Shown: piece by piece, positions 1 to 42,273 of the stretch | Layout of the letters: each line of letters begins with the position of its first letter | Numbering within the stretch: the first letter of the stretch is position 1 | DNA from: a virus | DNA: 42,273 nucleotides | Virus record (IMG/VR): IMGVR_UViG_3300045283_000049 | Coordinates: 1-42,273 of that record | Direction: 5' to 3' (one strand) | Translations under genes and position numbers: made by a program | The notes under the pieces: generated by a model | What the model was told of the DNA's origin: nothing | Seen by the model: only the letters and a program-made list of their open reading frames with translations | Databases searched by the model: none

Positions 1-62
1 AGCTTACAGAGGCGCTAGCTTATCATACGTGTCAAGCGAAATCAATCCGCGCCGTTTCCTGA
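1..62 (+). CDS. Possible 3' end of an ORF that begins at the opposite end of the window
   Basis: If position 42273 is joined to position 1, the small ORF that starts at 42192 continues in frame through bases 1-59 and stops at TGA 60-62, giving a 47-residue protein. The part lying here reads LTEALAYHTCQAKSIRAVS after the junction codon. No family is recognised. The assignment depends on the window being a circular or circularly permuted sequence, which I infer and cannot see directly. Confidence 0.35.
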   Translation, partial: LTEALAYHTCQAKSIRAVS

Positions 63-117
63 ATAGTGATTCATGGCCCTTCTCACTCACAGTCGCGTGG
101 CTATGTCAATAGGGTGT

Positions 118-174
118 GCGGTGTGTGCGCTCACTAGTGGCTGCATCACCCTTGCGGTGTGCGCATACGCTCAC
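118..174. repeat. Two imperfect direct repeats upstream of the first promoter
   Basis: GCGGTGTGTGCGCTCAC at 118-134 recurs as GCGGTGTGCGCATACGCTCAC at 154-174. The core GTGTGC/GCTCAC is close to the palindrome GTGAGCGCTCAC. The copies lie just upstream of the -35 box at 187, so they could be operator half-sites for the repressor encoded at 41764-42024, or short iterons. The role is inferred; only the repetition and position are seen. Confidence 0.4.
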
Positions 175-186
175 CGCCCCGCACAC

Positions 187-215
187 TTGCAGTGCATGCA
201 CGGTGTATGTATAGT
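187..215 (+). promoter_or_regulatory. Predicted sigma-70-type promoter, nearly leaderless
   Basis: TTGCAG at 187-192 and TATAGT at 210-215 are separated by exactly 17 bases. Transcription should start near 222, only a few bases before the ATG at 225, and no Shine-Dalgarno sequence precedes that ATG. The promoter would drive the rightward accessory operon from 225 onward. Confidence 0.6.
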
Positions 216-224
216 GCGTGTTAT

Positions 225-413
225 ATGACATCAGTAGTGAGGAAGCGCGAGCGCGGCATCAGCTACCTGCTGGAGCGTATCCCGTCCGATCCGTGGCACG
301 CAGCGAAGGCGCGAGCGGCGAAGGAAGGCCACACGCTCCGCTGGGTGCTACTCCAGATGCTCGCCACATACGCTAAGGACGGCTTAGAAACGCCCAAGGT
401 GAAGCGTGGCTAA
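225..413 (+). CDS. Small ribbon-helix-helix-like protein
   Basis: This 62-residue protein starts MTSVVRKRERG. It has a basic N-terminus, a short strand-like segment (GISYLLERIPSD) and two predicted helices (WHAAKARAAKEGHTLRWVLLQ and MLATYAKDG), the pattern seen in Arc/MetJ-type DNA-binding proteins. The ATG at 225 was preferred over upstream in-frame starts because it sits about 10 bases after the TATAGT box. It is the first gene of the rightward operon and its end overlaps the next start by 8 bases. A role as an early regulator is inferred; the fold call is weak because the protein is short. Confidence 0.5.
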   Translation: MTSVVRKRERGISYLLERIPSDPWHAAKARAAKEGHTLRWVLLQMLATYAKDGLETPKVKRG

Positions 414-768
414 CGACCGCTATAAGCTGACGGTCAGCGCTCGCCGGCGCGATAGGAAGCGTGCTGAGGCCGTTCTGGGGCGCTTCTTAAAGCGGACTGA
501 ACAGGTTCATCATCACACGCTTACGCAGATTGTAATTTGCCAGGACGCTTCATATCATCAACTCCTACATAATCGCGAGCGCATTAAGCGGCTCGGCGGT
601 GATCCTAATCGCGACAAGATCTGCCCCTTTTGCCGCAGTCCGCGTCGCTCCGATAGCTTCCAGGTCGGCCGTTATTGCTGGTATTGCACAGCGGGCTGGA
701 AGCTCTATGCGGCCATCGGTAACGTGAATTTCAGGCTATATGGTTTCTTCGGTGGATTCAGAGGTTAA
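406..768 (+). CDS. Hypothetical protein with a CxxC-CxxC zinc knuckle
   Basis: This 120-residue protein starts at GTG 406, with AAGGTG a few bases upstream; the start lies within the previous gene. The N-terminal third is strongly basic (SARRRDRKRAEAV). The C-terminal half holds CPFC, then 14 residues later CWYC, a spacing that fits a structural zinc ribbon. It may bind nucleic acid, but no family is recognised. It is followed after 4 bases by another CxxC protein, so zinc-knuckle proteins cluster here. Confidence 0.6.
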   Translation: MANDRYKLTVSARRRDRKRAEAVLGRFLKRTEQVHHHTLTQIVICQDASYHQLLHNRERIKRLGGDPNRDKICPFCRSPRRSDSFQVGRYCWYCTAGWKLYAAIGNVNFRLYGFFGGFRG

Positions 769-772
769 TGCC

Positions 773-1033
773 ATGTATCTCAAAGCCGATGGCGGCTGGA
801 CTCGAGCTCGAAACCGCGGCGTCTCATTCGTGAACGCAGAACAGGCCGAGGACGCGGCCAAACGGCTCAGGAACGGCGAAACCTGGGCAGACGTGGCGAA
901 GGCCCTCGCTCCACAGTTTTGCCGCCTGTGCCTGTTTATGCGCGATCTGAGCGTGGTTCTCGAGCTCACACCAACCGGTCCGTGCTGTCCGAACTGCCGG
1001 CGCTTGGCGACTAACGATAGCTGGACGCGGTAG
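773..1033 (+). CDS. Hypothetical zinc-knuckle protein ending in SWTR
   Basis: This 86-residue protein begins MYLKADGGWTRARNRG. ATG 773 was chosen because AGAGG lies about 9 bases upstream; an in-frame GTG 33 bases earlier lacks such a site. The middle (NAEQAEDAAKRLRNGETWADVAKAL) looks like a helical, possibly DNA-binding repeat. The C-terminal part has CRLC and CCPNC, a likely zinc site. The protein ends NDSWTR, resembling the DGSWTQ ends of two ORFs downstream. Function unknown. Confidence 0.55.
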   Translation: MYLKADGGWTRARNRGVSFVNAEQAEDAAKRLRNGETWADVAKALAPQFCRLCLFMRDLSVVLELTPTGPCCPNCRRLATNDSWTR

Positions 1034-1094
1034 ATCCAGCCGACCGGCAACGGGTGGAAAAGTCCGACGCGCGTATAGGTATCTTCTTTAGTTT

Positions 1095-1146
1095 CTAATA
1101 TTTGCGGTGGGAGGGTGTTCCCGCCTGTCAGGAGCGACAATCATGA
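1095..1146 (+). promoter_or_regulatory. Duplicated 52-base leader element, copy 1
   Basis: This segment is repeated at 2595-2646 with a single difference (C at 1138, A at 2638). It contains a hairpin, GGTGGGA (1106-1112) with TCCCGCC (1119-1125) around a six-base loop, then the Shine-Dalgarno GGAG (1131-1134) and the ATG at 1143. Both copies end at the start codon of a gene, and those two genes are unrelated beyond the first bases. It therefore behaves like a portable 5' UTR or translational control element. Function is inferred. Confidence 0.7.
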
Positions 1147-1460
1147 GTTTTACGCCAGGGCCGTGGGAATGGGAGCGCGACGGCGATGAAGATGGAATGC
1201 TGATCAACCGCGAACTCTATGACGCATGGCAAAGGAAACGCGCCCCGCAGGAGGGTGAATTTCCGATCGTTCTGATTGGTGTCTGGCACAACGACTCAAC
1301 GGCTGGCGTCTCAGTTCACAATCCAGCCGATGCGCGACTCATCGCGGCAGCGCCGGATCTGTTTGAACTGGCTAGAGCTGTGGTGAATCATTTCCGCGAT
1401 ACCGATGCGCCGCTCGGACAGCTCGCGCGTCAGGCTATTGCGAAAGCTGAGGGCAAATGA
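1143..1460 (+). CDS. Hypothetical phage protein with an AAAPDL motif
   Basis: This 105-residue protein starts MSFTPGPWEWERDGDEDG, directly after the Shine-Dalgarno site of the duplicated leader element. The N-terminal TPGPW and the later DARLIAAAPDLFELA segment are features I know from a widespread group of small phage proteins of unknown function, in which the AAAPDLLEAL helix is the most conserved part. The C-terminus is helical. Its stop overlaps the next start as ATGA. No catalytic motif is visible. Confidence 0.7.
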   Translation: MSFTPGPWEWERDGDEDGMLINRELYDAWQRKRAPQEGEFPIVLIGVWHNDSTAGVSVHNPADARLIAAAPDLFELARAVVNHFRDTDAPLGQLARQAIAKAEGK

Positions 1461-1615
1461 CTACGAAGTATTACGCGATCTTTAAGTTCCATGGGTCAGA
1501 AGAGGCACTATTCGCCCATCTCGAGACGGCCGAAAATCACGCCACCGACTACAAAGCCCGCGATAAGGAAGCCTTGTTACTGGCCCTTGCAACCGATGGG
1601 AGCTGGACGCAATGA
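1457..1615 (+). CDS. 52-residue micro-protein, YYAIFKFHGS type
   Basis: It begins MTTKYYAIFKFHGSEEALF and ends DGSWTQ. The ATG overlaps the previous stop (ATGA), and its own TGA overlaps the next ATG, so it is translationally coupled on both sides. The first 13 or so residues are nearly the same as those of the micro-protein at 3094-3234 at both DNA and protein level, after which the two diverge completely. The end DGSWTQ recurs in the next gene. No known function; it may be a duplicated or chimeric gene. Confidence 0.6.
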   Translation: MTTKYYAIFKFHGSEEALFAHLETAENHATDYKARDKEALLLALATDGSWTQ

Positions 1616-1827
1616 CGTGTTTCGATTGTAAACGCGACATTTCTGGCCGAGTCGTTTGGCTTGGTGAAGACCACGGCGACAAAGGCCGAGTCGTGTATCC
1701 GTTCCACGAAGATTGCTCGCTTGGACCGTGGCCGCTGTTTGAACTCACTGAACAGCAGGCTAAAGAATGGATCGCTGATGGCGCGCACACTACTGGCGCC
1801 GATGGGAGCTGGACGCAACCAGCGTAG
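1612..1827 (+). CDS. Hypothetical small protein with CxxC, ending DGSWTQPA
   Basis: This 71-residue protein starts MTCFDCKRDISGRVVWLGED. The early CFDC, with a later H-x-D-C (HEDC), could make a single zinc site. The C-terminal DGSWTQ is encoded by the same 20 bases as the end of the preceding gene (1593-1612 and 1799-1818), so a short block was copied. It is coupled upstream by an ATGA overlap. Function not recognised. Confidence 0.6.
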   Translation: MTCFDCKRDISGRVVWLGEDHGDKGRVVYPFHEDCSLGPWPLFELTEQQAKEWIADGAHTTGADGSWTQPA

Positions 1828-1839
1828 GAGTTTTGAAAC

Positions 1840-2598
1840 ATGGCAGATGTGCTCGACTTGGTTCGTAAGCTTCTCAGGCTCTCGGCATCTAGTAATCCTC
1901 ACGAAGCGGCAGCGGCCGCAGCGAAAGCGCAGTCGCTTATCGATGAGCACAATCTACAGGACGCGCTATTGGCCGTGGATGCCCATCAGGAAGCGACCGC
2001 CGACGCCGAACCGATCTATGACTTCGGCACGAAAGGCGCTCCGCTAGATGCACGCGGAGAACGTGTCGCAACGTGGCGCTTGACACTGGCGAGCACCATC
2101 GCGCGCGCGAATTCGTGCAAGGTCTATTACCAAGGCGGATCGATTCATCTGATCGGGCGTCCATCCGACGCGAACACCGTGCGCTATCTGTTCGGCTACA
2201 TCGCGGAGCAGGTTGAGCGGCTGACGAAAGAGCACGGCGCGGGCTGCGGTCGCACATGGTGCAATAACTTCCGTCTTGGCTGTGTGGATACCATCAGACT
2301 GAAGCTCAACGCCCAGCGTGAAGCGTTCAGGCGCGAAGCCAGGACCGTGCAGTCATTTATTGAAGGCGGGAGCACACAAGCGCTCGTCCGAGTCAACCAA
2401 GCGCTTGCGCTCATAGACAAACGCGCCGAACGCACGGCCGACTGGGTTAAGGCCAACATGAAGCTCAGAACCGTCAGTAGTGCGGGCTCAACCTACAACC
2501 CTAGCGCTCGCGAGGCCGGACGCAAGGCTGGACGTTCGATTGCTATCAACTCGGCGCGTGGTTCGCTAGTCTCAGGTGCCAAAGCGCTTACGAACTAA
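1840..2598 (+). CDS. DUF2786 domain protein
   Basis: This 252-residue protein has an N-terminal helical segment (residues about 3-42: VLDLVRKLLRLSASSNPHEA then AKAQSLIDEHNL) that matches my knowledge of the DUF2786 family. A second domain (about 75-180, WRLTLASTIARANSC and the later HGAGCGRTWCNNFRLGC) matches the domain that often follows it. Such proteins are common in phages and mobile elements; their biochemical role is not established. The C-terminus is basic and Ser/Gly-rich. GAGTTTTGAAAC precedes the ATG. The TAA stop lies inside the second copy of the duplicated leader element. Confidence 0.8.
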   Translation: MADVLDLVRKLLRLSASSNPHEAAAAAAKAQSLIDEHNLQDALLAVDAHQEATADAEPIYDFGTKGAPLDARGERVATWRLTLASTIARANSCKVYYQGGSIHLIGRPSDANTVRYLFGYIAEQVERLTKEHGAGCGRTWCNNFRLGCVDTIRLKLNAQREAFRREARTVQSFIEGGSTQALVRVNQALALIDKRAERTADWVKANMKLRTVSSAGSTYNPSAREAGRKAGRSIAINSARGSLVSGAKALTN

Positions 2599-2646
2599 TA
2601 TTTGCGGTGGGAGGGTGTTCCCGCCTGTCAGGAGCGAAAATCATGA
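2595..2646 (+). promoter_or_regulatory. Duplicated 52-base leader element, copy 2
   Basis: This copy is identical to 1095-1146 except for one base, and lies exactly 1500 bases downstream. The same GGTGGGA/TCCCGCC hairpin (2606-2612 with 2619-2625) precedes GGAG and the ATG at 2643. It starts inside the TAA stop of the DUF2786 gene, so it cannot be a leftover of shared coding sequence. Confidence 0.7.
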
Positions 2647-3101
2647 TCCACATTCCGAAAAGCGCGACGGCTGATACGAGAACGTGCGACTTCGCCAATG
2701 TCAGCTTGGACACGCTCCGCGCCAGCTCCGTGCAGCATATTTACGACGTGCGAGCGGCGCTCGATTTGTTTGCTGCTGCTTTGTTCAACGCGGGCATGGT
2801 TCACGACACCGATAAACTAACGGACATCGCGGGTTTCCATCGGGACTTCGTGACGGGCTTCAAACAGACCGAATGGTGGGACCGTCACAGGAAACTAAAT
2901 CGTCATCATCTGAACATGGAGGACGGCATCCCGGCCGACGTGAACCTGATCGACGTGCTGGACTTCATTGCTGACTGCGTGATGGCGGGGATGGCGCGCA
3001 ACGGTAGCGTCTACCCGTTGAAGCTCTCGCCAGAACTGCTCGAAACCGCGTTCCAGAACACCGTGGACATGCTCAAAGCACAAGTGAGGGTAGATGACTA
3101 A
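2643..3101 (+). CDS. DUF5662-like, HD-type small protein
   Basis: This 152-residue protein starts MIHIPKSATADTRTCDFANV. It contains MVHDTDKLTDI (about residue 52), a segment WWDRHRKLNRHHLN (about 79-92) and helices with acidic residues (DVNLIDVLDFIADCV). A His-Asp pair followed by a distal His-His cluster is what I associate with the DUF5662 phage family, whose helices resemble an HD-type metal site. Hydrolase activity is inferred, not shown. Start at 2643 is set by the GGAG in the duplicated leader. The stop overlaps the next gene by 8 bases. Confidence 0.55.
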   Translation: MIHIPKSATADTRTCDFANVSLDTLRASSVQHIYDVRAALDLFAAALFNAGMVHDTDKLTDIAGFHRDFVTGFKQTEWWDRHRKLNRHHLNMEDGIPADVNLIDVLDFIADCVMAGMARNGSVYPLKLSPELLETAFQNTVDMLKAQVRVDD

Positions 3102-3234
3102 GTATTATGCGATCTTCAAGTTTCATGGGTCAGGGAAGGTCGAGCGTCTGGAGTTTGACTCCATGACGGAAAGAGCGTTAGCGATCATCGGCTACGGCTT
3201 GTATGCCGACGTGCTCGAGCAGGGCCAATGCTGA
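3094..3234 (+). CDS. 46-residue micro-protein, YYAIFKFHGS type
   Basis: It begins MTKYYAIFKFHGSGKVERLE and ends VLEQGQC. The first 13 residues match the micro-protein at 1457-1615 (MTTKYYAIFKFHGS), and the DNA matches with only a few synonymous changes and one codon indel. The rest is unrelated. It overlaps the preceding gene by 8 bases. Retained amino-acid sequence with silent differences suggests selection on the N-terminal motif. Function unknown. Confidence 0.6.
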   Translation: MTKYYAIFKFHGSGKVERLEFDSMTERALAIIGYGLYADVLEQGQC

Positions 3235-3537
3235 TTGGTAGTGCTTCAGTTTGAATTACTTAAGCCCTAAACCTGGGAGGTGGATAGTCTTCTGATGTTA
3301 CCTCCGATAAGCCCAGCACGGTAACTCGCTAACCTGTTCCAGTATATACCCACTGTCTTGATATGGAACACGCGTCGCATGTATACTGGTTCCGCCCTGC
3401 CGTCCAAAAATCTGCCGATGCCTCCAAGAGCGCGACTAATTGCAACGAATCCTGTGCAATCCGCGTCTTTCCATGTGTATACTCTGTGGTTTTACTTTTT
3501 CGGCCGTGGATTCCGCGATTTGGCCCCAAATTAGCAT
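3235..3537. other. Intergenic control region without a convincing gene
   Basis: This stretch has no ORF with a good start and codon pattern. It holds an inverted pair GGAGGT (3276-3281) / ACCTCC (3300-3305), an inverted pair TGTTCC (3335-3340) / GGAACA (3365-3370), a wider pair CCAGTATA (3339-3346) / TATACTGG (3382-3389), and a promoter. The left TATACTGG arm lies on the minus strand, so the region is symmetrical and could be an operator or divergent promoter. Confidence 0.45.
3358..3387 (+). promoter_or_regulatory. Predicted sigma-70-type promoter
   Basis: TTGATA at 3358-3363 and TATACT at 3382-3387 are separated by 18 bases. The -10 box lies inside one arm of an inverted repeat whose other arm is at 3339-3346, which would suit repressor control. 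The nearest downstream gene starts at 3538. Confidence 0.5.
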
Positions 3538-3840
3538 ATGTCCCCGATATTGCGGCGCTTCAAGAGGGCTTCTAGCGACGAAGACGACCGTCACATATTG
3601 ATGTCAATGTCTCCAGTGACTGACGATTGCACGCTTGACGATGCAGAGACGCTGATCGTACGCGAGGAAGACCTGTCTCCAGGCGCGTTCGTAAAGCTGT
3701 TCAAGTCGGACCCGACGTCGATCAAGGGCGCCAGAATCAATGCCCCAAAGATCGGTCATGGTGGGTTCGGCACCATTCACGTGGAGTACGCGATGCCACG
3801 TGTCCGCCAGTTCTTTAAGCTGAAGACCAAGAAGGGGTAG
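3538..3840 (+). CDS. Hypothetical protein at the end of the rightward block
   Basis: This 100-residue protein starts MSPILRRFKRASSDEDD, with an acidic middle (DDCTLDDAETLIVREEDLSPG) and a basic end (FKLKTKKG). No family is recognised. There is no clear Shine-Dalgarno site before ATG 3538, and an internal ATG at 3601 is an alternative. Its end overlaps the end of the leftward gene at 3815 by 26 bases, so the two operons converge with no visible terminator between them. Confidence 0.45.
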   Translation: MSPILRRFKRASSDEDDRHILMSMSPVTDDCTLDDAETLIVREEDLSPGAFVKLFKSDPTSIKGARINAPKIGHGGFGTIHVEYAMPRVRQFFKLKTKKG

Positions 3841-4129
3841 ACTCTCCGCGTCCGTCCGCGATTACTGTGCGTAGCGTCTCGCGCACGCGCCGTGGGACAT
3901 CATTCGGGTGAGTGAACTGTTCTCGTTTCTGGCCAAGAGTATTCGCGTCCACTTCCTCCTCCGCATCGCGCGGCTGATTGGAAGGAATGGTGCGCAATTC
4001 GCCCGTGTTCATATTGAACGACACGACGGTCCAGCGATGACATTTCCGGCATTTAGCACCGAGAGCCAACGGAGCCGGTTCCGCGCATCGACAAATCTCA
4101 TCCTCGTCCGTCGTCGGTTTATCGCTCAC
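3815..4129 (-). CDS. Hypothetical zinc-ribbon-like protein
   Basis: This 104-residue protein probably starts at GTG 4129 (VSDKPTTDEDEICRCAEPAP), because TGGAGA lies just upstream and the GTG overlaps the stop of the micro-gene before it. An upstream in-frame ATG at 4186 would overlap that micro-gene entirely. CRC and CRKC (about residues 13-28) suggest a compact zinc site. The rest is polar and acidic. It is the last gene of the leftward accessory operon. Confidence 0.5.
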   Translation of the reverse strand: MSDKPTTDEDEICRCAEPAPLALGAKCRKCHRWTVVSFNMNTGELRTIPSNQPRDAEEEVDANTLGQKREQFTHPNDVPRRVRETLRTVIADGRGESTPSWSSA

Positions 4130-4203
4130 AACGATCTCCAGACCAGCACACACGCCAGCGCGAGAATCAACAGCCACTCCCACCATTTTGGACTCTGAAT
4201 CAT
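4126..4203 (-). CDS. 25-residue membrane peptide
   Basis: It reads MIQSPKWWEWLLILALACVL and then VWRSL. After a Trp-rich head, about 15 residues form one hydrophobic helix, so it is a likely single-pass membrane micro-protein. Its TGA overlaps the GTG of the next gene (GTGA). It is one of three tiny membrane ORFs in this operon. Function unknown; a role in membrane targeting is speculative. Confidence 0.45.
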   Translation of the reverse strand: MIQSPKWWEWLLILALACVLVWRSL

Positions 4204-4214
4204 CGGCGTGTCGT

Positions 4215-4466
4215 TCACGGTGTTTCCTTGTCGCCGAGGAGGCGGGAGAGATCCTCCCACTTCACCCAATCGCCAATTTCAGGATTCTCGGGATCGGTCA
4301 TCATTCGCTCAAGACGTTGGCCGAGCTTTGGGTTGCCGCGATGAAGTTCTCTGGCGTCGCGTAATCCTGCTTGCTCCGTCCGGGCTTTTGTTCTGGCTGA
4401 CTCACTCACGACCTCGTTGAGATTTACGCGTGGACATCGGACGGGATCACCCCAGTCGGCTGTCAA
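4215..4466 (-). CDS. Hypothetical small protein ending LLGDKETP
   Basis: The open frame encodes up to 83 residues from TTG 4466, and the true start is uncertain; a GTG at the VSESARTKAR segment is an alternative. The sequence is polar and charged (MMTDPENPEIGDWVKWEDLSRLLGD). The C-terminal LLGDKETP resembles LLGDQQETPNK at the end of the next gene upstream, encoded by the same 12-base block. Function unknown. Confidence 0.4.
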   Translation of the reverse strand: MTADWGDPVRCPRVNLNEVVSESARTKARTEQAGLRDARELHRGNPKLGQRLERMMTDPENPEIGDWVKWEDLSRLLGDKETP

Positions 4467-4487
4467 CGCGACATAAAATCTTCGTCT

Positions 4488-4739
4488 TCACTTGTTCGGT
4501 GTCTCCTGTTGATCGCCGAGGAGGCCGGTAGGCTCAGCACCGTGTGGTCCCTGATGTCCATCAGCCAGCGCGCAACGATAGGTCACCAAGAACGGCTCAT
4601 CGCGTGGCGACGGCACCGGATACCGACCTTCGCATCGTGTTGGAGCTTCGGCCTTTTTCTCCTGCTCGCCGAGGAGGCCACCCATCGTGTCCACGCGCGT
4701 CAACTTCTCTTCTTCTTTTATCCTCGGTGGGTCGCTCAC
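4488..4739 (-). CDS. Hypothetical small protein with internal LLG(D/E) repeats
   Basis: This 83-residue frame starts at GTG 4739 (SDPPRIKEEEKLTRVDTMGG). GLLGEQE (about residue 21) and GLLGDQQE (about 72) are both encoded by the same 12-base sequence, which also recurs at the end of the downstream gene. Two cysteines (TRCEG and YRCAL, with HQGPHG) could form a metal site. Codon pattern and position support a real gene, but the function is unknown. Confidence 0.45.
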   Translation of the reverse strand: MSDPPRIKEEEKLTRVDTMGGLLGEQEKKAEAPTRCEGRYPVPSPRDEPFLVTYRCALADGHQGPHGAEPTGLLGDQQETPNK

Positions 4740-4754
4740 GTCAGTCCCCCGTCC

Positions 4755-5285
4755 TCAAATTTCGCGTATTTCGAAGCCATAGAGTGCTTCCACGATGCGC
4801 TTTTTTAGCCGATACAGCGCAGTCCGAGTCGCTGGGCTTTTCACGTCTTCGACCACTTTTTCGCCCTTGGCGTCGTAATACTGGAAATCCCCGAACCAGT
4901 TCCCGCAGTGGATCAACTCCGCTTCAGCGATGCCTTCTCGCACGAACGGGCGGATATACAACCCGTAGCGCGGCTGAAGCATCAGACCGGTAATCTCGCC
5001 CGCCTTCTCTAACAGCTTCAATTCCCCGTAGCGACGGGCTTCCTTGGCTGAGTGAAAGACAATCCCATCGACTTCGGTCCTGACAGCCCGATACTTTGAA
5101 GTCTTCGCCACGGGCATCCTGACGCGTTTTAGAGGCGGGTCCCAGTCTAGCTTGTTCAACTCGTCGTTAATCTCCGTCAATTTCTTGGCGCTAGACACGT
5201 TACCTCTGACGATCCCTTTCCCCTTGGCGGCGAGTTCAGATTCAGTCATGTCACGCCACGAAGATTTAGATCCGCGCGTGGTCAT
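4755..5285 (-). CDS. DUF1064 family protein, PD-(D/E)XK nuclease-like
   Basis: This 176-residue protein has a C-terminal domain, about residues 62-176, with SKYRAVRTEVDGIVFHSAKE, then E-A-R-R-Y, LMLQPRYGL, GDFQYYDAKGEKVVEDVKSP and a helical end. This is the DUF1064 arrangement as I know it, with a D...EDVK core resembling restriction-like and Holliday-junction-resolvase-like nucleases. The N-terminal part (SSWRDMTESELAAKGKG) resembles the micro-protein at 5590-5730. The start overlaps the previous stop as ATGA. A role in phage recombination or DNA processing is inferred. Confidence 0.75.
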   Translation of the reverse strand: MTTRGSKSSWRDMTESELAAKGKGIVRGNVSSAKKLTEINDELNKLDWDPPLKRVRMPVAKTSKYRAVRTEVDGIVFHSAKEARRYGELKLLEKAGEITGLMLQPRYGLYIRPFVREGIAEAELIHCGNWFGDFQYYDAKGEKVVEDVKSPATRTALYRLKKRIVEALYGFEIREI

Positions 5286-5590
5286 CCTGTGACCTTCTCA
5301 CCGACTGGATCTACCGCGGCTAACGCCTTTGCTGATTCAAACTTCCGAGAAGAAATACGAACGTGCGTCTCGGCTTCCTCTTGCGTGACTTCCTTCCAAG
5401 CACGACGCCTGACAAAACGCCGCGCCGTCTCAAGGGATATGGGGGGCTTGCCATCGCTTCGCTCTCCGCTCTTCATCACGAGGAATGATTCATCTCCGGC
5501 GACGGCGTAGGCGGTGCCGTCTTGGAAACCCGTCACGTTGATGAAGTAGTGAACGCCGCGATCGTTCTTTGGTGCCTTCTTCTTAGCCAT
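5282..5590 (-). CDS. Hypothetical protein, conserved-looking
   Basis: This 102-residue protein starts MAKKKAPKNDRGVHYFINVT, with a lysine-rich head, a probable beta-rich middle (YFINVTGFQDGTAYAVAGDE) and a helical second half (LETARRFVRRRAWKEVTQEEA). GGAGA lies about 10 bases before the ATG. It is coupled to the DUF1064 gene by a 4-base overlap and to the micro-gene upstream by TGATG. No family is recognised. Confidence 0.55.
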   Translation of the reverse strand: MAKKKAPKNDRGVHYFINVTGFQDGTAYAVAGDESFLVMKSGERSDGKPPISLETARRFVRRRAWKEVTQEEAETHVRISSRKFESAKALAAVDPVGEKVTG

Positions 5591-5730
5591 CAGTCACTTA
5601 TCTCCGTTGGGTCGGCGCGGTAGATCCAGTCCCCTGAGTAGCGTTCCATTGTCCACGCGCGTAAAAGTTTCTCTCTGTTGGCGGCGAGTTCGGCTTCTGA
5701 GACATCCCGCCACGAGTTTTTAGTAGTCAC
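5590..5730 (-). CDS. 46-residue micro-protein with an SWRD...ELAA motif
   Basis: From GTG 5730 the frame reads VTTKNSWRDVSEAELAANRE, then KLLRAWTMERYSGDWIYRAD, and stops at TGA 5590-5592, which overlaps the next ATG by one base. The N-terminal motif matches that of the DUF1064 protein (SSWRDMTESELAA), so a block seems to be shared between the two neighbours. A decayed inverted copy of its WIYRA-coding stretch lies at about 1027-1080. Function unknown. Confidence 0.5.
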   Translation of the reverse strand: MTTKNSWRDVSEAELAANREKLLRAWTMERYSGDWIYRADPTEISD

Positions 5731-5851
5731 GCCAAACCCATAGATGCGTTGCGCGCCACGATGAACGCCACGACAAACCGAGATAGCGCCGGCATCTGAA
5801 CATGATGATCGGCCAACGTGACGCGCGATTCAGACGAGCCCAGAACGTCAT
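5720..5851 (-). CDS. Uncertain 43-residue micro-ORF
   Basis: An ATG overlapping the previous stop (ATGA at 5848-5851) opens a frame MTFWARLNRASRWPIIMFRC, rich in Trp and Arg, ending at TAA 5720. A competing frame through the same DNA ends MPALSRFVVAFIVARNASMG before a TGA that overlaps GTG 5730, and looks more like a small membrane peptide but has no good start upstream. One of the two is probably real; I cannot decide which. Confidence 0.25.
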   Translation of the reverse strand: MTFWARLNRASRWPIIMFRCRRYLGLSWRSSWRATHLWVWRDY

Positions 5852-6150
5852 CGTTGCCACGGCCCGTCTCGATCGAAAAGTGGAAGTGCTGGCGCCACCG
5901 TCTCGGCTGACCGTCCGAGCGGCTTCCACGGCGTGTAGAGGTAAGCCGATTCCTTGTTGCTTTTGTTCCACACGATGTTCATGTTGCGCTTCTTTTCCGG
6001 TCTGAGATCACACGCGATTCTCGATCGCCAGGAGGGTCCACCAATGCGGATCAGATCCATGATGGAGATCCACGTCAACGGATGCTGTCGGAAATACTCC
6101 GCGAGGCGATCCGCGAAGAACTGCCGCCTTTCGATTTCAGAGCTATTCAT
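5848..6150 (-). CDS. Hypothetical protein, possible winged-helix
   Basis: This 100-residue protein starts MNSSEIERRQFFADRLAEYF. The middle (RQHPLTWISIMDLIRIGGPS, then WRSRIACDLR) has a helix-turn-helix-like pattern followed by a beta-rich stretch (NMNIVWNKSNKESAYLYTP). A DNA-binding role is therefore possible. It overlaps the preceding micro-ORF by 8 bases. The identity of the family is not recognised. Confidence 0.5.
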   Translation of the reverse strand: MNSSEIERRQFFADRLAEYFRQHPLTWISIMDLIRIGGPSWRSRIACDLRPEKKRNMNIVWNKSNKESAYLYTPWKPLGRSAETVAPALPLFDRDGPWQR

Positions 6151-6271
6151 GGAGATACCGCCAGTAGGCCGACACCACGCGCCACGTCCACCGCACATAA
6201 TGGTAGAGGCCGATGCTCGACAGGAACAGCATCGTTAATACGGTCCACGCTGAATCTTCGTGACACGTCAT
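6143..6271 (-). CDS. 42-residue membrane micro-protein
   Basis: The frame reads MTCHEDSAWTVLTMLFLSSI then GLYHYVRWTWRVVSAYWRYL. It has one hydrophobic helix (about residues 9-24) followed by an aromatic and basic tail, typical of a single-pass inner-membrane peptide. The ATG overlaps the previous stop (ATGA) and its end overlaps the next gene by 8 bases. Function unknown. Confidence 0.45.
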   Translation of the reverse strand: MTCHEDSAWTVLTMLFLSSIGLYHYVRWTWRVVSAYWRYLHE

Positions 6272-6435
6272 TGTGCGGGCCATTTCCAGCAACTCAGATC
6301 CACGCCAGCGCCTCTGACGCGCCGTTCATGATCGCGGAGCCATGCTTCGTGTCGTGCTTCCTTCTCCAGCTTTCGATAGAGCAACAGACAGGCAATGATC
6401 GACGCGCCGAGCGCCAGATAGAACAGGCCCGTCAT
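6268..6435 (-). CDS. 55-residue membrane protein
   Basis: It starts MTGLFYLALGASIIACLLLY. About 20 N-terminal residues form one membrane helix, followed by a charged helical tail (RKLEKEARHEAWLRDHERRV). The layout recalls small phage spanin-like or lambda Orf-like membrane proteins, but no motif proves a function. It is coupled on both sides by ATGA overlaps. Confidence 0.55.
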   Translation of the reverse strand: MTGLFYLALGASIIACLLLYRKLEKEARHEAWLRDHERRVRGAGVDLSCWKWPAQ

Positions 6436-6641
6436 ACCTTCGGTTCCGGTTCCGTGCGTTCGACTTCCGCGATGATGGCGCGGGCGATGAGAACTGAGCC
6501 GCCTGCGATGTGCGCAACGTCTTCGGCGGTGAATCCAACCGTATCGCCTTGACGCACCACCACCATGCGATCCATGAACGCACCAGCGATGTTCCCGGCC
6601 ATCCGTGCGACCGTGCTGTCGTATTTGCGCTTCTCGTTCAT
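6432..6641 (-). CDS. Hypothetical small helical protein
   Basis: This 69-residue protein starts MNEKRKYDSTVARMAGNIAG and contains VGFTAEDVAHIAGGSVLIAR before an acidic end. The ATG at 6641 overlaps the stop of the broken HNH gene upstream (ATGA) and its own stop overlaps the membrane gene downstream. The amphipathic helices suggest a soluble small protein. No family is recognised. A longer in-frame reading upstream belongs to the HNH fragment and is not part of this gene. Confidence 0.55.
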   Translation of the reverse strand: MNEKRKYDSTVARMAGNIAGAFMDRMVVVRQGDTVGFTAEDVAHIAGGSVLIARAIIAEVERTEPEPKV

Positions 6642-7035
6642 TCCGCCGCCTCGATTTCTCGCATCGGTGCCGACAGAATCCAATGCCCCAACGCGACCCG
6701 CAGATGACTCGCGGCGAGTTCCGTCGTCGCCACGAACTGTAAGACGCCTTCGGCTCGCTCCGGTCCTTCCGCAATCCACTTGATTTCGTAGCGCTTGTAA
6801 ATGCCCATGACATAACGTGGTGCCAGTGCCACACACCGCGACGGAATTGACCCGCGAAATCTTCCCGCCGCGACTACGCGGAATCAGCTCGTGCATCGAA
6901 TGCGCCGGCCTGAGTCGGCTTGAACACGTAATCTCTCACGTCGTGAACGTGCGTCCGATGGAGCCGGAGCTTGCGCGCCTTCGCCTTCTTGCGCGGTTCC
7001 GGTTTAGGCTGAGCCGTGCCGTATCCAATCGCCAT
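6638..7035 (-). pseudogene. HNH endonuclease gene broken by two apparent frameshifts
   Basis: Three successive frames together spell one HNH protein. The first, from ATG 7035 (MAIGYGTAQPKPEPRKKAKA up to VRDYVF), runs into a stop at 6874. The second, readable from 6896, gives HELIPRSRGGK, NSVAVC and CHG, the HNH core. The third, to the stop at 6638, gives YKRYEIKWIAEGPERAEGVL and a C-terminus ending REIEAAE, which fits the usual tail of such proteins. Both breaks are in the same direction. Either the gene has decayed, the assembly has errors, or the middle and end are expressed separately from ATG 6896 and ATG 6808. The first start is coupled to the gene upstream by TGATG. Confidence 0.6.
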
Positions 7036-7232
7036 CAGCATTGACCGAGTTCGTGTTCAGGCACGAGCAAGACCGATGACGGCACCGTCTCAAAATCCGG
7101 GCGCACGAACGTGCCGATCAACTCAGGCATGATGTTGATCCCGCGTTGGCCGTCCGCTGTCGTCACCAGAATCAGGATCTTCGTCTCGAGCGGGTAATCC
7201 CTCAATCGTGCCTGGAGCTGGCCTACGGTCAT
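7035..7232 (-). CDS. Small phage protein, MTVGQL type
   Basis: This 65-residue protein starts MTVGQLQARLRDYPLETKIL, followed by a beta-rich part (ILVTTADGQRGINIMPELIG). Phage proteins beginning MTVGEL..L..YP.D..V are common and of unknown function. AGAGG lies about 6 bases upstream of the ATG. It overlaps a zinc-knuckle frame on its 5' side by about 110 bases; of the two, this one has the better codon pattern and start site. Confidence 0.6.
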   Translation of the reverse strand: MTVGQLQARLRDYPLETKILILVTTADGQRGINIMPELIGTFVRPDFETVPSSVLLVPEHELGQC

Positions 7233-7317
7233 AGAAACCTCTGGGGCCGCAAAATGGGCAATACAACCGCTCGGCGACTAACAGATGAAACGTGATGCAA
7301 CCCGGTGACGGCTTCAC
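7123..7317 (-). CDS. CPFC zinc-knuckle micro-protein, 3' end doubtful
   Basis: From GTG 7317, which overlaps the previous stop as GTGA, the frame reads VKPSPGCITFHLLVAERLYC then PFCGPRGFYDRR. This ITFHLLVAERLYCPFC pattern looks like a genuine short phage zinc protein. The remaining 32 residues overlap the next gene and look like out-of-frame sequence, so the real protein may end near FYD after a frameshift. Function unknown. Confidence 0.4.
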   Translation of the reverse strand: MKPSPGCITFHLLVAERLYCPFCGPRGFYDRRPAPGTIEGLPARDEDPDSGDDSGRPTRDQHHA

Positions 7318-7535
7318 CGATTGAGCAGACTGGCAGCGCTGAAGTTCTGCGCCGTCGTGTAATTGCTGACCACAGTCGGCGTATACGACGCTGCCGATGT
7401 TCCGCTCGTCGTCAACTGTTGCTGCCACGGACTTGCCTGCTGCGCGCCACGTATCTCTGCCCACTCTTCAGGCATATGGCGTGACGGAAGCACCGCAGCC
7501 TTTTGAGGGGCTGCGGCTCTCTGGGCTTCCATCAT
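7314..7535 (-). CDS. Hypothetical protein, low complexity C-terminus
   Basis: This 73-residue protein starts MMEAQRAAAPQKAAVLPSRH. The second half is rich in Ser, Thr, Gln and Asn (SPWQQQLTTSGTSAASYTP), as in small structural proteins. It overlaps its upstream neighbour as ATGA and its downstream neighbour as GTGA, placing it firmly in the operon. No family is recognised. Confidence 0.5.
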   Translation of the reverse strand: MMEAQRAAAPQKAAVLPSRHMPEEWAEIRGAQQASPWQQQLTTSGTSAASYTPTVVSNYTTAQNFSAASLLNR

Positions 7536-7738
7536 GCGCTGAAAGGGCGGATCAGCACATCGATGCGCGTCAGATCCGCGTCCTTCGACAGCTCGCCGCC
7601 CATCACAGCCCCAATCGCCGCCGCCTGCGCATCCTTCGCGACGACAGCCTTGGGACCGAAGAGCAACTTCTCAATGCCGCCGTCCTCAGCTTCTTTCTTC
7701 GTGGGTTTCTGAACGATCACGACTTCAAATACAGGCAT
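7532..7738 (-). CDS. Small conserved-type phage protein
   Basis: This 68-residue protein starts MPVFEVVIVQKPTKKEAEDG. It continues with EKLLFGPKAVVAKDAQAAAI and ends IDVLIRPFSA. ATG 7738 is chosen because AAGGAG lies 5 bases upstream, the clearest Shine-Dalgarno site in this operon. The beta-alpha pattern is regular, and I have the impression of similar small phage proteins, but I cannot name the family. Confidence 0.65.
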   Translation of the reverse strand: MPVFEVVIVQKPTKKEAEDGGIEKLLFGPKAVVAKDAQAAAIGAVMGGELSKDADLTRIDVLIRPFSA

Positions 7739-7754
7739 TCTGTCTCCTTGTGGT

Positions 7755-8204
7755 TTACCGTCGGTCATACAGCGCCGCACGTTCTGCGGCTTCCTTGCAA
7801 ATCGTAGAACAGTAAGGGGCTTCATGTTTTGACGCTTCTCGGGTATGGCATTGAGGACACCAACCAGGAAGCTTCGGAAGCACGATCAGGTCAGGCTCAG
7901 CGCGTTCGGGATAGCCGTTGATGCGTTGAATCGCTCCGTGAATAGTCGCTATGTCATCGAGCGATTCGCAGGTCCCGATGTTCAGCCGTGGATTCGTCCC
8001 GCTCGCGTGACATCCGACAATCGCGTCCACGCACGGCACGCCAGCACGATTCGTCCACGGATAGAACTCCAGATTCGTGAAGTCGATCCCGATACGCGTG
8101 CTCCATGCGATGCACCAGTTGCCTTCTGGCGGATCCTCTTGCACGTAGCCATTCGCGCGCAGCCAATCCGCGAACGGCTGATGTCGGGCTGTCCAACCGT
8201 TCAT
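7755..8204 (-). CDS. Hypothetical protein with C-terminal zinc finger
   Basis: This 149-residue protein starts MNGWTARHQPFADWLRANGY; the ATG overlaps the upstream stop (ATGA). A Trp-rich N-terminal half (PPEGNWCIAWSTRIGIDFTN) is followed near the C-terminus by CPQCHTREASKHEAPYCSTIC, a four-Cys zinc module. Such modules often act in nucleic-acid or protein binding. No enzymatic motif is visible. Confidence 0.55.
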   Translation of the reverse strand: MNGWTARHQPFADWLRANGYVQEDPPEGNWCIAWSTRIGIDFTNLEFYPWTNRAGVPCVDAIVGCHASGTNPRLNIGTCESLDDIATIHGAIQRINGYPERAEPDLIVLPKLPGWCPQCHTREASKHEAPYCSTICKEAAERAALYDRR

Positions 8205-8431
8205 TTGCGCACCAACCGTAACAGCGTCTCGTGTGATGACGACGTGCGATCCGGTTTGAACTGCCGAATCAGATCCGCCGCAATTTCGATATACAACCGC
8301 CTCGACGCTTGTGAGAGGTCGGCCCACGGAATCGAGGATCCGCCGTAGGCTTCACATTTCGCGGCATGGATGTGTGGAGCCACTTGGCATGCGGCGAGGT
8401 TCACGCGGAGGATTTCGGGATAGTCCTTCAT
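8201..8431 (-). CDS. Hypothetical helical protein
   Basis: This 76-residue protein starts MKDYPEILRVNLAACQVAPH. It has a helical centre (DLSQASRRLYIEIAADLIRQF) and a basic end. ATGA overlaps join it to both neighbours. The function is unknown. Confidence 0.5.
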   Translation of the reverse strand: MKDYPEILRVNLAACQVAPHIHAAKCEAYGGSSIPWADLSQASRRLYIEIAADLIRQFKPDRTSSSHETLLRLVRK

Positions 8432-8619
8432 GCGTTCGCTCGGTTCCGTCGCCGAGATTCGTTGGCGATCAGCCGCTTCCTACGGCTCTTGCGTTTATAG
8501 GCCCAGAGCGATGCGCGGTTATGCCACTTGCCTTTGCCGCGTCCGCTCGGCTTATGCGCCATCTGCTTTTTAGAACGGAGCCGCGCGGCTTTTCCGAGCT
8601 TGCGAATCTTGACGCTCAC
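8428..8619 (-). CDS. Very basic small protein
   Basis: From GTG 8619 (VSVKIRKLGKAARLRSKKQM) this 63-residue protein is dominated by Lys and Arg (KPSGRGKGKWHNR and YKRKSRRKRLIANESRRRNR). That suggests nucleic-acid binding without a recognised fold. The GTG overlaps the stop of the zinc-ribbon gene upstream (GTGA). A longer frame starting at 8667 would lie within that gene and is not preferred. Confidence 0.5.
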   Translation of the reverse strand: MSVKIRKLGKAARLRSKKQMAHKPSGRGKGKWHNRASLWAYKRKSRRKRLIANESRRRNRANA

Positions 8620-8756
8620 GAGTTCACCGCGAGTTTCTTCGGTTCGTTCCACCGCGCGCTTTTGCACTTAGGACAGATCGCCACCTTCGATTTGCGCGGC
8701 CACCATTGGTAGTCGCAGCGTTGACAGAGCTTCTGGGTAATGACGCGCGTCTTCAT
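8616..8756 (-). CDS. 46-residue zinc-ribbon protein
   Basis: The frame reads MKTRVITQKLCQRCDYQWWP, then RKSKVAICPKCKSARWNEPK. The CxxC, then WWPR, then CPKC and a following W-N-P are the marks of a family of very small phage zinc ribbons with a C.RC...W.PR....CP.C pattern. It probably binds zinc and nucleic acid or protein. It overlaps the gene before it as ATGA and the gene after it as GTGA. Confidence 0.65.
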   Translation of the reverse strand: MKTRVITQKLCQRCDYQWWPRKSKVAICPKCKSARWNEPKKLAVNS

Positions 8757-8929
8757 CGTGCCACCGTGCGTTTCCGCAGATGTTCAACGAAGGCGATTAA
8801 GGCGTCGAGGACTTCCGGTTCAAGGACGATGCGATTGGTTACGGAGATGCCGTCTTCGGTCGTCAGGACGATGCCGTAATCCCCGAACTCTATGTAAACA
8901 CCGTCACCGAGATATGACTTACTTGCCAT
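8753..8929 (-). CDS. First gene of the leftward accessory operon, small protein
   Basis: This 58-residue protein starts MASKSYLGDGVYIEFGDYGI, continues VLTTEDGISVTNRIVLEPEV and ends in a helix with basic residues. I recall phage proteins with the same DGVY...YGIVLTTEDG...VLEPEV layout, all of unknown function. ATG 8929 lies 6 bases after a -10 box, with no Shine-Dalgarno site, so translation is probably leaderless. An upstream in-frame start at 8947 would lie inside the promoter. Confidence 0.65.
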   Translation of the reverse strand: MASKSYLGDGVYIEFGDYGIVLTTEDGISVTNRIVLEPEVLDALIAFVEHLRKRTVAR

Positions 8930-8935
8930 GCGTGG

Positions 8936-8966
8936 AGCATAGCACACGTATACGTAGACGTGTCAA
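8936..8966 (-). promoter_or_regulatory. Predicted promoter of the leftward accessory operon
   Basis: On the minus strand TTGACA (8966-8961) is followed, after 19 bases, by TGC-TATGCT with TATGCT at 8941-8936, an extended -10. A symmetric ACGTATACGT lies in the spacer and could be an operator. The predicted start is at or next to the ATG of the first gene. The box follows directly after a large inverted repeat. Confidence 0.55.
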
Positions 8967-8967
8967 G

Positions 8968-9037
8968 CGGTGCGGTTGGCCCAGCTTCTCAGGCTCAGAT
9001 CGGGCGATCTACGTCTGAGGAGTTTCCAACCGCACCG
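8968..9037 (-). terminator. Large nested hairpin between late and accessory operons
   Basis: CGGTGCGGTTGG (8968-8979) is perfectly complementary to CCAACCGCACCG (9026-9037), a 12-base-pair stem. Inside it are CTCAGA/TCTGAG and AGATCG-GG-CGATCT. It starts 8 bases after the last stop of the late block (9045), which suits a transcription terminator, but no T-run follows on the minus strand, so a Rho-independent call is doubtful. A stable non-coding RNA or protein-binding site is an alternative. Confidence 0.55.
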
Positions 9038-9044
9038 AGAGAGC

Positions 9045-9362
9045 TTAGGGATTCGGGTCGGCGGCTTTCGCGGCGGTTAGCACGTCGGTCAGCTTCGCAT
9101 CAAGCGAATCCAACTGCGCCTGCGAGACTGGCCCCGGCCCAGCCGACACGAGTAGCCCGATCTCGCGCGCTAGCTCCGCGATGGCCGCGAGAATCGCATC
9201 GACTTTTGCGTTCACTTCATCAATCTTCGCCATGATATGTGCTCCTTGTCGTTCCAAATGTCGGAGATGCTTCTCCATGTGCGCGAGCGTGTGTCGTTGC
9301 GTCGGTCGCTTTCGCGCGAGGGTCTTATTCACAGCGTCCAGAATACCATGCCACAACGTCAC
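9045..9362 (-). CDS. Coiled-coil protein with two nested starts
   Basis: GTG 9362 overlaps the previous stop (GTGA) and opens a 105-residue frame. An internal ATG at 9233 has AAGGAG six bases upstream and would give a 62-residue form, MAKIDEVNAKVDAILAAIAE, a heptad-patterned helix followed by a Gly/Pro turn and a second helix. The N-terminal extension is basic. Both forms may be made. It ends the late block, just before the 12-base-pair hairpin. The function is unknown; an oligomerisation or tail-associated role is possible. Confidence 0.55.
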   Translation of the reverse strand: MTLWHGILDAVNKTLARKRPTQRHTLAHMEKHLRHLERQGAHIMAKIDEVNAKVDAILAAIAELAREIGLLVSAGPGPVSQAQLDSLDAKLTDVLTAAKAADPNP

Positions 9363-12300
9363 TGCTTGACGAGCTTGCAGTTTCCTGCGGCGTCACAAGT
9401 GAATGTATACACCGTCGTGACTGGCGGCGGTGGAGTCGCCACGCACTGCCCATTCATTAACGTGAATCCAGATGGCACGGTCGTTTGAATGCCTGGAATG
9501 TTCGGACAGACATCCACAGGAGGCGGCGGCGGCGTGACACATACCCCGTTCGTCAGCACGGCCGGCGGGACGCACACCGGAGGCGGCGGTGGCAATATCA
9601 CGCACGCCCCATTGACGAGCACTTGCGGCGCGACACAGATCGGCGGCGAGCCTCCTGGTCCCTGTGAGATCGTGAGGTTGATCGCTGTATCTGGCGGCAC
9701 CTCAGTGCCAGGGCCAGGATCTTCGGCCATCACCTGACCAGCGGGCACGTTGGAGCTATTGCCGAACCCCACGAGCCCAGCCTTGAGCCCGAGCGATTGC
9801 AAGACGGTGCGAGCTTCCGCCTCGACGCGGCCGAGCACCCGCGGAACAATGACGCGCGTCTCCGGTGGACAGCCTGTCACGCAGAACTGCTGCGTCGTGG
9901 TGCTGCCAGCGAGGATCGTCGTGGGATCGTTGGGTGAGGCCTTCGGCGTCCGGCCGACCCGCACGGTATGGATCCCCGGCGCGATGTGTTCCGTCGTCGT
10001 CTCGCGATTGTCGAGGAGGTCCTTCGGCCCGATGGCGACGTAATCCCCGCCGTCGATGCTGAACATCATGACGTCTGACGCGGCGTTGTAGTCGCCCGTC
10101 AACATGCAGGAGATGCGAGCGTTGGTCCCGTTCTCGAGCTGCACCGGCCTTCGCAAGTTCGGGAAGGGACACACAGCGCGCGGCGGTCCCAGCGGTGTCG
10201 GCGTGAGCCCTTCGCGTGCCAGGATGCCCACGAAGCCATCCAAGGTGACAGCCTTGGCCGGATCGAGCACGTCACCGCCGAACGAGATGCCGTAGGTATC
10301 CCAGCACTGTTGATTGGTCAGGCCGACCACTGGGCAGTTGAAAATGTCGACGTTCCCGCCCGAGTAGCGCGACGGGTTCGAGCCAAGCGATTCAGGCCGG
10401 AACAGCGTGTAATCTTTCGGCGGCGCTCCAGGGGTCGCCGAGTAGTTCTTCAGGAACCACGTCGAGCCGCGTGCCGGGATGTTCACGCTTAGGCCGGCGT
10501 CAGGGAGCGGTGCCGGTGGCCCAGGCCAGGGCGTCTCCGTCGTGCCCTGCACATACTGATGCTTCGCCGTGCCGAGCGGGAGGAAATGCACGTTGTCAAA
10601 GGTCGTGCTCCGCGTCAGCATGTCGAAGTCCAGTTCGTTCTGGAACGTCGCGTTCTTGATCGTCATGCCAGCCGAGCCGCCGCCGCCCTCGACGCCGGTC
10701 GGACAGCCGCCGACATAGCCGTCAGTGGAATCGAACGTCCCCACGTAGCCCATCGAACTCTTGATGCCGTGTCCGCCGATCCCCGGCGCGCAGACGACGA
10801 TCGGATTCACCAGCGACACGTCGATCCGATCCGAGTTGAAGGCGTCGATCTGGACGTAGCCGTTGTTGACGACGACCAGATTGACCAGAGGCGTCCGCGG
10901 GAGCGCCCAGATCTCCAGCCCTTGCACGATGTTCGAGGCCAGCATGAGATTCGTCACCGACAGCGGGCGATCCACGGCGTGCTTCAGGATCGTATCCGGC
11001 ATCCCCCCGGGCACGCTCGGATAGCTCCCGGCCGGTTGCGCTTGATTGAAGAAATTCACGCCACTGGTGAAGTTGTTGAACGCATAAAGCTGATCGAACG
11101 TGTTCATCACACCGCGGAACCAGAAACCCGTCCCCTCGCCTCCGGGGTTGTTGTTTCTCAATACATTGACTTCCGCGATGTCGCCGCCCCGCGCCCCGGT
11201 GTTGTCGCCGAGGGTATACGCGGCCAACAAATGCCGGAAGGTGTTCCGCACTTCGTAGCCGTCTTCAGTCGTGAAGCCAGCGCCTGAAAAGTCAATCGCG
11301 ATGCAGTCCTGGATCAGCGTGTCGCTCGTATCGTGGAGTGCGAGGCCCCACTTCACGCTGGCGGTGACGCCGAGGCCGCGATAGACGTTGCCGACATCCG
11401 CGCTCGTCGGGCTGGACTGCACATGGTGATGATGCTCGGCATATTTGCCGCGCTGATTGTTTCCAGCCAGACCAGTGGAGGGGTTGAAGTCATTGAGCGG
11501 GATCGCCTTCGTTCGACCGAGGCCGATCAACGCGTTGTTGCGGATGTCCCACGTCGCGCCGTTCGACAAGTCGGCGGTGTGTCCGGGCGTGCCATTCGGG
11601 TTCTCAGAGCGAATGATGATGTTCCGCGTCAGATTCGCGACGATGGGGTGCAACCGAATCACGCCATTCGGATCGACCATATTGGCGTGCGTGAACTCTA
11701 GTGGATGCGAGACGGTGACGGCGTTCCCGTTGATCGCCGTGATGAACAGCGGGGTTTCCCGTTTCACGGTGTAGGCATGCGGATCGGGCGCTCCGGTATC
11801 AGGGATGAGAAGTTCGTCACCGACCTGCGCACCGACGAGTGGACTCGCCAGTGTGAAGGATGAACTACCCGCCAGCAGCGTGCCGGTCGCTTCTACAAAG
11901 TCCGTCTTCTTGCACCCCACGCGCGTCTGCTTCCCGAAGTTCAGGATGCCATTGCCCCATTGGAACTTGTCGCGGACCGTGTCGATGGGGATGTCGCGCA
12001 CAGAGAGATCCACCGTCCGCCCGCAGGGGATCGGGTCCGCCTGTGTGCCAACGTCGAGATAGCCTCCCGGCAGGATGAACAGATGCGTAAAGCTCAGATG
12101 CGTGTCCTGCGTCCGTGACGCGCGCAACGTGCCCGCGACTTCGATGTAGTCGAAGACCTGGTTAGTCGGCAGGTCGGCCACTGTTCCGGCTGGCACGATC
12201 AACTTGTTCGGCAGATCGAGGAACCGCGGCACCGTCTCGGCACCAATGCGGATCTGCGTCGCCTCAACGACGACGGGCATATCGACCATGCCCTGCGTTT

Positions 12301-12364
12301 GTGCCAAGCGCGGCCAGGTCAGCAACAGACCGACAACGAGCGCGAACACCTTAGCTTTGGTCAT
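9359..12364 (-). CDS. Secreted G8 / beta-helix / PASTA protein
   Basis: This 1001-residue protein opens with a signal peptide (hydrophobic VFALVVGLLL, then WPRLAQTQ, about residues 1-24). Residues about 50-140 resemble a G8 domain (LIVPAG, FDYIEVAGTL, FILPGGYLDVG). A long repetitive region rich in short strands (about 200-700) looks like a parallel beta-helix, as in pectate-lyase- and hyaluronidase-type proteins. Residues about 840-903 form a PASTA domain, a fold that binds peptidoglycan in other proteins. The last 98 residues are Pro-rich repeats with the paired motif VxVNGACV/LTNGVCV. It could degrade an extracellular polysaccharide; this is inference. A normal tailspike would have no signal peptide. 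Confidence 0.7.
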   Translation of the reverse strand: MTKAKVFALVVGLLLTWPRLAQTQGMVDMPVVVEATQIRIGAETVPRFLDLPNKLIVPAGTVADLPTNQVFDYIEVAGTLRASRTQDTHLSFTHLFILPGGYLDVGTQADPIPCGRTVDLSVRDIPIDTVRDKFQWGNGILNFGKQTRVGCKKTDFVEATGTLLAGSSSFTLASPLVGAQVGDELLIPDTGAPDPHAYTVKRETPLFITAINGNAVTVSHPLEFTHANMVDPNGVIRLHPIVANLTRNIIIRSENPNGTPGHTADLSNGATWDIRNNALIGLGRTKAIPLNDFNPSTGLAGNNQRGKYAEHHHHVQSSPTSADVGNVYRGLGVTASVKWGLALHDTSDTLIQDCIAIDFSGAGFTTEDGYEVRNTFRHLLAAYTLGDNTGARGGDIAEVNVLRNNNPGGEGTGFWFRGVMNTFDQLYAFNNFTSGVNFFNQAQPAGSYPSVPGGMPDTILKHAVDRPLSVTNLMLASNIVQGLEIWALPRTPLVNLVVVNNGYVQIDAFNSDRIDVSLVNPIVVCAPGIGGHGIKSSMGYVGTFDSTDGYVGGCPTGVEGGGGSAGMTIKNATFQNELDFDMLTRSTTFDNVHFLPLGTAKHQYVQGTTETPWPGPPAPLPDAGLSVNIPARGSTWFLKNYSATPGAPPKDYTLFRPESLGSNPSRYSGGNVDIFNCPVVGLTNQQCWDTYGISFGGDVLDPAKAVTLDGFVGILAREGLTPTPLGPPRAVCPFPNLRRPVQLENGTNARISCMLTGDYNAASDVMMFSIDGGDYVAIGPKDLLDNRETTTEHIAPGIHTVRVGRTPKASPNDPTTILAGSTTTQQFCVTGCPPETRVIVPRVLGRVEAEARTVLQSLGLKAGLVGFGNSSNVPAGQVMAEDPGPGTEVPPDTAINLTISQGPGGSPPICVAPQVLVNGACVILPPPPPVCVPPAVLTNGVCVTPPPPPVDVCPNIPGIQTTVPSGFTLMNGQCVATPPPPVTTVYTFTCDAAGNCKLVKQ

Positions 12365-12630
12365 GACTTCCCGAATGCGCCGAGAATCTGGCCGAGGAGT
12401 TCGGGATGCGCGCCCAGCTCCGTCGTCGCTGCACCGAGCAATTGACTGACGAGCGCCGGATGCGCCTTCGCAAATGCCAGCGGTTTGGTTTCCCCGTTGG
12501 CCATGCCGATCACATCAGCAATGACTTTCGGATCGGCGGTGGTTGCTTGCGCAAATGCGGACACCGCCGCAGTCACGAGCGCAGGATGGGCTTTGGCGAA
12601 GTCGAGCGCCTGAGCGGATGTGATTTTCAT
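12361..12630 (-). CDS. Small protein with repeated HPALV helices
   Basis: This 89-residue protein starts MKITSAQALDFAKAHPALVT. FAKAHPALV occurs twice (about residues 11-19 and 53-61), and a related AHPELLGQ follows near residue 74, so it consists of repeated alpha-helical units. It sits between the holin-like gene and the secreted protein, overlapping both by 4 bases. No transmembrane segment or catalytic motif is seen. The function is unknown; a lysis accessory role is suggested only by position. Confidence 0.55.
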   Translation of the reverse strand: MKITSAQALDFAKAHPALVTAAVSAFAQATTADPKVIADVIGMANGETKPLAFAKAHPALVSQLLGAATTELGAHPELLGQILGAFGKS

Positions 12631-12887
12631 GGGAGTTTCTTTACGATGTCTCCAACCGGCTCTGGGGTCGCCTGCGCCTGCGCGAGGGCTTGGGGTTGCA
12701 TGGCGGCGAGCGTGGCTCCCGATGTCACCTGCGAACGATTCACGAGTGCGAGCCCGGAAATCACGACGGTCTGAATCAGCGCGGCTTGCTCTGTCGTGAC
12801 GTGCAACCCGAAGCCGACGCCGAGCGAGACGCAGGCCGAGACGAACGCGAGGATCAATGTCGGCTCGGCTTTCCAGAGGCTATTCAT
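12627..12887 (-). CDS. Holin-like small membrane protein
   Basis: This 86-residue protein starts MNSLWKAEPTLILAFVSACV. It has two predicted membrane helices (about residues 10-29 and 34-50) with a short loop (LHVTTEQAAL) and a soluble tail after VNRSQVTSGA. The two-helix layout with the RSQVT segment resembles small holins of actinobacteriophages. Its place at the end of the structural block supports a lysis role, but no holin function is shown. Confidence 0.5.
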   Translation of the reverse strand: MNSLWKAEPTLILAFVSACVSLGVGFGLHVTTEQAALIQTVVISGLALVNRSQVTSGATLAAMQPQALAQAQATPEPVGDIVKKLP

Positions 12888-12931
12888 GGGAGCGTCTCCC
12901 GCCGTTCTTCATGTATCCTTCTTGTAATACA

Positions 12932-13480
12932 ATGAGAGATATGTTGATTGATTTGGTCGGTAAGAAATTCGGTCGCCTCACCGTAGAACGAAGAAATCCT
13001 CTTAATGGCCCAGCCGATCAACCGCGCTGGATCTGTCGATGCGATTGTGGGCAGCGGGTTGTTGTCTACGGCGCAAGGCTGAGAATTGGACGCACCAAGA
13101 GTTGCGGATGCTTTCGACGCGAATGGGCTGCTGCGAAGCAGTTCAAACATGGCGAAGCGCCGAGCCCGAGAAATCCAGGCAAGGTCAGCACGGAATATCG
13201 CATCTGGCAAGGCATGAAACGCCGCTGCGATCTTCCGAGCACGAAGGCTTATCCCCGTTATGGTGGACGCGGCATTCGCGTCTGCGCTACATGGCGCGAC
13301 GATTTCCTGGCCTTCGTGCGAGACATGGGGCGACGGCCTAGCCCACGGCATTCCCTGGACCGATGGCCCGACAACGATGGGGACTACGAACCCGGCAATG
13401 TCCGCTGGGCCACCGCAAGAGAACAAGCGCTCAATCGCCGTCCGCGGGCTAAGCGCCATTCCCAGACCCCATCACCTTGA
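12932..13480 (+). CDS. HNH-type homing-endonuclease-like protein
   Basis: This protein runs against the surrounding late genes. ATG 12932 (MRDMLIDLVGKKFGRLTVER) or ATG 12941 is the start. An N-terminal zinc motif (CRCDCG...KSCGC) is followed by YRIWQGMKRRC, RYGGRGIRVCATW and a DMG..P..HSLDRWPDNDG..GNVRWAT segment, a pattern typical of freestanding HNH proteins in phages. It overlaps the end of the TIM-barrel-like gene by 32 bases and starts 45 bases from the holin-like gene. It is probably a mobile intruder between genes; DNA cutting is inferred from the family. Confidence 0.75.
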   Translation: MRDMLIDLVGKKFGRLTVERRNPLNGPADQPRWICRCDCGQRVVVYGARLRIGRTKSCGCFRREWAAAKQFKHGEAPSPRNPGKVSTEYRIWQGMKRRCDLPSTKAYPRYGGRGIRVCATWRDDFLAFVRDMGRRPSPRHSLDRWPDNDGDYEPGNVRWATAREQALNRRPRAKRHSQTPSP

Positions 13481-14516
13481 CCGTTCCCGCAGGCCCAGAT
13501 TCGCTCGGTGCTGTGATAGCAAGTTGTCCCAGGCGATTGCCTTCGGCTTCAGAGCACGTGCCGTTAAACTGCAAGGCCGCTGAAATTTCCAGCATCACGA
13601 AATCGAAGGGATGTCCAAAACCGCTGTCTGTCGGCATGAAGAACTGCCCGGCACATCGCACTAGACAGTCGTGAATCCAGTCCAAGAACGTGGCGTCGTC
13701 AGCCGCGAGTTCCTTCTGCGCGAGAATGCCGGTTAGCTTCCCTACGTTCGCAGCCCAGAACGCGGCGGTGTTCTGGCCGTTCTGCTGCCACGAGAACACA
13801 CGCTCTCCGAAATGGACGTAACCGAGTGTTCCCGGCTGTTTCAACCAGCGCGGCGAGAGCGTATCGATCAACTCCTGCACCTGAGTCGGCGAGAGCCACA
13901 ACGACAGCTCCCAGCCGACACAGAACATCGGCACGATCCCGACAAGGGCATCAATCACCGGCCCGGCGGATGCCGCAATCGCCCGCACGTCAGCCGGATC
14001 AAAGTCCTTCGACGCGAGCATCACACACGGATAGAACCCGTCCGCGATGAGCCCCTGACACAGTTCCTTGAACTTGTTGATCCCCGTGCCGAACGCGCTC
14101 GAGTCCGGCCACGAGAGCAGGAAATGCGTGTAGCCCTTCGCTTTCATCGCTGATCGGATCTTCGTGCGCGTATCCGTGTCGTAGCGGTCATAGAACCACG
14201 ACAGGAACAGCGACGGATCCGGCGCACCGCCCTGCACTAGTGGAAGCCCCGCGATATGAAGTCCACACATCTGTCCAGACCAGAATCGCGGGGCGGGCTT
14301 AAAAGGGCCGACAGGTCCGGGGTTCAGCGCGGCTTCGAGCTCCGCGAGATGCTTCTGGCGTGAGGCCGCATAGCCGAGATTTCCAGCCGTGGCGTCGTAT
14401 ACCATGCGCGTGGCCCAGACCACGTTTTCGAGATCCGGCGTCCGTCCTGCGGCTTTGTAGGCCGCTACCACGTCTTGTTCAAACGCGACGACTTGTGATT
14501 CGTCGTAGCCGATCAA
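13449..14516 (-). CDS. TIM-barrel-like protein, possible glycoside hydrolase or lysin
   Basis: This 355-residue frame starts at TTG 14516, overlapping the previous stop as TTGA. After a helical N-terminal part come repeated strand-helix units: SAMKAKGYTHFLLSWPDSSA, LIADGFYPCVMLASKDFD, VIDALVGIVPMFCVGWELSL, LGYVHFGERVFSWQQ. These look like a (beta/alpha)8 barrel, and the acidic residue in GWELSLW is a candidate catalytic residue. I cannot place it in a named family. Its position in a membrane-protein cassette makes it the best candidate for the endolysin or a tail-associated depolymerase. Confidence 0.45.
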   Translation of the reverse strand: MIGYDESQVVAFEQDVVAAYKAAGRTPDLENVVWATRMVYDATAGNLGYAASRQKHLAELEAALNPGPVGPFKPAPRFWSGQMCGLHIAGLPLVQGGAPDPSLFLSWFYDRYDTDTRTKIRSAMKAKGYTHFLLSWPDSSAFGTGINKFKELCQGLIADGFYPCVMLASKDFDPADVRAIAASAGPVIDALVGIVPMFCVGWELSLWLSPTQVQELIDTLSPRWLKQPGTLGYVHFGERVFSWQQNGQNTAAFWAANVGKLTGILAQKELAADDATFLDWIHDCLVRCAGQFFMPTDSGFGHPFDFVMLEISAALQFNGTCSEAEGNRLGQLAITAPSESGPAGTVKVMGSGNGA

Positions 14517-14707
14517 TTGAGCCTCAGATGAGGACCGCCGATGAAGCCGAGCGACTGAATGATCCAGAGGAGCACTATGAGCACGAGCACCACATAGACC
14601 ACTGTGGCGATCGGATCACCCACGCCGAAGGCTGCCATCAGCGACCGCGCCGCCCAGAGCACAATACAGAACACGAGCAAAGCGACGAGTAGGCCAATGA
14701 GTGACAT
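14513..14707 (-). CDS. Two-helix membrane protein of the Thivi_2564 type
   Basis: This 64-residue protein starts MSLIGLLVALLVFCIVLWAA. Two membrane helices (about residues 3-22 and 34-55) are joined by the loop SLMAAFGVGDPIA, a pattern I know from the Thivi_2564 membrane family. GGAG lies 5 bases before ATG 14707, which overlaps the previous stop by one base; a GTG one codon earlier is less likely. A holin or antiholin role is suggested by the neighbours only. Confidence 0.55.
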   Translation of the reverse strand: MSLIGLLVALLVFCIVLWAARSLMAAFGVGDPIATVVYVVLVLIVLLWIIQSLGFIGGPHLRLN

Positions 14708-15057
14708 CACTTCTCCTTTTGCGCGAGTATATCCGTGCGGTCGTTGGCATCGTTCCGGCCTTGCGCGCGTCCTTCTAAGAGTCCATCGGCTCGCGCGGCG
14801 ATCGTCGCGTTCTTCATGAAGGCATCCAGACGTGAGTTCACCGACAGATGCGTTTCCTGCGCTTTCATGAACGCCAACAGCGAAATCGTCGTCGGCGCGA
14901 GCGAGCCGAGAATGCCACCGATCACGATCGTATTGTCCTGCCCAGGTCTGGCAATCGTCACGATGACGACGCCTACCACGCCGATAATCGCCATCAGCAC
15001 GACGGCAATCACGTAAGGGACGTTATTCGGCGGTGGCACGATGGACGGCTCGGTCAT
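14707..15057 (-). CDS. Membrane protein with two helices
   Basis: This 116-residue protein starts MTEPSIVPPPNNVPYVIAVV. Membrane segments at about residues 14-37 and 43-66 precede a soluble helical tail (AQETHLSVNSRLDAFMKNAT). It starts directly after the previous TAG. In size and layout it could be a holin or a spanin partner. No diagnostic motif. Confidence 0.5.
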   Translation of the reverse strand: MTEPSIVPPPNNVPYVIAVVLMAIIGVVGVVIVTIARPGQDNTIVIGGILGSLAPTTISLLAFMKAQETHLSVNSRLDAFMKNATIAARADGLLEGRAQGRNDANDRTDILAQKEK

Positions 15058-15285
15058 CTAGTGCGGATCCTTCTCCTGCCAGACGCGCACGATGGATGCC
15101 TTCATCAAGGTAGTCGTGCCGCGTTCCATCAGATCGTAATGGCGCAGGATCCACGTCGCGCACGGCTCGGCGTATTCCTTGTCGAGTCCGTCCTTGACCA
15201 TCAACTTCGTGAGGGCGAGGACCGCTTCACGCGATCCCGGCGGGCAGCAAATTTCGAGGGCGCAGTTCTGGGCTCCATTACTCAT
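15058..15285 (-). CDS. Hypothetical small soluble protein
   Basis: This 75-residue protein starts MSNGAQNCALEICCPPGSRE and continues with helices (AVLALTKLMVKDGLDKEYAE, ATWILRHYDLM). ATG 15285 overlaps the previous stop as ATGA. Phage proteins with an N-terminal EICCPPGS segment are known to me as small uncharacterised proteins near lysis genes. Function unknown. Confidence 0.5.
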   Translation of the reverse strand: MSNGAQNCALEICCPPGSREAVLALTKLMVKDGLDKEYAEPCATWILRHYDLMERGTTTLMKASIVRVWQEKDPH

Positions 15286-15725
15286 TTCGCAGTCCTTTGT
15301 GGAGAGACGCCTTTGATTCCAGCTCCAACGAGGAGCCCTTTGAGTTCCGCGACCGTGCGATCCGTGTCTTCGATGTTGACCCTGTTTAGTTTGGTTTCCT
15401 GGCGCCAGTCATCAATCTGGCGTTGCATCATTAGGTTCGTTTCGCTCTGCCGCTGCTGGTAGCTCTCGAACGCGGTTTTTAGATCGCGAATATCCGAGCG
15501 CATGCCCCATTGGACGCCGACTTGCGCGCCATACATACCGCACGCACCGACGACGAATAAGAGCACATCACGGAGTGAAAGCTTCGAGGTCGTAATGTCC
15601 CCGAAGCGTCGGCCGGACGGAGGCGTCACGGGCTCATATGACGCCAAGACGCCTCGGCGGCCCGCTCCGCTATCTTGATTCGTTGAGTCTCGAAGGGCAT
15701 CATGCACAGACCACTCAGCCTGCAA
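15282..15725 (-). CDS. Single-pass membrane protein with coiled coil
   Basis: The frame encodes 147 residues from TTG 15725; a GTG at VHDALRDSTN is another possible start. A membrane segment LRDVLLFVVGACGMYGAQVG (about residues 51-70) is followed by a long charged helix (FESYQQRQSETNLMMQRQID) that is probably a coiled coil. An inner-membrane anchor plus periplasmic coiled coil is the layout of spanin-like and holin-associated proteins. The role is inferred. Confidence 0.45.
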   Translation of the reverse strand: MQAEWSVHDALRDSTNQDSGAGRRGVLASYEPVTPPSGRRFGDITTSKLSLRDVLLFVVGACGMYGAQVGVQWGMRSDIRDLKTAFESYQQRQSETNLMMQRQIDDWRQETKLNRVNIEDTDRTVAELKGLLVGAGIKGVSPQRTAK

Positions 15726-17220
15726 TCGAACCTAAGAGCCCCGACTGATACTTCGTCGCGGCGCCGTTATCGCCATACCATGTCGTCGTGTTCGTGCCGC
15801 TGCCCTGCTCGAGCCAGCCAAAGACGTGATGGCCGACGACGGGATATTTGCGGAGCACGGCTTGCCCTGGAATGAGCACGCTCGCCGATGTGCCGCTGCG
15901 CAACGGTTGACCGATGACACTCGCATCAGGCGTCGTGCTCACCGTCGTGGCCTGATCCGAAATCGAGATGAACGTATTGTCATCTGCCGCGCTGTTGGAG
16001 GTCATTGACACGAGCGTGAGATGCGCTTCGACTTCGGCCACACCCACGACGCATTCCACCTGATTACTCGCGGAGGCATTCGCTTGCCGATACGCGGCCG
16101 TCGAATAGGTCCATGAGTCCGTGGCTTCAAAGCGCTTCAGCGTCCGTGGCACGCGGTTGTAGTAGTTCCACACGAAGCGCTTGACGAAGGAATCCTCAGT
16201 CTGGCCGCTCACGCTCGTCGTGCGACACGTCCCGAGATAGCGCCGCGTCAGTGCGCCCGTCTTGGAGAGCACGCCGTTCTGGAGCACTAAGGCCGTGGCG
16301 CGCGTCGTGTCATTCGTCCACGCCAGGAGTTCTAGAGTCGCCACGCCAGCATTACTGAAGCAGAACACGTCGTAGGTCGTGACTGTCGTGGCTGGCACGG
16401 CGATGGAAATCTCGGTGAAGCTCACAAGGTTCCAGTTCGTGCCGTCGTAGAGCGAAATATAGTTGCCGCCATACGGCGTGAAGAAAATCGTGGTTGCGGC
16501 CGTGACATCCGCCGTCGTGACCGGAACCGCTGTCGTGAGCGTCAACCGTCCCTGCACCGTGCTATTGACCACGACAGGAACAGTCGGCACGTCTTTCAGG
16601 ACGATCGATGACGTGGTATCGGCGACGCCAACTTTGCGCGCATTCGTCGGAGCGGTCCCAGTGAGTGCGCCAGCCGTGCCCACATAGTAGGTGCTGCCGA
16701 CGACGAGCCCTGCGAGTCCAGTGATGGTGCCGCTGAGACGAATGGAACCCGCCGCGCCGCTCGAGATCGCGGCCACGGTCATCCCGATTTCAGGCGTCGT
16801 GCTCGAATACGTGTTCGCAGAATCGGCCTTATACCAGAGCCCCGCCGTTTTTCCGCCTGACCCATCTGAGAGGTAGACGACGAGTCCGGCCGTCAGCGCT
16901 TCGCCAGCCGTGCCAGTGACATCCAGACCTGAGGCGATCTGCCCACCGATATTGTCTTGCGAGTAGAGCGAAGAGCCGTCCGGGTTCTGAAGCACGAACT
17001 TGTAGGACGCGCCCGGCGAGAGGAAGACGGGCCCGACTTGCCCTGACGAGTTCGCGACGATCGGGTTGCTGTTCGGCACGAGCAGCGATACGTCCGTATA
17101 TGTCGCTAGCGGTGTGGAAGTCCCGGCTGTGTAGGTGTAGAGCAAGGCTCCGCTGATCGGTTTCCCTGCGGCATTTAAGACGGTATAGCGGGGCCATGGT
17201 GTCAAAGTGCCGGTAGCCAA
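15715..17220 (-). CDS. Tail fibre or spike protein
   Basis: This 501-residue protein starts at TTG 17220 (ATGTLTPWPRYTVLNAAGKP). Its first 85 residues, with ISGALLYTYTAGTSTPLATY and NPIVANSSGQVGPVFLSPG, form a module I know from the N-termini of many phage tail proteins, where it anchors the fibre to the virion. The rest is beta-rich, rich in Thr, Ser and Gly, with no catalytic motif seen, and ends YQSGLLGSIAG. It follows the ejection genes, as tail genes do in P22-type phages. Confidence 0.7.
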   Translation of the reverse strand: MATGTLTPWPRYTVLNAAGKPISGALLYTYTAGTSTPLATYTDVSLLVPNSNPIVANSSGQVGPVFLSPGASYKFVLQNPDGSSLYSQDNIGGQIASGLDVTGTAGEALTAGLVVYLSDGSGGKTAGLWYKADSANTYSSTTPEIGMTVAAISSGAAGSIRLSGTITGLAGLVVGSTYYVGTAGALTGTAPTNARKVGVADTTSSIVLKDVPTVPVVVNSTVQGRLTLTTAVPVTTADVTAATTIFFTPYGGNYISLYDGTNWNLVSFTEISIAVPATTVTTYDVFCFSNAGVATLELLAWTNDTTRATALVLQNGVLSKTGALTRRYLGTCRTTSVSGQTEDSFVKRFVWNYYNRVPRTLKRFEATDSWTYSTAAYRQANASASNQVECVVGVAEVEAHLTLVSMTSNSAADDNTFISISDQATTVSTTPDASVIGQPLRSGTSASVLIPGQAVLRKYPVVGHHVFGWLEQGSGTNTTTWYGDNGAATKYQSGLLGSIAG

Positions 17221-17838
17221 CTAGCGTCCACCCTTTGCAGCGATGAGCGCTTCCAGCGCCTGTATTTTCGACAGCCCTTGCTTCATCAGGTAACTCACTG
17301 CGGCGTTGATCAGTGGCGCGCCTTCGCCGGCCACAGGTTCACGATTCAACCCCACGCCGAGAAAGCCGATGTCTGACCGTTTCGGCTCAGCCATCTGCGC
17401 GAGGTCTAGCGCCCCTTGCGCCCCTGACAGCGTGCTGAGTGCTTGGACATAGGGCGCCGCGGCTTCGAGGAGCGGAGATGCCTTGAGCGCGATCCGTTGC
17501 ACTGCACTGCCAGATAATTTCCCGATCTTTTCGCCCGTCACGGCGCCGATTGCGGCCCCGCTGACAGGGGACCCGTGAGCTAGACCAGCCGCGAGCCCCT
17601 TGATGGCACCAACCGCCTCTCCTGCTTTCGCGACGTTGCTGACGGTGTTCGGACTCGTGGCGACTGAATCCACGGCCGTGCGAACTAATGGCGCGACCGC
17701 AGCCGCACCACGCATCCCAAGTGACGGCGCTGACTGCGACTGCACTACATCAGGAGGCTTGGCTGCTGGCGCGTCCGGCGCTGGCGCCCATCCAGCCGCC
17801 GCGAGCTGTTCAAGGGTTTGCCCTTGTCCTACTGCCAT
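17221..17838 (-). CDS. Hypothetical virion-associated protein
   Basis: This 205-residue protein starts MAVGQGQTLEQLAAAGWAPA. It is rich in Ala and Gly with helices such as AVGAIKGLAAGLAHGSPVSG and a short hydrophobic stretch (SGAAIGAVTGEKIGKLSG). The start overlaps the end of the ejection protein gene by 10 bases. It may be a further ejection or internal protein; there is no family match I can name. Confidence 0.5.
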   Translation of the reverse strand: MAVGQGQTLEQLAAAGWAPAPDAPAAKPPDVVQSQSAPSLGMRGAAAVAPLVRTAVDSVATSPNTVSNVAKAGEAVGAIKGLAAGLAHGSPVSGAAIGAVTGEKIGKLSGSAVQRIALKASPLLEAAAPYVQALSTLSGAQGALDLAQMAEPKRSDIGFLGVGLNREPVAGEGAPLINAAVSYLMKQGLSKIQALEALIAAKGGR

Positions 17839-19487
17839 GTCTTCCCGCCATCGATGGAGGTGACAAGCCTGCGCTCGCCTTTCGGATTAACCAGAACCTT
17901 CGATTGTCGCAATGGATTGAGTGAGTTGGCTTCAAGGGCCATGCGCCGCTGTTCGTCGAGATCGGTCGGCGCGAGGCCGCGGAGATATCCCATCGACCCT
18001 TCTCGGTTCTGTTCCGCGATGTGTCCCTGACGCTCGATGGATTCGCGCAGCATCTTCGTGATCGCTTGGGTATTCGCAGCGATGGGCTGGCCCGTGAGAT
18101 AAGTCAAGCCCGCCGCGATGTCACCTTTGGCGGTCTTCTGCTGGAACTCCTTCATCATGCCTTCGCCGGCGGGTGACGTGCCCGCCGTCAGCTTCGCGAG
18201 CGAGAGCGCCAGCTCGTTCAACTGCACCGTTGGGATGTTATATTCGCCCGTCTTTGGATCGTAGAACTGATCCATCATACCGAGTGCGTGATTCGCCTGT
18301 TGGACCTTCGCATCCTCCATACCGATGCCACCAGAGCGACTCGACATCGCCCGCGCGAGCACCGTTCGGTATTCCTGTTCAAGCTTCGGTTGACTGATGG
18401 CTTTTTCAGGGACCGGATTCGCGATGTCGTATTGACGCTCGCGCATGTGCTGTTGAAACGCGACGCTTGAGGTAATCGCCGCTTTATTTTTATCGAAGGT
18501 CTGGCGGTCCTCATAGCTCAAGTCTTCGGCCTTCGTCTTTCCGATGGACTTGGCATACGCATCGAGTGCTAGTTCGTTCTCCGTGCGCTTCGGTTCAGGT
18601 CGCCCAGCCGCGAGAGCTTTGATGGCTTCTTGGTCGCCTTGAGCAGCGCGGATCTTGAGCTCTACTTCTGTTGGAGGCTTTGGGGCTCCCTTGGCTATGA
18701 CACGGCCATAGCGATCTGTCTCTGTCGCGCCTTCGGTGAGAACTTTAGTGCCGCCGAGTTGCGCGGCCCTGTCCATAAAGGTCGTGAGTGCCGCTGACTG
18801 TTGCTCCGGTGGTAGTGCGGCGATCTGCTGGCGAATCTTTGCGTAGTCTTCCGGCGTGATCGCCTTGTTCGCGATCGCCGGTTGCACGACAAAATCCATT
18901 GCATCTGGAATCGCCACGCCGAGCGCTGACATCTTGAGCGTGCCAGCGGCGAGATCTCCGACAAGTAGTGACTGCTGCTGCGCGGCCTGCTGCTGCGCGG
19001 CTTGATGCTTCGTGATCGACTCGTTGATCTGTTCAGCGCCTTTCAATAGTTCGGGCGCCATGTGTCCGTGCCCAGACGAGGCGAGCGCGGCCGTCAGCCC
19101 TTGAATATCAAACAGCCCTTTGGAGTCCAGATAACTCGGACGCCTCGGTCCGGTATCGCCCGGAGCCATCTGGTCGCCGGCCATTAACTGATCGACGCTC
19201 GCCCGTCCCTGTTGTTGCTGTTGCGCTTCGGCGAGCTGCATCCCTCGAAGTTGATTGACCTGATCCTGCGCTTTCGCTTGCTGGATCTGCTGTGGAATCG
19301 CGGCGACGGCTTGCCCGATGTTCTGTGCTGCGCCAGCCCACGCATTGCCCGATTGCTGCGCTGCCGCCGCTTGTGCGTTGCCTCCGAGTTCGGCCGCCCG
19401 CGCATACGCCTGCCCTGGGGCTTGGATCAACTGCGAGATCGATCCGACATAGGGCGAACGATACTGGTCGTATTGGAACGGAGGCAT
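17829..19487 (-). CDS. Large ejection-type internal virion protein
   Basis: This 552-residue protein starts MPPFQYDQYRSPYVGSISQL. Most of it is predicted helix, with a Gln/Ala-rich section (AAAAQQSGNAWAGAAQNIGQ, then QQIQQAKAQDQVNQ). Such Ala/Gln-rich helical proteins after the gp10-like gene correspond to the P22 ejection proteins gp20/gp16, which leave the capsid with the DNA. No lytic transglycosylase motif is visible. The end SIDGGKTWQ is a common closing motif of these phage proteins. Confidence 0.6.
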   Translation of the reverse strand: MPPFQYDQYRSPYVGSISQLIQAPGQAYARAAELGGNAQAAAAQQSGNAWAGAAQNIGQAVAAIPQQIQQAKAQDQVNQLRGMQLAEAQQQQQGRASVDQLMAGDQMAPGDTGPRRPSYLDSKGLFDIQGLTAALASSGHGHMAPELLKGAEQINESITKHQAAQQQAAQQQSLLVGDLAAGTLKMSALGVAIPDAMDFVVQPAIANKAITPEDYAKIRQQIAALPPEQQSAALTTFMDRAAQLGGTKVLTEGATETDRYGRVIAKGAPKPPTEVELKIRAAQGDQEAIKALAAGRPEPKRTENELALDAYAKSIGKTKAEDLSYEDRQTFDKNKAAITSSVAFQQHMRERQYDIANPVPEKAISQPKLEQEYRTVLARAMSSRSGGIGMEDAKVQQANHALGMMDQFYDPKTGEYNIPTVQLNELALSLAKLTAGTSPAGEGMMKEFQQKTAKGDIAAGLTYLTGQPIAANTQAITKMLRESIERQGHIAEQNREGSMGYLRGLAPTDLDEQRRMALEANSLNPLRQSKVLVNPKGERRLVTSIDGGKTWQ

Positions 19488-20351
19488 TTATCCTTGGAGG
19501 AATGGTGCCCGATAGTTGTAGAGCAACTGTTGGTTTGCGAGCCACTGATCGTAAGCGGTTTTGTATTGATCCATCGCGGAGTTGTAGCCAAACTCGTTCG
19601 CCCGCTGACCTGCTGCGGCCTGCGTCGCGTAGCCTTGCATTTTCGGCGCGAACTCTGCCTGTGCGCCTTGGAATGCATACTGGTAGGGCAATACGTTCTG
19701 ATTCAGCACGTTCCGATCGTAGGTGCTCGCTTCGCGGCCGTAGGCATCGTTGTATTTGGTGCCGGCATAGTTCTGTCCCCATGCTGCGATGTCTTTCAAC
19801 GTGCCGCCGCCGTTGAGCACGCCGCGCGCTGCTGCCGATTGCTGCAAGCCTTGGAGCCCTTCATCCATCCCGAACTTGAAGCCGGGTTCGTTGAGGACTG
19901 ATTCGCCGGTCGGCGCAGCGAATGGTGCCGGCGCGGTATATTTCGGCGCGTGGAACTCCGGCAGTGAGGGAAGCCAGCTCGTATCGTTGCCGGGGAGTGC
20001 TGGCGCGGTGCCAACGAATGGCGAGATCAGTGAACCAATGGAACTTCCACCAGTTCCACCGTCGCCTCCACCCGTTGTCGTGGATCCGCCTGCTGGCGTG
20101 TCTGGCACGTCCATCGCCATGTGCGGATCCCAGTGATAGCCTGGGGGCGACTGATGGCCGGGAAGGTTGACCCGCGGATCGTTCTGCCAATCTGTGATCG
20201 GGCCGGCGCCTGACGCCGAGCTCGGGGCATCCGGGACAAGGTTGCCTTGCTCGTCGTAGTGATAGCCGACTGGCGCGGGTCGTTGCCCGCCGTCATAGAG
20301 TCCGTTGCCGGTGTAGCCGTCTTCAGTGTTGTAGTCGCCTGCGAAAGCCAT
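19488..20351 (-). CDS. Ejection-type internal virion protein
   Basis: This 287-residue protein starts MAFAGDYNTEDGYTGNGLYD. The C-terminal half contains EPGFKFGMDEGLQGLQQSAA, then RGVLNGGGTLKDIAAWGQNY, a signature I associate with phage DNA-ejection proteins of podoviruses, followed by Gln/Ala-rich helices. The N-terminal half is Gly/Pro/Thr-rich and flexible. Position between two other ejection-type genes supports the call. Confidence 0.7.
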   Translation of the reverse strand: MAFAGDYNTEDGYTGNGLYDGGQRPAPVGYHYDEQGNLVPDAPSSASGAGPITDWQNDPRVNLPGHQSPPGYHWDPHMAMDVPDTPAGGSTTTGGGDGGTGGSSIGSLISPFVGTAPALPGNDTSWLPSLPEFHAPKYTAPAPFAAPTGESVLNEPGFKFGMDEGLQGLQQSAAARGVLNGGGTLKDIAAWGQNYAGTKYNDAYGREASTYDRNVLNQNVLPYQYAFQGAQAEFAPKMQGYATQAAAGQRANEFGYNSAMDQYKTAYDQWLANQQLLYNYRAPFLQG

Positions 20352-20352
20352 A

Positions 20353-21054
20353 TCAGTAACTCACTCTCGGCATCTGAAGGGCCGGCGTCAAGGGCTGGGC
20401 GCTATAACTCGGCGGAGGGATCAAGGTGCTCAATGGCGCGAGGTAACCGGGTTTTGGTGCGCCCGCGGCCGGCGCTCCACCACTGCCGCCGAAGATGTCT
20501 GCCGCAGCTAGTCTCGTATTGCCGTAGTTCGGATCATTGATCTCTTTCGCGCGTGCGGCGAGTTCTGGAGCCTTGGACACCCAGTAGGGCGTTTCCGTGT
20601 CTGGGACGCCGCGCGCTTTGAAATAGGCCGAGACTTGCTGCGCCACTTGGCCAGGCGCCGCAGTCCAATCGACTTGCGGCACTGCGCCGCCTCCAGTGCT
20701 CGGCATGCCCTGTGAAGATCCTCCAGGCATTGAGGAGACATAGCCGGGGATCTTTCGGGCGGGGAGTCCCAACATGCTACCGATGGAGCTTTGATAGCCT
20801 TGTCGTGCGGCCCACTGGTCATAATTAGATTTCTGCGTCGTCTCGAAACGCTGGGCATCCGTGGCGGCTTGCTGCTGCTGAAACGTGAGCGCATCTCGCG
20901 CCGCCTGCGCTTGGAGTTCGCCGGACTTGTCCGCCGATGCCGTCTGGAGCCGTGCGGCATCCTGCGCGGCGCCCGATTGTTTCTTGGCCGCGTAGACACT
21001 AGCGCCTGCGCTCGCAGCGCCAACGATCAGCGGTATGGCAATGGCTGCTGGCAT
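20353..21054 (-). CDS. Ejection-type protein resembling P22 gp7
   Basis: This 233-residue protein starts MPAAIAIPLIVGAASAGASV. An N-terminal hydrophobic segment is followed by a long Ala/Gln helix (QAQAARDALTFQQQQAATDA) and a Gly/Pro-rich second half. The length is close to P22 gp7 (229 residues), and the N-terminal hydrophobic segment plus Q-rich helix is typical of such internal proteins. The function would be delivery of DNA across the cell envelope. Confidence 0.6.
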   Translation of the reverse strand: MPAAIAIPLIVGAASAGASVYAAKKQSGAAQDAARLQTASADKSGELQAQAARDALTFQQQQAATDAQRFETTQKSNYDQWAARQGYQSSIGSMLGLPARKIPGYVSSMPGGSSQGMPSTGGGAVPQVDWTAAPGQVAQQVSAYFKARGVPDTETPYWVSKAPELAARAKEINDPNYGNTRLAAADIFGGSGGAPAAGAPKPGYLAPLSTLIPPPSYSAQPLTPALQMPRVSY

Positions 21055-21422
21055 TAGGATTCCTTCATCGAAAGCACGTAATGATCACCGGGGAGCTGCA
21101 TGGCCCCGACGTGGCTCAGAAGTTCGCGCACGTCATCAGAGAGCGCGGCCGTCGCCATCGTCTTCGCGCCTTGATTCATGGCTTCGCGCTGCACGCCGGC
21201 CCAGAGTCGCCGCGCCACGCTCGAGCGCCCGCGATGCTGCGGATGAATCCACAAGCATTCTCCGTGCAGCACCCACATCAGCACATGACACCCGAGGATC
21301 TGTTCAGCCTCTTCGACCACGACGACGGTTGCGAGCAGCGGATCGAGGTGCGGCCACAGTGTCGCGGCTTCCGTGCTCTCGAGCCGATGCCATTCTTCGA
21401 CGGGCAGAATGCGCGTCACCAT
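21054..21422 (-). CDS. GNAT-like acetyltransferase
   Basis: This 122-residue protein starts MVTRILPVEEWHRLESTEAA at ATG 21422, which overlaps the stop of the preceding gene by one base. It has the order beta (TVVVVEEAEQILGCHVLMWV), a core WIHPQHRGRSSVARRLWAGV with an R-G-R-S-S-V-A loop typical of acetyl-CoA binding, and a final LLSHVGAMQLPGDHYVLSM segment. The protein is short for GNAT. The substrate is unknown. Such genes occur among ejection genes of other podoviruses. Confidence 0.6.
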   Translation of the reverse strand: MVTRILPVEEWHRLESTEAATLWPHLDPLLATVVVVEEAEQILGCHVLMWVLHGECLWIHPQHRGRSSVARRLWAGVQREAMNQGAKTMATAALSDDVRELLSHVGAMQLPGDHYVLSMKES

Positions 21423-21928
21423 CAGACGAGCTCCGCCAGAACATCGAGTTTGTAGATGCAAGCGTTCGCCGGATTGCTTGCATAGGTAACGCTGTAACTG
21501 ATCGGCGCAGCTTGGTCAGATCGGATCATAAAGACGCCAGTCCCGACTGCGGCCGTAGAGAGCGCCGTGACTGGAGTTCCACTCATCGTGCAAGTCACCC
21601 CGCCATCAATGAAGCCGATATTGACCGTGATCGAATTGGACACGCCAGCGGGCGTGGTAATTCTGACGTAATAACTGATCCGATACAAGCCTGCGGTGAC
21701 GGTCCCGATGTTGATGGTCTGCGGCGTCACGTTGTCGTTGAGGCCCGTTCTCGGCACGGTCTGCACGATCTGCGGCGAGGACGTGAGCCGATTGACGATC
21801 TGCTGCTGGATGAAATTTGACCAGACGCGCGTGATCAAATACTCCTGATTCTGTGGCTGTCCCTTCGGGGGATAGACCATCGTGCTTTGGAGGAGGCCAG
21901 CCGGGAGATCGAGTTGAAGGCCAGCCAT
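21422..21928 (-). CDS. Hypothetical structural protein
   Basis: This 168-residue protein starts MAGLQLDLPAGLLQSTMVYP. A helix (YLITRVWSNFIQQQIVNRL) precedes a beta-rich Thr/Val/Ser-rich domain, a layout common for phage tail or head decoration proteins. It lies directly after the gp10-like gene with a one-base overlap. No exact family. Confidence 0.5.
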   Translation of the reverse strand: MAGLQLDLPAGLLQSTMVYPPKGQPQNQEYLITRVWSNFIQQQIVNRLTSSPQIVQTVPRTGLNDNVTPQTINIGTVTAGLYRISYYVRITTPAGVSNSITVNIGFIDGGVTCTMSGTPVTALSTAAVGTGVFMIRSDQAAPISYSVTYASNPANACIYKLDVLAELV

Positions 21929-23409
21929 CAGGCCGCACGCTTACTGGTTTTTCGGTCGTTGTTCACGAAGGCGTCCGTTAATCTCCAAGGCGTCGGGTCC
22001 GAAACAGTAATCTCGTCCACGCGGTCCTCAGACGTGCCGCACCGCGAGAACCGCACGCGCGTCTGATAGGCTCCGACTCGGCCCGCTGTGCGTGTTCGTT
22101 CATTGCCCCATGTCCGACCGCCATCACGCGAGCTGCGCAGCATCACCATCGGATCACTACCCTGTCCGCTCTGAAGTCCTAGACCTGTCTCGAAGTAGAA
22201 CTCCAAGTTCTGCACGGTAATCGGCTGATGCTCATTGAATAGGCCCGCCGTGCGTCGCATGCGGCGAATCGCGGAGCCGTCAAGTTCGGATCCGAAAGTG
22301 ACATCCATCGTCGCGATCGTGCTGCTGCCGCGTGATCCGACGAGATGCCGCCCGAACGCATAGCAGTGAACCCGTGGCGCCCACAGCGTGAACTGATTCT
22401 GTCCCGGCACCCAGACGCCACGCCGATGCCATGCGTAGGCCGCGCCGAGACTATCAGCCACTGTGAGATCCAGCGCCCACGATGCGTTCGCTGACGGAAA
22501 ATTGAGCACATAGAACTCGTGCCCTTGATCCTGATAGACCAACGCTTCAGCGTCGTTGATCGTGGACATCAGCGCATAGCTGGCGATGGCTTTCTCGACC
22601 GCGTGCGTGCTCACGCGTTGCGCGGAATAGCCTTTCGCGGCCACGACTTTGCCGGCGCCGCTCGAGGTCTGCTCAAGCCACAGGACGCGATCGGAGGCTG
22701 CGGCTGCTGAGAACGGCGCGCACGTCCCTGACTTGATCACGGCGCCAGGAATCGGCGCGAACGGAAACGGGAACGAGCCAAAGTCCGTCCAGACTTCCGA
22801 GGTCTGCTCACCAATCAGCCAGATCTGGCGGTTGCCATCGAGCACCATCGCCCGCCACGGATCTGGCGCGATCGAGCGCTGCTGAAACTGCGTGGGATCC
22901 CAGACGCCGGCACCATCGTTCAACGGCGAGATCCGTATCTGCGGAACGGTCGCATCGAAGGCGACAAAGTAGCCGTCGATCATGCCGCCCATCGTGCCGA
23001 CCACGCCTGCGACCTGCGTCAATGCGTTCGTGGTCAGGTTTTCATAGTAGACGTTGCCGCCGCTCGTGATCATGAGGCGGTTTCCGGCGACGCCGTTGTA
23101 GCTGATTGTCGCTGGGTTATTGTCTTGCACCAGAGTGCCGAGCTTCGTCGCTACGCCTGGAGTCGCCAGACTGTAATGCCCGGTCCCAATCACGGCACGC
23201 GTGAAGTTGTTCATCGAGAACAGTGCGCGTGTCCCGACATCCGTCACCGTCGCGAACGCTTGCTGTCCCGGCGTTGGCAGATAGTGAAAGCGGTTCTTCG
23301 CCCCTGGAGACTCGAGTTGCTCGATATACCAGTTCATCAACTCCTCTTGATCAGAGAGGACGTTGGCGCTGACATAGGATGGGCCGATGAAACCTGGATA
23401 TTGGCTCAT
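21928..23409 (-). CDS. Packaged DNA stabilisation protein, P22 gp10-like tail hub
   Basis: This 493-residue protein (P22 gp10 is about 472) starts MSQYPGFIGPSYVSANVLSD. The sequence is a run of short beta blades (RLMITSGGNVYYENLTTNAL, QIWLIGEQTSEVWTDFGSFP, EALVYQDQGHEFYVLNFPSA) that I recognise as the gp10-type beta-propeller protein found in P22-like phages, including the DxEELxNWYIE start. It closes the tail and holds the DNA inside. It follows the gp4-like gene, the same order as in P22. Confidence 0.8.
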   Translation of the reverse strand: MSQYPGFIGPSYVSANVLSDQEELMNWYIEQLESPGAKNRFHYLPTPGQQAFATVTDVGTRALFSMNNFTRAVIGTGHYSLATPGVATKLGTLVQDNNPATISYNGVAGNRLMITSGGNVYYENLTTNALTQVAGVVGTMGGMIDGYFVAFDATVPQIRISPLNDGAGVWDPTQFQQRSIAPDPWRAMVLDGNRQIWLIGEQTSEVWTDFGSFPFPFAPIPGAVIKSGTCAPFSAAAASDRVLWLEQTSSGAGKVVAAKGYSAQRVSTHAVEKAIASYALMSTINDAEALVYQDQGHEFYVLNFPSANASWALDLTVADSLGAAYAWHRRGVWVPGQNQFTLWAPRVHCYAFGRHLVGSRGSSTIATMDVTFGSELDGSAIRRMRRTAGLFNEHQPITVQNLEFYFETGLGLQSGQGSDPMVMLRSSRDGGRTWGNERTRTAGRVGAYQTRVRFSRCGTSEDRVDEITVSDPTPWRLTDAFVNNDRKTSKRAA

Positions 23410-24137
23410 CGGCGGATAATCGTCGTGTTCGAGTAGATGTCATACATGCCGCCATCGAATGGCGTGCTCATGTCTTGCGAGCGCACATTCTTCCGCTTGA
23501 TCATGATGCCTCCGAGCCGTGCCGCTTCAGCGACCTGTGGAGGCACTGGCAAGCCGAACGCGCTCGCCAACTCAATCGCGAGACTCGTGCGGAAAAACCG
23601 CCGATAGCCCTTCGGCAGCAGGATGTCATCGGTCAGCGAGGCGAACTCTTCCACGACGGTTTTGGCGTAAATGTAACCTCGCAGACTCGTGCTTGTGGGA
23701 ATCGGCCACGGCGTGAGCGTGCCCCAGCCATCCGTGCCGAATGTCGCGTTGTAGTGAAACCCTTGCGGGTAGGTGCTCGTTAGCGACTTCTGTGGGATGT
23801 TCTCATACGCATCATCGCTGAACAATCCCACCGGGATGTCCTGATAGGGCGCAGTCAGCGAGGTATCGTAGTAGCCAATCGCGACGATATCTTCAGGGCT
23901 ATCCGGCCGCTGCATATTCAAAGTGCCTTGCGGCCCGACCGTGTAGAACGGTGCCGATCCCAGGCTCCATGTCGTGCGCGTCTTGGTATAGACCAGTAGC
24001 GGCTCGTTGGCGTTGGCGTCGATCCAGTCGTTGAGACGTGCGAGCCCGACTGCTGCGGCGTCATCGTCTGGTTCTTCGCCGGCTTGCAGCTCTTGTAAGT
24101 CCTGAAGGGCAGCCGTGATGATCTCGATAACGGTCAC
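23406..24137 (-). CDS. Head-completion / tail accessory protein, P22 gp4-like
   Basis: This 243-residue protein starts MTVIEIITAALQDLQELQAG. Early helices with the GEEPDDDAAAVGLARLNDWI segment are typical of the gp4 tail accessory factor family, which binds below the portal and starts tail assembly. The middle contains GYYDTSLTAPYQDIPVGLF, and the C-terminal part has FRTSLAIELASAFGLPVPPQ. The gene overlaps the gp10-like gene by 4 bases. Confidence 0.75.
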   Translation of the reverse strand: MTVIEIITAALQDLQELQAGEEPDDDAAAVGLARLNDWIDANANEPLLVYTKTRTTWSLGSAPFYTVGPQGTLNMQRPDSPEDIVAIGYYDTSLTAPYQDIPVGLFSDDAYENIPQKSLTSTYPQGFHYNATFGTDGWGTLTPWPIPTSTSLRGYIYAKTVVEEFASLTDDILLPKGYRRFFRTSLAIELASAFGLPVPPQVAEAARLGGIMIKRKNVRSQDMSTPFDGGMYDIYSNTTIIRR

Positions 24138-24415
24138 TGTGTGTTCACATTCAACTGGAAGGAGACTTTACGGGTCTGCATGCCTGTCGCGGTGATAATC
24201 GTATTGCTGACCGTATATGCCTGACCGTCTGCGCCGCCTGAGACTTTCGCCGTGGCCGTTGTGCTCGTATTCGAACTGGAGGCAATCGTCAGGCCGCCGC
24301 CCGTCCACGACGAACTACTGATCGTATCGCTGCCCTGCGAAGTCAACCATGCGGACCAGTCGATCGCGTAGTTGCGAATGTCCGCAGGGTCCTTCGTTTT
24401 TGAACCGAGACTCAT
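24134..24415 (-). CDS. Fibre-tail adaptor-type protein
   Basis: This 93-residue protein starts MSLGSKTKDPADIRNYAIDW. KDPADIRNYAIDWSAWL, then GSDTISSSSWTG, then a Thr/Ser-rich domain and a closing TATGMQTRKVSFQLNV match the pattern of small phage proteins labelled fibre-tail adaptors. It would join tail parts. The ATG overlaps the previous stop. Confidence 0.6.
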   Translation of the reverse strand: MSLGSKTKDPADIRNYAIDWSAWLTSQGSDTISSSSWTGGGLTIASSSNTSTTATAKVSGGADGQAYTVSNTIITATGMQTRKVSFQLNVNTQ

Positions 24416-24585
24416 TCGCAGCCCTCAACATCGAAGGATTGATCGTCAGCGACGACACTGAACGTCAGATCATCTCCTGCCACAGTCATGGAATCATCCG
24501 CTCCGACGTAGAACGTATTGCAGGCATCTGCGACCAGCACTGCGGCTGCTGCGCTCGACAGTTGGATTAAGAGCAGTGGCACCAT
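24412..24585 (-). CDS. 57-residue protein with N-terminal hydrophobic segment
   Basis: It starts MVPLLLIQLSSAAAAVLVAD, then CNTFYVGADDSMTVAGDDL and ends EGCE. The hydrophobic start is followed by an acidic beta-rich part, so it may be exported or membrane-anchored. It starts 5 bases after the end of the fibre protein gene and overlaps the next start as ATGA. The longer reading frame around it upstream is not coding. Confidence 0.5.
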   Translation of the reverse strand: MVPLLLIQLSSAAAAVLVADACNTFYVGADDSMTVAGDDLTFSVVADDQSFDVEGCE

Positions 24586-24589
24586 ACGC

Positions 24590-25516
24590 TTAGCCTGCCG
24601 GATCGATGGTGCTAACCGGGTTACCAGCCGTCTGAGTAACCGTCCCAGTCCAGCTCGAAGTCGTGTCATCTTCTTTGCACACCGTGAGAGTCCCGCCAGT
24701 GATCGACCACTTATTGCGCAAAAATCTGAGCGCTTGACGCATCGTGCGGATCGTCGTGGTGCCGCTATCTGTGCCGGTAGCCATATTGCGATCCAGCATC
24801 GCATCTGAGATCGCATTACGTTCTGTCGTGCTGAGCGTGCCGACGAGATTCCCGCCGACATTCCCAGTGACTGAACCCACGGCGCCGGTCACGCTGGCGA
24901 CTGAGCCGACGACGTTCCCGCCGACGTTCCCTGTGACTGATCCGACTGCGCCAGTAACGGAGGCGACTGATCCCACCACATTGCCGCCGACGTTACCGGT
25001 CACAGAACCGACCGCGCCTGTCACGCTACCCACAGCGCCTGTGACTGAACCCACCGCGCCGGTGACACTTGCTACGACTGTGGAGGACGGGACCACGGCT
25101 TGCACTTGTTGTGAGCTCAGCGCGAGTGGAGCCGTGCCAAGCCAGAGGCCCACATTCACGCGCTGGTTCGCATCGAAGCCAGCCGCAGAAGCTGCATAGA
25201 GTGAGTCAAAGATCGCGCCTTCAATGACGTAGAACTTATCGAAGACGATCAACGCCCCGCTGACGAGGACGTTAACTTCCATCTCGCCAACCGTGGCCGT
25301 GTCTGTTGCATCGAACGTCACGCCGTAGTTGCCGTTGACGCGATGCGTCGCCCCGCCGCTGTTTTTGTTAGCTGAGGCTCCGCCATTCACCACGAGTTTG
25401 ATGTCGGTATTCGCAATCGTCAGCGCGGTCTGCACGGTCTTGAAGTCGGAGTCCGAGACAAACGGCCCAAGTGTCCGAGACTGCGACGCCGTGGCTTTAC
25501 GGAGAAAGCCAGGCAC
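24590..25516 (-). CDS. Tail fibre protein with collagen-like VTGAVG repeats
   Basis: This 308-residue protein starts at GTG 25516 (PGFLRKATASQSRTLGPFVS). The N-terminal 140 residues are a folded head. The centre has many copies of VTGAVGS and VTGNVGGNVVGS in register, a repeat well known from phage fibre-like proteins. The C-terminal part has ERNAISDAMLDRNMATGTDS and TIRTMRQALRFLRNK, a segment common in proteins of this group. It is likely an extended, trimeric virion appendage. Confidence 0.7.
   Translation of the reverse strand: MPGFLRKATASQSRTLGPFVSDSDFKTVQTALTIANTDIKLVVNGGASANKNSGGATHRVNGNYGVTFDATDTATVGEMEVNVLVSGALIVFDKFYVIEGAIFDSLYAASAAGFDANQRVNVGLWLGTAPLALSSQQVQAVVPSSTVVASVTGAVGSVTGAVGSVTGAVGSVTGNVGGNVVGSVASVTGAVGSVTGNVGGNVVGSVASVTGAVGSVTGNVGGNLVGTLSTTERNAISDAMLDRNMATGTDSGTTTIRTMRQALRFLRNKWSITGGTLTVCKEDDTTSSWTGTVTQTAGNPVSTIDPAG
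24835..25080 (-). repeat. Tandem repeats encoding VTGAVGS/VTGNVGG
   Basis: The DNA holds repeated units of the type GT(G/C)AC(T/C)GG(C/A)GC(C/A)GT and related forms, giving about ten VTG(A/N)VG units. The copies differ at silent positions, which shows the amino-acid repeat is maintained. The region lies inside the fibre gene. Confidence 0.75.
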
Positions 25517-25729
25517 CTATCGACCCGCCTGATTTTGTTGCATCGCGTAATAGATCCATGGTTTTCCGCCGCCAGCCGGAGCCGACGCGAGAATCCCTTC
25601 ATATTTGAAAGCGGTTTGTTGGCGATCGGCTTGGCCGATCGTGCCGTCTGGGTTCGGCCACACGCGCAGCATGGGCGAATCGATGCCGATACCTGAGCCA
25701 CGTTTGTTTCGAGTATCGAGATCGGACAT
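25517..25729 (-). CDS. Small conserved virion-module protein
   Basis: This 70-residue protein starts MSDLDTRNKRGSGIGIDSPM. RGSGIGIDSPMLRVWPNPDG then ADRQQTAFKYEGILA corresponds to a short phage protein type that I know next to tail and neck genes (x-S-A-I-G-x-D-x-P-x-L-R-V-x-P-x-P-D-G). The role is not established. It ends exactly where the fibre gene starts. Confidence 0.6.
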   Translation of the reverse strand: MSDLDTRNKRGSGIGIDSPMLRVWPNPDGTIGQADRQQTAFKYEGILASAPAGGGKPWIYYAMQQNQAGR

Positions 25730-26424
25730 TACGCGAACTCTCCGCGCGTGAACGTCGTCCCGTCATCACTGACGGTGCTCGTCGCCACAGTTGTCGAGCC
25801 GTCGTCGGCCTTGATGATCTGCGTCGTCGCGGTCTGCGTGATCTTGTTCCGCGAAAGCGTCGCCAGCCATGAGAGCGCCGCGATCGCTGTCGGACTCGCC
25901 GCGATGACGGCTGTCGGTTCGGTGCAAGCCTTCGCCCAGATTTCATCCGTCACGTCCGAGGCAACTTTAGCTGCCGTGATGGTATCTGCCGCGAGCGTGG
26001 ACGCGCCGATCGTGCCGGCGAAATTGCTGAAGTCCAAGCCTGCCTCACCAGTCGCTGCCACGTCCAAGGTGCGTGCGGCTGTCGTCGGCATCAATGCCGA
26101 ACGGTTCTCGATCGAGAACTCCGCAATCACATAGCCCACCACAGATACGCTATTGACAGTGCCAGTCGTGATCACGAGTTGATAGTTGGTCGCCGTCGCA
26201 TAGCCGTTGCCACTGGAGGCAACCACGCGCACGTTGTGCATCCCGGTGCGTGAATCGAAGTCCACCGTGAGGGTAATTCCAGCCGTCAGTTCGGTAGTAT
26301 TGTTTCCCGAATAGGCTGAGATGACCGGCGAGCCTGCGAGCGTCGTCGGCGCACCAGTAGACTGCACGGTGGTGAACTTCGTGTCGAAGGTATCGCCGAG
26401 CCTGAAATCGCCTATGTAGCTAAT
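25729..26424 (-). CDS. Virion beta-domain protein with probable ATT start
   Basis: From ATT 26424 the frame reads ISYIGDFRLGDTFDTKFTTV, then STGAPTTLAGSPVISAYSGN, for 231 residues. A start at GTG 26367 would remove YIGDFRLGDT, which is a recognised opening of phage proteins of this type, so the unusual ATT start (read as Met) is favoured; it overlaps the upstream TAG by one base. The protein is beta-rich with a helical part (LAADTITAAKVASDVTDEIW) near residue 150. It is probably a fibre or neck component. Confidence 0.6.
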   Translation of the reverse strand: MSYIGDFRLGDTFDTKFTTVQSTGAPTTLAGSPVISAYSGNNTTELTAGITLTVDFDSRTGMHNVRVVASSGNGYATATNYQLVITTGTVNSVSVVGYVIAEFSIENRSALMPTTAARTLDVAATGEAGLDFSNFAGTIGASTLAADTITAAKVASDVTDEIWAKACTEPTAVIAASPTAIAALSWLATLSRNKITQTATTQIIKADDGSTTVATSTVSDDGTTFTRGEFA

Positions 26425-27127
26425 AAGGCACCACGATCCGATTCCACTGTTGACTACCCGCTACCCACGGCCCCCATGTCGTCCCCCCGCCGCCTCCACC
26501 TGTCTGCTTCCACGTCGTGATCCCTGCCAGGATCGTCGTGGCACTCGCATCCATCGTCCACGTGGGATTCAACGCGCCAGTGCCAGGCGAGATCAGATAG
26601 GCCGTGCCGATGCCATTGACGCCATAGCCGTTGCCGAGCAGATCCGCCGTGGTGAAACTGCTATTGATGCTCGATGGTCCCGCATAGGCGCTGACTACCC
26701 CTGCGAGAGCTAACCCGCTCCCATCGGCCGGACTCAGGCTCCCCGTCTGGCCCGTTGTGGAACTTGATGTGGCTAGCCAGTTCTCCTGATCGAACGACGG
26801 ACTGACCATCCCCGAAAACGCCAGCATTCCGATCACGGGACGGCCATTTGAGACGATATGCGAGAACGTGTGACTCGCTCCGACCGATGGATTCTCGCAA
26901 TACCACCAGCGTTCATAGGTCGTCGGACTGCCCGTGGAACGCTCAGCCGCCACCGCCGTCCATGTATTCGACTTGCTATCGGTCGGCGTCGCGGTCGGCT
27001 GTGTGAACGTCCCCACGTAGAGCACGATGAGCGTTGCGCCTGATGTATTCACGCCAGTGGTCGTGGCGGTCGTGGCTTCAGGCCAGAGCGAGCGCTTTGC
27101 CGCATTCGTGACGAGAGCATAGGCCAT
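26420..27127 (-). CDS. Hypothetical virion surface protein
   Basis: This 235-residue protein starts MAYALVTNAAKRSLWPEATT. Strands such as NTSGATLIVLYVGTFTQPTA and YERWWYCENPSVGASHTFSH, with Gly/Ser/Thr turns, look like a jelly-roll or lectin-type fold. It ends in a Gly run (GGGGGG) and TTWGPWVAGS. It is probably a tail or capsid decoration protein that binds the host; this is inferred from composition and position. Confidence 0.5.
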   Translation of the reverse strand: MAYALVTNAAKRSLWPEATTATTTGVNTSGATLIVLYVGTFTQPTATPTDSKSNTWTAVAAERSTGSPTTYERWWYCENPSVGASHTFSHIVSNGRPVIGMLAFSGMVSPSFDQENWLATSSSTTGQTGSLSPADGSGLALAGVVSAYAGPSSINSSFTTADLLGNGYGVNGIGTAYLISPGTGALNPTWTMDASATTILAGITTWKQTGGGGGGTTWGPWVAGSQQWNRIVVPY

Positions 27128-27483
27128 TAGGCATACGCTCGTTCAGCCATCGCAGGTTCATATTTCTCAACCACGAGGCCATTCAGATCGCGATGTGAAA
27201 AGATGCAGTAGTAGATCGTGTTTGGTTCCAAGGCTTTGATTGTGTGATGCCGCCTCGCCAACGTCGGAAATAATTCGCCAGGCCCGAACTCCCCAAGGTC
27301 CACTCCTGGTCCGTCCATCACATCGGCATAGGATGCGCGCACGCGGCCCGTGATGACGATGGTCGTATGGTCATAGGCGTGTTCGTGCGACACGCAGGTA
27401 TCGCAGGCGTGAGCCAAGGTGACACTACGGATCGCGATCGGCCCGACGACATTCGCCCACGGAACGAGAGGTTCTGTCTGCAC
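27127..27483 (-). CDS. Cupin-like protein
   Basis: This 118-residue protein starts at GTG 27483 (QTEPLVPWANVVGPIAIRSV). HEHAYDHTTIVITGRVRASY followed by DLGEFGPGELFPTLARRHHTI and a closing IFSHRDLNG is the two-motif arrangement of a cupin, with His residues able to hold a metal ion. The enzymatic role is unknown. A cupin inside a virion gene block is uncommon but seen in other phages. Confidence 0.55.
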   Translation of the reverse strand: MQTEPLVPWANVVGPIAIRSVTLAHACDTCVSHEHAYDHTTIVITGRVRASYADVMDGPGVDLGEFGPGELFPTLARRHHTIKALEPNTIYYCIFSHRDLNGLVVEKYEPAMAERAYA

Positions 27484-27825
27484 TCAAACCCCGCTCAGTG
27501 AATCCCAGTCCGTTGCGAGCTGAGAATCCATCGCGGCATCCGTGACTGCCGACTGCACCACGGTGCCACCGAACCCATCGAAGGCTACGCTCGTCGTCGT
27601 GCTGAACAGGTTCGTGCGGAACACGAAGATCCCTGCCAGATTACTCACGGCCTGATCGGGATTGGTCAGCACCTGGAGCGCATAGGCTTTCCGCACCGCA
27701 TGGTTCGCGGTCCCTGTCGATTCGGTGAGGATCTGAAACGCAATACGCGCGAGACTCGCCTTCAATCGTCGCCGAAACGTCTGATCGTTCGCGAGCGCGA
27801 ACTGCGTGAAATTGTCGTTAGCCAT
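27484..27825 (-). CDS. Hypothetical virion-module protein
   Basis: This 113-residue protein starts MANDNFTQFALANDQTFRRR. The N-terminal part is helical (KASLARIAFQILTESTGT, HAVRKAYALQVLTNPDQA) and resembles small phage structural proteins of neck or head modules. It ends SLSGV and is followed directly by the cupin-like gene. The function is unknown. Confidence 0.55.
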   Translation of the reverse strand: MANDNFTQFALANDQTFRRRLKASLARIAFQILTESTGTANHAVRKAYALQVLTNPDQAVSNLAGIFVFRTNLFSTTTSVAFDGFGGTVVQSAVTDAAMDSQLATDWDSLSGV

Positions 27826-27840
27826 TTCGTTCCTGTTGCG

Positions 27841-28215
27841 TCAAATGTAAGCGACCGTAATATCGTCCGCGGCCGAGGTGACCACCGTGAGTCCCGTGCC
27901 GAACTTCACGTTGTAATCGATCGGCACTTGCGACTGGAGAAGCACGGCTGGATTCGTGATGATGCCGAGCACGGTTCCTGTCGCCGTCGTATTGTCATAC
28001 ATCGTGATGACACCAAGCGCGATGGCTTTGTTGATGATCACGCTCCGCAAGACCCCAGCGCCAGACTTAACCACCGTGGTGCCGGCGCCTGCGATATGTG
28101 TGCTTGAACTCGCCGGCACATAGGCTGCGTAGCCGAAGGTGCCATCCCCGAGATCAACGACTTTAAGTTTGACCGACTGACCGTCACACGGCGCCCATTG
28201 CCACGTATCAGCCAT
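27841..28215 (-). CDS. Hypothetical virion surface protein
   Basis: This 124-residue protein starts MADTWQWAPCDGQSVKLKVV. Beta-rich sequence (GTTVVKSGAGVLRSVIINKA, LGVITMYDNTTATGTVLGII, IDYNVKFGTGLTVVTSAADD) is typical of short capsid or tail decoration proteins in phages. No catalytic motif. ATG 28215 lies just after the glycine-rich micro-gene. Confidence 0.55.
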   Translation of the reverse strand: MADTWQWAPCDGQSVKLKVVDLGDGTFGYAAYVPASSSTHIAGAGTTVVKSGAGVLRSVIINKAIALGVITMYDNTTATGTVLGIITNPAVLLQSQVPIDYNVKFGTGLTVVTSAADDITVAYI

Positions 28216-28219
28216 GTCT

Positions 28220-28300
28220 TCACTTGCCTTTCCCCTTGCCAGTAATGGATCCCTTACTTGATCCGCCGCCGCTGCCGGTTCCGCTCCCTTGGCGTCCCAT
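28220..28300 (-). CDS. 26-residue Gly/Ser/Lys-rich micro-protein
   Basis: The frame reads MGRQGSGTGSGGGSSKGSIT then GKGKGK. It is disordered and basic. It lies between the opposing HNH gene and the gene at 27841-28215, with the stop 4 bases before the next ATG. Small basic Gly-rich proteins of this kind occur in phage virion modules, but this could also be a non-coding remnant left by insertion of the HNH gene. Confidence 0.35.
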   Translation of the reverse strand: MGRQGSGTGSGGGSSKGSITGKGKGK

Positions 28301-28329
28301 TAGATGGTATACCCTGATACACTTGACGA

Positions 28330-28824
28330 ATGAAACTGCCATTGAGCGCGGCTGGCATCGCCCATCTGACAGCATTGCATCTGAACAACACGAGGCATGG
28401 ACACGCTTCTGCATCCACGCCGACCACAGAATATAGCTGCTGGCGAAGCATGTTGCAGCGATGTCGGAACTCTAAACATCCGAATTATCATCGTTACGGT
28501 GGACGAGGAATTCGAGTCTGCGAGCCGTGGCATGACTTCACGGTATTTTTTGCGGACATGGGACCGAAACCGACTCGGCGCCATACGCTTGAGCGTGTCG
28601 ATAATAATCGAGGTTACTCGCCTGACAACTGTGTCTGGGCTACCCAAAGAACACAGATGAACAACACGATGCATACTCGCCGAATCACGTTCCAAGGACG
28701 CACGCAGTCCCTCCGTGAGTGGGCGAAAGAACTGAAACTCAGCGAAACGACGCTGCGATACCGTCTCGCACATTGGCCGCTTTCGAGAGCTTTGGCCGCA
28801 CGTCATCACGATCATATTGTGTAA
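28330..28824 (+). CDS. HNH-type homing-endonuclease-like protein with HTH tail
   Basis: This 164-residue plus-strand protein starts MKLPLSAAGIAHLTALHLNN. It shares with the proteins at 12932 and 35912 the block CWRSMLQRCRN, RYGGRGIRVCEPW, DMG and HTLERVDNNRGYSPDNCVWAT, which holds the HNH-like core. It lacks the N-terminal zinc domain of the others and instead has a C-terminal segment ITFQGRTQSLREWAKELKLS then ETTLRYRL, a helix-turn-helix as in many homing endonucleases. It overlaps the end of the opposing gene by 13 bases. Confidence 0.75.
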   Translation: MKLPLSAAGIAHLTALHLNNTRHGHASASTPTTEYSCWRSMLQRCRNSKHPNYHRYGGRGIRVCEPWHDFTVFFADMGPKPTRRHTLERVDNNRGYSPDNCVWATQRTQMNNTMHTRRITFQGRTQSLREWAKELKLSETTLRYRLAHWPLSRALAARHHDHIV

Positions 28825-29105
28825 AGTGCGACGAGCAACGTCGCTGCGGTGCCAGTGCTGTTCACGCGCATCGCTCTGACCGGAAGGATCTCGCCAACCG
28901 CCAACGTGAAGCCCGTCACGATGCCACTCTCCGAGACGACTGCCACCGTGCCGGCGCCGCCGCAGAAAATCGCGTCAGCAGGAATAGCATCGGTATTGCC
29001 CGTTGTCTGAAACGTGCCGGTGGTTGACACCGTGGACCCGTCGAAGTTCACGGTATCGCTTGGGACGATCGCCCGCGAAAAGTTGAAGTAGCCATTATCC
29101 GGCGT
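28812..29105 (-). CDS. Virion protein with possible ACG start
   Basis: The frame extends upstream of GTG 29051 to ACG 29105, adding TPDNGYFNFSRAIVPSDTVN before FDGSTVSTTGTFQTTGN. The extension reads as coding sequence continuous with the rest, and GGAGG lies 9 bases before the ACG, so translation may begin there, giving 97 residues. If only GTG 29051 is used, the protein has 79. It is Gly/Thr/Ala-rich and beta-like, probably a capsid or tail surface protein. Confidence 0.5.
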   Translation of the reverse strand, partial: TPDNGYFNFSRAIVPSDTVNFDGSTVSTTGTFQTTGNTDAIPADAIFCGGAGTVAVVSESGIVTGFTLAVGEILPVRAMRVNSTGTAATLLVALYTI

Positions 29106-29109
29106 ATGG

Positions 29110-29631
29110 CTAACCCTCCATCTCTGCGACTTCGCCGCTGCCAGTCACGGCGACTGGTGCTGCTTTCGATTTCCGCGTGTATTTCCGCTTCGGCTTCACG
29201 TCCACTACGTGTTCGTGTGTCGAGTCCGTCGCCGCGGAGTGTTCGCGCCGCGCGCCTTCACCCATACGCCGCGCGCCCCAGTTCGCTTCGGCTGCGGCTT
29301 TGCCTATTTCCTGCTCCACCGCTTCGAGATGATCCAGCGCTTCCTGCGGCCCAACGCGCCAGCCTTCATCGCAGGCGCGGCGTTCTTCCTGTTCGTTCTG
29401 GACGATCCGCTGGTTCGACTTCGTGATCTGTTCCGCCTGGAGAATCGCGGACTGATATTCGGCGACATCACGCCAACCGAACTGACTCGGCTGCGGCATC
29501 ATGCAGATGTGTTTGCCGTCCACCTTGATGGCGCGATACATCATGCGAGGATAGGGGACGAAGACGTAATTTTTTTCCCACTTCGCCATCTCGATGCCGA
29601 GCGCACTCTCAGGCTGGATGATCATCCCCAT
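29110..29631 (-). CDS. Hypothetical virion-module protein
   Basis: This 173-residue protein starts MGMIIQPESALGIEMAKWEK. The N-terminal part (NYVFVPYPRMMYRAIKVDGK) is folded; the middle is helical and charged (AEQITKSNQRIVQNEQEERR, LDHLEAVEQEIGKAAAEAN); the C-terminus is basic (KPKRKYTRKSK), which may touch DNA. Placed between coat and tail genes, it may be a neck or head-completion protein. No family match I can name. Confidence 0.5.
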   Translation of the reverse strand: MGMIIQPESALGIEMAKWEKNYVFVPYPRMMYRAIKVDGKHICMMPQPSQFGWRDVAEYQSAILQAEQITKSNQRIVQNEQEERRACDEGWRVGPQEALDHLEAVEQEIGKAAAEANWGARRMGEGARREHSAATDSTHEHVVDVKPKRKYTRKSKAAPVAVTGSGEVAEMEG

Positions 29632-29633
29632 AA

Positions 29634-29979
29634 CTAGGCGTCCTTCTTCGCCGCTGCTGCGGCTTTCTTCTGGTGCGCTTCATCGGTCGGATCGTACCAA
29701 CCGGAACCGAGCGCTTCTTCTTCCGCCTTCGAGTGGACGATCTTCTTTTCCGTCACAGGATGCGCAACGGGTTCCTTGGTTTCGACGGGCTTGTGAACCC
29801 ACCTCGGGTATTCCTGTTTCACGCCCTGCTGCTTGAAAGCGCGCAGCACGACGAGCCGTGCTTCGAGCGCTTCGATCTCCGCGTCACATGCGGCGAGATC
29901 AGCCGGAAGTTTTTTCGTCGCCGGTCACTGGGAATGTCACGGTGTAGCTGTAGACCTTGGGATGCGTTGCGGTGCTCAT
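29634..29979 (-). CDS. Virion-module protein with a frame break at a run of six A
   Basis: From ATG 29979 (MSTATHPKVYSYTVTFPVTG, DEK) the frame closes at 29899, but one base later the sequence continues as LPADLAACDAEIEALEARLV and then to EEALGSGWYDPTDEA and a Lys/Ala end at 29634. The switch occurs at six A (minus strand) at 29910-29915; with five A the two parts join perfectly into a 114-residue protein. It may be a sequence error, a real mutation or a programmed slippage site. The protein has a coiled-coil-like centre. Confidence 0.6.
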
Positions 29980-30040
29980 GGTGATGAATCCTTCACAGAG
30001 AAATGGCGAGCGGATCAGATGACCCGCCCGCCAGAGGTTA

Positions 30041-30670
30041 TTACGCGAGTGCGATCAAGATGTTCGTCAACGTTCCGCTGAACAACGTGCCCTGCAACAC
30101 CCAGACGCCGTTAACTGCGGCCAGCGAGAGACATCCCTGAGAGCCCACGATGAACGTCGCGACGGTATAGCCCGCACCAGCGGCGCCGATGCCGCCGGCG
30201 ACCGTGACGGTATGTGCCGCTTTGCCGTTGCTGGCGACCCACAGGAAGCATCCGTCCATGTCCGTCGTCGGCACGGCGAGTGTCATCGCGGCGGCGACCG
30301 TGCCATCGAGAATGAAGAACAGATCGGAGCCCTGCGGCGGGAACGGAATCGCGCCGGCAATTGCTGCGCTCTGAATCTGCCGACTCCGAATGTTCGGCCA
30401 CTGCACCATCGCAGCGATGCCTGGACCTGCGAGGTCGCTCGGCAGTTCGATGACGACGTTCGCCTTCGTCGGATGGGCTTTCGTTGCCGTGCCATCGCGT
30501 CCACGCGAGACTGGCACCGTCGTGCCGCTCGTGTAGCTGTTGATGACGCGCATGTTCTCGCCGTCGCAGGCGAGTGAACAGCCAGCGGTCACGCCAGTGG
30601 CTGATGTGAGGACAACGGCGACATCTGTCACCGTGACGGGCGATGCGAGTGTGGTTGTGGTGACTGCCAT
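30041..30670 (-). CDS. Hypothetical capsid-associated protein
   Basis: This 209-residue protein starts MAVTTTTLASPVTVTDVAVV. It is beta-rich with an Ala/Gly-rich C-terminal part (GGIGAAGAGYTVATFIVGSQ). It follows the coat gene directly, as decoration or fibre-type proteins do. NGVWVLQGTLFSG near the end is a familiar phage surface-protein motif. Its role is inferred from position. Confidence 0.55.
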   Translation of the reverse strand: MAVTTTTLASPVTVTDVAVVLTSATGVTAGCSLACDGENMRVINSYTSGTTVPVSRGRDGTATKAHPTKANVVIELPSDLAGPGIAAMVQWPNIRSRQIQSAAIAGAIPFPPQGSDLFFILDGTVAAAMTLAVPTTDMDGCFLWVASNGKAAHTVTVAGGIGAAGAGYTVATFIVGSQGCLSLAAVNGVWVLQGTLFSGTLTNILIALA

Positions 30671-30682
30671 GATCGTTACTCC

Positions 30683-31927
30683 TTAACCCTGGACGCGGGC
30701 TGCGAGCCGCGCCTGGATGGTCGCTGCCCCGATGAGAATATCGGCGCGGCTGGGGTTCTGGTCGGTGGCGATCTGGTATTGTTCGACCACTCGCACATTC
30801 ACGCCGAGCGCTTTGCTGCGCACGGTATAGGCTTCCGCGCCCGAGCCGGGCTTGATGAGATCCGCCATCACGAACGCGAACGCATCGGGATGATAGACGA
30901 GCGAGACGGGCGAAGTTGTCGTCGCCAGCACGCCGCCTGCGGGGTTCGCGCTCCACACCGTAATCGCCGCGCCAGAAGCCGGCGACGCATCGACGGTCTG
31001 CAACGGTCCAGAGGTGATGATCGCGGGACTGATCGGCAGCGTCGCCATGTTGACGCCGACCGATGTGGTGGTCGCCGTGACCACGAACTGCTGCAAACGT
31101 CCCGTGGACTGATACGAAAGCGGATTCACGCTGTTGACGCCGGCGATGGTAAAGATGTCGCCCTTGTTCAGCGTGGCCGCGCTCGAGGCCCAGCCGTTCG
31201 TGTTCAGCACAGAGCCGGTTTGGTTTGCGCCGTTGACGAGCGGCGTCGAAGCCGTGAATGTGCCCGTGGTATGCACGGGACGGTTCGGATCCTGCCACCA
31301 TTCTTCGATCCCGAGTTGGTTGCCGGCGAACATGCCCGTCCGATAGTTGGACGAGATGACGCCAGTTGGATTGAACAGCGCCGTGGATGTGTTTGCGATC
31401 GTCGCCATCGCCAACTGATCGAGCATCGCGCGCCGTCCACCGATGGGCGCCGCGAGGTCGGTCAGTTTCACGCCGGCCTGCAAGTAGGTCAGCGTCGTGC
31501 TCGGCGTGGTGCCAGGCACGCCTACCGCCGAGTAGATGTCACGATAGACCGCCTGGAATGCCAGCACGTCCGAGGCGTTGGCGAGCGTTTCTGCCATCGG
31601 CTGCGTATAGCGCTGCCGGATGTTCTGAAGGTCGGTTGTTTCTTCCGCCGAGCTCCAGCTCATGCCGACGTTCTTCTGGTTCGTCAGCGTGATCGGCACG
31701 GTCTGATCGAACAACGCTTGGACCTGGAGCGCTTCACCGTCTGTCGCGACGAAGCGCTGCGGGAGTCTGGCGTTGACGGTGCGACCAACCTTTGCGCCAC
31801 CTTGCAAATATTGGTCGTCGTAGGTGCGGTTTATGTTGCCTGCCCCAATGAATTTCATTTCATTGAGATAACCGCGAGCGATGTCTTTCGTCACCCAACT
31901 GATTGTCGCGAGCGTATTCACAGCCAT
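30683..31927 (-). CDS. Major coat protein, P22 gp5-like
   Basis: This 414-residue protein (P22 coat 430) starts MAVNTLATISWVTKDIARGY. NRTYDDQYLQGGAKVGRTVN, then RLPQRFVATDGEALQVQALF, and the VPITLTNQKNVGMSWSSAEE segment are typical of the P22 coat family with its HK97-type fold. It follows the scaffold gene and carries no protease neighbour, as in P22, where the coat is not cleaved. It would form the shell of the virion. Confidence 0.85.
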   Translation of the reverse strand: MAVNTLATISWVTKDIARGYLNEMKFIGAGNINRTYDDQYLQGGAKVGRTVNARLPQRFVATDGEALQVQALFDQTVPITLTNQKNVGMSWSSAEETTDLQNIRQRYTQPMAETLANASDVLAFQAVYRDIYSAVGVPGTTPSTTLTYLQAGVKLTDLAAPIGGRRAMLDQLAMATIANTSTALFNPTGVISSNYRTGMFAGNQLGIEEWWQDPNRPVHTTGTFTASTPLVNGANQTGSVLNTNGWASSAATLNKGDIFTIAGVNSVNPLSYQSTGRLQQFVVTATTTSVGVNMATLPISPAIITSGPLQTVDASPASGAAITVWSANPAGGVLATTTSPVSLVYHPDAFAFVMADLIKPGSGAEAYTVRSKALGVNVRVVEQYQIATDQNPSRADILIGAATIQARLAARVQG

Positions 31928-31939
31928 CAGGAATCTCGC

Positions 31940-32920
31940 TTACCGTCGCTGCTGCGCCTTGTTCTCTCGTCGGACAAATTCCTCAAACGGGATGTCGGCG
32001 TCATCAGAGTCGGCTGGAGTGAGCGAGCCACCGAGAGGCTGGATCGGGGCGGGCGCTCGGGATAAAACCGGCGTCTGACGCGGAGCCTGAGAAGCCGCAG
32101 TCTGACGCGCTTTGAAGGAACCGGCGATCTCGGCAATGGCCTCTCGACTTTGGAGAGGGGGCAGCGTGCTGAGGCGCTGAGCTTCGGCGGGGTTGTCGAG
32201 CAAATAGACGAGCAGATCAGGTCCGAGCGGCGACGCTTTGATGTAATCCTGCGTCGGGAGATTAATGGGCGGATCGCCTTCGGCCATGGTCCGCGCCTGG
32301 AGATTCTCGAAAAACTTCGGATCCTTCGCGATCCCGCGCTCGTGGAAGGCGCTGGCCCGCTGCGCGTCCAGATGCTGATTCAAGACGTGCTGTTCGCGCT
32401 GCTGGCGTTCGGCGTCGCGCTGTTCGCTGATGAAATAATTCGCCGCGATCGCATACTCGGTCGGGTCCTCGAAGGATGCCCGCTGCGGCGCGCCAGGTTG
32501 CGCCATGTAGCGCTTCCATGCCTCTTGCGGGGTTTCGGCCGCTACGGGCGCGATCGGGGCTTGTGGACGTGCTTGGGGCTGTCGGATGGCCGCTTCAAGC
32601 TCCTGTATGCGGCGCTCGGCGACTTCCGCGCGGCGTTCCGCTTCCCGCTGGAGGCGCGTTTGATAGTCGATCTTGGCTTGCGGGTCTTTTCGGCGGTTGC
32701 CATCTTTCGGTTTGAACGTCCCATCGAGGTTCCGATCGCCTTTGTCGCCGTCCTTCGCGGCGATCGGTTCCTTTTCCGGGGTGTCTTCCGGTGGGGCTGG
32801 TGTCTCAAGGGGAGCCTTTTCCGCAGGCTGGGCCGGCGCATGTTCCGCGCGGTTTTCCGTCTCGAAAAACTGCTCGAATGACGGTTCTCTCGGTGTGCCA
32901 GCTTCTGATTCTTCTGCCAT
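31940..32920 (-). CDS. Scaffolding protein
   Basis: This 326-residue protein (P22 scaffold 303) starts MAEESEAGTPREPSFEQFFE. The first 100 residues are Pro/Glu/Lys-rich and disordered; a long Arg/Glu/Ala coiled coil (RLQREAERRAEVAERRIQEL) follows; the end is charged with DIPFEEFVRRENKAQQRR, a basic coat-binding tail as in gp8. It lies between the portal and coat genes. It directs capsid assembly and leaves the shell. Confidence 0.8.
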   Translation of the reverse strand: MAEESEAGTPREPSFEQFFETENRAEHAPAQPAEKAPLETPAPPEDTPEKEPIAAKDGDKGDRNLDGTFKPKDGNRRKDPQAKIDYQTRLQREAERRAEVAERRIQELEAAIRQPQARPQAPIAPVAAETPQEAWKRYMAQPGAPQRASFEDPTEYAIAANYFISEQRDAERQQREQHVLNQHLDAQRASAFHERGIAKDPKFFENLQARTMAEGDPPINLPTQDYIKASPLGPDLLVYLLDNPAEAQRLSTLPPLQSREAIAEIAGSFKARQTAASQAPRQTPVLSRAPAPIQPLGGSLTPADSDDADIPFEEFVRRENKAQQRR

Positions 32921-32940
32921 AAACCTCTAAAAGTCGGGCC

Positions 32941-33001
32941 AACGCGAAAAGGGGAGCGGTCAACAGCCATTTGGCTATCAACGCGCTCCCCAATTCGCGT
33001 T
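32941..33001 (-). promoter_or_regulatory. Long intergenic hairpin upstream of the scaffold gene
   Basis: AACGCGAA (32941-32948) pairs with TTCGCGTT (32994-33001) and GGGGAGCG (32951-32958) with CGCTCCCC (32984-32991); two AA pairs form a symmetric internal loop, and a small AGCC/GGCT helix lies at the tip. The stem is 16 pairs long. It lies in the transcript just ahead of the scaffold and coat genes, so it could be a partial terminator, an RNA-processing site or a translational control element. Confidence 0.6.
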
Positions 33002-33013
33002 TTCCCCTTGTCA

Positions 33014-33070
33014 CTCTGGCGGCTGGAGAAGCCTTCGTCAGTGCGGGCGCGACTCGCACTCAAGCCAGAG
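33014..33070 (-). promoter_or_regulatory. Second hairpin in the same intergenic gap
   Basis: CTCTGGC (33014-33020) pairs with GCCAGAG (33064-33070), and inside it AGTGCG pairs with CGCACT. Together with the hairpin next to it, nearly the whole gap of 163 bases between 32920 and 33084 can fold. Confidence 0.5.
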
Positions 33071-33083
33071 CGTCAAAATCTGG

Positions 33084-33392
33084 TTATTTCATAGATTCCG
33101 CACACGATAACACAGGTTCGGTCATCCGCACTGTGCGAAACAGCAACCCGAAGTCAGGAAACCGCTCGAATTGGGGCACGATCGGGAATTGCGCCGATTG
33201 GATCCGCAGCATGACCGCATCAGCGGCAATGTCCACGATCATGGCCTGAATCGCACCATCCTGCGGAAAGTTCACAGCTTCGACGTGGCCCGCCAGTATC
33301 CCGGCTAAGTCTTCGGTCCTCACTTTGGCGATGACGCAGCGCCGTGGATCCGTCGCGGCCATAGCCAACAATTTCTCCACAACATTATTCAC
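33084..33392 (-). CDS. Hypothetical protein after the portal gene
   Basis: This 102-residue protein starts at GTG 33392, overlapping the portal stop (GTGA), as NNVVEKLLAMAATDPRRCVI. It has a beta-rich middle (EAVNFPQDGAIQAMIVDIAA, DAVMLRIQSAQFPIVPQFE). No family is recognised. Its coupling to the portal suggests a role in head assembly. Confidence 0.55.
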   Translation of the reverse strand: MNNVVEKLLAMAATDPRRCVIAKVRTEDLAGILAGHVEAVNFPQDGAIQAMIVDIAADAVMLRIQSAQFPIVPQFERFPDFGLLFRTVRMTEPVLSCAESMK

Positions 33393-35686
33393 TGTCCACT
33401 TTCGTTTTGAGGCGGTGGGGTGAGTGCCGCTTGCTGTGCGTTCTGGACGAGGGCTTGTCCGTGTGCTTGATCGCCTTGCTGTAACGCTTGGTCATGCTGT
33501 TGCGCCGCGAGTGCGGCATCTTGCGCACCGACTTGCCCTTGCTGCTGCGTCGTGGCGGCATGGTCCATTAGTGCCATGCCAGCTTCATGCTGCTGAATCC
33601 CAAGTCGGGCGCGTTCTTCGAGGAACAGCGTGAGCCTATCCACTTTGGCTCCGAGTTCCGCAACGGCCAGCTTCGTTTCGTTGTTCTCGCGGTTGCGCTG
33701 CGTGTCGGCGGCTTCCTGAATCTTCACGACTTCGAGCTTGCCTTGCTGTTCGACTTGCTTGGTCTGAATCGCCATACCCGCAGCTTGGAGCTGCTGTTTG
33801 AGCGCGGCGTTTTCCGCTTGGAGTCTCGCCGGATCGCCCGCTTGCGGATTGTCCGACAGCCACGGCATCGCATGATCCCGTTGCTTCGTCAGGATTTTTC
33901 CGATCTCCTTCATCCCCGGCCCATCGCGGTATTTGAAATAGACCGGCCCGATCAACGGCACGAGGGACGGATCGGATTGCATGATGTCGCCGATCTCGCT
34001 CTGACCTTCCTCGAGTTTGCTTTGGTAGGACTTCGCGATTGTCACGGAGACGCCGTAGCGACCTTTCTTGAGGTCGTAATGCACGGCGGGATGATTCAGA
34101 TCGTTGACTTGCGCATCAGTGGCCGCTTTCGCTTCTGGCGTGTCATACGGCAAAGGCATCGGCCGCTGGGAACCTGGAGGCGTGACAGATGGCGCGTTGA
34201 CAATCGCTTGCCACGTTTTTTGTTCTTCATCGCGCAACGTGAGCAGTCGGCCTGGGCGGTCGTAGTAGGCCGGAATCGCGTCGAGGATGATCCGCGATTC
34301 GCACATCAGCGTGATGTCTTTGAAGTTCGCTTGATAGCTGTTCGTGGCGGCGAGGTTCTGATCCTGCAACGCGACGATCGCGCGGCCGGAGCGATGCGCA
34401 GTCGGTTGTTTGCCGAGTGACGGATCGTAAGTGGACGTGGCGGCTTGGACGAAATCGCGGCCCATCGTCAAGAGTTGCATGTTTGGTCCGAGGCGCGACA
34501 TATCGACTTGCACGCGCGACGGCCGTTCCATAGGTCGGCCATCCACTTCGGCGTTGTAGTGCAGGACGGGAATGCGCCGCGTATTCGACTGCCGGTATTC
34601 TTCCTCGAAGCCTTCGATTACGCGGGGATCCGCTTGCCACGGCGCTAAGGGCTCGAGCGCCGCCATTTCGATCGCGCCAGAGGCCGCATACATCGTGAGA
34701 CGTGCGGCTTCCTTCGCGTTCGTATACATCCCTGACCAGCGACGTTCACCGTCGAATGGTTGCAGCTCGTTGCCGATGGTCGGCACGAGCGGGATGTATT
34801 GCCCGCCCCATGTGAAGGATTCGAGTTCTTCGATCGCGTTGACCTTGCAGCAGCGGACGATGCGCTTGTCGTCCTCAAACTCCAGATCGCGGCCGTCTTC
34901 GCCAGCGCCGGCAATCGTCACCGTCTCTGTGGAATGCTCCACGTAATAAAACATGCCGATTCGGACGGTGCGCGAGTCGGGTCCGTCGCCGCCGATCCAG
35001 TCTTTGTTCGCGTCATCGGTGCCGAGTTCGTTCAGTCCGTCATCGGTGTAGTCGCGCAGTTTGCTTTTCTTGTATTTGCGGCAATAGGTGCGCCACGGCA
35101 TATCTTCGATGACGAGCGCGCGTTCACCATCGGAGAAGTCCGGTTCTGTTGCGAACGGATCGAAATACACCATCGACTGATCAAGGATCCGCTTGATGAC
35201 CAGCTTCTGGTCACCTGGCACGCCTGTCGTGCGGTCGTATTCGCTCAAAATGTGATAGCACCCGAAGCCGCACTTGGTGGAACGATCGAAGGACCAGTCT
35301 CGAGCGAACGCGGCGCGGCTATCGACTTCGATTTGCCGATACAAGTCTTGGAGGACTTCCGCCGTATCGTCGTTGGCGTCTGGCGTGAGCGGCTGGATCG
35401 TGATGCCGAGATGCGCTGATCGTTGCGTGCTCGTCACGAGCTGCACGGGCTCTGAAAGCACGTCGAGCGCAATCATCGGCCGCGCGGTCGCCGTGATGCC
35501 TTTGATCTGCCCACCCTTGCGTGAGGCAACAACATCACTGGTCCACATCTCGCTCGGAACTTGGCAGCGAAGATCGTCCTTCTCGCGAGAGCGTTGCTTT
35601 TGCCGTGCGGATTCTGCGGCCCGATAGAACTCCAGAGCCTCAGTGACGATTTCTGGACGCGCGCCTTTCGTGGAACGCTTCGCCAT
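33389..35686 (-). CDS. Portal protein, P22-like
   Basis: This 765-residue protein (P22 portal 725) starts MAKRSTKGARPEIVTEALEF. Features of the P22-like family include LDVLSEPVQLVTSTQRSAHL near residue 75, EVDSRAAFARDWSFDRSTKC, GFGCYHILSEYD, QSMVYFDPFATEPDFSDGER and GERRWSGMYTNAKEAARL (about 320). The last 150 residues are a Gln/Ala-rich helix, matching the long barrel of the P22 portal. The portal is the ring through which DNA is packaged and ejected. It starts one base into the previous stop codon. Confidence 0.9.
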   Translation of the reverse strand: MAKRSTKGARPEIVTEALEFYRAAESARQKQRSREKDDLRCQVPSEMWTSDVVASRKGGQIKGITATARPMIALDVLSEPVQLVTSTQRSAHLGITIQPLTPDANDDTAEVLQDLYRQIEVDSRAAFARDWSFDRSTKCGFGCYHILSEYDRTTGVPGDQKLVIKRILDQSMVYFDPFATEPDFSDGERALVIEDMPWRTYCRKYKKSKLRDYTDDGLNELGTDDANKDWIGGDGPDSRTVRIGMFYYVEHSTETVTIAGAGEDGRDLEFEDDKRIVRCCKVNAIEELESFTWGGQYIPLVPTIGNELQPFDGERRWSGMYTNAKEAARLTMYAASGAIEMAALEPLAPWQADPRVIEGFEEEYRQSNTRRIPVLHYNAEVDGRPMERPSRVQVDMSRLGPNMQLLTMGRDFVQAATSTYDPSLGKQPTAHRSGRAIVALQDQNLAATNSYQANFKDITLMCESRIILDAIPAYYDRPGRLLTLRDEEQKTWQAIVNAPSVTPPGSQRPMPLPYDTPEAKAATDAQVNDLNHPAVHYDLKKGRYGVSVTIAKSYQSKLEEGQSEIGDIMQSDPSLVPLIGPVYFKYRDGPGMKEIGKILTKQRDHAMPWLSDNPQAGDPARLQAENAALKQQLQAAGMAIQTKQVEQQGKLEVVKIQEAADTQRNRENNETKLAVAELGAKVDRLTLFLEERARLGIQQHEAGMALMDHAATTQQQGQVGAQDAALAAQQHDQALQQGDQAHGQALVQNAQQAALTPPPQNESGQ

Positions 35687-35943
35687 CAGTGCGTCTTGTG
35701 CTCAGCGAGATACAAGCTATAAAAGTCCGATATCGATTCTGAACTGACAGGATCGTCTTCCCAGGACAGGTCGGTATGTTGCGGGTCGAGCGCATGTGCC
35801 TGATCGCGGAAGTCTTGCGCGGCGGCAATGGAGATTTTCTCGAGGACTTTATTGCCAGCCCTATTCGCTTTTTGATAGTCGGCATGCGCCGCGCGTGAAC
35901 GCGCTAGAAGGTTAGACACTTCGCTCAACGCGCGGCCCTCCAA
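35686..35943 (-). CDS. Hypothetical protein between terminase and portal
   Basis: The frame encodes up to 85 residues; the start is uncertain. TTG 35928 (LSEVSNLLARSRAAHADYQK) has GGAGGG 8 bases upstream, inside the end of the HNH gene; TTG 35943 is another option. The protein is helical with an acidic end (WEDDPVSSESISDFYSLY). The HNH gene probably separated it from the terminase gene. The function is unknown. Confidence 0.5.
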   Translation of the reverse strand: MEGRALSEVSNLLARSRAAHADYQKANRAGNKVLEKISIAAAQDFRDQAHALDPQHTDLSWEDDPVSSESISDFYSLYLAEHKTH

Positions 35944-36460
35944 AGCCTTTCAACCGCCATGTTTTGTTTGCTTCCTGCTGTTTCGTTGTGGCCCAGCGAC
36001 AGTTCGCCATGAAATAACCGAAGCGATTGTCGATGCGGTCAATGGTCATGCCTGGCGGACGTTCACCCATGTCGTTTAAAAATGATTCGAAGGAATCGCG
36101 CCAGGGCTTCGTCATCGAGATGCCCTTCGCGCCGTAACGCTGGAAGGATGCTTGTCTTGGATTGTGGCAGCGACGGAGCATCGAGCGCCACGTCGAGTAT
36201 GTGGGCGTAAACCGCGTCTTTCCTCCGACCCGCATCGCGTGGCCGTGTTTTACATTGCCCTGAACCTGCACTAAACGATTCCAACAGCCGCACGATTTAC
36301 TATTGCCGCTTATGAGGTTTCCGGCCAAGACGCGCGTTTCGGTGCCGCAATCGCAACGACATTTCCAAGCGTATCCTTTGCTTTTGACATCGAAGCCAAG
36401 GCTCTCCAGAGCCGTTAAACGGCCGAATTTCTGACCGGCTAAATCTGACTGCTTTGCCAT
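35912..36460 (-). CDS. HNH-type homing-endonuclease-like protein
   Basis: This 182-residue protein starts MAKQSDLAGQKFGRLTALES. Like the protein at 12932 it has an N-terminal zinc motif (CRCDCG, then KSCGC) and a block STWRSMLRRCHNP, RYGAKGISMTKPW, DMGERPPGMTIDRIDNRFGY and NCRWAT. It is on the same strand as the late genes and inserted between terL and the small gene before the portal, overlapping the latter. It is probably a selfish element of the phage; the cutting activity is inferred from the family. Confidence 0.75.
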   Translation of the reverse strand: MAKQSDLAGQKFGRLTALESLGFDVKSKGYAWKCRCDCGTETRVLAGNLISGNSKSCGCWNRLVQVQGNVKHGHAMRVGGKTRFTPTYSTWRSMLRRCHNPRQASFQRYGAKGISMTKPWRDSFESFLNDMGERPPGMTIDRIDNRFGYFMANCRWATTKQQEANKTWRLKGFGGPRVERSV

Positions 36461-36480
36461 GTCTGGGACGGCTTAGGGTA

Positions 36481-37932
36481 TCACAACTTCATCCAAGCCC
36501 CAGGTGCGTTCACGCTAACGCCATCGTCTTCGGTTTGGGCCTGCGCTTCGCGGATTCTGCGGAGTTTTTCGTCTTTTTCGCGTGCGGATGGTTGCCCCAC
36601 GACGAAATTGAGCATGATGTTTTCAAGGCACCGCTGCCAACCGTCCAGCCACTGATCGAACGCTGGCTGTCTAACCGTCTTGTTTCCCACGGAGACGTAG
36701 TTTGGGCTCCAGACATAGGAACCCTCGCAGCCGTCCACGAATAACTTGGTATGTTTCGGCTTCTGGAGCGCTCGAGAGGCCATCAACCAGCGGGACGGAT
36801 CGGCGTTCACGTTGAAGGCTTGGCCTTGCCCTGACCGTCGCAGCATCATCGCGCCGATGTGTTCGATCATCGAGACGCGCACGTCGGGAGCGCTCGCGTT
36901 TTCCCGCCAGCGCGGTTTGAGCTTCGCTTCGCGGAGGATGTCTGCCGTCGTGTAGCGCAATCCGCTCTGGTTGCTCATCGGTGGATCGCAGCAGACGCGC
37001 ACGTCTTCGGGTTCATCGAACCATTCGCGGCGATAGCGCTCCACCATCGGGAGAAAATCTTCGAGGAACAATCGCTTCCCAAGAATCCCGCCGAGGATGT
37101 TCACGCCGCCGAACGTCGAGCGCTGCGCAACGAGCCACGTCGGATGATGTTTGCCAGCGTCGAAGGCTTCCAGCAGCGAGCTATGCGGATCGTAGGTGAG
37201 CGGACGCACATGCGTCTCTCGTTGAAACGCGTTCTCATAGACGGGCGTGCCGGTGATGTTCGGACCGCGCATGCCGAGGATGAGCGATTTATGTTTGGCG
37301 TGAGTGCGCGGGTAGGCGCGCTCCAACATTTCGATTGTGTCGGCTCTCAGGTTGTGGCGGTTGTCGTAGAGCGAGAGCCGATAGTATTTCCGGCCGGGAA
37401 GATCCTGATCGTCTGGAAATTGATCCGCGAGGAAGTGTTCTTCGTCGGGCGGGTTCGGCGAAAACATCAACTGATACGGATAGCCTCCAGGTTGTCGCAA
37501 CAGCGCGCGCATTTCCGTCGCGATGTCTTCGGGCATTTCTTCGCTCTGATCGTTCCAGAGGCCAGAGACGCCACTGCCGCGGATCTTCGAGAAGCGCGCG
37601 TCCTTCGATTGTGTTTTCAATCCATAGGCGAAGACTTTCGAGACTTTGCCGTCGCGCTCTGGGAAGTGATACGCGGATTCTTCGTTGTCCCACGCGACTT
37701 CTGTGCCGAGCGCGCGGCAGACTTGCACGAACTGCGGGCGGAGCTGGTTATCTGTTTCCGTGCCCGAGTAGCGGTTGATCAACCACCAGATACCTGGATG
37801 TTTGATGCAGGAGTTGTGAACCTTCGCTGAGCACACCCACGTCTTGCCCGACATCCGCGCGCCTTCGATGTCGAGTTCTGGCGTCTCGTCTTCGAGGATC
37901 TGTTGGTGGATGCCTTGAAACGTGAGGATCAT
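36481..37932 (-). CDS. terL: Terminase large subunit
   Basis: This 483-residue protein (P22 gp2 499) starts MILTFQGIHQQILEDETPEL. A Walker A-type loop GARMSGKTW (about residues 24-32) and a Walker B-type GLWNDQSEE (about 124-132) mark the ATPase. In the second half SSLLEAFDAGKHHPTW holds the first acidic residue of a nuclease, followed by FDEPEDVRVCCDPPMSNQSG. This is the motor that packages DNA into the head. No small subunit is identified; the upstream small genes are candidates by position. Confidence 0.9.
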   Translation of the reverse strand: MILTFQGIHQQILEDETPELDIEGARMSGKTWVCSAKVHNSCIKHPGIWWLINRYSGTETDNQLRPQFVQVCRALGTEVAWDNEESAYHFPERDGKVSKVFAYGLKTQSKDARFSKIRGSGVSGLWNDQSEEMPEDIATEMRALLRQPGGYPYQLMFSPNPPDEEHFLADQFPDDQDLPGRKYYRLSLYDNRHNLRADTIEMLERAYPRTHAKHKSLILGMRGPNITGTPVYENAFQRETHVRPLTYDPHSSLLEAFDAGKHHPTWLVAQRSTFGGVNILGGILGKRLFLEDFLPMVERYRREWFDEPEDVRVCCDPPMSNQSGLRYTTADILREAKLKPRWRENASAPDVRVSMIEHIGAMMLRRSGQGQAFNVNADPSRWLMASRALQKPKHTKLFVDGCEGSYVWSPNYVSVGNKTVRQPAFDQWLDGWQRCLENIMLNFVVGQPSAREKDEKLRRIREAQAQTEDDGVSVNAPGAWMKL

Positions 37933-37933
37933 T

Positions 37934-38194
37934 CTAGAATCCGTGCGGGAGGAGTTGCGGCAGCACGATATTGGTCAGGAGCCATTCGCGGGCTTCGTCC
38001 GTGCCTTGCGCATAGAACACTGCCGCACTACTCCACGGAATCTCGACCCACACGTCTGCTATTTCGACGATCGTCACGTTGCGCGATGAATCCTTCCGGA
38101 TCGTCAGTGACCATCGCTGCGGCCGAAAGATATTGAGTATCAACCGAGCCGCCTCTTTAGCGAGCCATTCATCCGTTACCGCAATATAACCCAC
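37934..38194 (-). CDS. Hypothetical protein upstream of terL
   Basis: This 86-residue protein starts at GTG 38194 (GYIAVTDEWLAKEAARLILN), overlapping the previous TAG by one base. It has a helical start, a beta middle (RWSLTIRKDSSRNVTIVEIA) and a helical end (DEAREWLLTNIVLPQLL). It sits immediately before terL, the position where a small terminase subunit often lies, but no helix-turn-helix is apparent. A longer frame upstream to 38245 belongs to the neighbour. Confidence 0.5.
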   Translation of the reverse strand: MGYIAVTDEWLAKEAARLILNIFRPQRWSLTIRKDSSRNVTIVEIADVWVEIPWSSAAVFYAQGTDEAREWLLTNIVLPQLLPHGF

Positions 38195-38364
38195 TAGACG
38201 AACTCTCCACGTTGGTTTTGGGCGTGAGGCACGACGTTCGACCATTTCGACTGATCGCGTTCGTGCGCTAACGCCGTGAACGTCTCACGTGGAAGATCGG
38301 GATTCGCGCCAGCCGTCCACCAACTCTCTGCCGCAGGTTTTGTTTCTACGACTCGGAGCGGCAT
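38194..38364 (-). CDS. Hypothetical protein, 56 residues
   Basis: From ATG 38364 the frame reads MPLRVVETKPAAESWWTAGA, NPDLPRETFTALAHERDQSK and ends NQRGEFV. The codon pattern is good and its TAG overlaps the next GTG. A second frame from ATG 38428 (MSKTADKAANRSMLKAQAVE) runs up to it and then on in the wrong frame. The two could be parts of one protein split by a +1 shift. Function unknown. Confidence 0.5.
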   Translation of the reverse strand: MPLRVVETKPAAESWWTAGANPDLPRETFTALAHERDQSKWSNVVPHAQNQRGEFV

Positions 38365-38428
38365 ATGGTTCCACCGCTTGCGCTTTCAGCATTGAACGGT
38401 TCGCGGCTTTGTCGGCGGTTTTAGACAT
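38285..38428 (-). CDS. Uncertain 47-residue ORF
   Basis: From ATG 38428, overlapping the previous TAA by 8 bases, the frame reads MSKTADKAANRSMLKAQAVE, then PYAAPSRRNKTCGRELVDGW and stops at 38285, with about 80 bases lying on the gene at 38194-38364. The first 20 residues look coding; the rest looks like an out-of-frame reading. It may be the true N-terminus of the downstream gene after a frame break. Confidence 0.3.
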   Translation of the reverse strand: MSKTADKAANRSMLKAQAVEPYAAPSRRNKTCGRELVDGWRESRSST

Positions 38429-38642
38429 GCTCTTTCCCGTCGTTGACAAGCGGTTCGATGATGTATCGGTTCATCTCGACCCATGCACGCTCAGTGATGG
38501 ATTTAATCGTTGCGCGAGTGCCGGCCGTGATTTCGGACGGAGGCAGCGACATTGAGAGTTGTTTCTGTGTGATCGCGAGCAAAACATGCGGGGCGTTCTC
38601 ATCGAGATCGAGCACTTTGATCGTGACCGAAAAACTAATCAC
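38421..38642 (-). CDS. Hypothetical small protein
   Basis: This 73-residue protein starts at GTG 38642 (ISFSVTIKVLDLDENAPHVL), overlapping the metalloprotease stop (GTGA). It has a beta-rich start and helices further on (ITAGTRATIKSITERAWVEM). No family is recognised. Co-translation with the metalloprotease may mean shared expression, not shared function. Confidence 0.5.
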   Translation of the reverse strand: MISFSVTIKVLDLDENAPHVLLAITQKQLSMSLPPSEITAGTRATIKSITERAWVEMNRYIIEPLVNDGKEHV

Positions 38643-39628
38643 TGAGCCCTCATCGGCGCAAGGTTGACGGCTGTTAGTGGGTCGTCGTCAGGGAATGTAT
38701 TTCCGACTGGCCGGCGATACGCGATTGCGGCGTGGAGAAGTTCTCGTGCTGACGGTTGCATGTTCGCTTGTGACTGCGACCAACCGCCGCGCGCCATCAG
38801 ATCGCTGGGATTGTCCGTGTGCCAAAATCCGAGTGCATGGCCGAGTTCGTGACGCACCGTGCGCGCAGCGACGACGGTTGCAGATGTGCGACACGTGGAT
38901 CCGTTCACGTCTGGTCCGTGATAATTCAACTCGATGAAGCCGCCTTCAAGTCCCACATCAGCACGGCCGCAGAATCCGTCGAGCAGCATATTCGTGGCGG
39001 GGAATCGCACGGTGATCCAACCAGGGACGCCGAGCTGTGAGCCTGTTCCGCGTGTAATCATTGGTGTGCCGAGTGCGCCAGAAGTCCACTGCGGCACCGC
39101 GGATCGGATCGTGGCTTCGATCAGATCCAGCATGGGACCGTGAATGGCTTCGCCGGCTTCATCGACGGTTTTGAGATAAATCTGCGGGGTGCGTGTCCAA
39201 CGTCGTAGCGGTTCGTTGCCGGTTCCATCGGCCGCGTTGCGCACCATCTGCCGATAGAGCACTGGATCGAAACTTCCGCCGAGCGCAATCGCATCGAGGT
39301 TCACCGTGCGCGAGGTATTCACGGCTGCACTGACTGAGCGCGGCAGAATGGTTACGCCCGTTAGTGAAATCCGCGGTGTGCCGAACTGTTGCGTGCTTGT
39401 GAAATTCCCGAGTGCATCAGTCAACGCAGATTGACCGTTGATGTTCACGGAGACACCGCCGAGCGCTTGTCCTCCGTTCGTGGCGGTGACGTGAAGACTT
39501 ACTGTTGCCGCGGTGGGCGCCGGCGGAACGACAACGACTGGCGGAGGTGTCACGCTTGGACTGGTGGGCGAACTCCCGCCGCAGCTCGCGCACAGAACGG
39601 CGACTAATGCGACGAGATATTTTCTCAT
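38639..39628 (-). CDS. Lipoprotein metalloprotease, matrixin-type signature
   Basis: This 329-residue protein starts MRKYLVALVAVLCASCGGSS. A short hydrophobic signal ends in C-A-S-C (Cys16), a probable lipoprotein site, followed by a Pro/Thr/Val linker. Residues about 40-80 look like an Ig- or carboxypeptidase-regulatory-type domain. At residues 260-278 lies HELGHALGFWHTDNPSDLM, the zinc-binding HExxHxxGxxH plus a Met-turn, spaced as in matrix metalloproteases. Cysteines near 221 and 239 could form a disulfide. It would be exported and act at the cell surface. A cell-envelope or host-surface protease is inferred; it is unusual in a phage. Confidence 0.7.
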   Translation of the reverse strand: MRKYLVALVAVLCASCGGSSPTSPSVTPPPVVVVPPAPTAATVSLHVTATNGGQALGGVSVNINGQSALTDALGNFTSTQQFGTPRISLTGVTILPRSVSAAVNTSRTVNLDAIALGGSFDPVLYRQMVRNAADGTGNEPLRRWTRTPQIYLKTVDEAGEAIHGPMLDLIEATIRSAVPQWTSGALGTPMITRGTGSQLGVPGWITVRFPATNMLLDGFCGRADVGLEGGFIELNYHGPDVNGSTCRTSATVVAARTVRHELGHALGFWHTDNPSDLMARGGWSQSQANMQPSARELLHAAIAYRRPVGNTFPDDDPLTAVNLAPMRAQ

Positions 39629-39642
39629 TGGTGTTCTTTCAT
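39625..39642 (-). promoter_or_regulatory. Five-codon mini-ORF just before the metalloprotease gene
   Basis: ATG AAA GAA CAC CAA TGA starts at 39642, and its TGA overlaps the ATG of the metalloprotease (39628). The preceding GGCGTGAGAGCC segment also occurs before the ATG at 39877. Coupling of a tiny leader with the gene may set its translation rate; inferred. Confidence 0.35.
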
Positions 39643-39649
39643 GGGGCTC

Positions 39650-39877
39650 TCACGCCTCAACCGGCAAATTAGCTCTGAACGTCCACGTTAAACAACCACA
39701 CTGACAGTTCATGCCATCAATCGGTTGCTGGTTTGGATCATCAGGACGTGTCCACCAACCCCAGACGTGATACGCGTGAATATTGCAGTTCTTCGGCGCG
39801 CGAGGCTTTCTGAACTTCGCGATCGTGACAACTTGAATGACGGCGCGAAATTCTAAACCGAGATGTTTGTCTTTCAT
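39650..39877 (-). CDS. Hypothetical protein with Cys-rich end
   Basis: This 75-residue protein starts MKDKHLGLEFRAVIQVVTIA; GTGAGAGCC precedes ATG 39877. It has a basic middle (KFRKPRAPKNCNIHAYHVWG) and the motif CQCGCLTW near the end, a possible zinc site with CNIH. Located directly before the metalloprotease gene. The function is unknown. Confidence 0.5.
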   Translation of the reverse strand: MKDKHLGLEFRAVIQVVTIAKFRKPRAPKNCNIHAYHVWGWWTRPDDPNQQPIDGMNCQCGCLTWTFRANLPVEA

Positions 39878-39906
39878 GGCTCTCACGCCTTGACATCGCC
39901 CAACCG

Positions 39907-40161
39907 CTACCCACGTTTCCAAATTACGCCCTGAAACTCCGCCGCGATTTTCGCGATGGGATCCATGTCTTCGAGTTTCGGCACGGTGCTCTTGACCAAT
40001 TCCGGTAGGTCAGCCGGCGCCGCACCTTCGCATTCCTGACAGCGAATCTTGACGCGCTTCACACCTGGAAGCGTGATGAACAGCGCCGGATCTTCGGCGG
40101 GAATCAACGCACGGCAGCTCCCGCAGAAGGTCGGCACGGCCACGCGATTCCACGCCCTCAT
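39907..40161 (-). CDS. Hypothetical zinc-finger protein
   Basis: This 84-residue protein starts MRAWNRVAVPTFCGSCRALI. CGSC and CQEC, 26 residues apart, frame a beta-rich loop (DPALFITLPGVKRVKIR). This fits a zinc ribbon. It overlaps the HNH gene before it (ATGA). A role in DNA binding is possible. No exact family. Confidence 0.5.
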   Translation of the reverse strand: MRAWNRVAVPTFCGSCRALIPAEDPALFITLPGVKRVKIRCQECEGAAPADLPELVKSTVPKLEDMDPIAKIAAEFQGVIWKRG

Positions 40162-40592
40162 GCGAAGACTCGCTTTGCAATGTCGTATAGCGACTCGAAT
40201 CCGTTGACGTGTGATGGCGGCGGTTCTTCAGTCAGCCACGGATGCAGCGTCTTGTGACAGCCGAAGCATAGCGCGACTTTGTTTCGCACGTCGTTGCTGC
40301 CGCCGTGGAACACTTCCACGATGTGATGCGAGTACAGGCGCCGATTTGTGGCCGTGCAGCCGAAACATTGTTGCTTGTCGGCTGGCCCCATCCCATCACC
40401 GGCCTCATGTTGCTTACGAATTTTCGCCGGATTCCATGACGCCGGCCGCTTGATTCTGACTTTCGAGAGTTGCGCGAGCAGCTCGAGCGCCGGCACACCT
40501 TCGCGCCGCATCATCCAGAAATAATTCAAGACATGGGGCTCCGGCAGAGCCGAGAGACGCGAGACAAGATCCGCGTCGAAGAGTTCGCTCAT
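40158..40592 (-). CDS. HNH endonuclease
   Basis: This 144-residue protein starts MSELFDADLVSRLSALPEPH. The C-terminal half contains CFGC, then YSHHIVEVFHGGSNDVRNKV, then ALCFGCHKTLHPWL, a full HNH core with two zinc cysteine pairs. It differs from the three RYGGRG-type HNH proteins elsewhere in the window. In other phages such genes near the terminase help DNA packaging or are selfish; here it is about 2 kb from terL. The ATG overlaps the previous stop. Confidence 0.8.
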   Translation of the reverse strand: MSELFDADLVSRLSALPEPHVLNYFWMMRREGVPALELLAQLSKVRIKRPASWNPAKIRKQHEAGDGMGPADKQQCFGCTATNRRLYSHHIVEVFHGGSNDVRNKVALCFGCHKTLHPWLTEEPPPSHVNGFESLYDIAKRVFA

Positions 40593-40975
40593 ACCGGCAT
40601 CAGCGTTGGAAAGTGTTCAGGCGCGTCATTCGACTGCTTCGGTTCCGGTTTCGGATGTTCAGAGCGATACCGCGCCATCAGTTCGTCGTAAATCTTGCTC
40701 GCCGCTGCGCGGGGAATGATTTCGCCTTCAACCGAGAGCGGCTTTGTCGTCAGCGCTGGTTGTAATCCCTTCGGTGTGTCGGCGATCTGGCGATTCGACG
40801 CGAGCATCTTCATCGCGGCGGTTACGTCGTCCTCGCGATACTTGATCTTGAGCTTCGCGCAACGAGTCTTCAGCGCGTCAGCGAGATCCGCCAAATTCTC
40901 AAACCGATTGGAATCCAAAAGTTCTCGCAGGAGTTTAGCGAGTAGGCGGCTTTTGGTTTCGTAATCGTGCATCAT
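40589..40975 (-). CDS. Hypothetical protein, helical
   Basis: This 128-residue protein starts MMHDYETKSRLLAKLLRELL. Helices (LDSNRFENLADLADALKTRC, DVTAAMKMLASNRQIADTP) form a probable winged-helix or helix-turn-helix domain in the first 80 residues. It follows the DUF1376 gene, so a replication role is possible. It ends PEHFPTLMPV. No family match I can name. Confidence 0.5.
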   Translation of the reverse strand: MMHDYETKSRLLAKLLRELLDSNRFENLADLADALKTRCAKLKIKYREDDVTAAMKMLASNRQIADTPKGLQPALTTKPLSVEGEIIPRAAASKIYDELMARYRSEHPKPEPKQSNDAPEHFPTLMPV

Positions 40976-40999
40976 GGTTTTTCTTCGCTCCGCGAGGTT

Positions 41000-41470
41000 C
41001 TAATTCTTCGTATTACCTACCAATGCTCGACGAGTCTTCTTTGTTCCGGCTCCTGAGACGGTTCCGGAGATAAGAGACGGAGACGGAGACGGATCCGGAG
41101 ACCCCAACTTGTTACCTTGTTTGTTACCGTTCTTGTTACCGGATGCGTTACCGTGTAAACGTTCTCGATAGCGTTCCTGCTTTGTAGCTCTGCGGACGGA
41201 TTCTTTAAGGATTTTGTCAAGGGTGTCGTTGTGCCAGCCGTCGTCTCGGAGGTCGAACCGCGCCATGACCGCGATTTGCACACGCGGCCACGCGAGCGCA
41301 TCGCCGCACGCCTTCGCCAGAATCCGAGGATCATTCGGGAGCGGCCCGCCGCGTAAGTGAGCCTCATCCAACAGGTTCCGGTAAGCGCCTTGTTCTTCGA
41401 GCGTCATGTCCATATAGGCTGACGATTTCCGCCAACGGTCAATCCACCAAAACAACGCGGTTAGACGCAT
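41000..41470 (-). CDS. DUF1376-type replication protein
   Basis: The protein is 156 residues from ATG 41470 (MRLTALFWWIDRWRKSSAYM). FWWIDRWRKSSAYMDMTLEE, then QGAYRNLLDEAHLRGGPLPN and DPRILAKACGDALAWP match DUF1376, a domain at the N-terminus of phage replication-initiation-type proteins. The C-terminal part is low complexity with four GNxx repeats (GNASGNKNGNKQGNKLG), then PSPSPS. The repetitive DNA in it may be an origin, as in lambda O; this is inference. An upstream in-frame start at 41506 lies in the previous gene. Confidence 0.7.
   Translation of the reverse strand: MRLTALFWWIDRWRKSSAYMDMTLEEQGAYRNLLDEAHLRGGPLPNDPRILAKACGDALAWPRVQIAVMARFDLRDDGWHNDTLDKILKESVRRATKQERYRERLHGNASGNKNGNKQGNKLGSPDPSPSPSLISGTVSGAGTKKTRRALVGNTKN
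41045..41155 (-). repeat. Periodic repeats inside the DUF1376 gene, possible origin
   Basis: GTTACC occurs at 41111, 41123, 41135 and 41147, exactly every 12 bases. Next to it, GGAGAC-type hexamers recur several times (about 41050-41105). The periodicity equals the four-residue protein repeat. Iterons inside a replication gene are known from lambdoid phages, so this is a candidate replication origin. Not proven by sequence. Confidence 0.45.
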
Positions 41471-41478
41471 GAGTGCGC

Positions 41479-41733
41479 CTAGAGCTTCTCGACAACGATG
41501 GCCCAACTGCGGGGTTTCTTTCCGCGGAAGGTTTTGCGTGCTGCTCTGACTGCGCGATTCGCAGCGCCGGCTGGCGTGCCCGCCTGGATCTCACCGCGCC
41601 ATGTCAGAACCGGCAGCAGGTCAAACTCCAAACTGACAGAAGCTCGCCAAAGCTGTTTTCGCGATAGCTTGACTAACTCGGCTGGTTCGGACGCTTGGTC
41701 GGTCGAAATCGCCGACTCGCGTATCTCGCTCAT
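41479..41733 (-). CDS. Hypothetical protein next to the repressor
   Basis: This 84-residue protein starts MSEIRESAISTDQASEPAEL. It has an N-terminal polar part, then LSRKQLWRASVSLEFDLLPV and a basic helix (AANRAVRAARKTFRGKKPRS). It lies between the repressor and the DUF1376 gene. It may bind nucleic acid; the function is unknown. Confidence 0.5.
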   Translation of the reverse strand: MSEIRESAISTDQASEPAELVKLSRKQLWRASVSLEFDLLPVLTWRGEIQAGTPAGAANRAVRAARKTFRGKKPRSWAIVVEKL

Positions 41734-41763
41734 GCGGGCATCTCCAGCGGTAGAAACGGCCTT

Positions 41764-42024
41764 CTAGACTTGCGGGTCCGTGCAAGTTTCGTCGATATTT
41801 ATTTTCGTATCAACAGTTAGGCTATTGACTTTTGGTAGCGGGATGTAGACGACTTGGCGCTTTAGGCTGAAGTGGCCGAGCAGAACATCGTTCGGTTCGA
41901 TCTTCCCATTGATGACGCGCGAGAGCGTGGACTCAGAGACACCGAACCGCTCTGCGGCCTTCCATCGAGTCGGGGATTTATTGGCCTCCGCCTGGAGGAG
42001 CCGAAGGAACTGTCGTTGCGTCAT
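41764..42024 (-). CDS. Cro/CI-type helix-turn-helix repressor
   Basis: This 86-residue protein starts MTQRQFLRLLQAEANKSPTR. The helix-turn-helix is AAERFGVSESTLSRVINGKI (about residues 24-43), as in HTH_3 and XRE-type regulators. The rest is a short beta-rich C-terminus (RQVVYIPLPKVNSLTVDTKI), too short for a full CI dimer domain. ATG 42024 was chosen as it lies 9 bases after a -10 box without a Shine-Dalgarno site; an upstream TTG frame exists. It faces a divergent promoter, as in a phage genetic switch. Confidence 0.7.
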   Translation of the reverse strand: MTQRQFLRLLQAEANKSPTRWKAAERFGVSESTLSRVINGKIEPNDVLLGHFSLKRQVVYIPLPKVNSLTVDTKINIDETCTDPQV

Positions 42025-42033
42025 AACGCAATG

Positions 42034-42063
42034 AGTATCGGTCAAGCAAGGCGAGTAATGCAA
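42034..42063 (-). promoter_or_regulatory. Predicted repressor promoter, nearly leaderless
   Basis: On the minus strand TTGCAT (42063-42058) and GATACT (42039-42034) are 18 bases apart. The ATG of the repressor lies 9 bases after the -10 box, the same distance as at the left promoter (215 to 225), again without a Shine-Dalgarno sequence. This would make the mRNA leaderless. Confidence 0.5.
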
Positions 42064-42098
42064 GAGATAACAGCGGAAGCCTGTGGGAGCGAAAAGAC

Positions 42099-42151
42099 TT
42101 GACAGGTGTTACATGGATGTGCTTGACATATAGGATACGCTGGACTTTACG
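42099..42151 (+). promoter_or_regulatory. Divergent control region with two TTGACA boxes
   Basis: TTGACA occurs at 42099-42104 and again at 42123-42128, 24 bases apart, both after a C. The second is followed after 17 bases by TTTACG (42146-42151), a weak -10. This region lies between the repressor and the plus-strand ORF. It probably contains the operator; the spacing may reflect two repressor sites. Confidence 0.4.
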
Positions 42152-42191
42152 CGAGCCGGAGAAACAAGCACGGTCTTAAAAGGAGGCCATT

Positions 42192-42273
42192 ATGATGGTA
42201 TCGAAACGAGACCAGATAGATAAGTGGTTAAGAATGAGAGAGTTAGGTGGCCTCAAAACGAGGCCAGATCTGC
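42192..42273 (+). CDS. 5' end of a small ORF that runs off the window
   Basis: AGGAGG (42181-42186) lies 5 bases before ATG 42192 and 8 bases before ATG 42195. The frame reads MMVSKRDQIDKWLRMRELGG then LKTRPDL and is still open at 42273. It is divergent from the repressor, the position of Cro or an early gene in lambdoid phages, but shows no helix-turn-helix. If the ends join, it closes at 60-62 after 47 residues. A hairpin inside its 5' part (42250-42268) and the Shine-Dalgarno region share the sequence GAGGCCA. Confidence 0.5.
   Translation, partial: MMVSKRDQIDKWLRMRELGGLKTRPDL
42250..42268 (+). promoter_or_regulatory. Hairpin that could compete with the Shine-Dalgarno site
   Basis: TGGCCTC is followed by AAAAC and GAGGCCA, a 7-base-pair stem with a 5-base loop. 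The same GAGGCCA is found in the Shine-Dalgarno region at 42183-42189, so TGGCCTC can pair with either copy. That may hide or free the ribosome site of this ORF. The mutual exclusivity is seen in sequence; the control is inferred. Confidence 0.45.

Follow-up and report, generated by a model that had tools for sequence, protein, structure and literature searches.

The protease gene and its surroundings

The window analyzed here (the whole stretch of 42,273 nucleotides, positions 1 to 42,273 of IMG/VR virus record IMGVR_UViG_3300045283_000049) carries a minus-strand open reading frame (ORF) that encodes 329 amino acids from an ATG start, and its coding bias score of 20.1 supports a real gene. 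The features of the locus are listed in Table 1. The protein begins with MRKYLVALVAVLCASCGGSSPTSPS, and its N terminus, MRKYLVALVAVLCASC followed by GGSS, is a lipoprotein-type signal. Such a signal had been claimed in the first-pass annotation, and the claim held up. All nine full-length phage copies keep C16, although the −3 residue of the lipobox in the window is a Cys, which is unusual and absent from strict lipobox patterns. A Sec signal with a lipobox Cys is thus present, and lipidation is predicted.

Residues 260 to 278 read HELGHALGFWHTDNPSDLM, and H260, E261, H264, G267, H270, and M278 stand at the positions given for the zinc-protease signature in the first reading. A six-frame search of the window gave a single HExxHxxGxxH motif, versus 0.003 occurrences expected from order-1 Markov copies, and Met278 follows the third His by 8 residues, as in an alignment with MMP-14. 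A cysteine-switch propeptide is absent, there being no Cys between C16 and C220, and C220 itself lies inside the catalytic domain. The resemblance of the N-terminal beta-sandwich to carboxypeptidase-regulatory domains is weak in the window protease and clearer in other family members, with CarbopepD_reg_2 matching 11 and CarboxypepD_reg 7 of 17; this domain is missing from L006 and L017.

The gene is codirectional with its neighbors in a minus-strand run that extends from a helix-turn-helix (HTH) gene (positions 41764 to 42063) to the terminase gene, ca. 0.7 kb downstream of the protease. Its stop codon shares four bases, GTGA (38639 to 38642), with the start of the next ORF. The protease had been placed on the control/replication side of the genome, and with the run starting at the HTH gene this placement holds, even though the terminase is just 0.7 kb away. 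Neither an integrase nor any other recombinase of the tyrosine or serine type was detected in the window, which at 42.3 kb is about the same size as its relatives. A promoter and terminator scan yielded nothing above chance, and PADLOC assigned the protease to no defense family. Immediately before the protease, two successive gene junctions contain GCGTGAGAGCC on the minus strand (39645 to 39655 and 39878 to 39888), each copy being followed by CATGAAAGA; these copies may mark an insertion or a duplication.

Table 1. Features of the protease locus in the window
Feature	Position	Strand	Basis
Lipoprotein metzincin, whole gene	38639..39628	-	ORF; coding score; bacterial homologues and homologues on nine further phage contigs
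Sec/SPII-type signal peptide, residues 1-15	39584..39628	-	Sequence; like signals in other phage copies
Lipobox cysteine C16, predicted lipid-attachment site	39581..39583	-	Invariant in nine full-length phage copies
Pro/Ser/Val-rich linker, residues 17-40	39509..39580	-	Low model confidence
Carboxypeptidase-regulatory-like beta-sandwich domain, residues ~41-116	39281..39508	-	Model strands 40-115
Matrixin-fold catalytic domain, residues ~117-322	38663..39280	-	AlphaFold2 model; PDB matches
Cys220, possible disulfide with Cys246	38969..38971	-	Cys invariant in phage copies
Cys246, possible disulfide with Cys220	38891..38893	-	Cys invariant in phage copies
HELGHALGFWH zinc site, H260 E261 H264 H270	38819..38851	-	Invariant in phage copies
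Met278 of the Met-turn	38795..38797	-	Invariant in phage copies
73-aa ORF of no known family; GTG start overlaps the protease stop	38421..38642	-	Sequence
Terminase large subunit; first of the packaging genes, downstream of the protease	36481..37932	-	PHROG terminase, E 1.3e-9
Small ORF adjoining the protease gene on its upstream side	39650..39922	-	ORF list

Two features elsewhere in the window were recorded as well. A 1001-aa protein with an N-terminal signal-like peptide is encoded at the far end of the late block (9359 to 12364, minus strand) and contains a G8-like stretch (below cut-off), a CEMIP beta-helix, and a PASTA domain. No full-length relative of it was found in phage records, and the PADLOC matches to PD-T4-6 covered the PASTA part only; a role as a spike, or as a further exported cargo, is conceivable. 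In addition, a 52-nt leader (98% identity between copies) precedes two separate ORFs on the plus strand, at 1095 to 1146 and at 2595 to 2646; it ends with AGGAGCGA-AATCATGA and may be a repeated expression signal.

Fold and family assignment

AlphaFold2 models were built for the whole protein from seven related sequences and for the catalytic part from eleven. The whole-protein model had a mean pLDDT of 74 with a confident catalytic core, while the catalytic model reached a pLDDT of 85.2 and a pTM of 0.87. In the latter, the predicted elements (H49-66, E76-79, E89-93, E106-108, E115-119, H140-150, and H179-190) follow the order of the metzincin fold, i.e., strands and a long helix, the active-site helix, and a C-terminal helix. 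For both models, all 50 of the 50 PDB matches listed were catalytic domains or chains of matrix metalloproteases (MMPs), bacterial karilysin included, with a prob of 1.0 and E values down to 2.1e-6. The superposition on MMPs was moderate (rmsd mostly 4.5 to 6 Å), as expected for a distant MMP relative, and TM-scores by target length were ca. 0.54 to 0.65 for most isolated MMP catalytic domains.

Profile libraries did recover the metzincin families that the first-pass annotation had led us to look for, with the scores of Pfam matrixin (PF00413, 19.3 bits; cut-off, 24) and astacin (18 bits; cut-off, 22.5) both below threshold. The NCBIfam fragilysin model gave 21.8 bits versus a cut-off of 190.7, and the PHROGs profile search returned nothing useful, only sub-threshold matches. 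Since all of these scores fell below their cut-offs, profile evidence alone would not settle the assignment, and the protease belongs to an unnamed subfamily. At an E value of ≤0.1, PF00413 was matched by 14 and Astacin by 15 of 17 family members. The protease also has a C-terminal motif in which E296, A300, Y304, and G309 are invariant in phage copies. Because it fails the Pfam matrixin cut-off and is without a cysteine-switch propeptide, we refer to a matrixin-fold lipoprotein subfamily rather than to a matrixin. As judged from the models and their PDB matches, which back the earlier suggestion of an exported metzincin of the matrixin fold, the gene product has the matrix-metalloprotease fold and belongs to the metzincin clan; with its lipoprotein signal, it is a predicted membrane-anchored zinc protease.

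Phage carriers and conservation of the protease

Scans of IMG/VR revealed ten phage contigs that carry the protease, the window included. A degenerate DNA pattern for the active site retrieved five contigs, all five of which align beyond the motif, and tail-fiber alignment scans added four carriers (L166/G562, L168/G564, L170/G566, and L172/G568). All protease-carrying phage contigs are metagenomic. Single-sequence scans of viral and genome contigs yielded no close relatives of the protease, no true relative was present in a plasmid collection, and there was none among 50,697 catalogued phage records, in agreement with the impression at first reading that few phages encode an exported metzincin. 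Two phage records with a "Matrixin" match bear the same label; the one examined (L079, CAKLQH020000026.1, labeled Acinetobacter phage MD-2021a) reads here as a piece of bacterial chromosome, with grpE, dnaK, purK, and purE, and the match was rejected.

The nine full-length phage copies share a mean identity of 40% (minimum, 32%), and only 24 positions are invariant across them. These include C16, C220, C246, H260, E261, G263, H264, G267, H270, L277, M278, and E296. With the lipobox Cys, the zinc ligands, and the Met all invariant, export, the zinc site, and the Met-turn have been kept; loss of the signature among related phages, which would have spoken against the first reading, was thus not seen in these copies. 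Such conservation is strong evidence, at the sequence level, for a working enzyme.

The carriers are related to the window phage to different degrees. L003 shares with it the terminase (39% identity) and the portal (47%), L004 the portal (26%) and the major capsid protein (43%), L005 and L006 the tail fiber (48 to 51%), and L166, L168, L170, and L172 again the tail fiber (ca. 46 to 53%). G002 has only the protease in common with the window; besides an integrase and late genes of phage type, it carries recombination genes with relatives in L006 and L016. The major capsid protein of the window (30683 to 31927, minus strand) is ca. 67 to 77% identical to proteins of at least 80 environmental contigs, whereas a scan of viral contigs found no relative of its portal and a terminase scan of contigs found one relative only. 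On these grounds the window genome looks strongly mosaic, a picture that the choice of patterns may exaggerate.

Position of the protease gene in other phages

In L003 (L015), the nearest relative of the window phage, the protease gene overlaps a helicase gene, whereas in L004 the portal gene comes directly after it. In seven phages (L005, L006, L166, L168, L170, L172, and G002), it is convergent with the end of the late block, on the strand opposite to the late genes. An HTH regulator lies just upstream of the protease in L006. The order in G002 is HTH, integrase (PF00589, E 1.6e-10), tRNA-Arg match, and protease: 39 nt are identical to the 5′ part of tRNA-Arg(TCG), and the ATG of the protease is found ca. 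14 nt beyond. Similarly, in G566 the HTH and integrase genes are followed by a 25-nt exact match to the 3′ part of tRNA-Sec and then by the protease; a tRNA-Ser end was rejected as the source of this match, because ARAGORN identified tRNA-Sec on the matching genomes. By sequence, both matches beside the integrase genes are attP-like. The attP-adjacent position is thus seen in G002 and G566 and not in the window. The first-pass annotation had raised expression in a prophage state, which for the family finds support in the position in these two members; this support does not extend to the window, where no recombinase was detected and the gene run leads into packaging genes.

Comparison with L007 gave no clean empty site, as only the flanking genes are recognizably shared with the window; the gap from the shared upstream gene to the terminase is ca. 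0.7 kb in L007 versus 2.0 kb in the window. Two unrelated lipoproteins, L263 (6928 to 7761, minus strand) and L247 (1504 to 2364, plus strand), are encoded near integrase genes in two related phages, G563 and G585, which suggests that surface lipoproteins as a class are carried near the integrase. Lipoprotein-like ORFs with a Pro/Ser-rich start were few in a regex count over 78 tail-fiber loci; of those on the strand opposite the fiber, most were the metzincin, a result to be taken as a hint.

Bacterial relatives and gene history

The acidobacterial metagenome-assembled genome SCN 69-37 served as the entry point to its GTDB class, probably Vicinamibacteria. Protease matches at an E value of ≤1e-8 were present in 45 of 193 genomes of this class, the weaker ones being perhaps other metzincins. 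The closest cellular relative (L026 in G060) is 51% identical over its full length, and in three bacterial contigs read closely the protease gene has ordinary chromosomal neighbors and no phage genes around it. In an even sample of the phylum (396 genomes), 15 matched at an E value of ≤1e-12, the strongest all being from the same acidobacterial class. Gene kinship and conserved tRNA sequence are the grounds on which the hosts are placed among soil-type Acidobacteria.

In a protease tree of about 200 columns, the window and L003 copies are sisters (97/93) and stand next to the cellular copy of G060 (100/98), whereas the L172 copy clusters with the cellular one from SCN 69-37 (91/88). L006, L166, and G002 form one clade (100/99), and L168 and L170 form another outside the main group. 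A single phage clade was rejected by the AU test with five copies (p = 0.014) and with nine (p = 0.006), so that one phage origin of the protease was discarded. The well-supported branches require at least 3 label changes, which may reflect separate gains or a mixture of gains and losses. Since the phage copies are not one clade, the gene must have crossed between cells and phages at least twice; transfer from cell to phage is the simpler reading of the tree, because cellular copies are more widely spread.

No prophage with both the window portal lineage and the protease was seen in the 193 host-class genomes. Portal relatives turned up in only two of them, neither listed as a protease carrier; these loci, L070 (G112:C400) and L071 (G188:C1043), are perhaps prophages or phage contigs binned with host-class genomes.

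Proposed role and alternatives

The reading that we prefer, and to which we would give an even chance, is that the protease is a host-derived envelope lipoprotein, captured repeatedly as phage cargo, mainly for lysogenic conversion, that alters the surface of the infected cell, the likeliest benefit being the blocking of other phages. Given relatives in at least nine other phages and uptake from bacteria on more than one occasion, phages probably use the protease to change the infected-cell surface. The gene would have been taken from an acidobacterial host, where its relatives are ordinary chromosomal lipoproteins, and phages would have acquired such genes more than once. As its signal predicts, the protein would be exported by Sec, lipidated at Cys16, and anchored in the envelope, with the Pro-rich linker and the small beta-sandwich domain serving as the tether. 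The flexibly held zinc endopeptidase may then cut at least one surface or periplasmic protein, and the changed surface would block other phages. The usual payoff for a prophage that alters surface proteins is to keep other phages out; we put superinfection exclusion, within the broader cargo reading, at about one in three. Carriage of the gene is rare, which counts against this role, as does the fact that the 193 host-class genomes yielded no prophage combining the portal lineage with the protease.

The attP side is a typical place for lysogenic-conversion genes, and since the protease gene lies where such genes lie in most carriers, it is probably made by lysogens there. Counted against expression in lysogens are the undetected integrase of the window, the overlap of the window gene with an ORF near the terminase, and its overlap with the helicase gene in L003. 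Given these two positions and the missing integrase, the argument for prophage expression does not reach the window phage directly; its contig is also of a size like that of its relatives, and expression during infection is as likely for this phage as expression in a lysogen. A more specific proposal, which we hold to be possible yet rather doubtful, is that temperate phages of Acidobacteria have an attP-side slot for exchangeable surface lipoproteins whose commonest occupant is the metzincin; as a membrane-anchored protease, it would remove or alter surface proteins of the lysogen and so exclude other phages by proteolysis.

Other explanations were weighed against the preferred one. The enzyme could be a helper in lysis or envelope remodeling whose late cut of an envelope protein speeds lysis and release, as for Mtz-Tim of Listeria. 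A secreted, phage-associated metzincin with such an effect has been published (PMC8235301), and the protease sits at the distal end of the late block in seven relatives; the strand opposite to the late genes means, however, that it is not simply cotranscribed with the lysis genes, and no recurrent Tim-like partner was seen beside it when the neighbors were read by eye, so that we regard this explanation as unlikely. We think it equally improbable that the bacterial role was kept and that the protease acts as an auxiliary metabolic gene, digesting external or surface protein to the benefit of host fitness. Membership in a bacterial lipoprotein family with ordinary chromosomal members fits that idea, but an anchored enzyme made per infected cell would be a poor bulk scavenger.

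That the gene is a functionless bacterial passenger, caught by the phage by chance or misjoined in assembly, appears very improbable. In favor of a passenger, every contig is a metagenome assembly and the gene position differs between the window and its relatives; on the other side, recognizable phage genes from one common lineage are present on nine of the ten contigs, G002 as the tenth has an integrase and phage-type late genes, the frames are intact with an invariant active site, and the window gene overlaps the next one by four bases.

Relation to known systems and significance

The closest precedent for the window protease is the Mtz-Tim pair of Listeria (PMC8235301). Mtz is an exported metzincin with HExxHxxGxxH and a Met-turn, carried as an accessory gene in prophages; the pair neighbors regulators of the XRE/cI-cro type, acts on the envelope of the bacterium itself, and has been proposed to speed lysis and release (PMC8235301). 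By description, the window protease shares with Mtz export, the zinc motif, and the Met-turn. The two differ in their signals, that of Mtz being of the SPI (secreted) type; in the Listeria pair the lipoprotein is the partner, Tim, whereas in the window it is the protease itself. Listeria and the acidobacterial hosts also belong to different phyla. When neighboring ORFs were inspected by eye in the window, L006, L016, L015, L166, and L170, no TIMP-like lipoprotein adjoined the protease.

Matrixins (PF00413, with bacterial karilysin) have the fold, the zinc motif, and the Met-turn spacing in common with the window protease, which differs from them in its sub-threshold Pfam score, the lack of a cysteine-switch propeptide, the lipobox, an extra pair of conserved Cys, and a C-terminal motif of its own. 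MMP-fold proteases are also carried by insect viruses (granulovirus, entomopoxvirus, and ascovirus); those are animal viruses whose enzymes are 12 to 19% identical in the fold comparison, while the relatives of the window gene are bacterial, as is its lipoprotein signal. T5 Llp, a small phage lipoprotein in the host envelope that blocks superinfection by binding the receptor, resembles the window protease as a phage-encoded lipoprotein of the host envelope; it is without a protease domain, and exclusion by the window protease is what we infer.

Phage-linked metzincins are thus already known from Mtz, to which the present family adds a lipid-anchored form, an acidobacterial source, repeated capture, and an attP-side position as new features. 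No earlier description was found in the literature covered, most subscription journals lying outside that coverage. Most descriptions of surface-acting phage exclusion factors concern binders or masks; a protease that is anchored and that phages have recruited more than once would represent a different way to change the host surface. Acidobacteria rank with the commonest bacteria of soil, yet their phages are little studied; the protease gene offers a handle on these phages and a defined locus with which to test lysogenic conversion in them.
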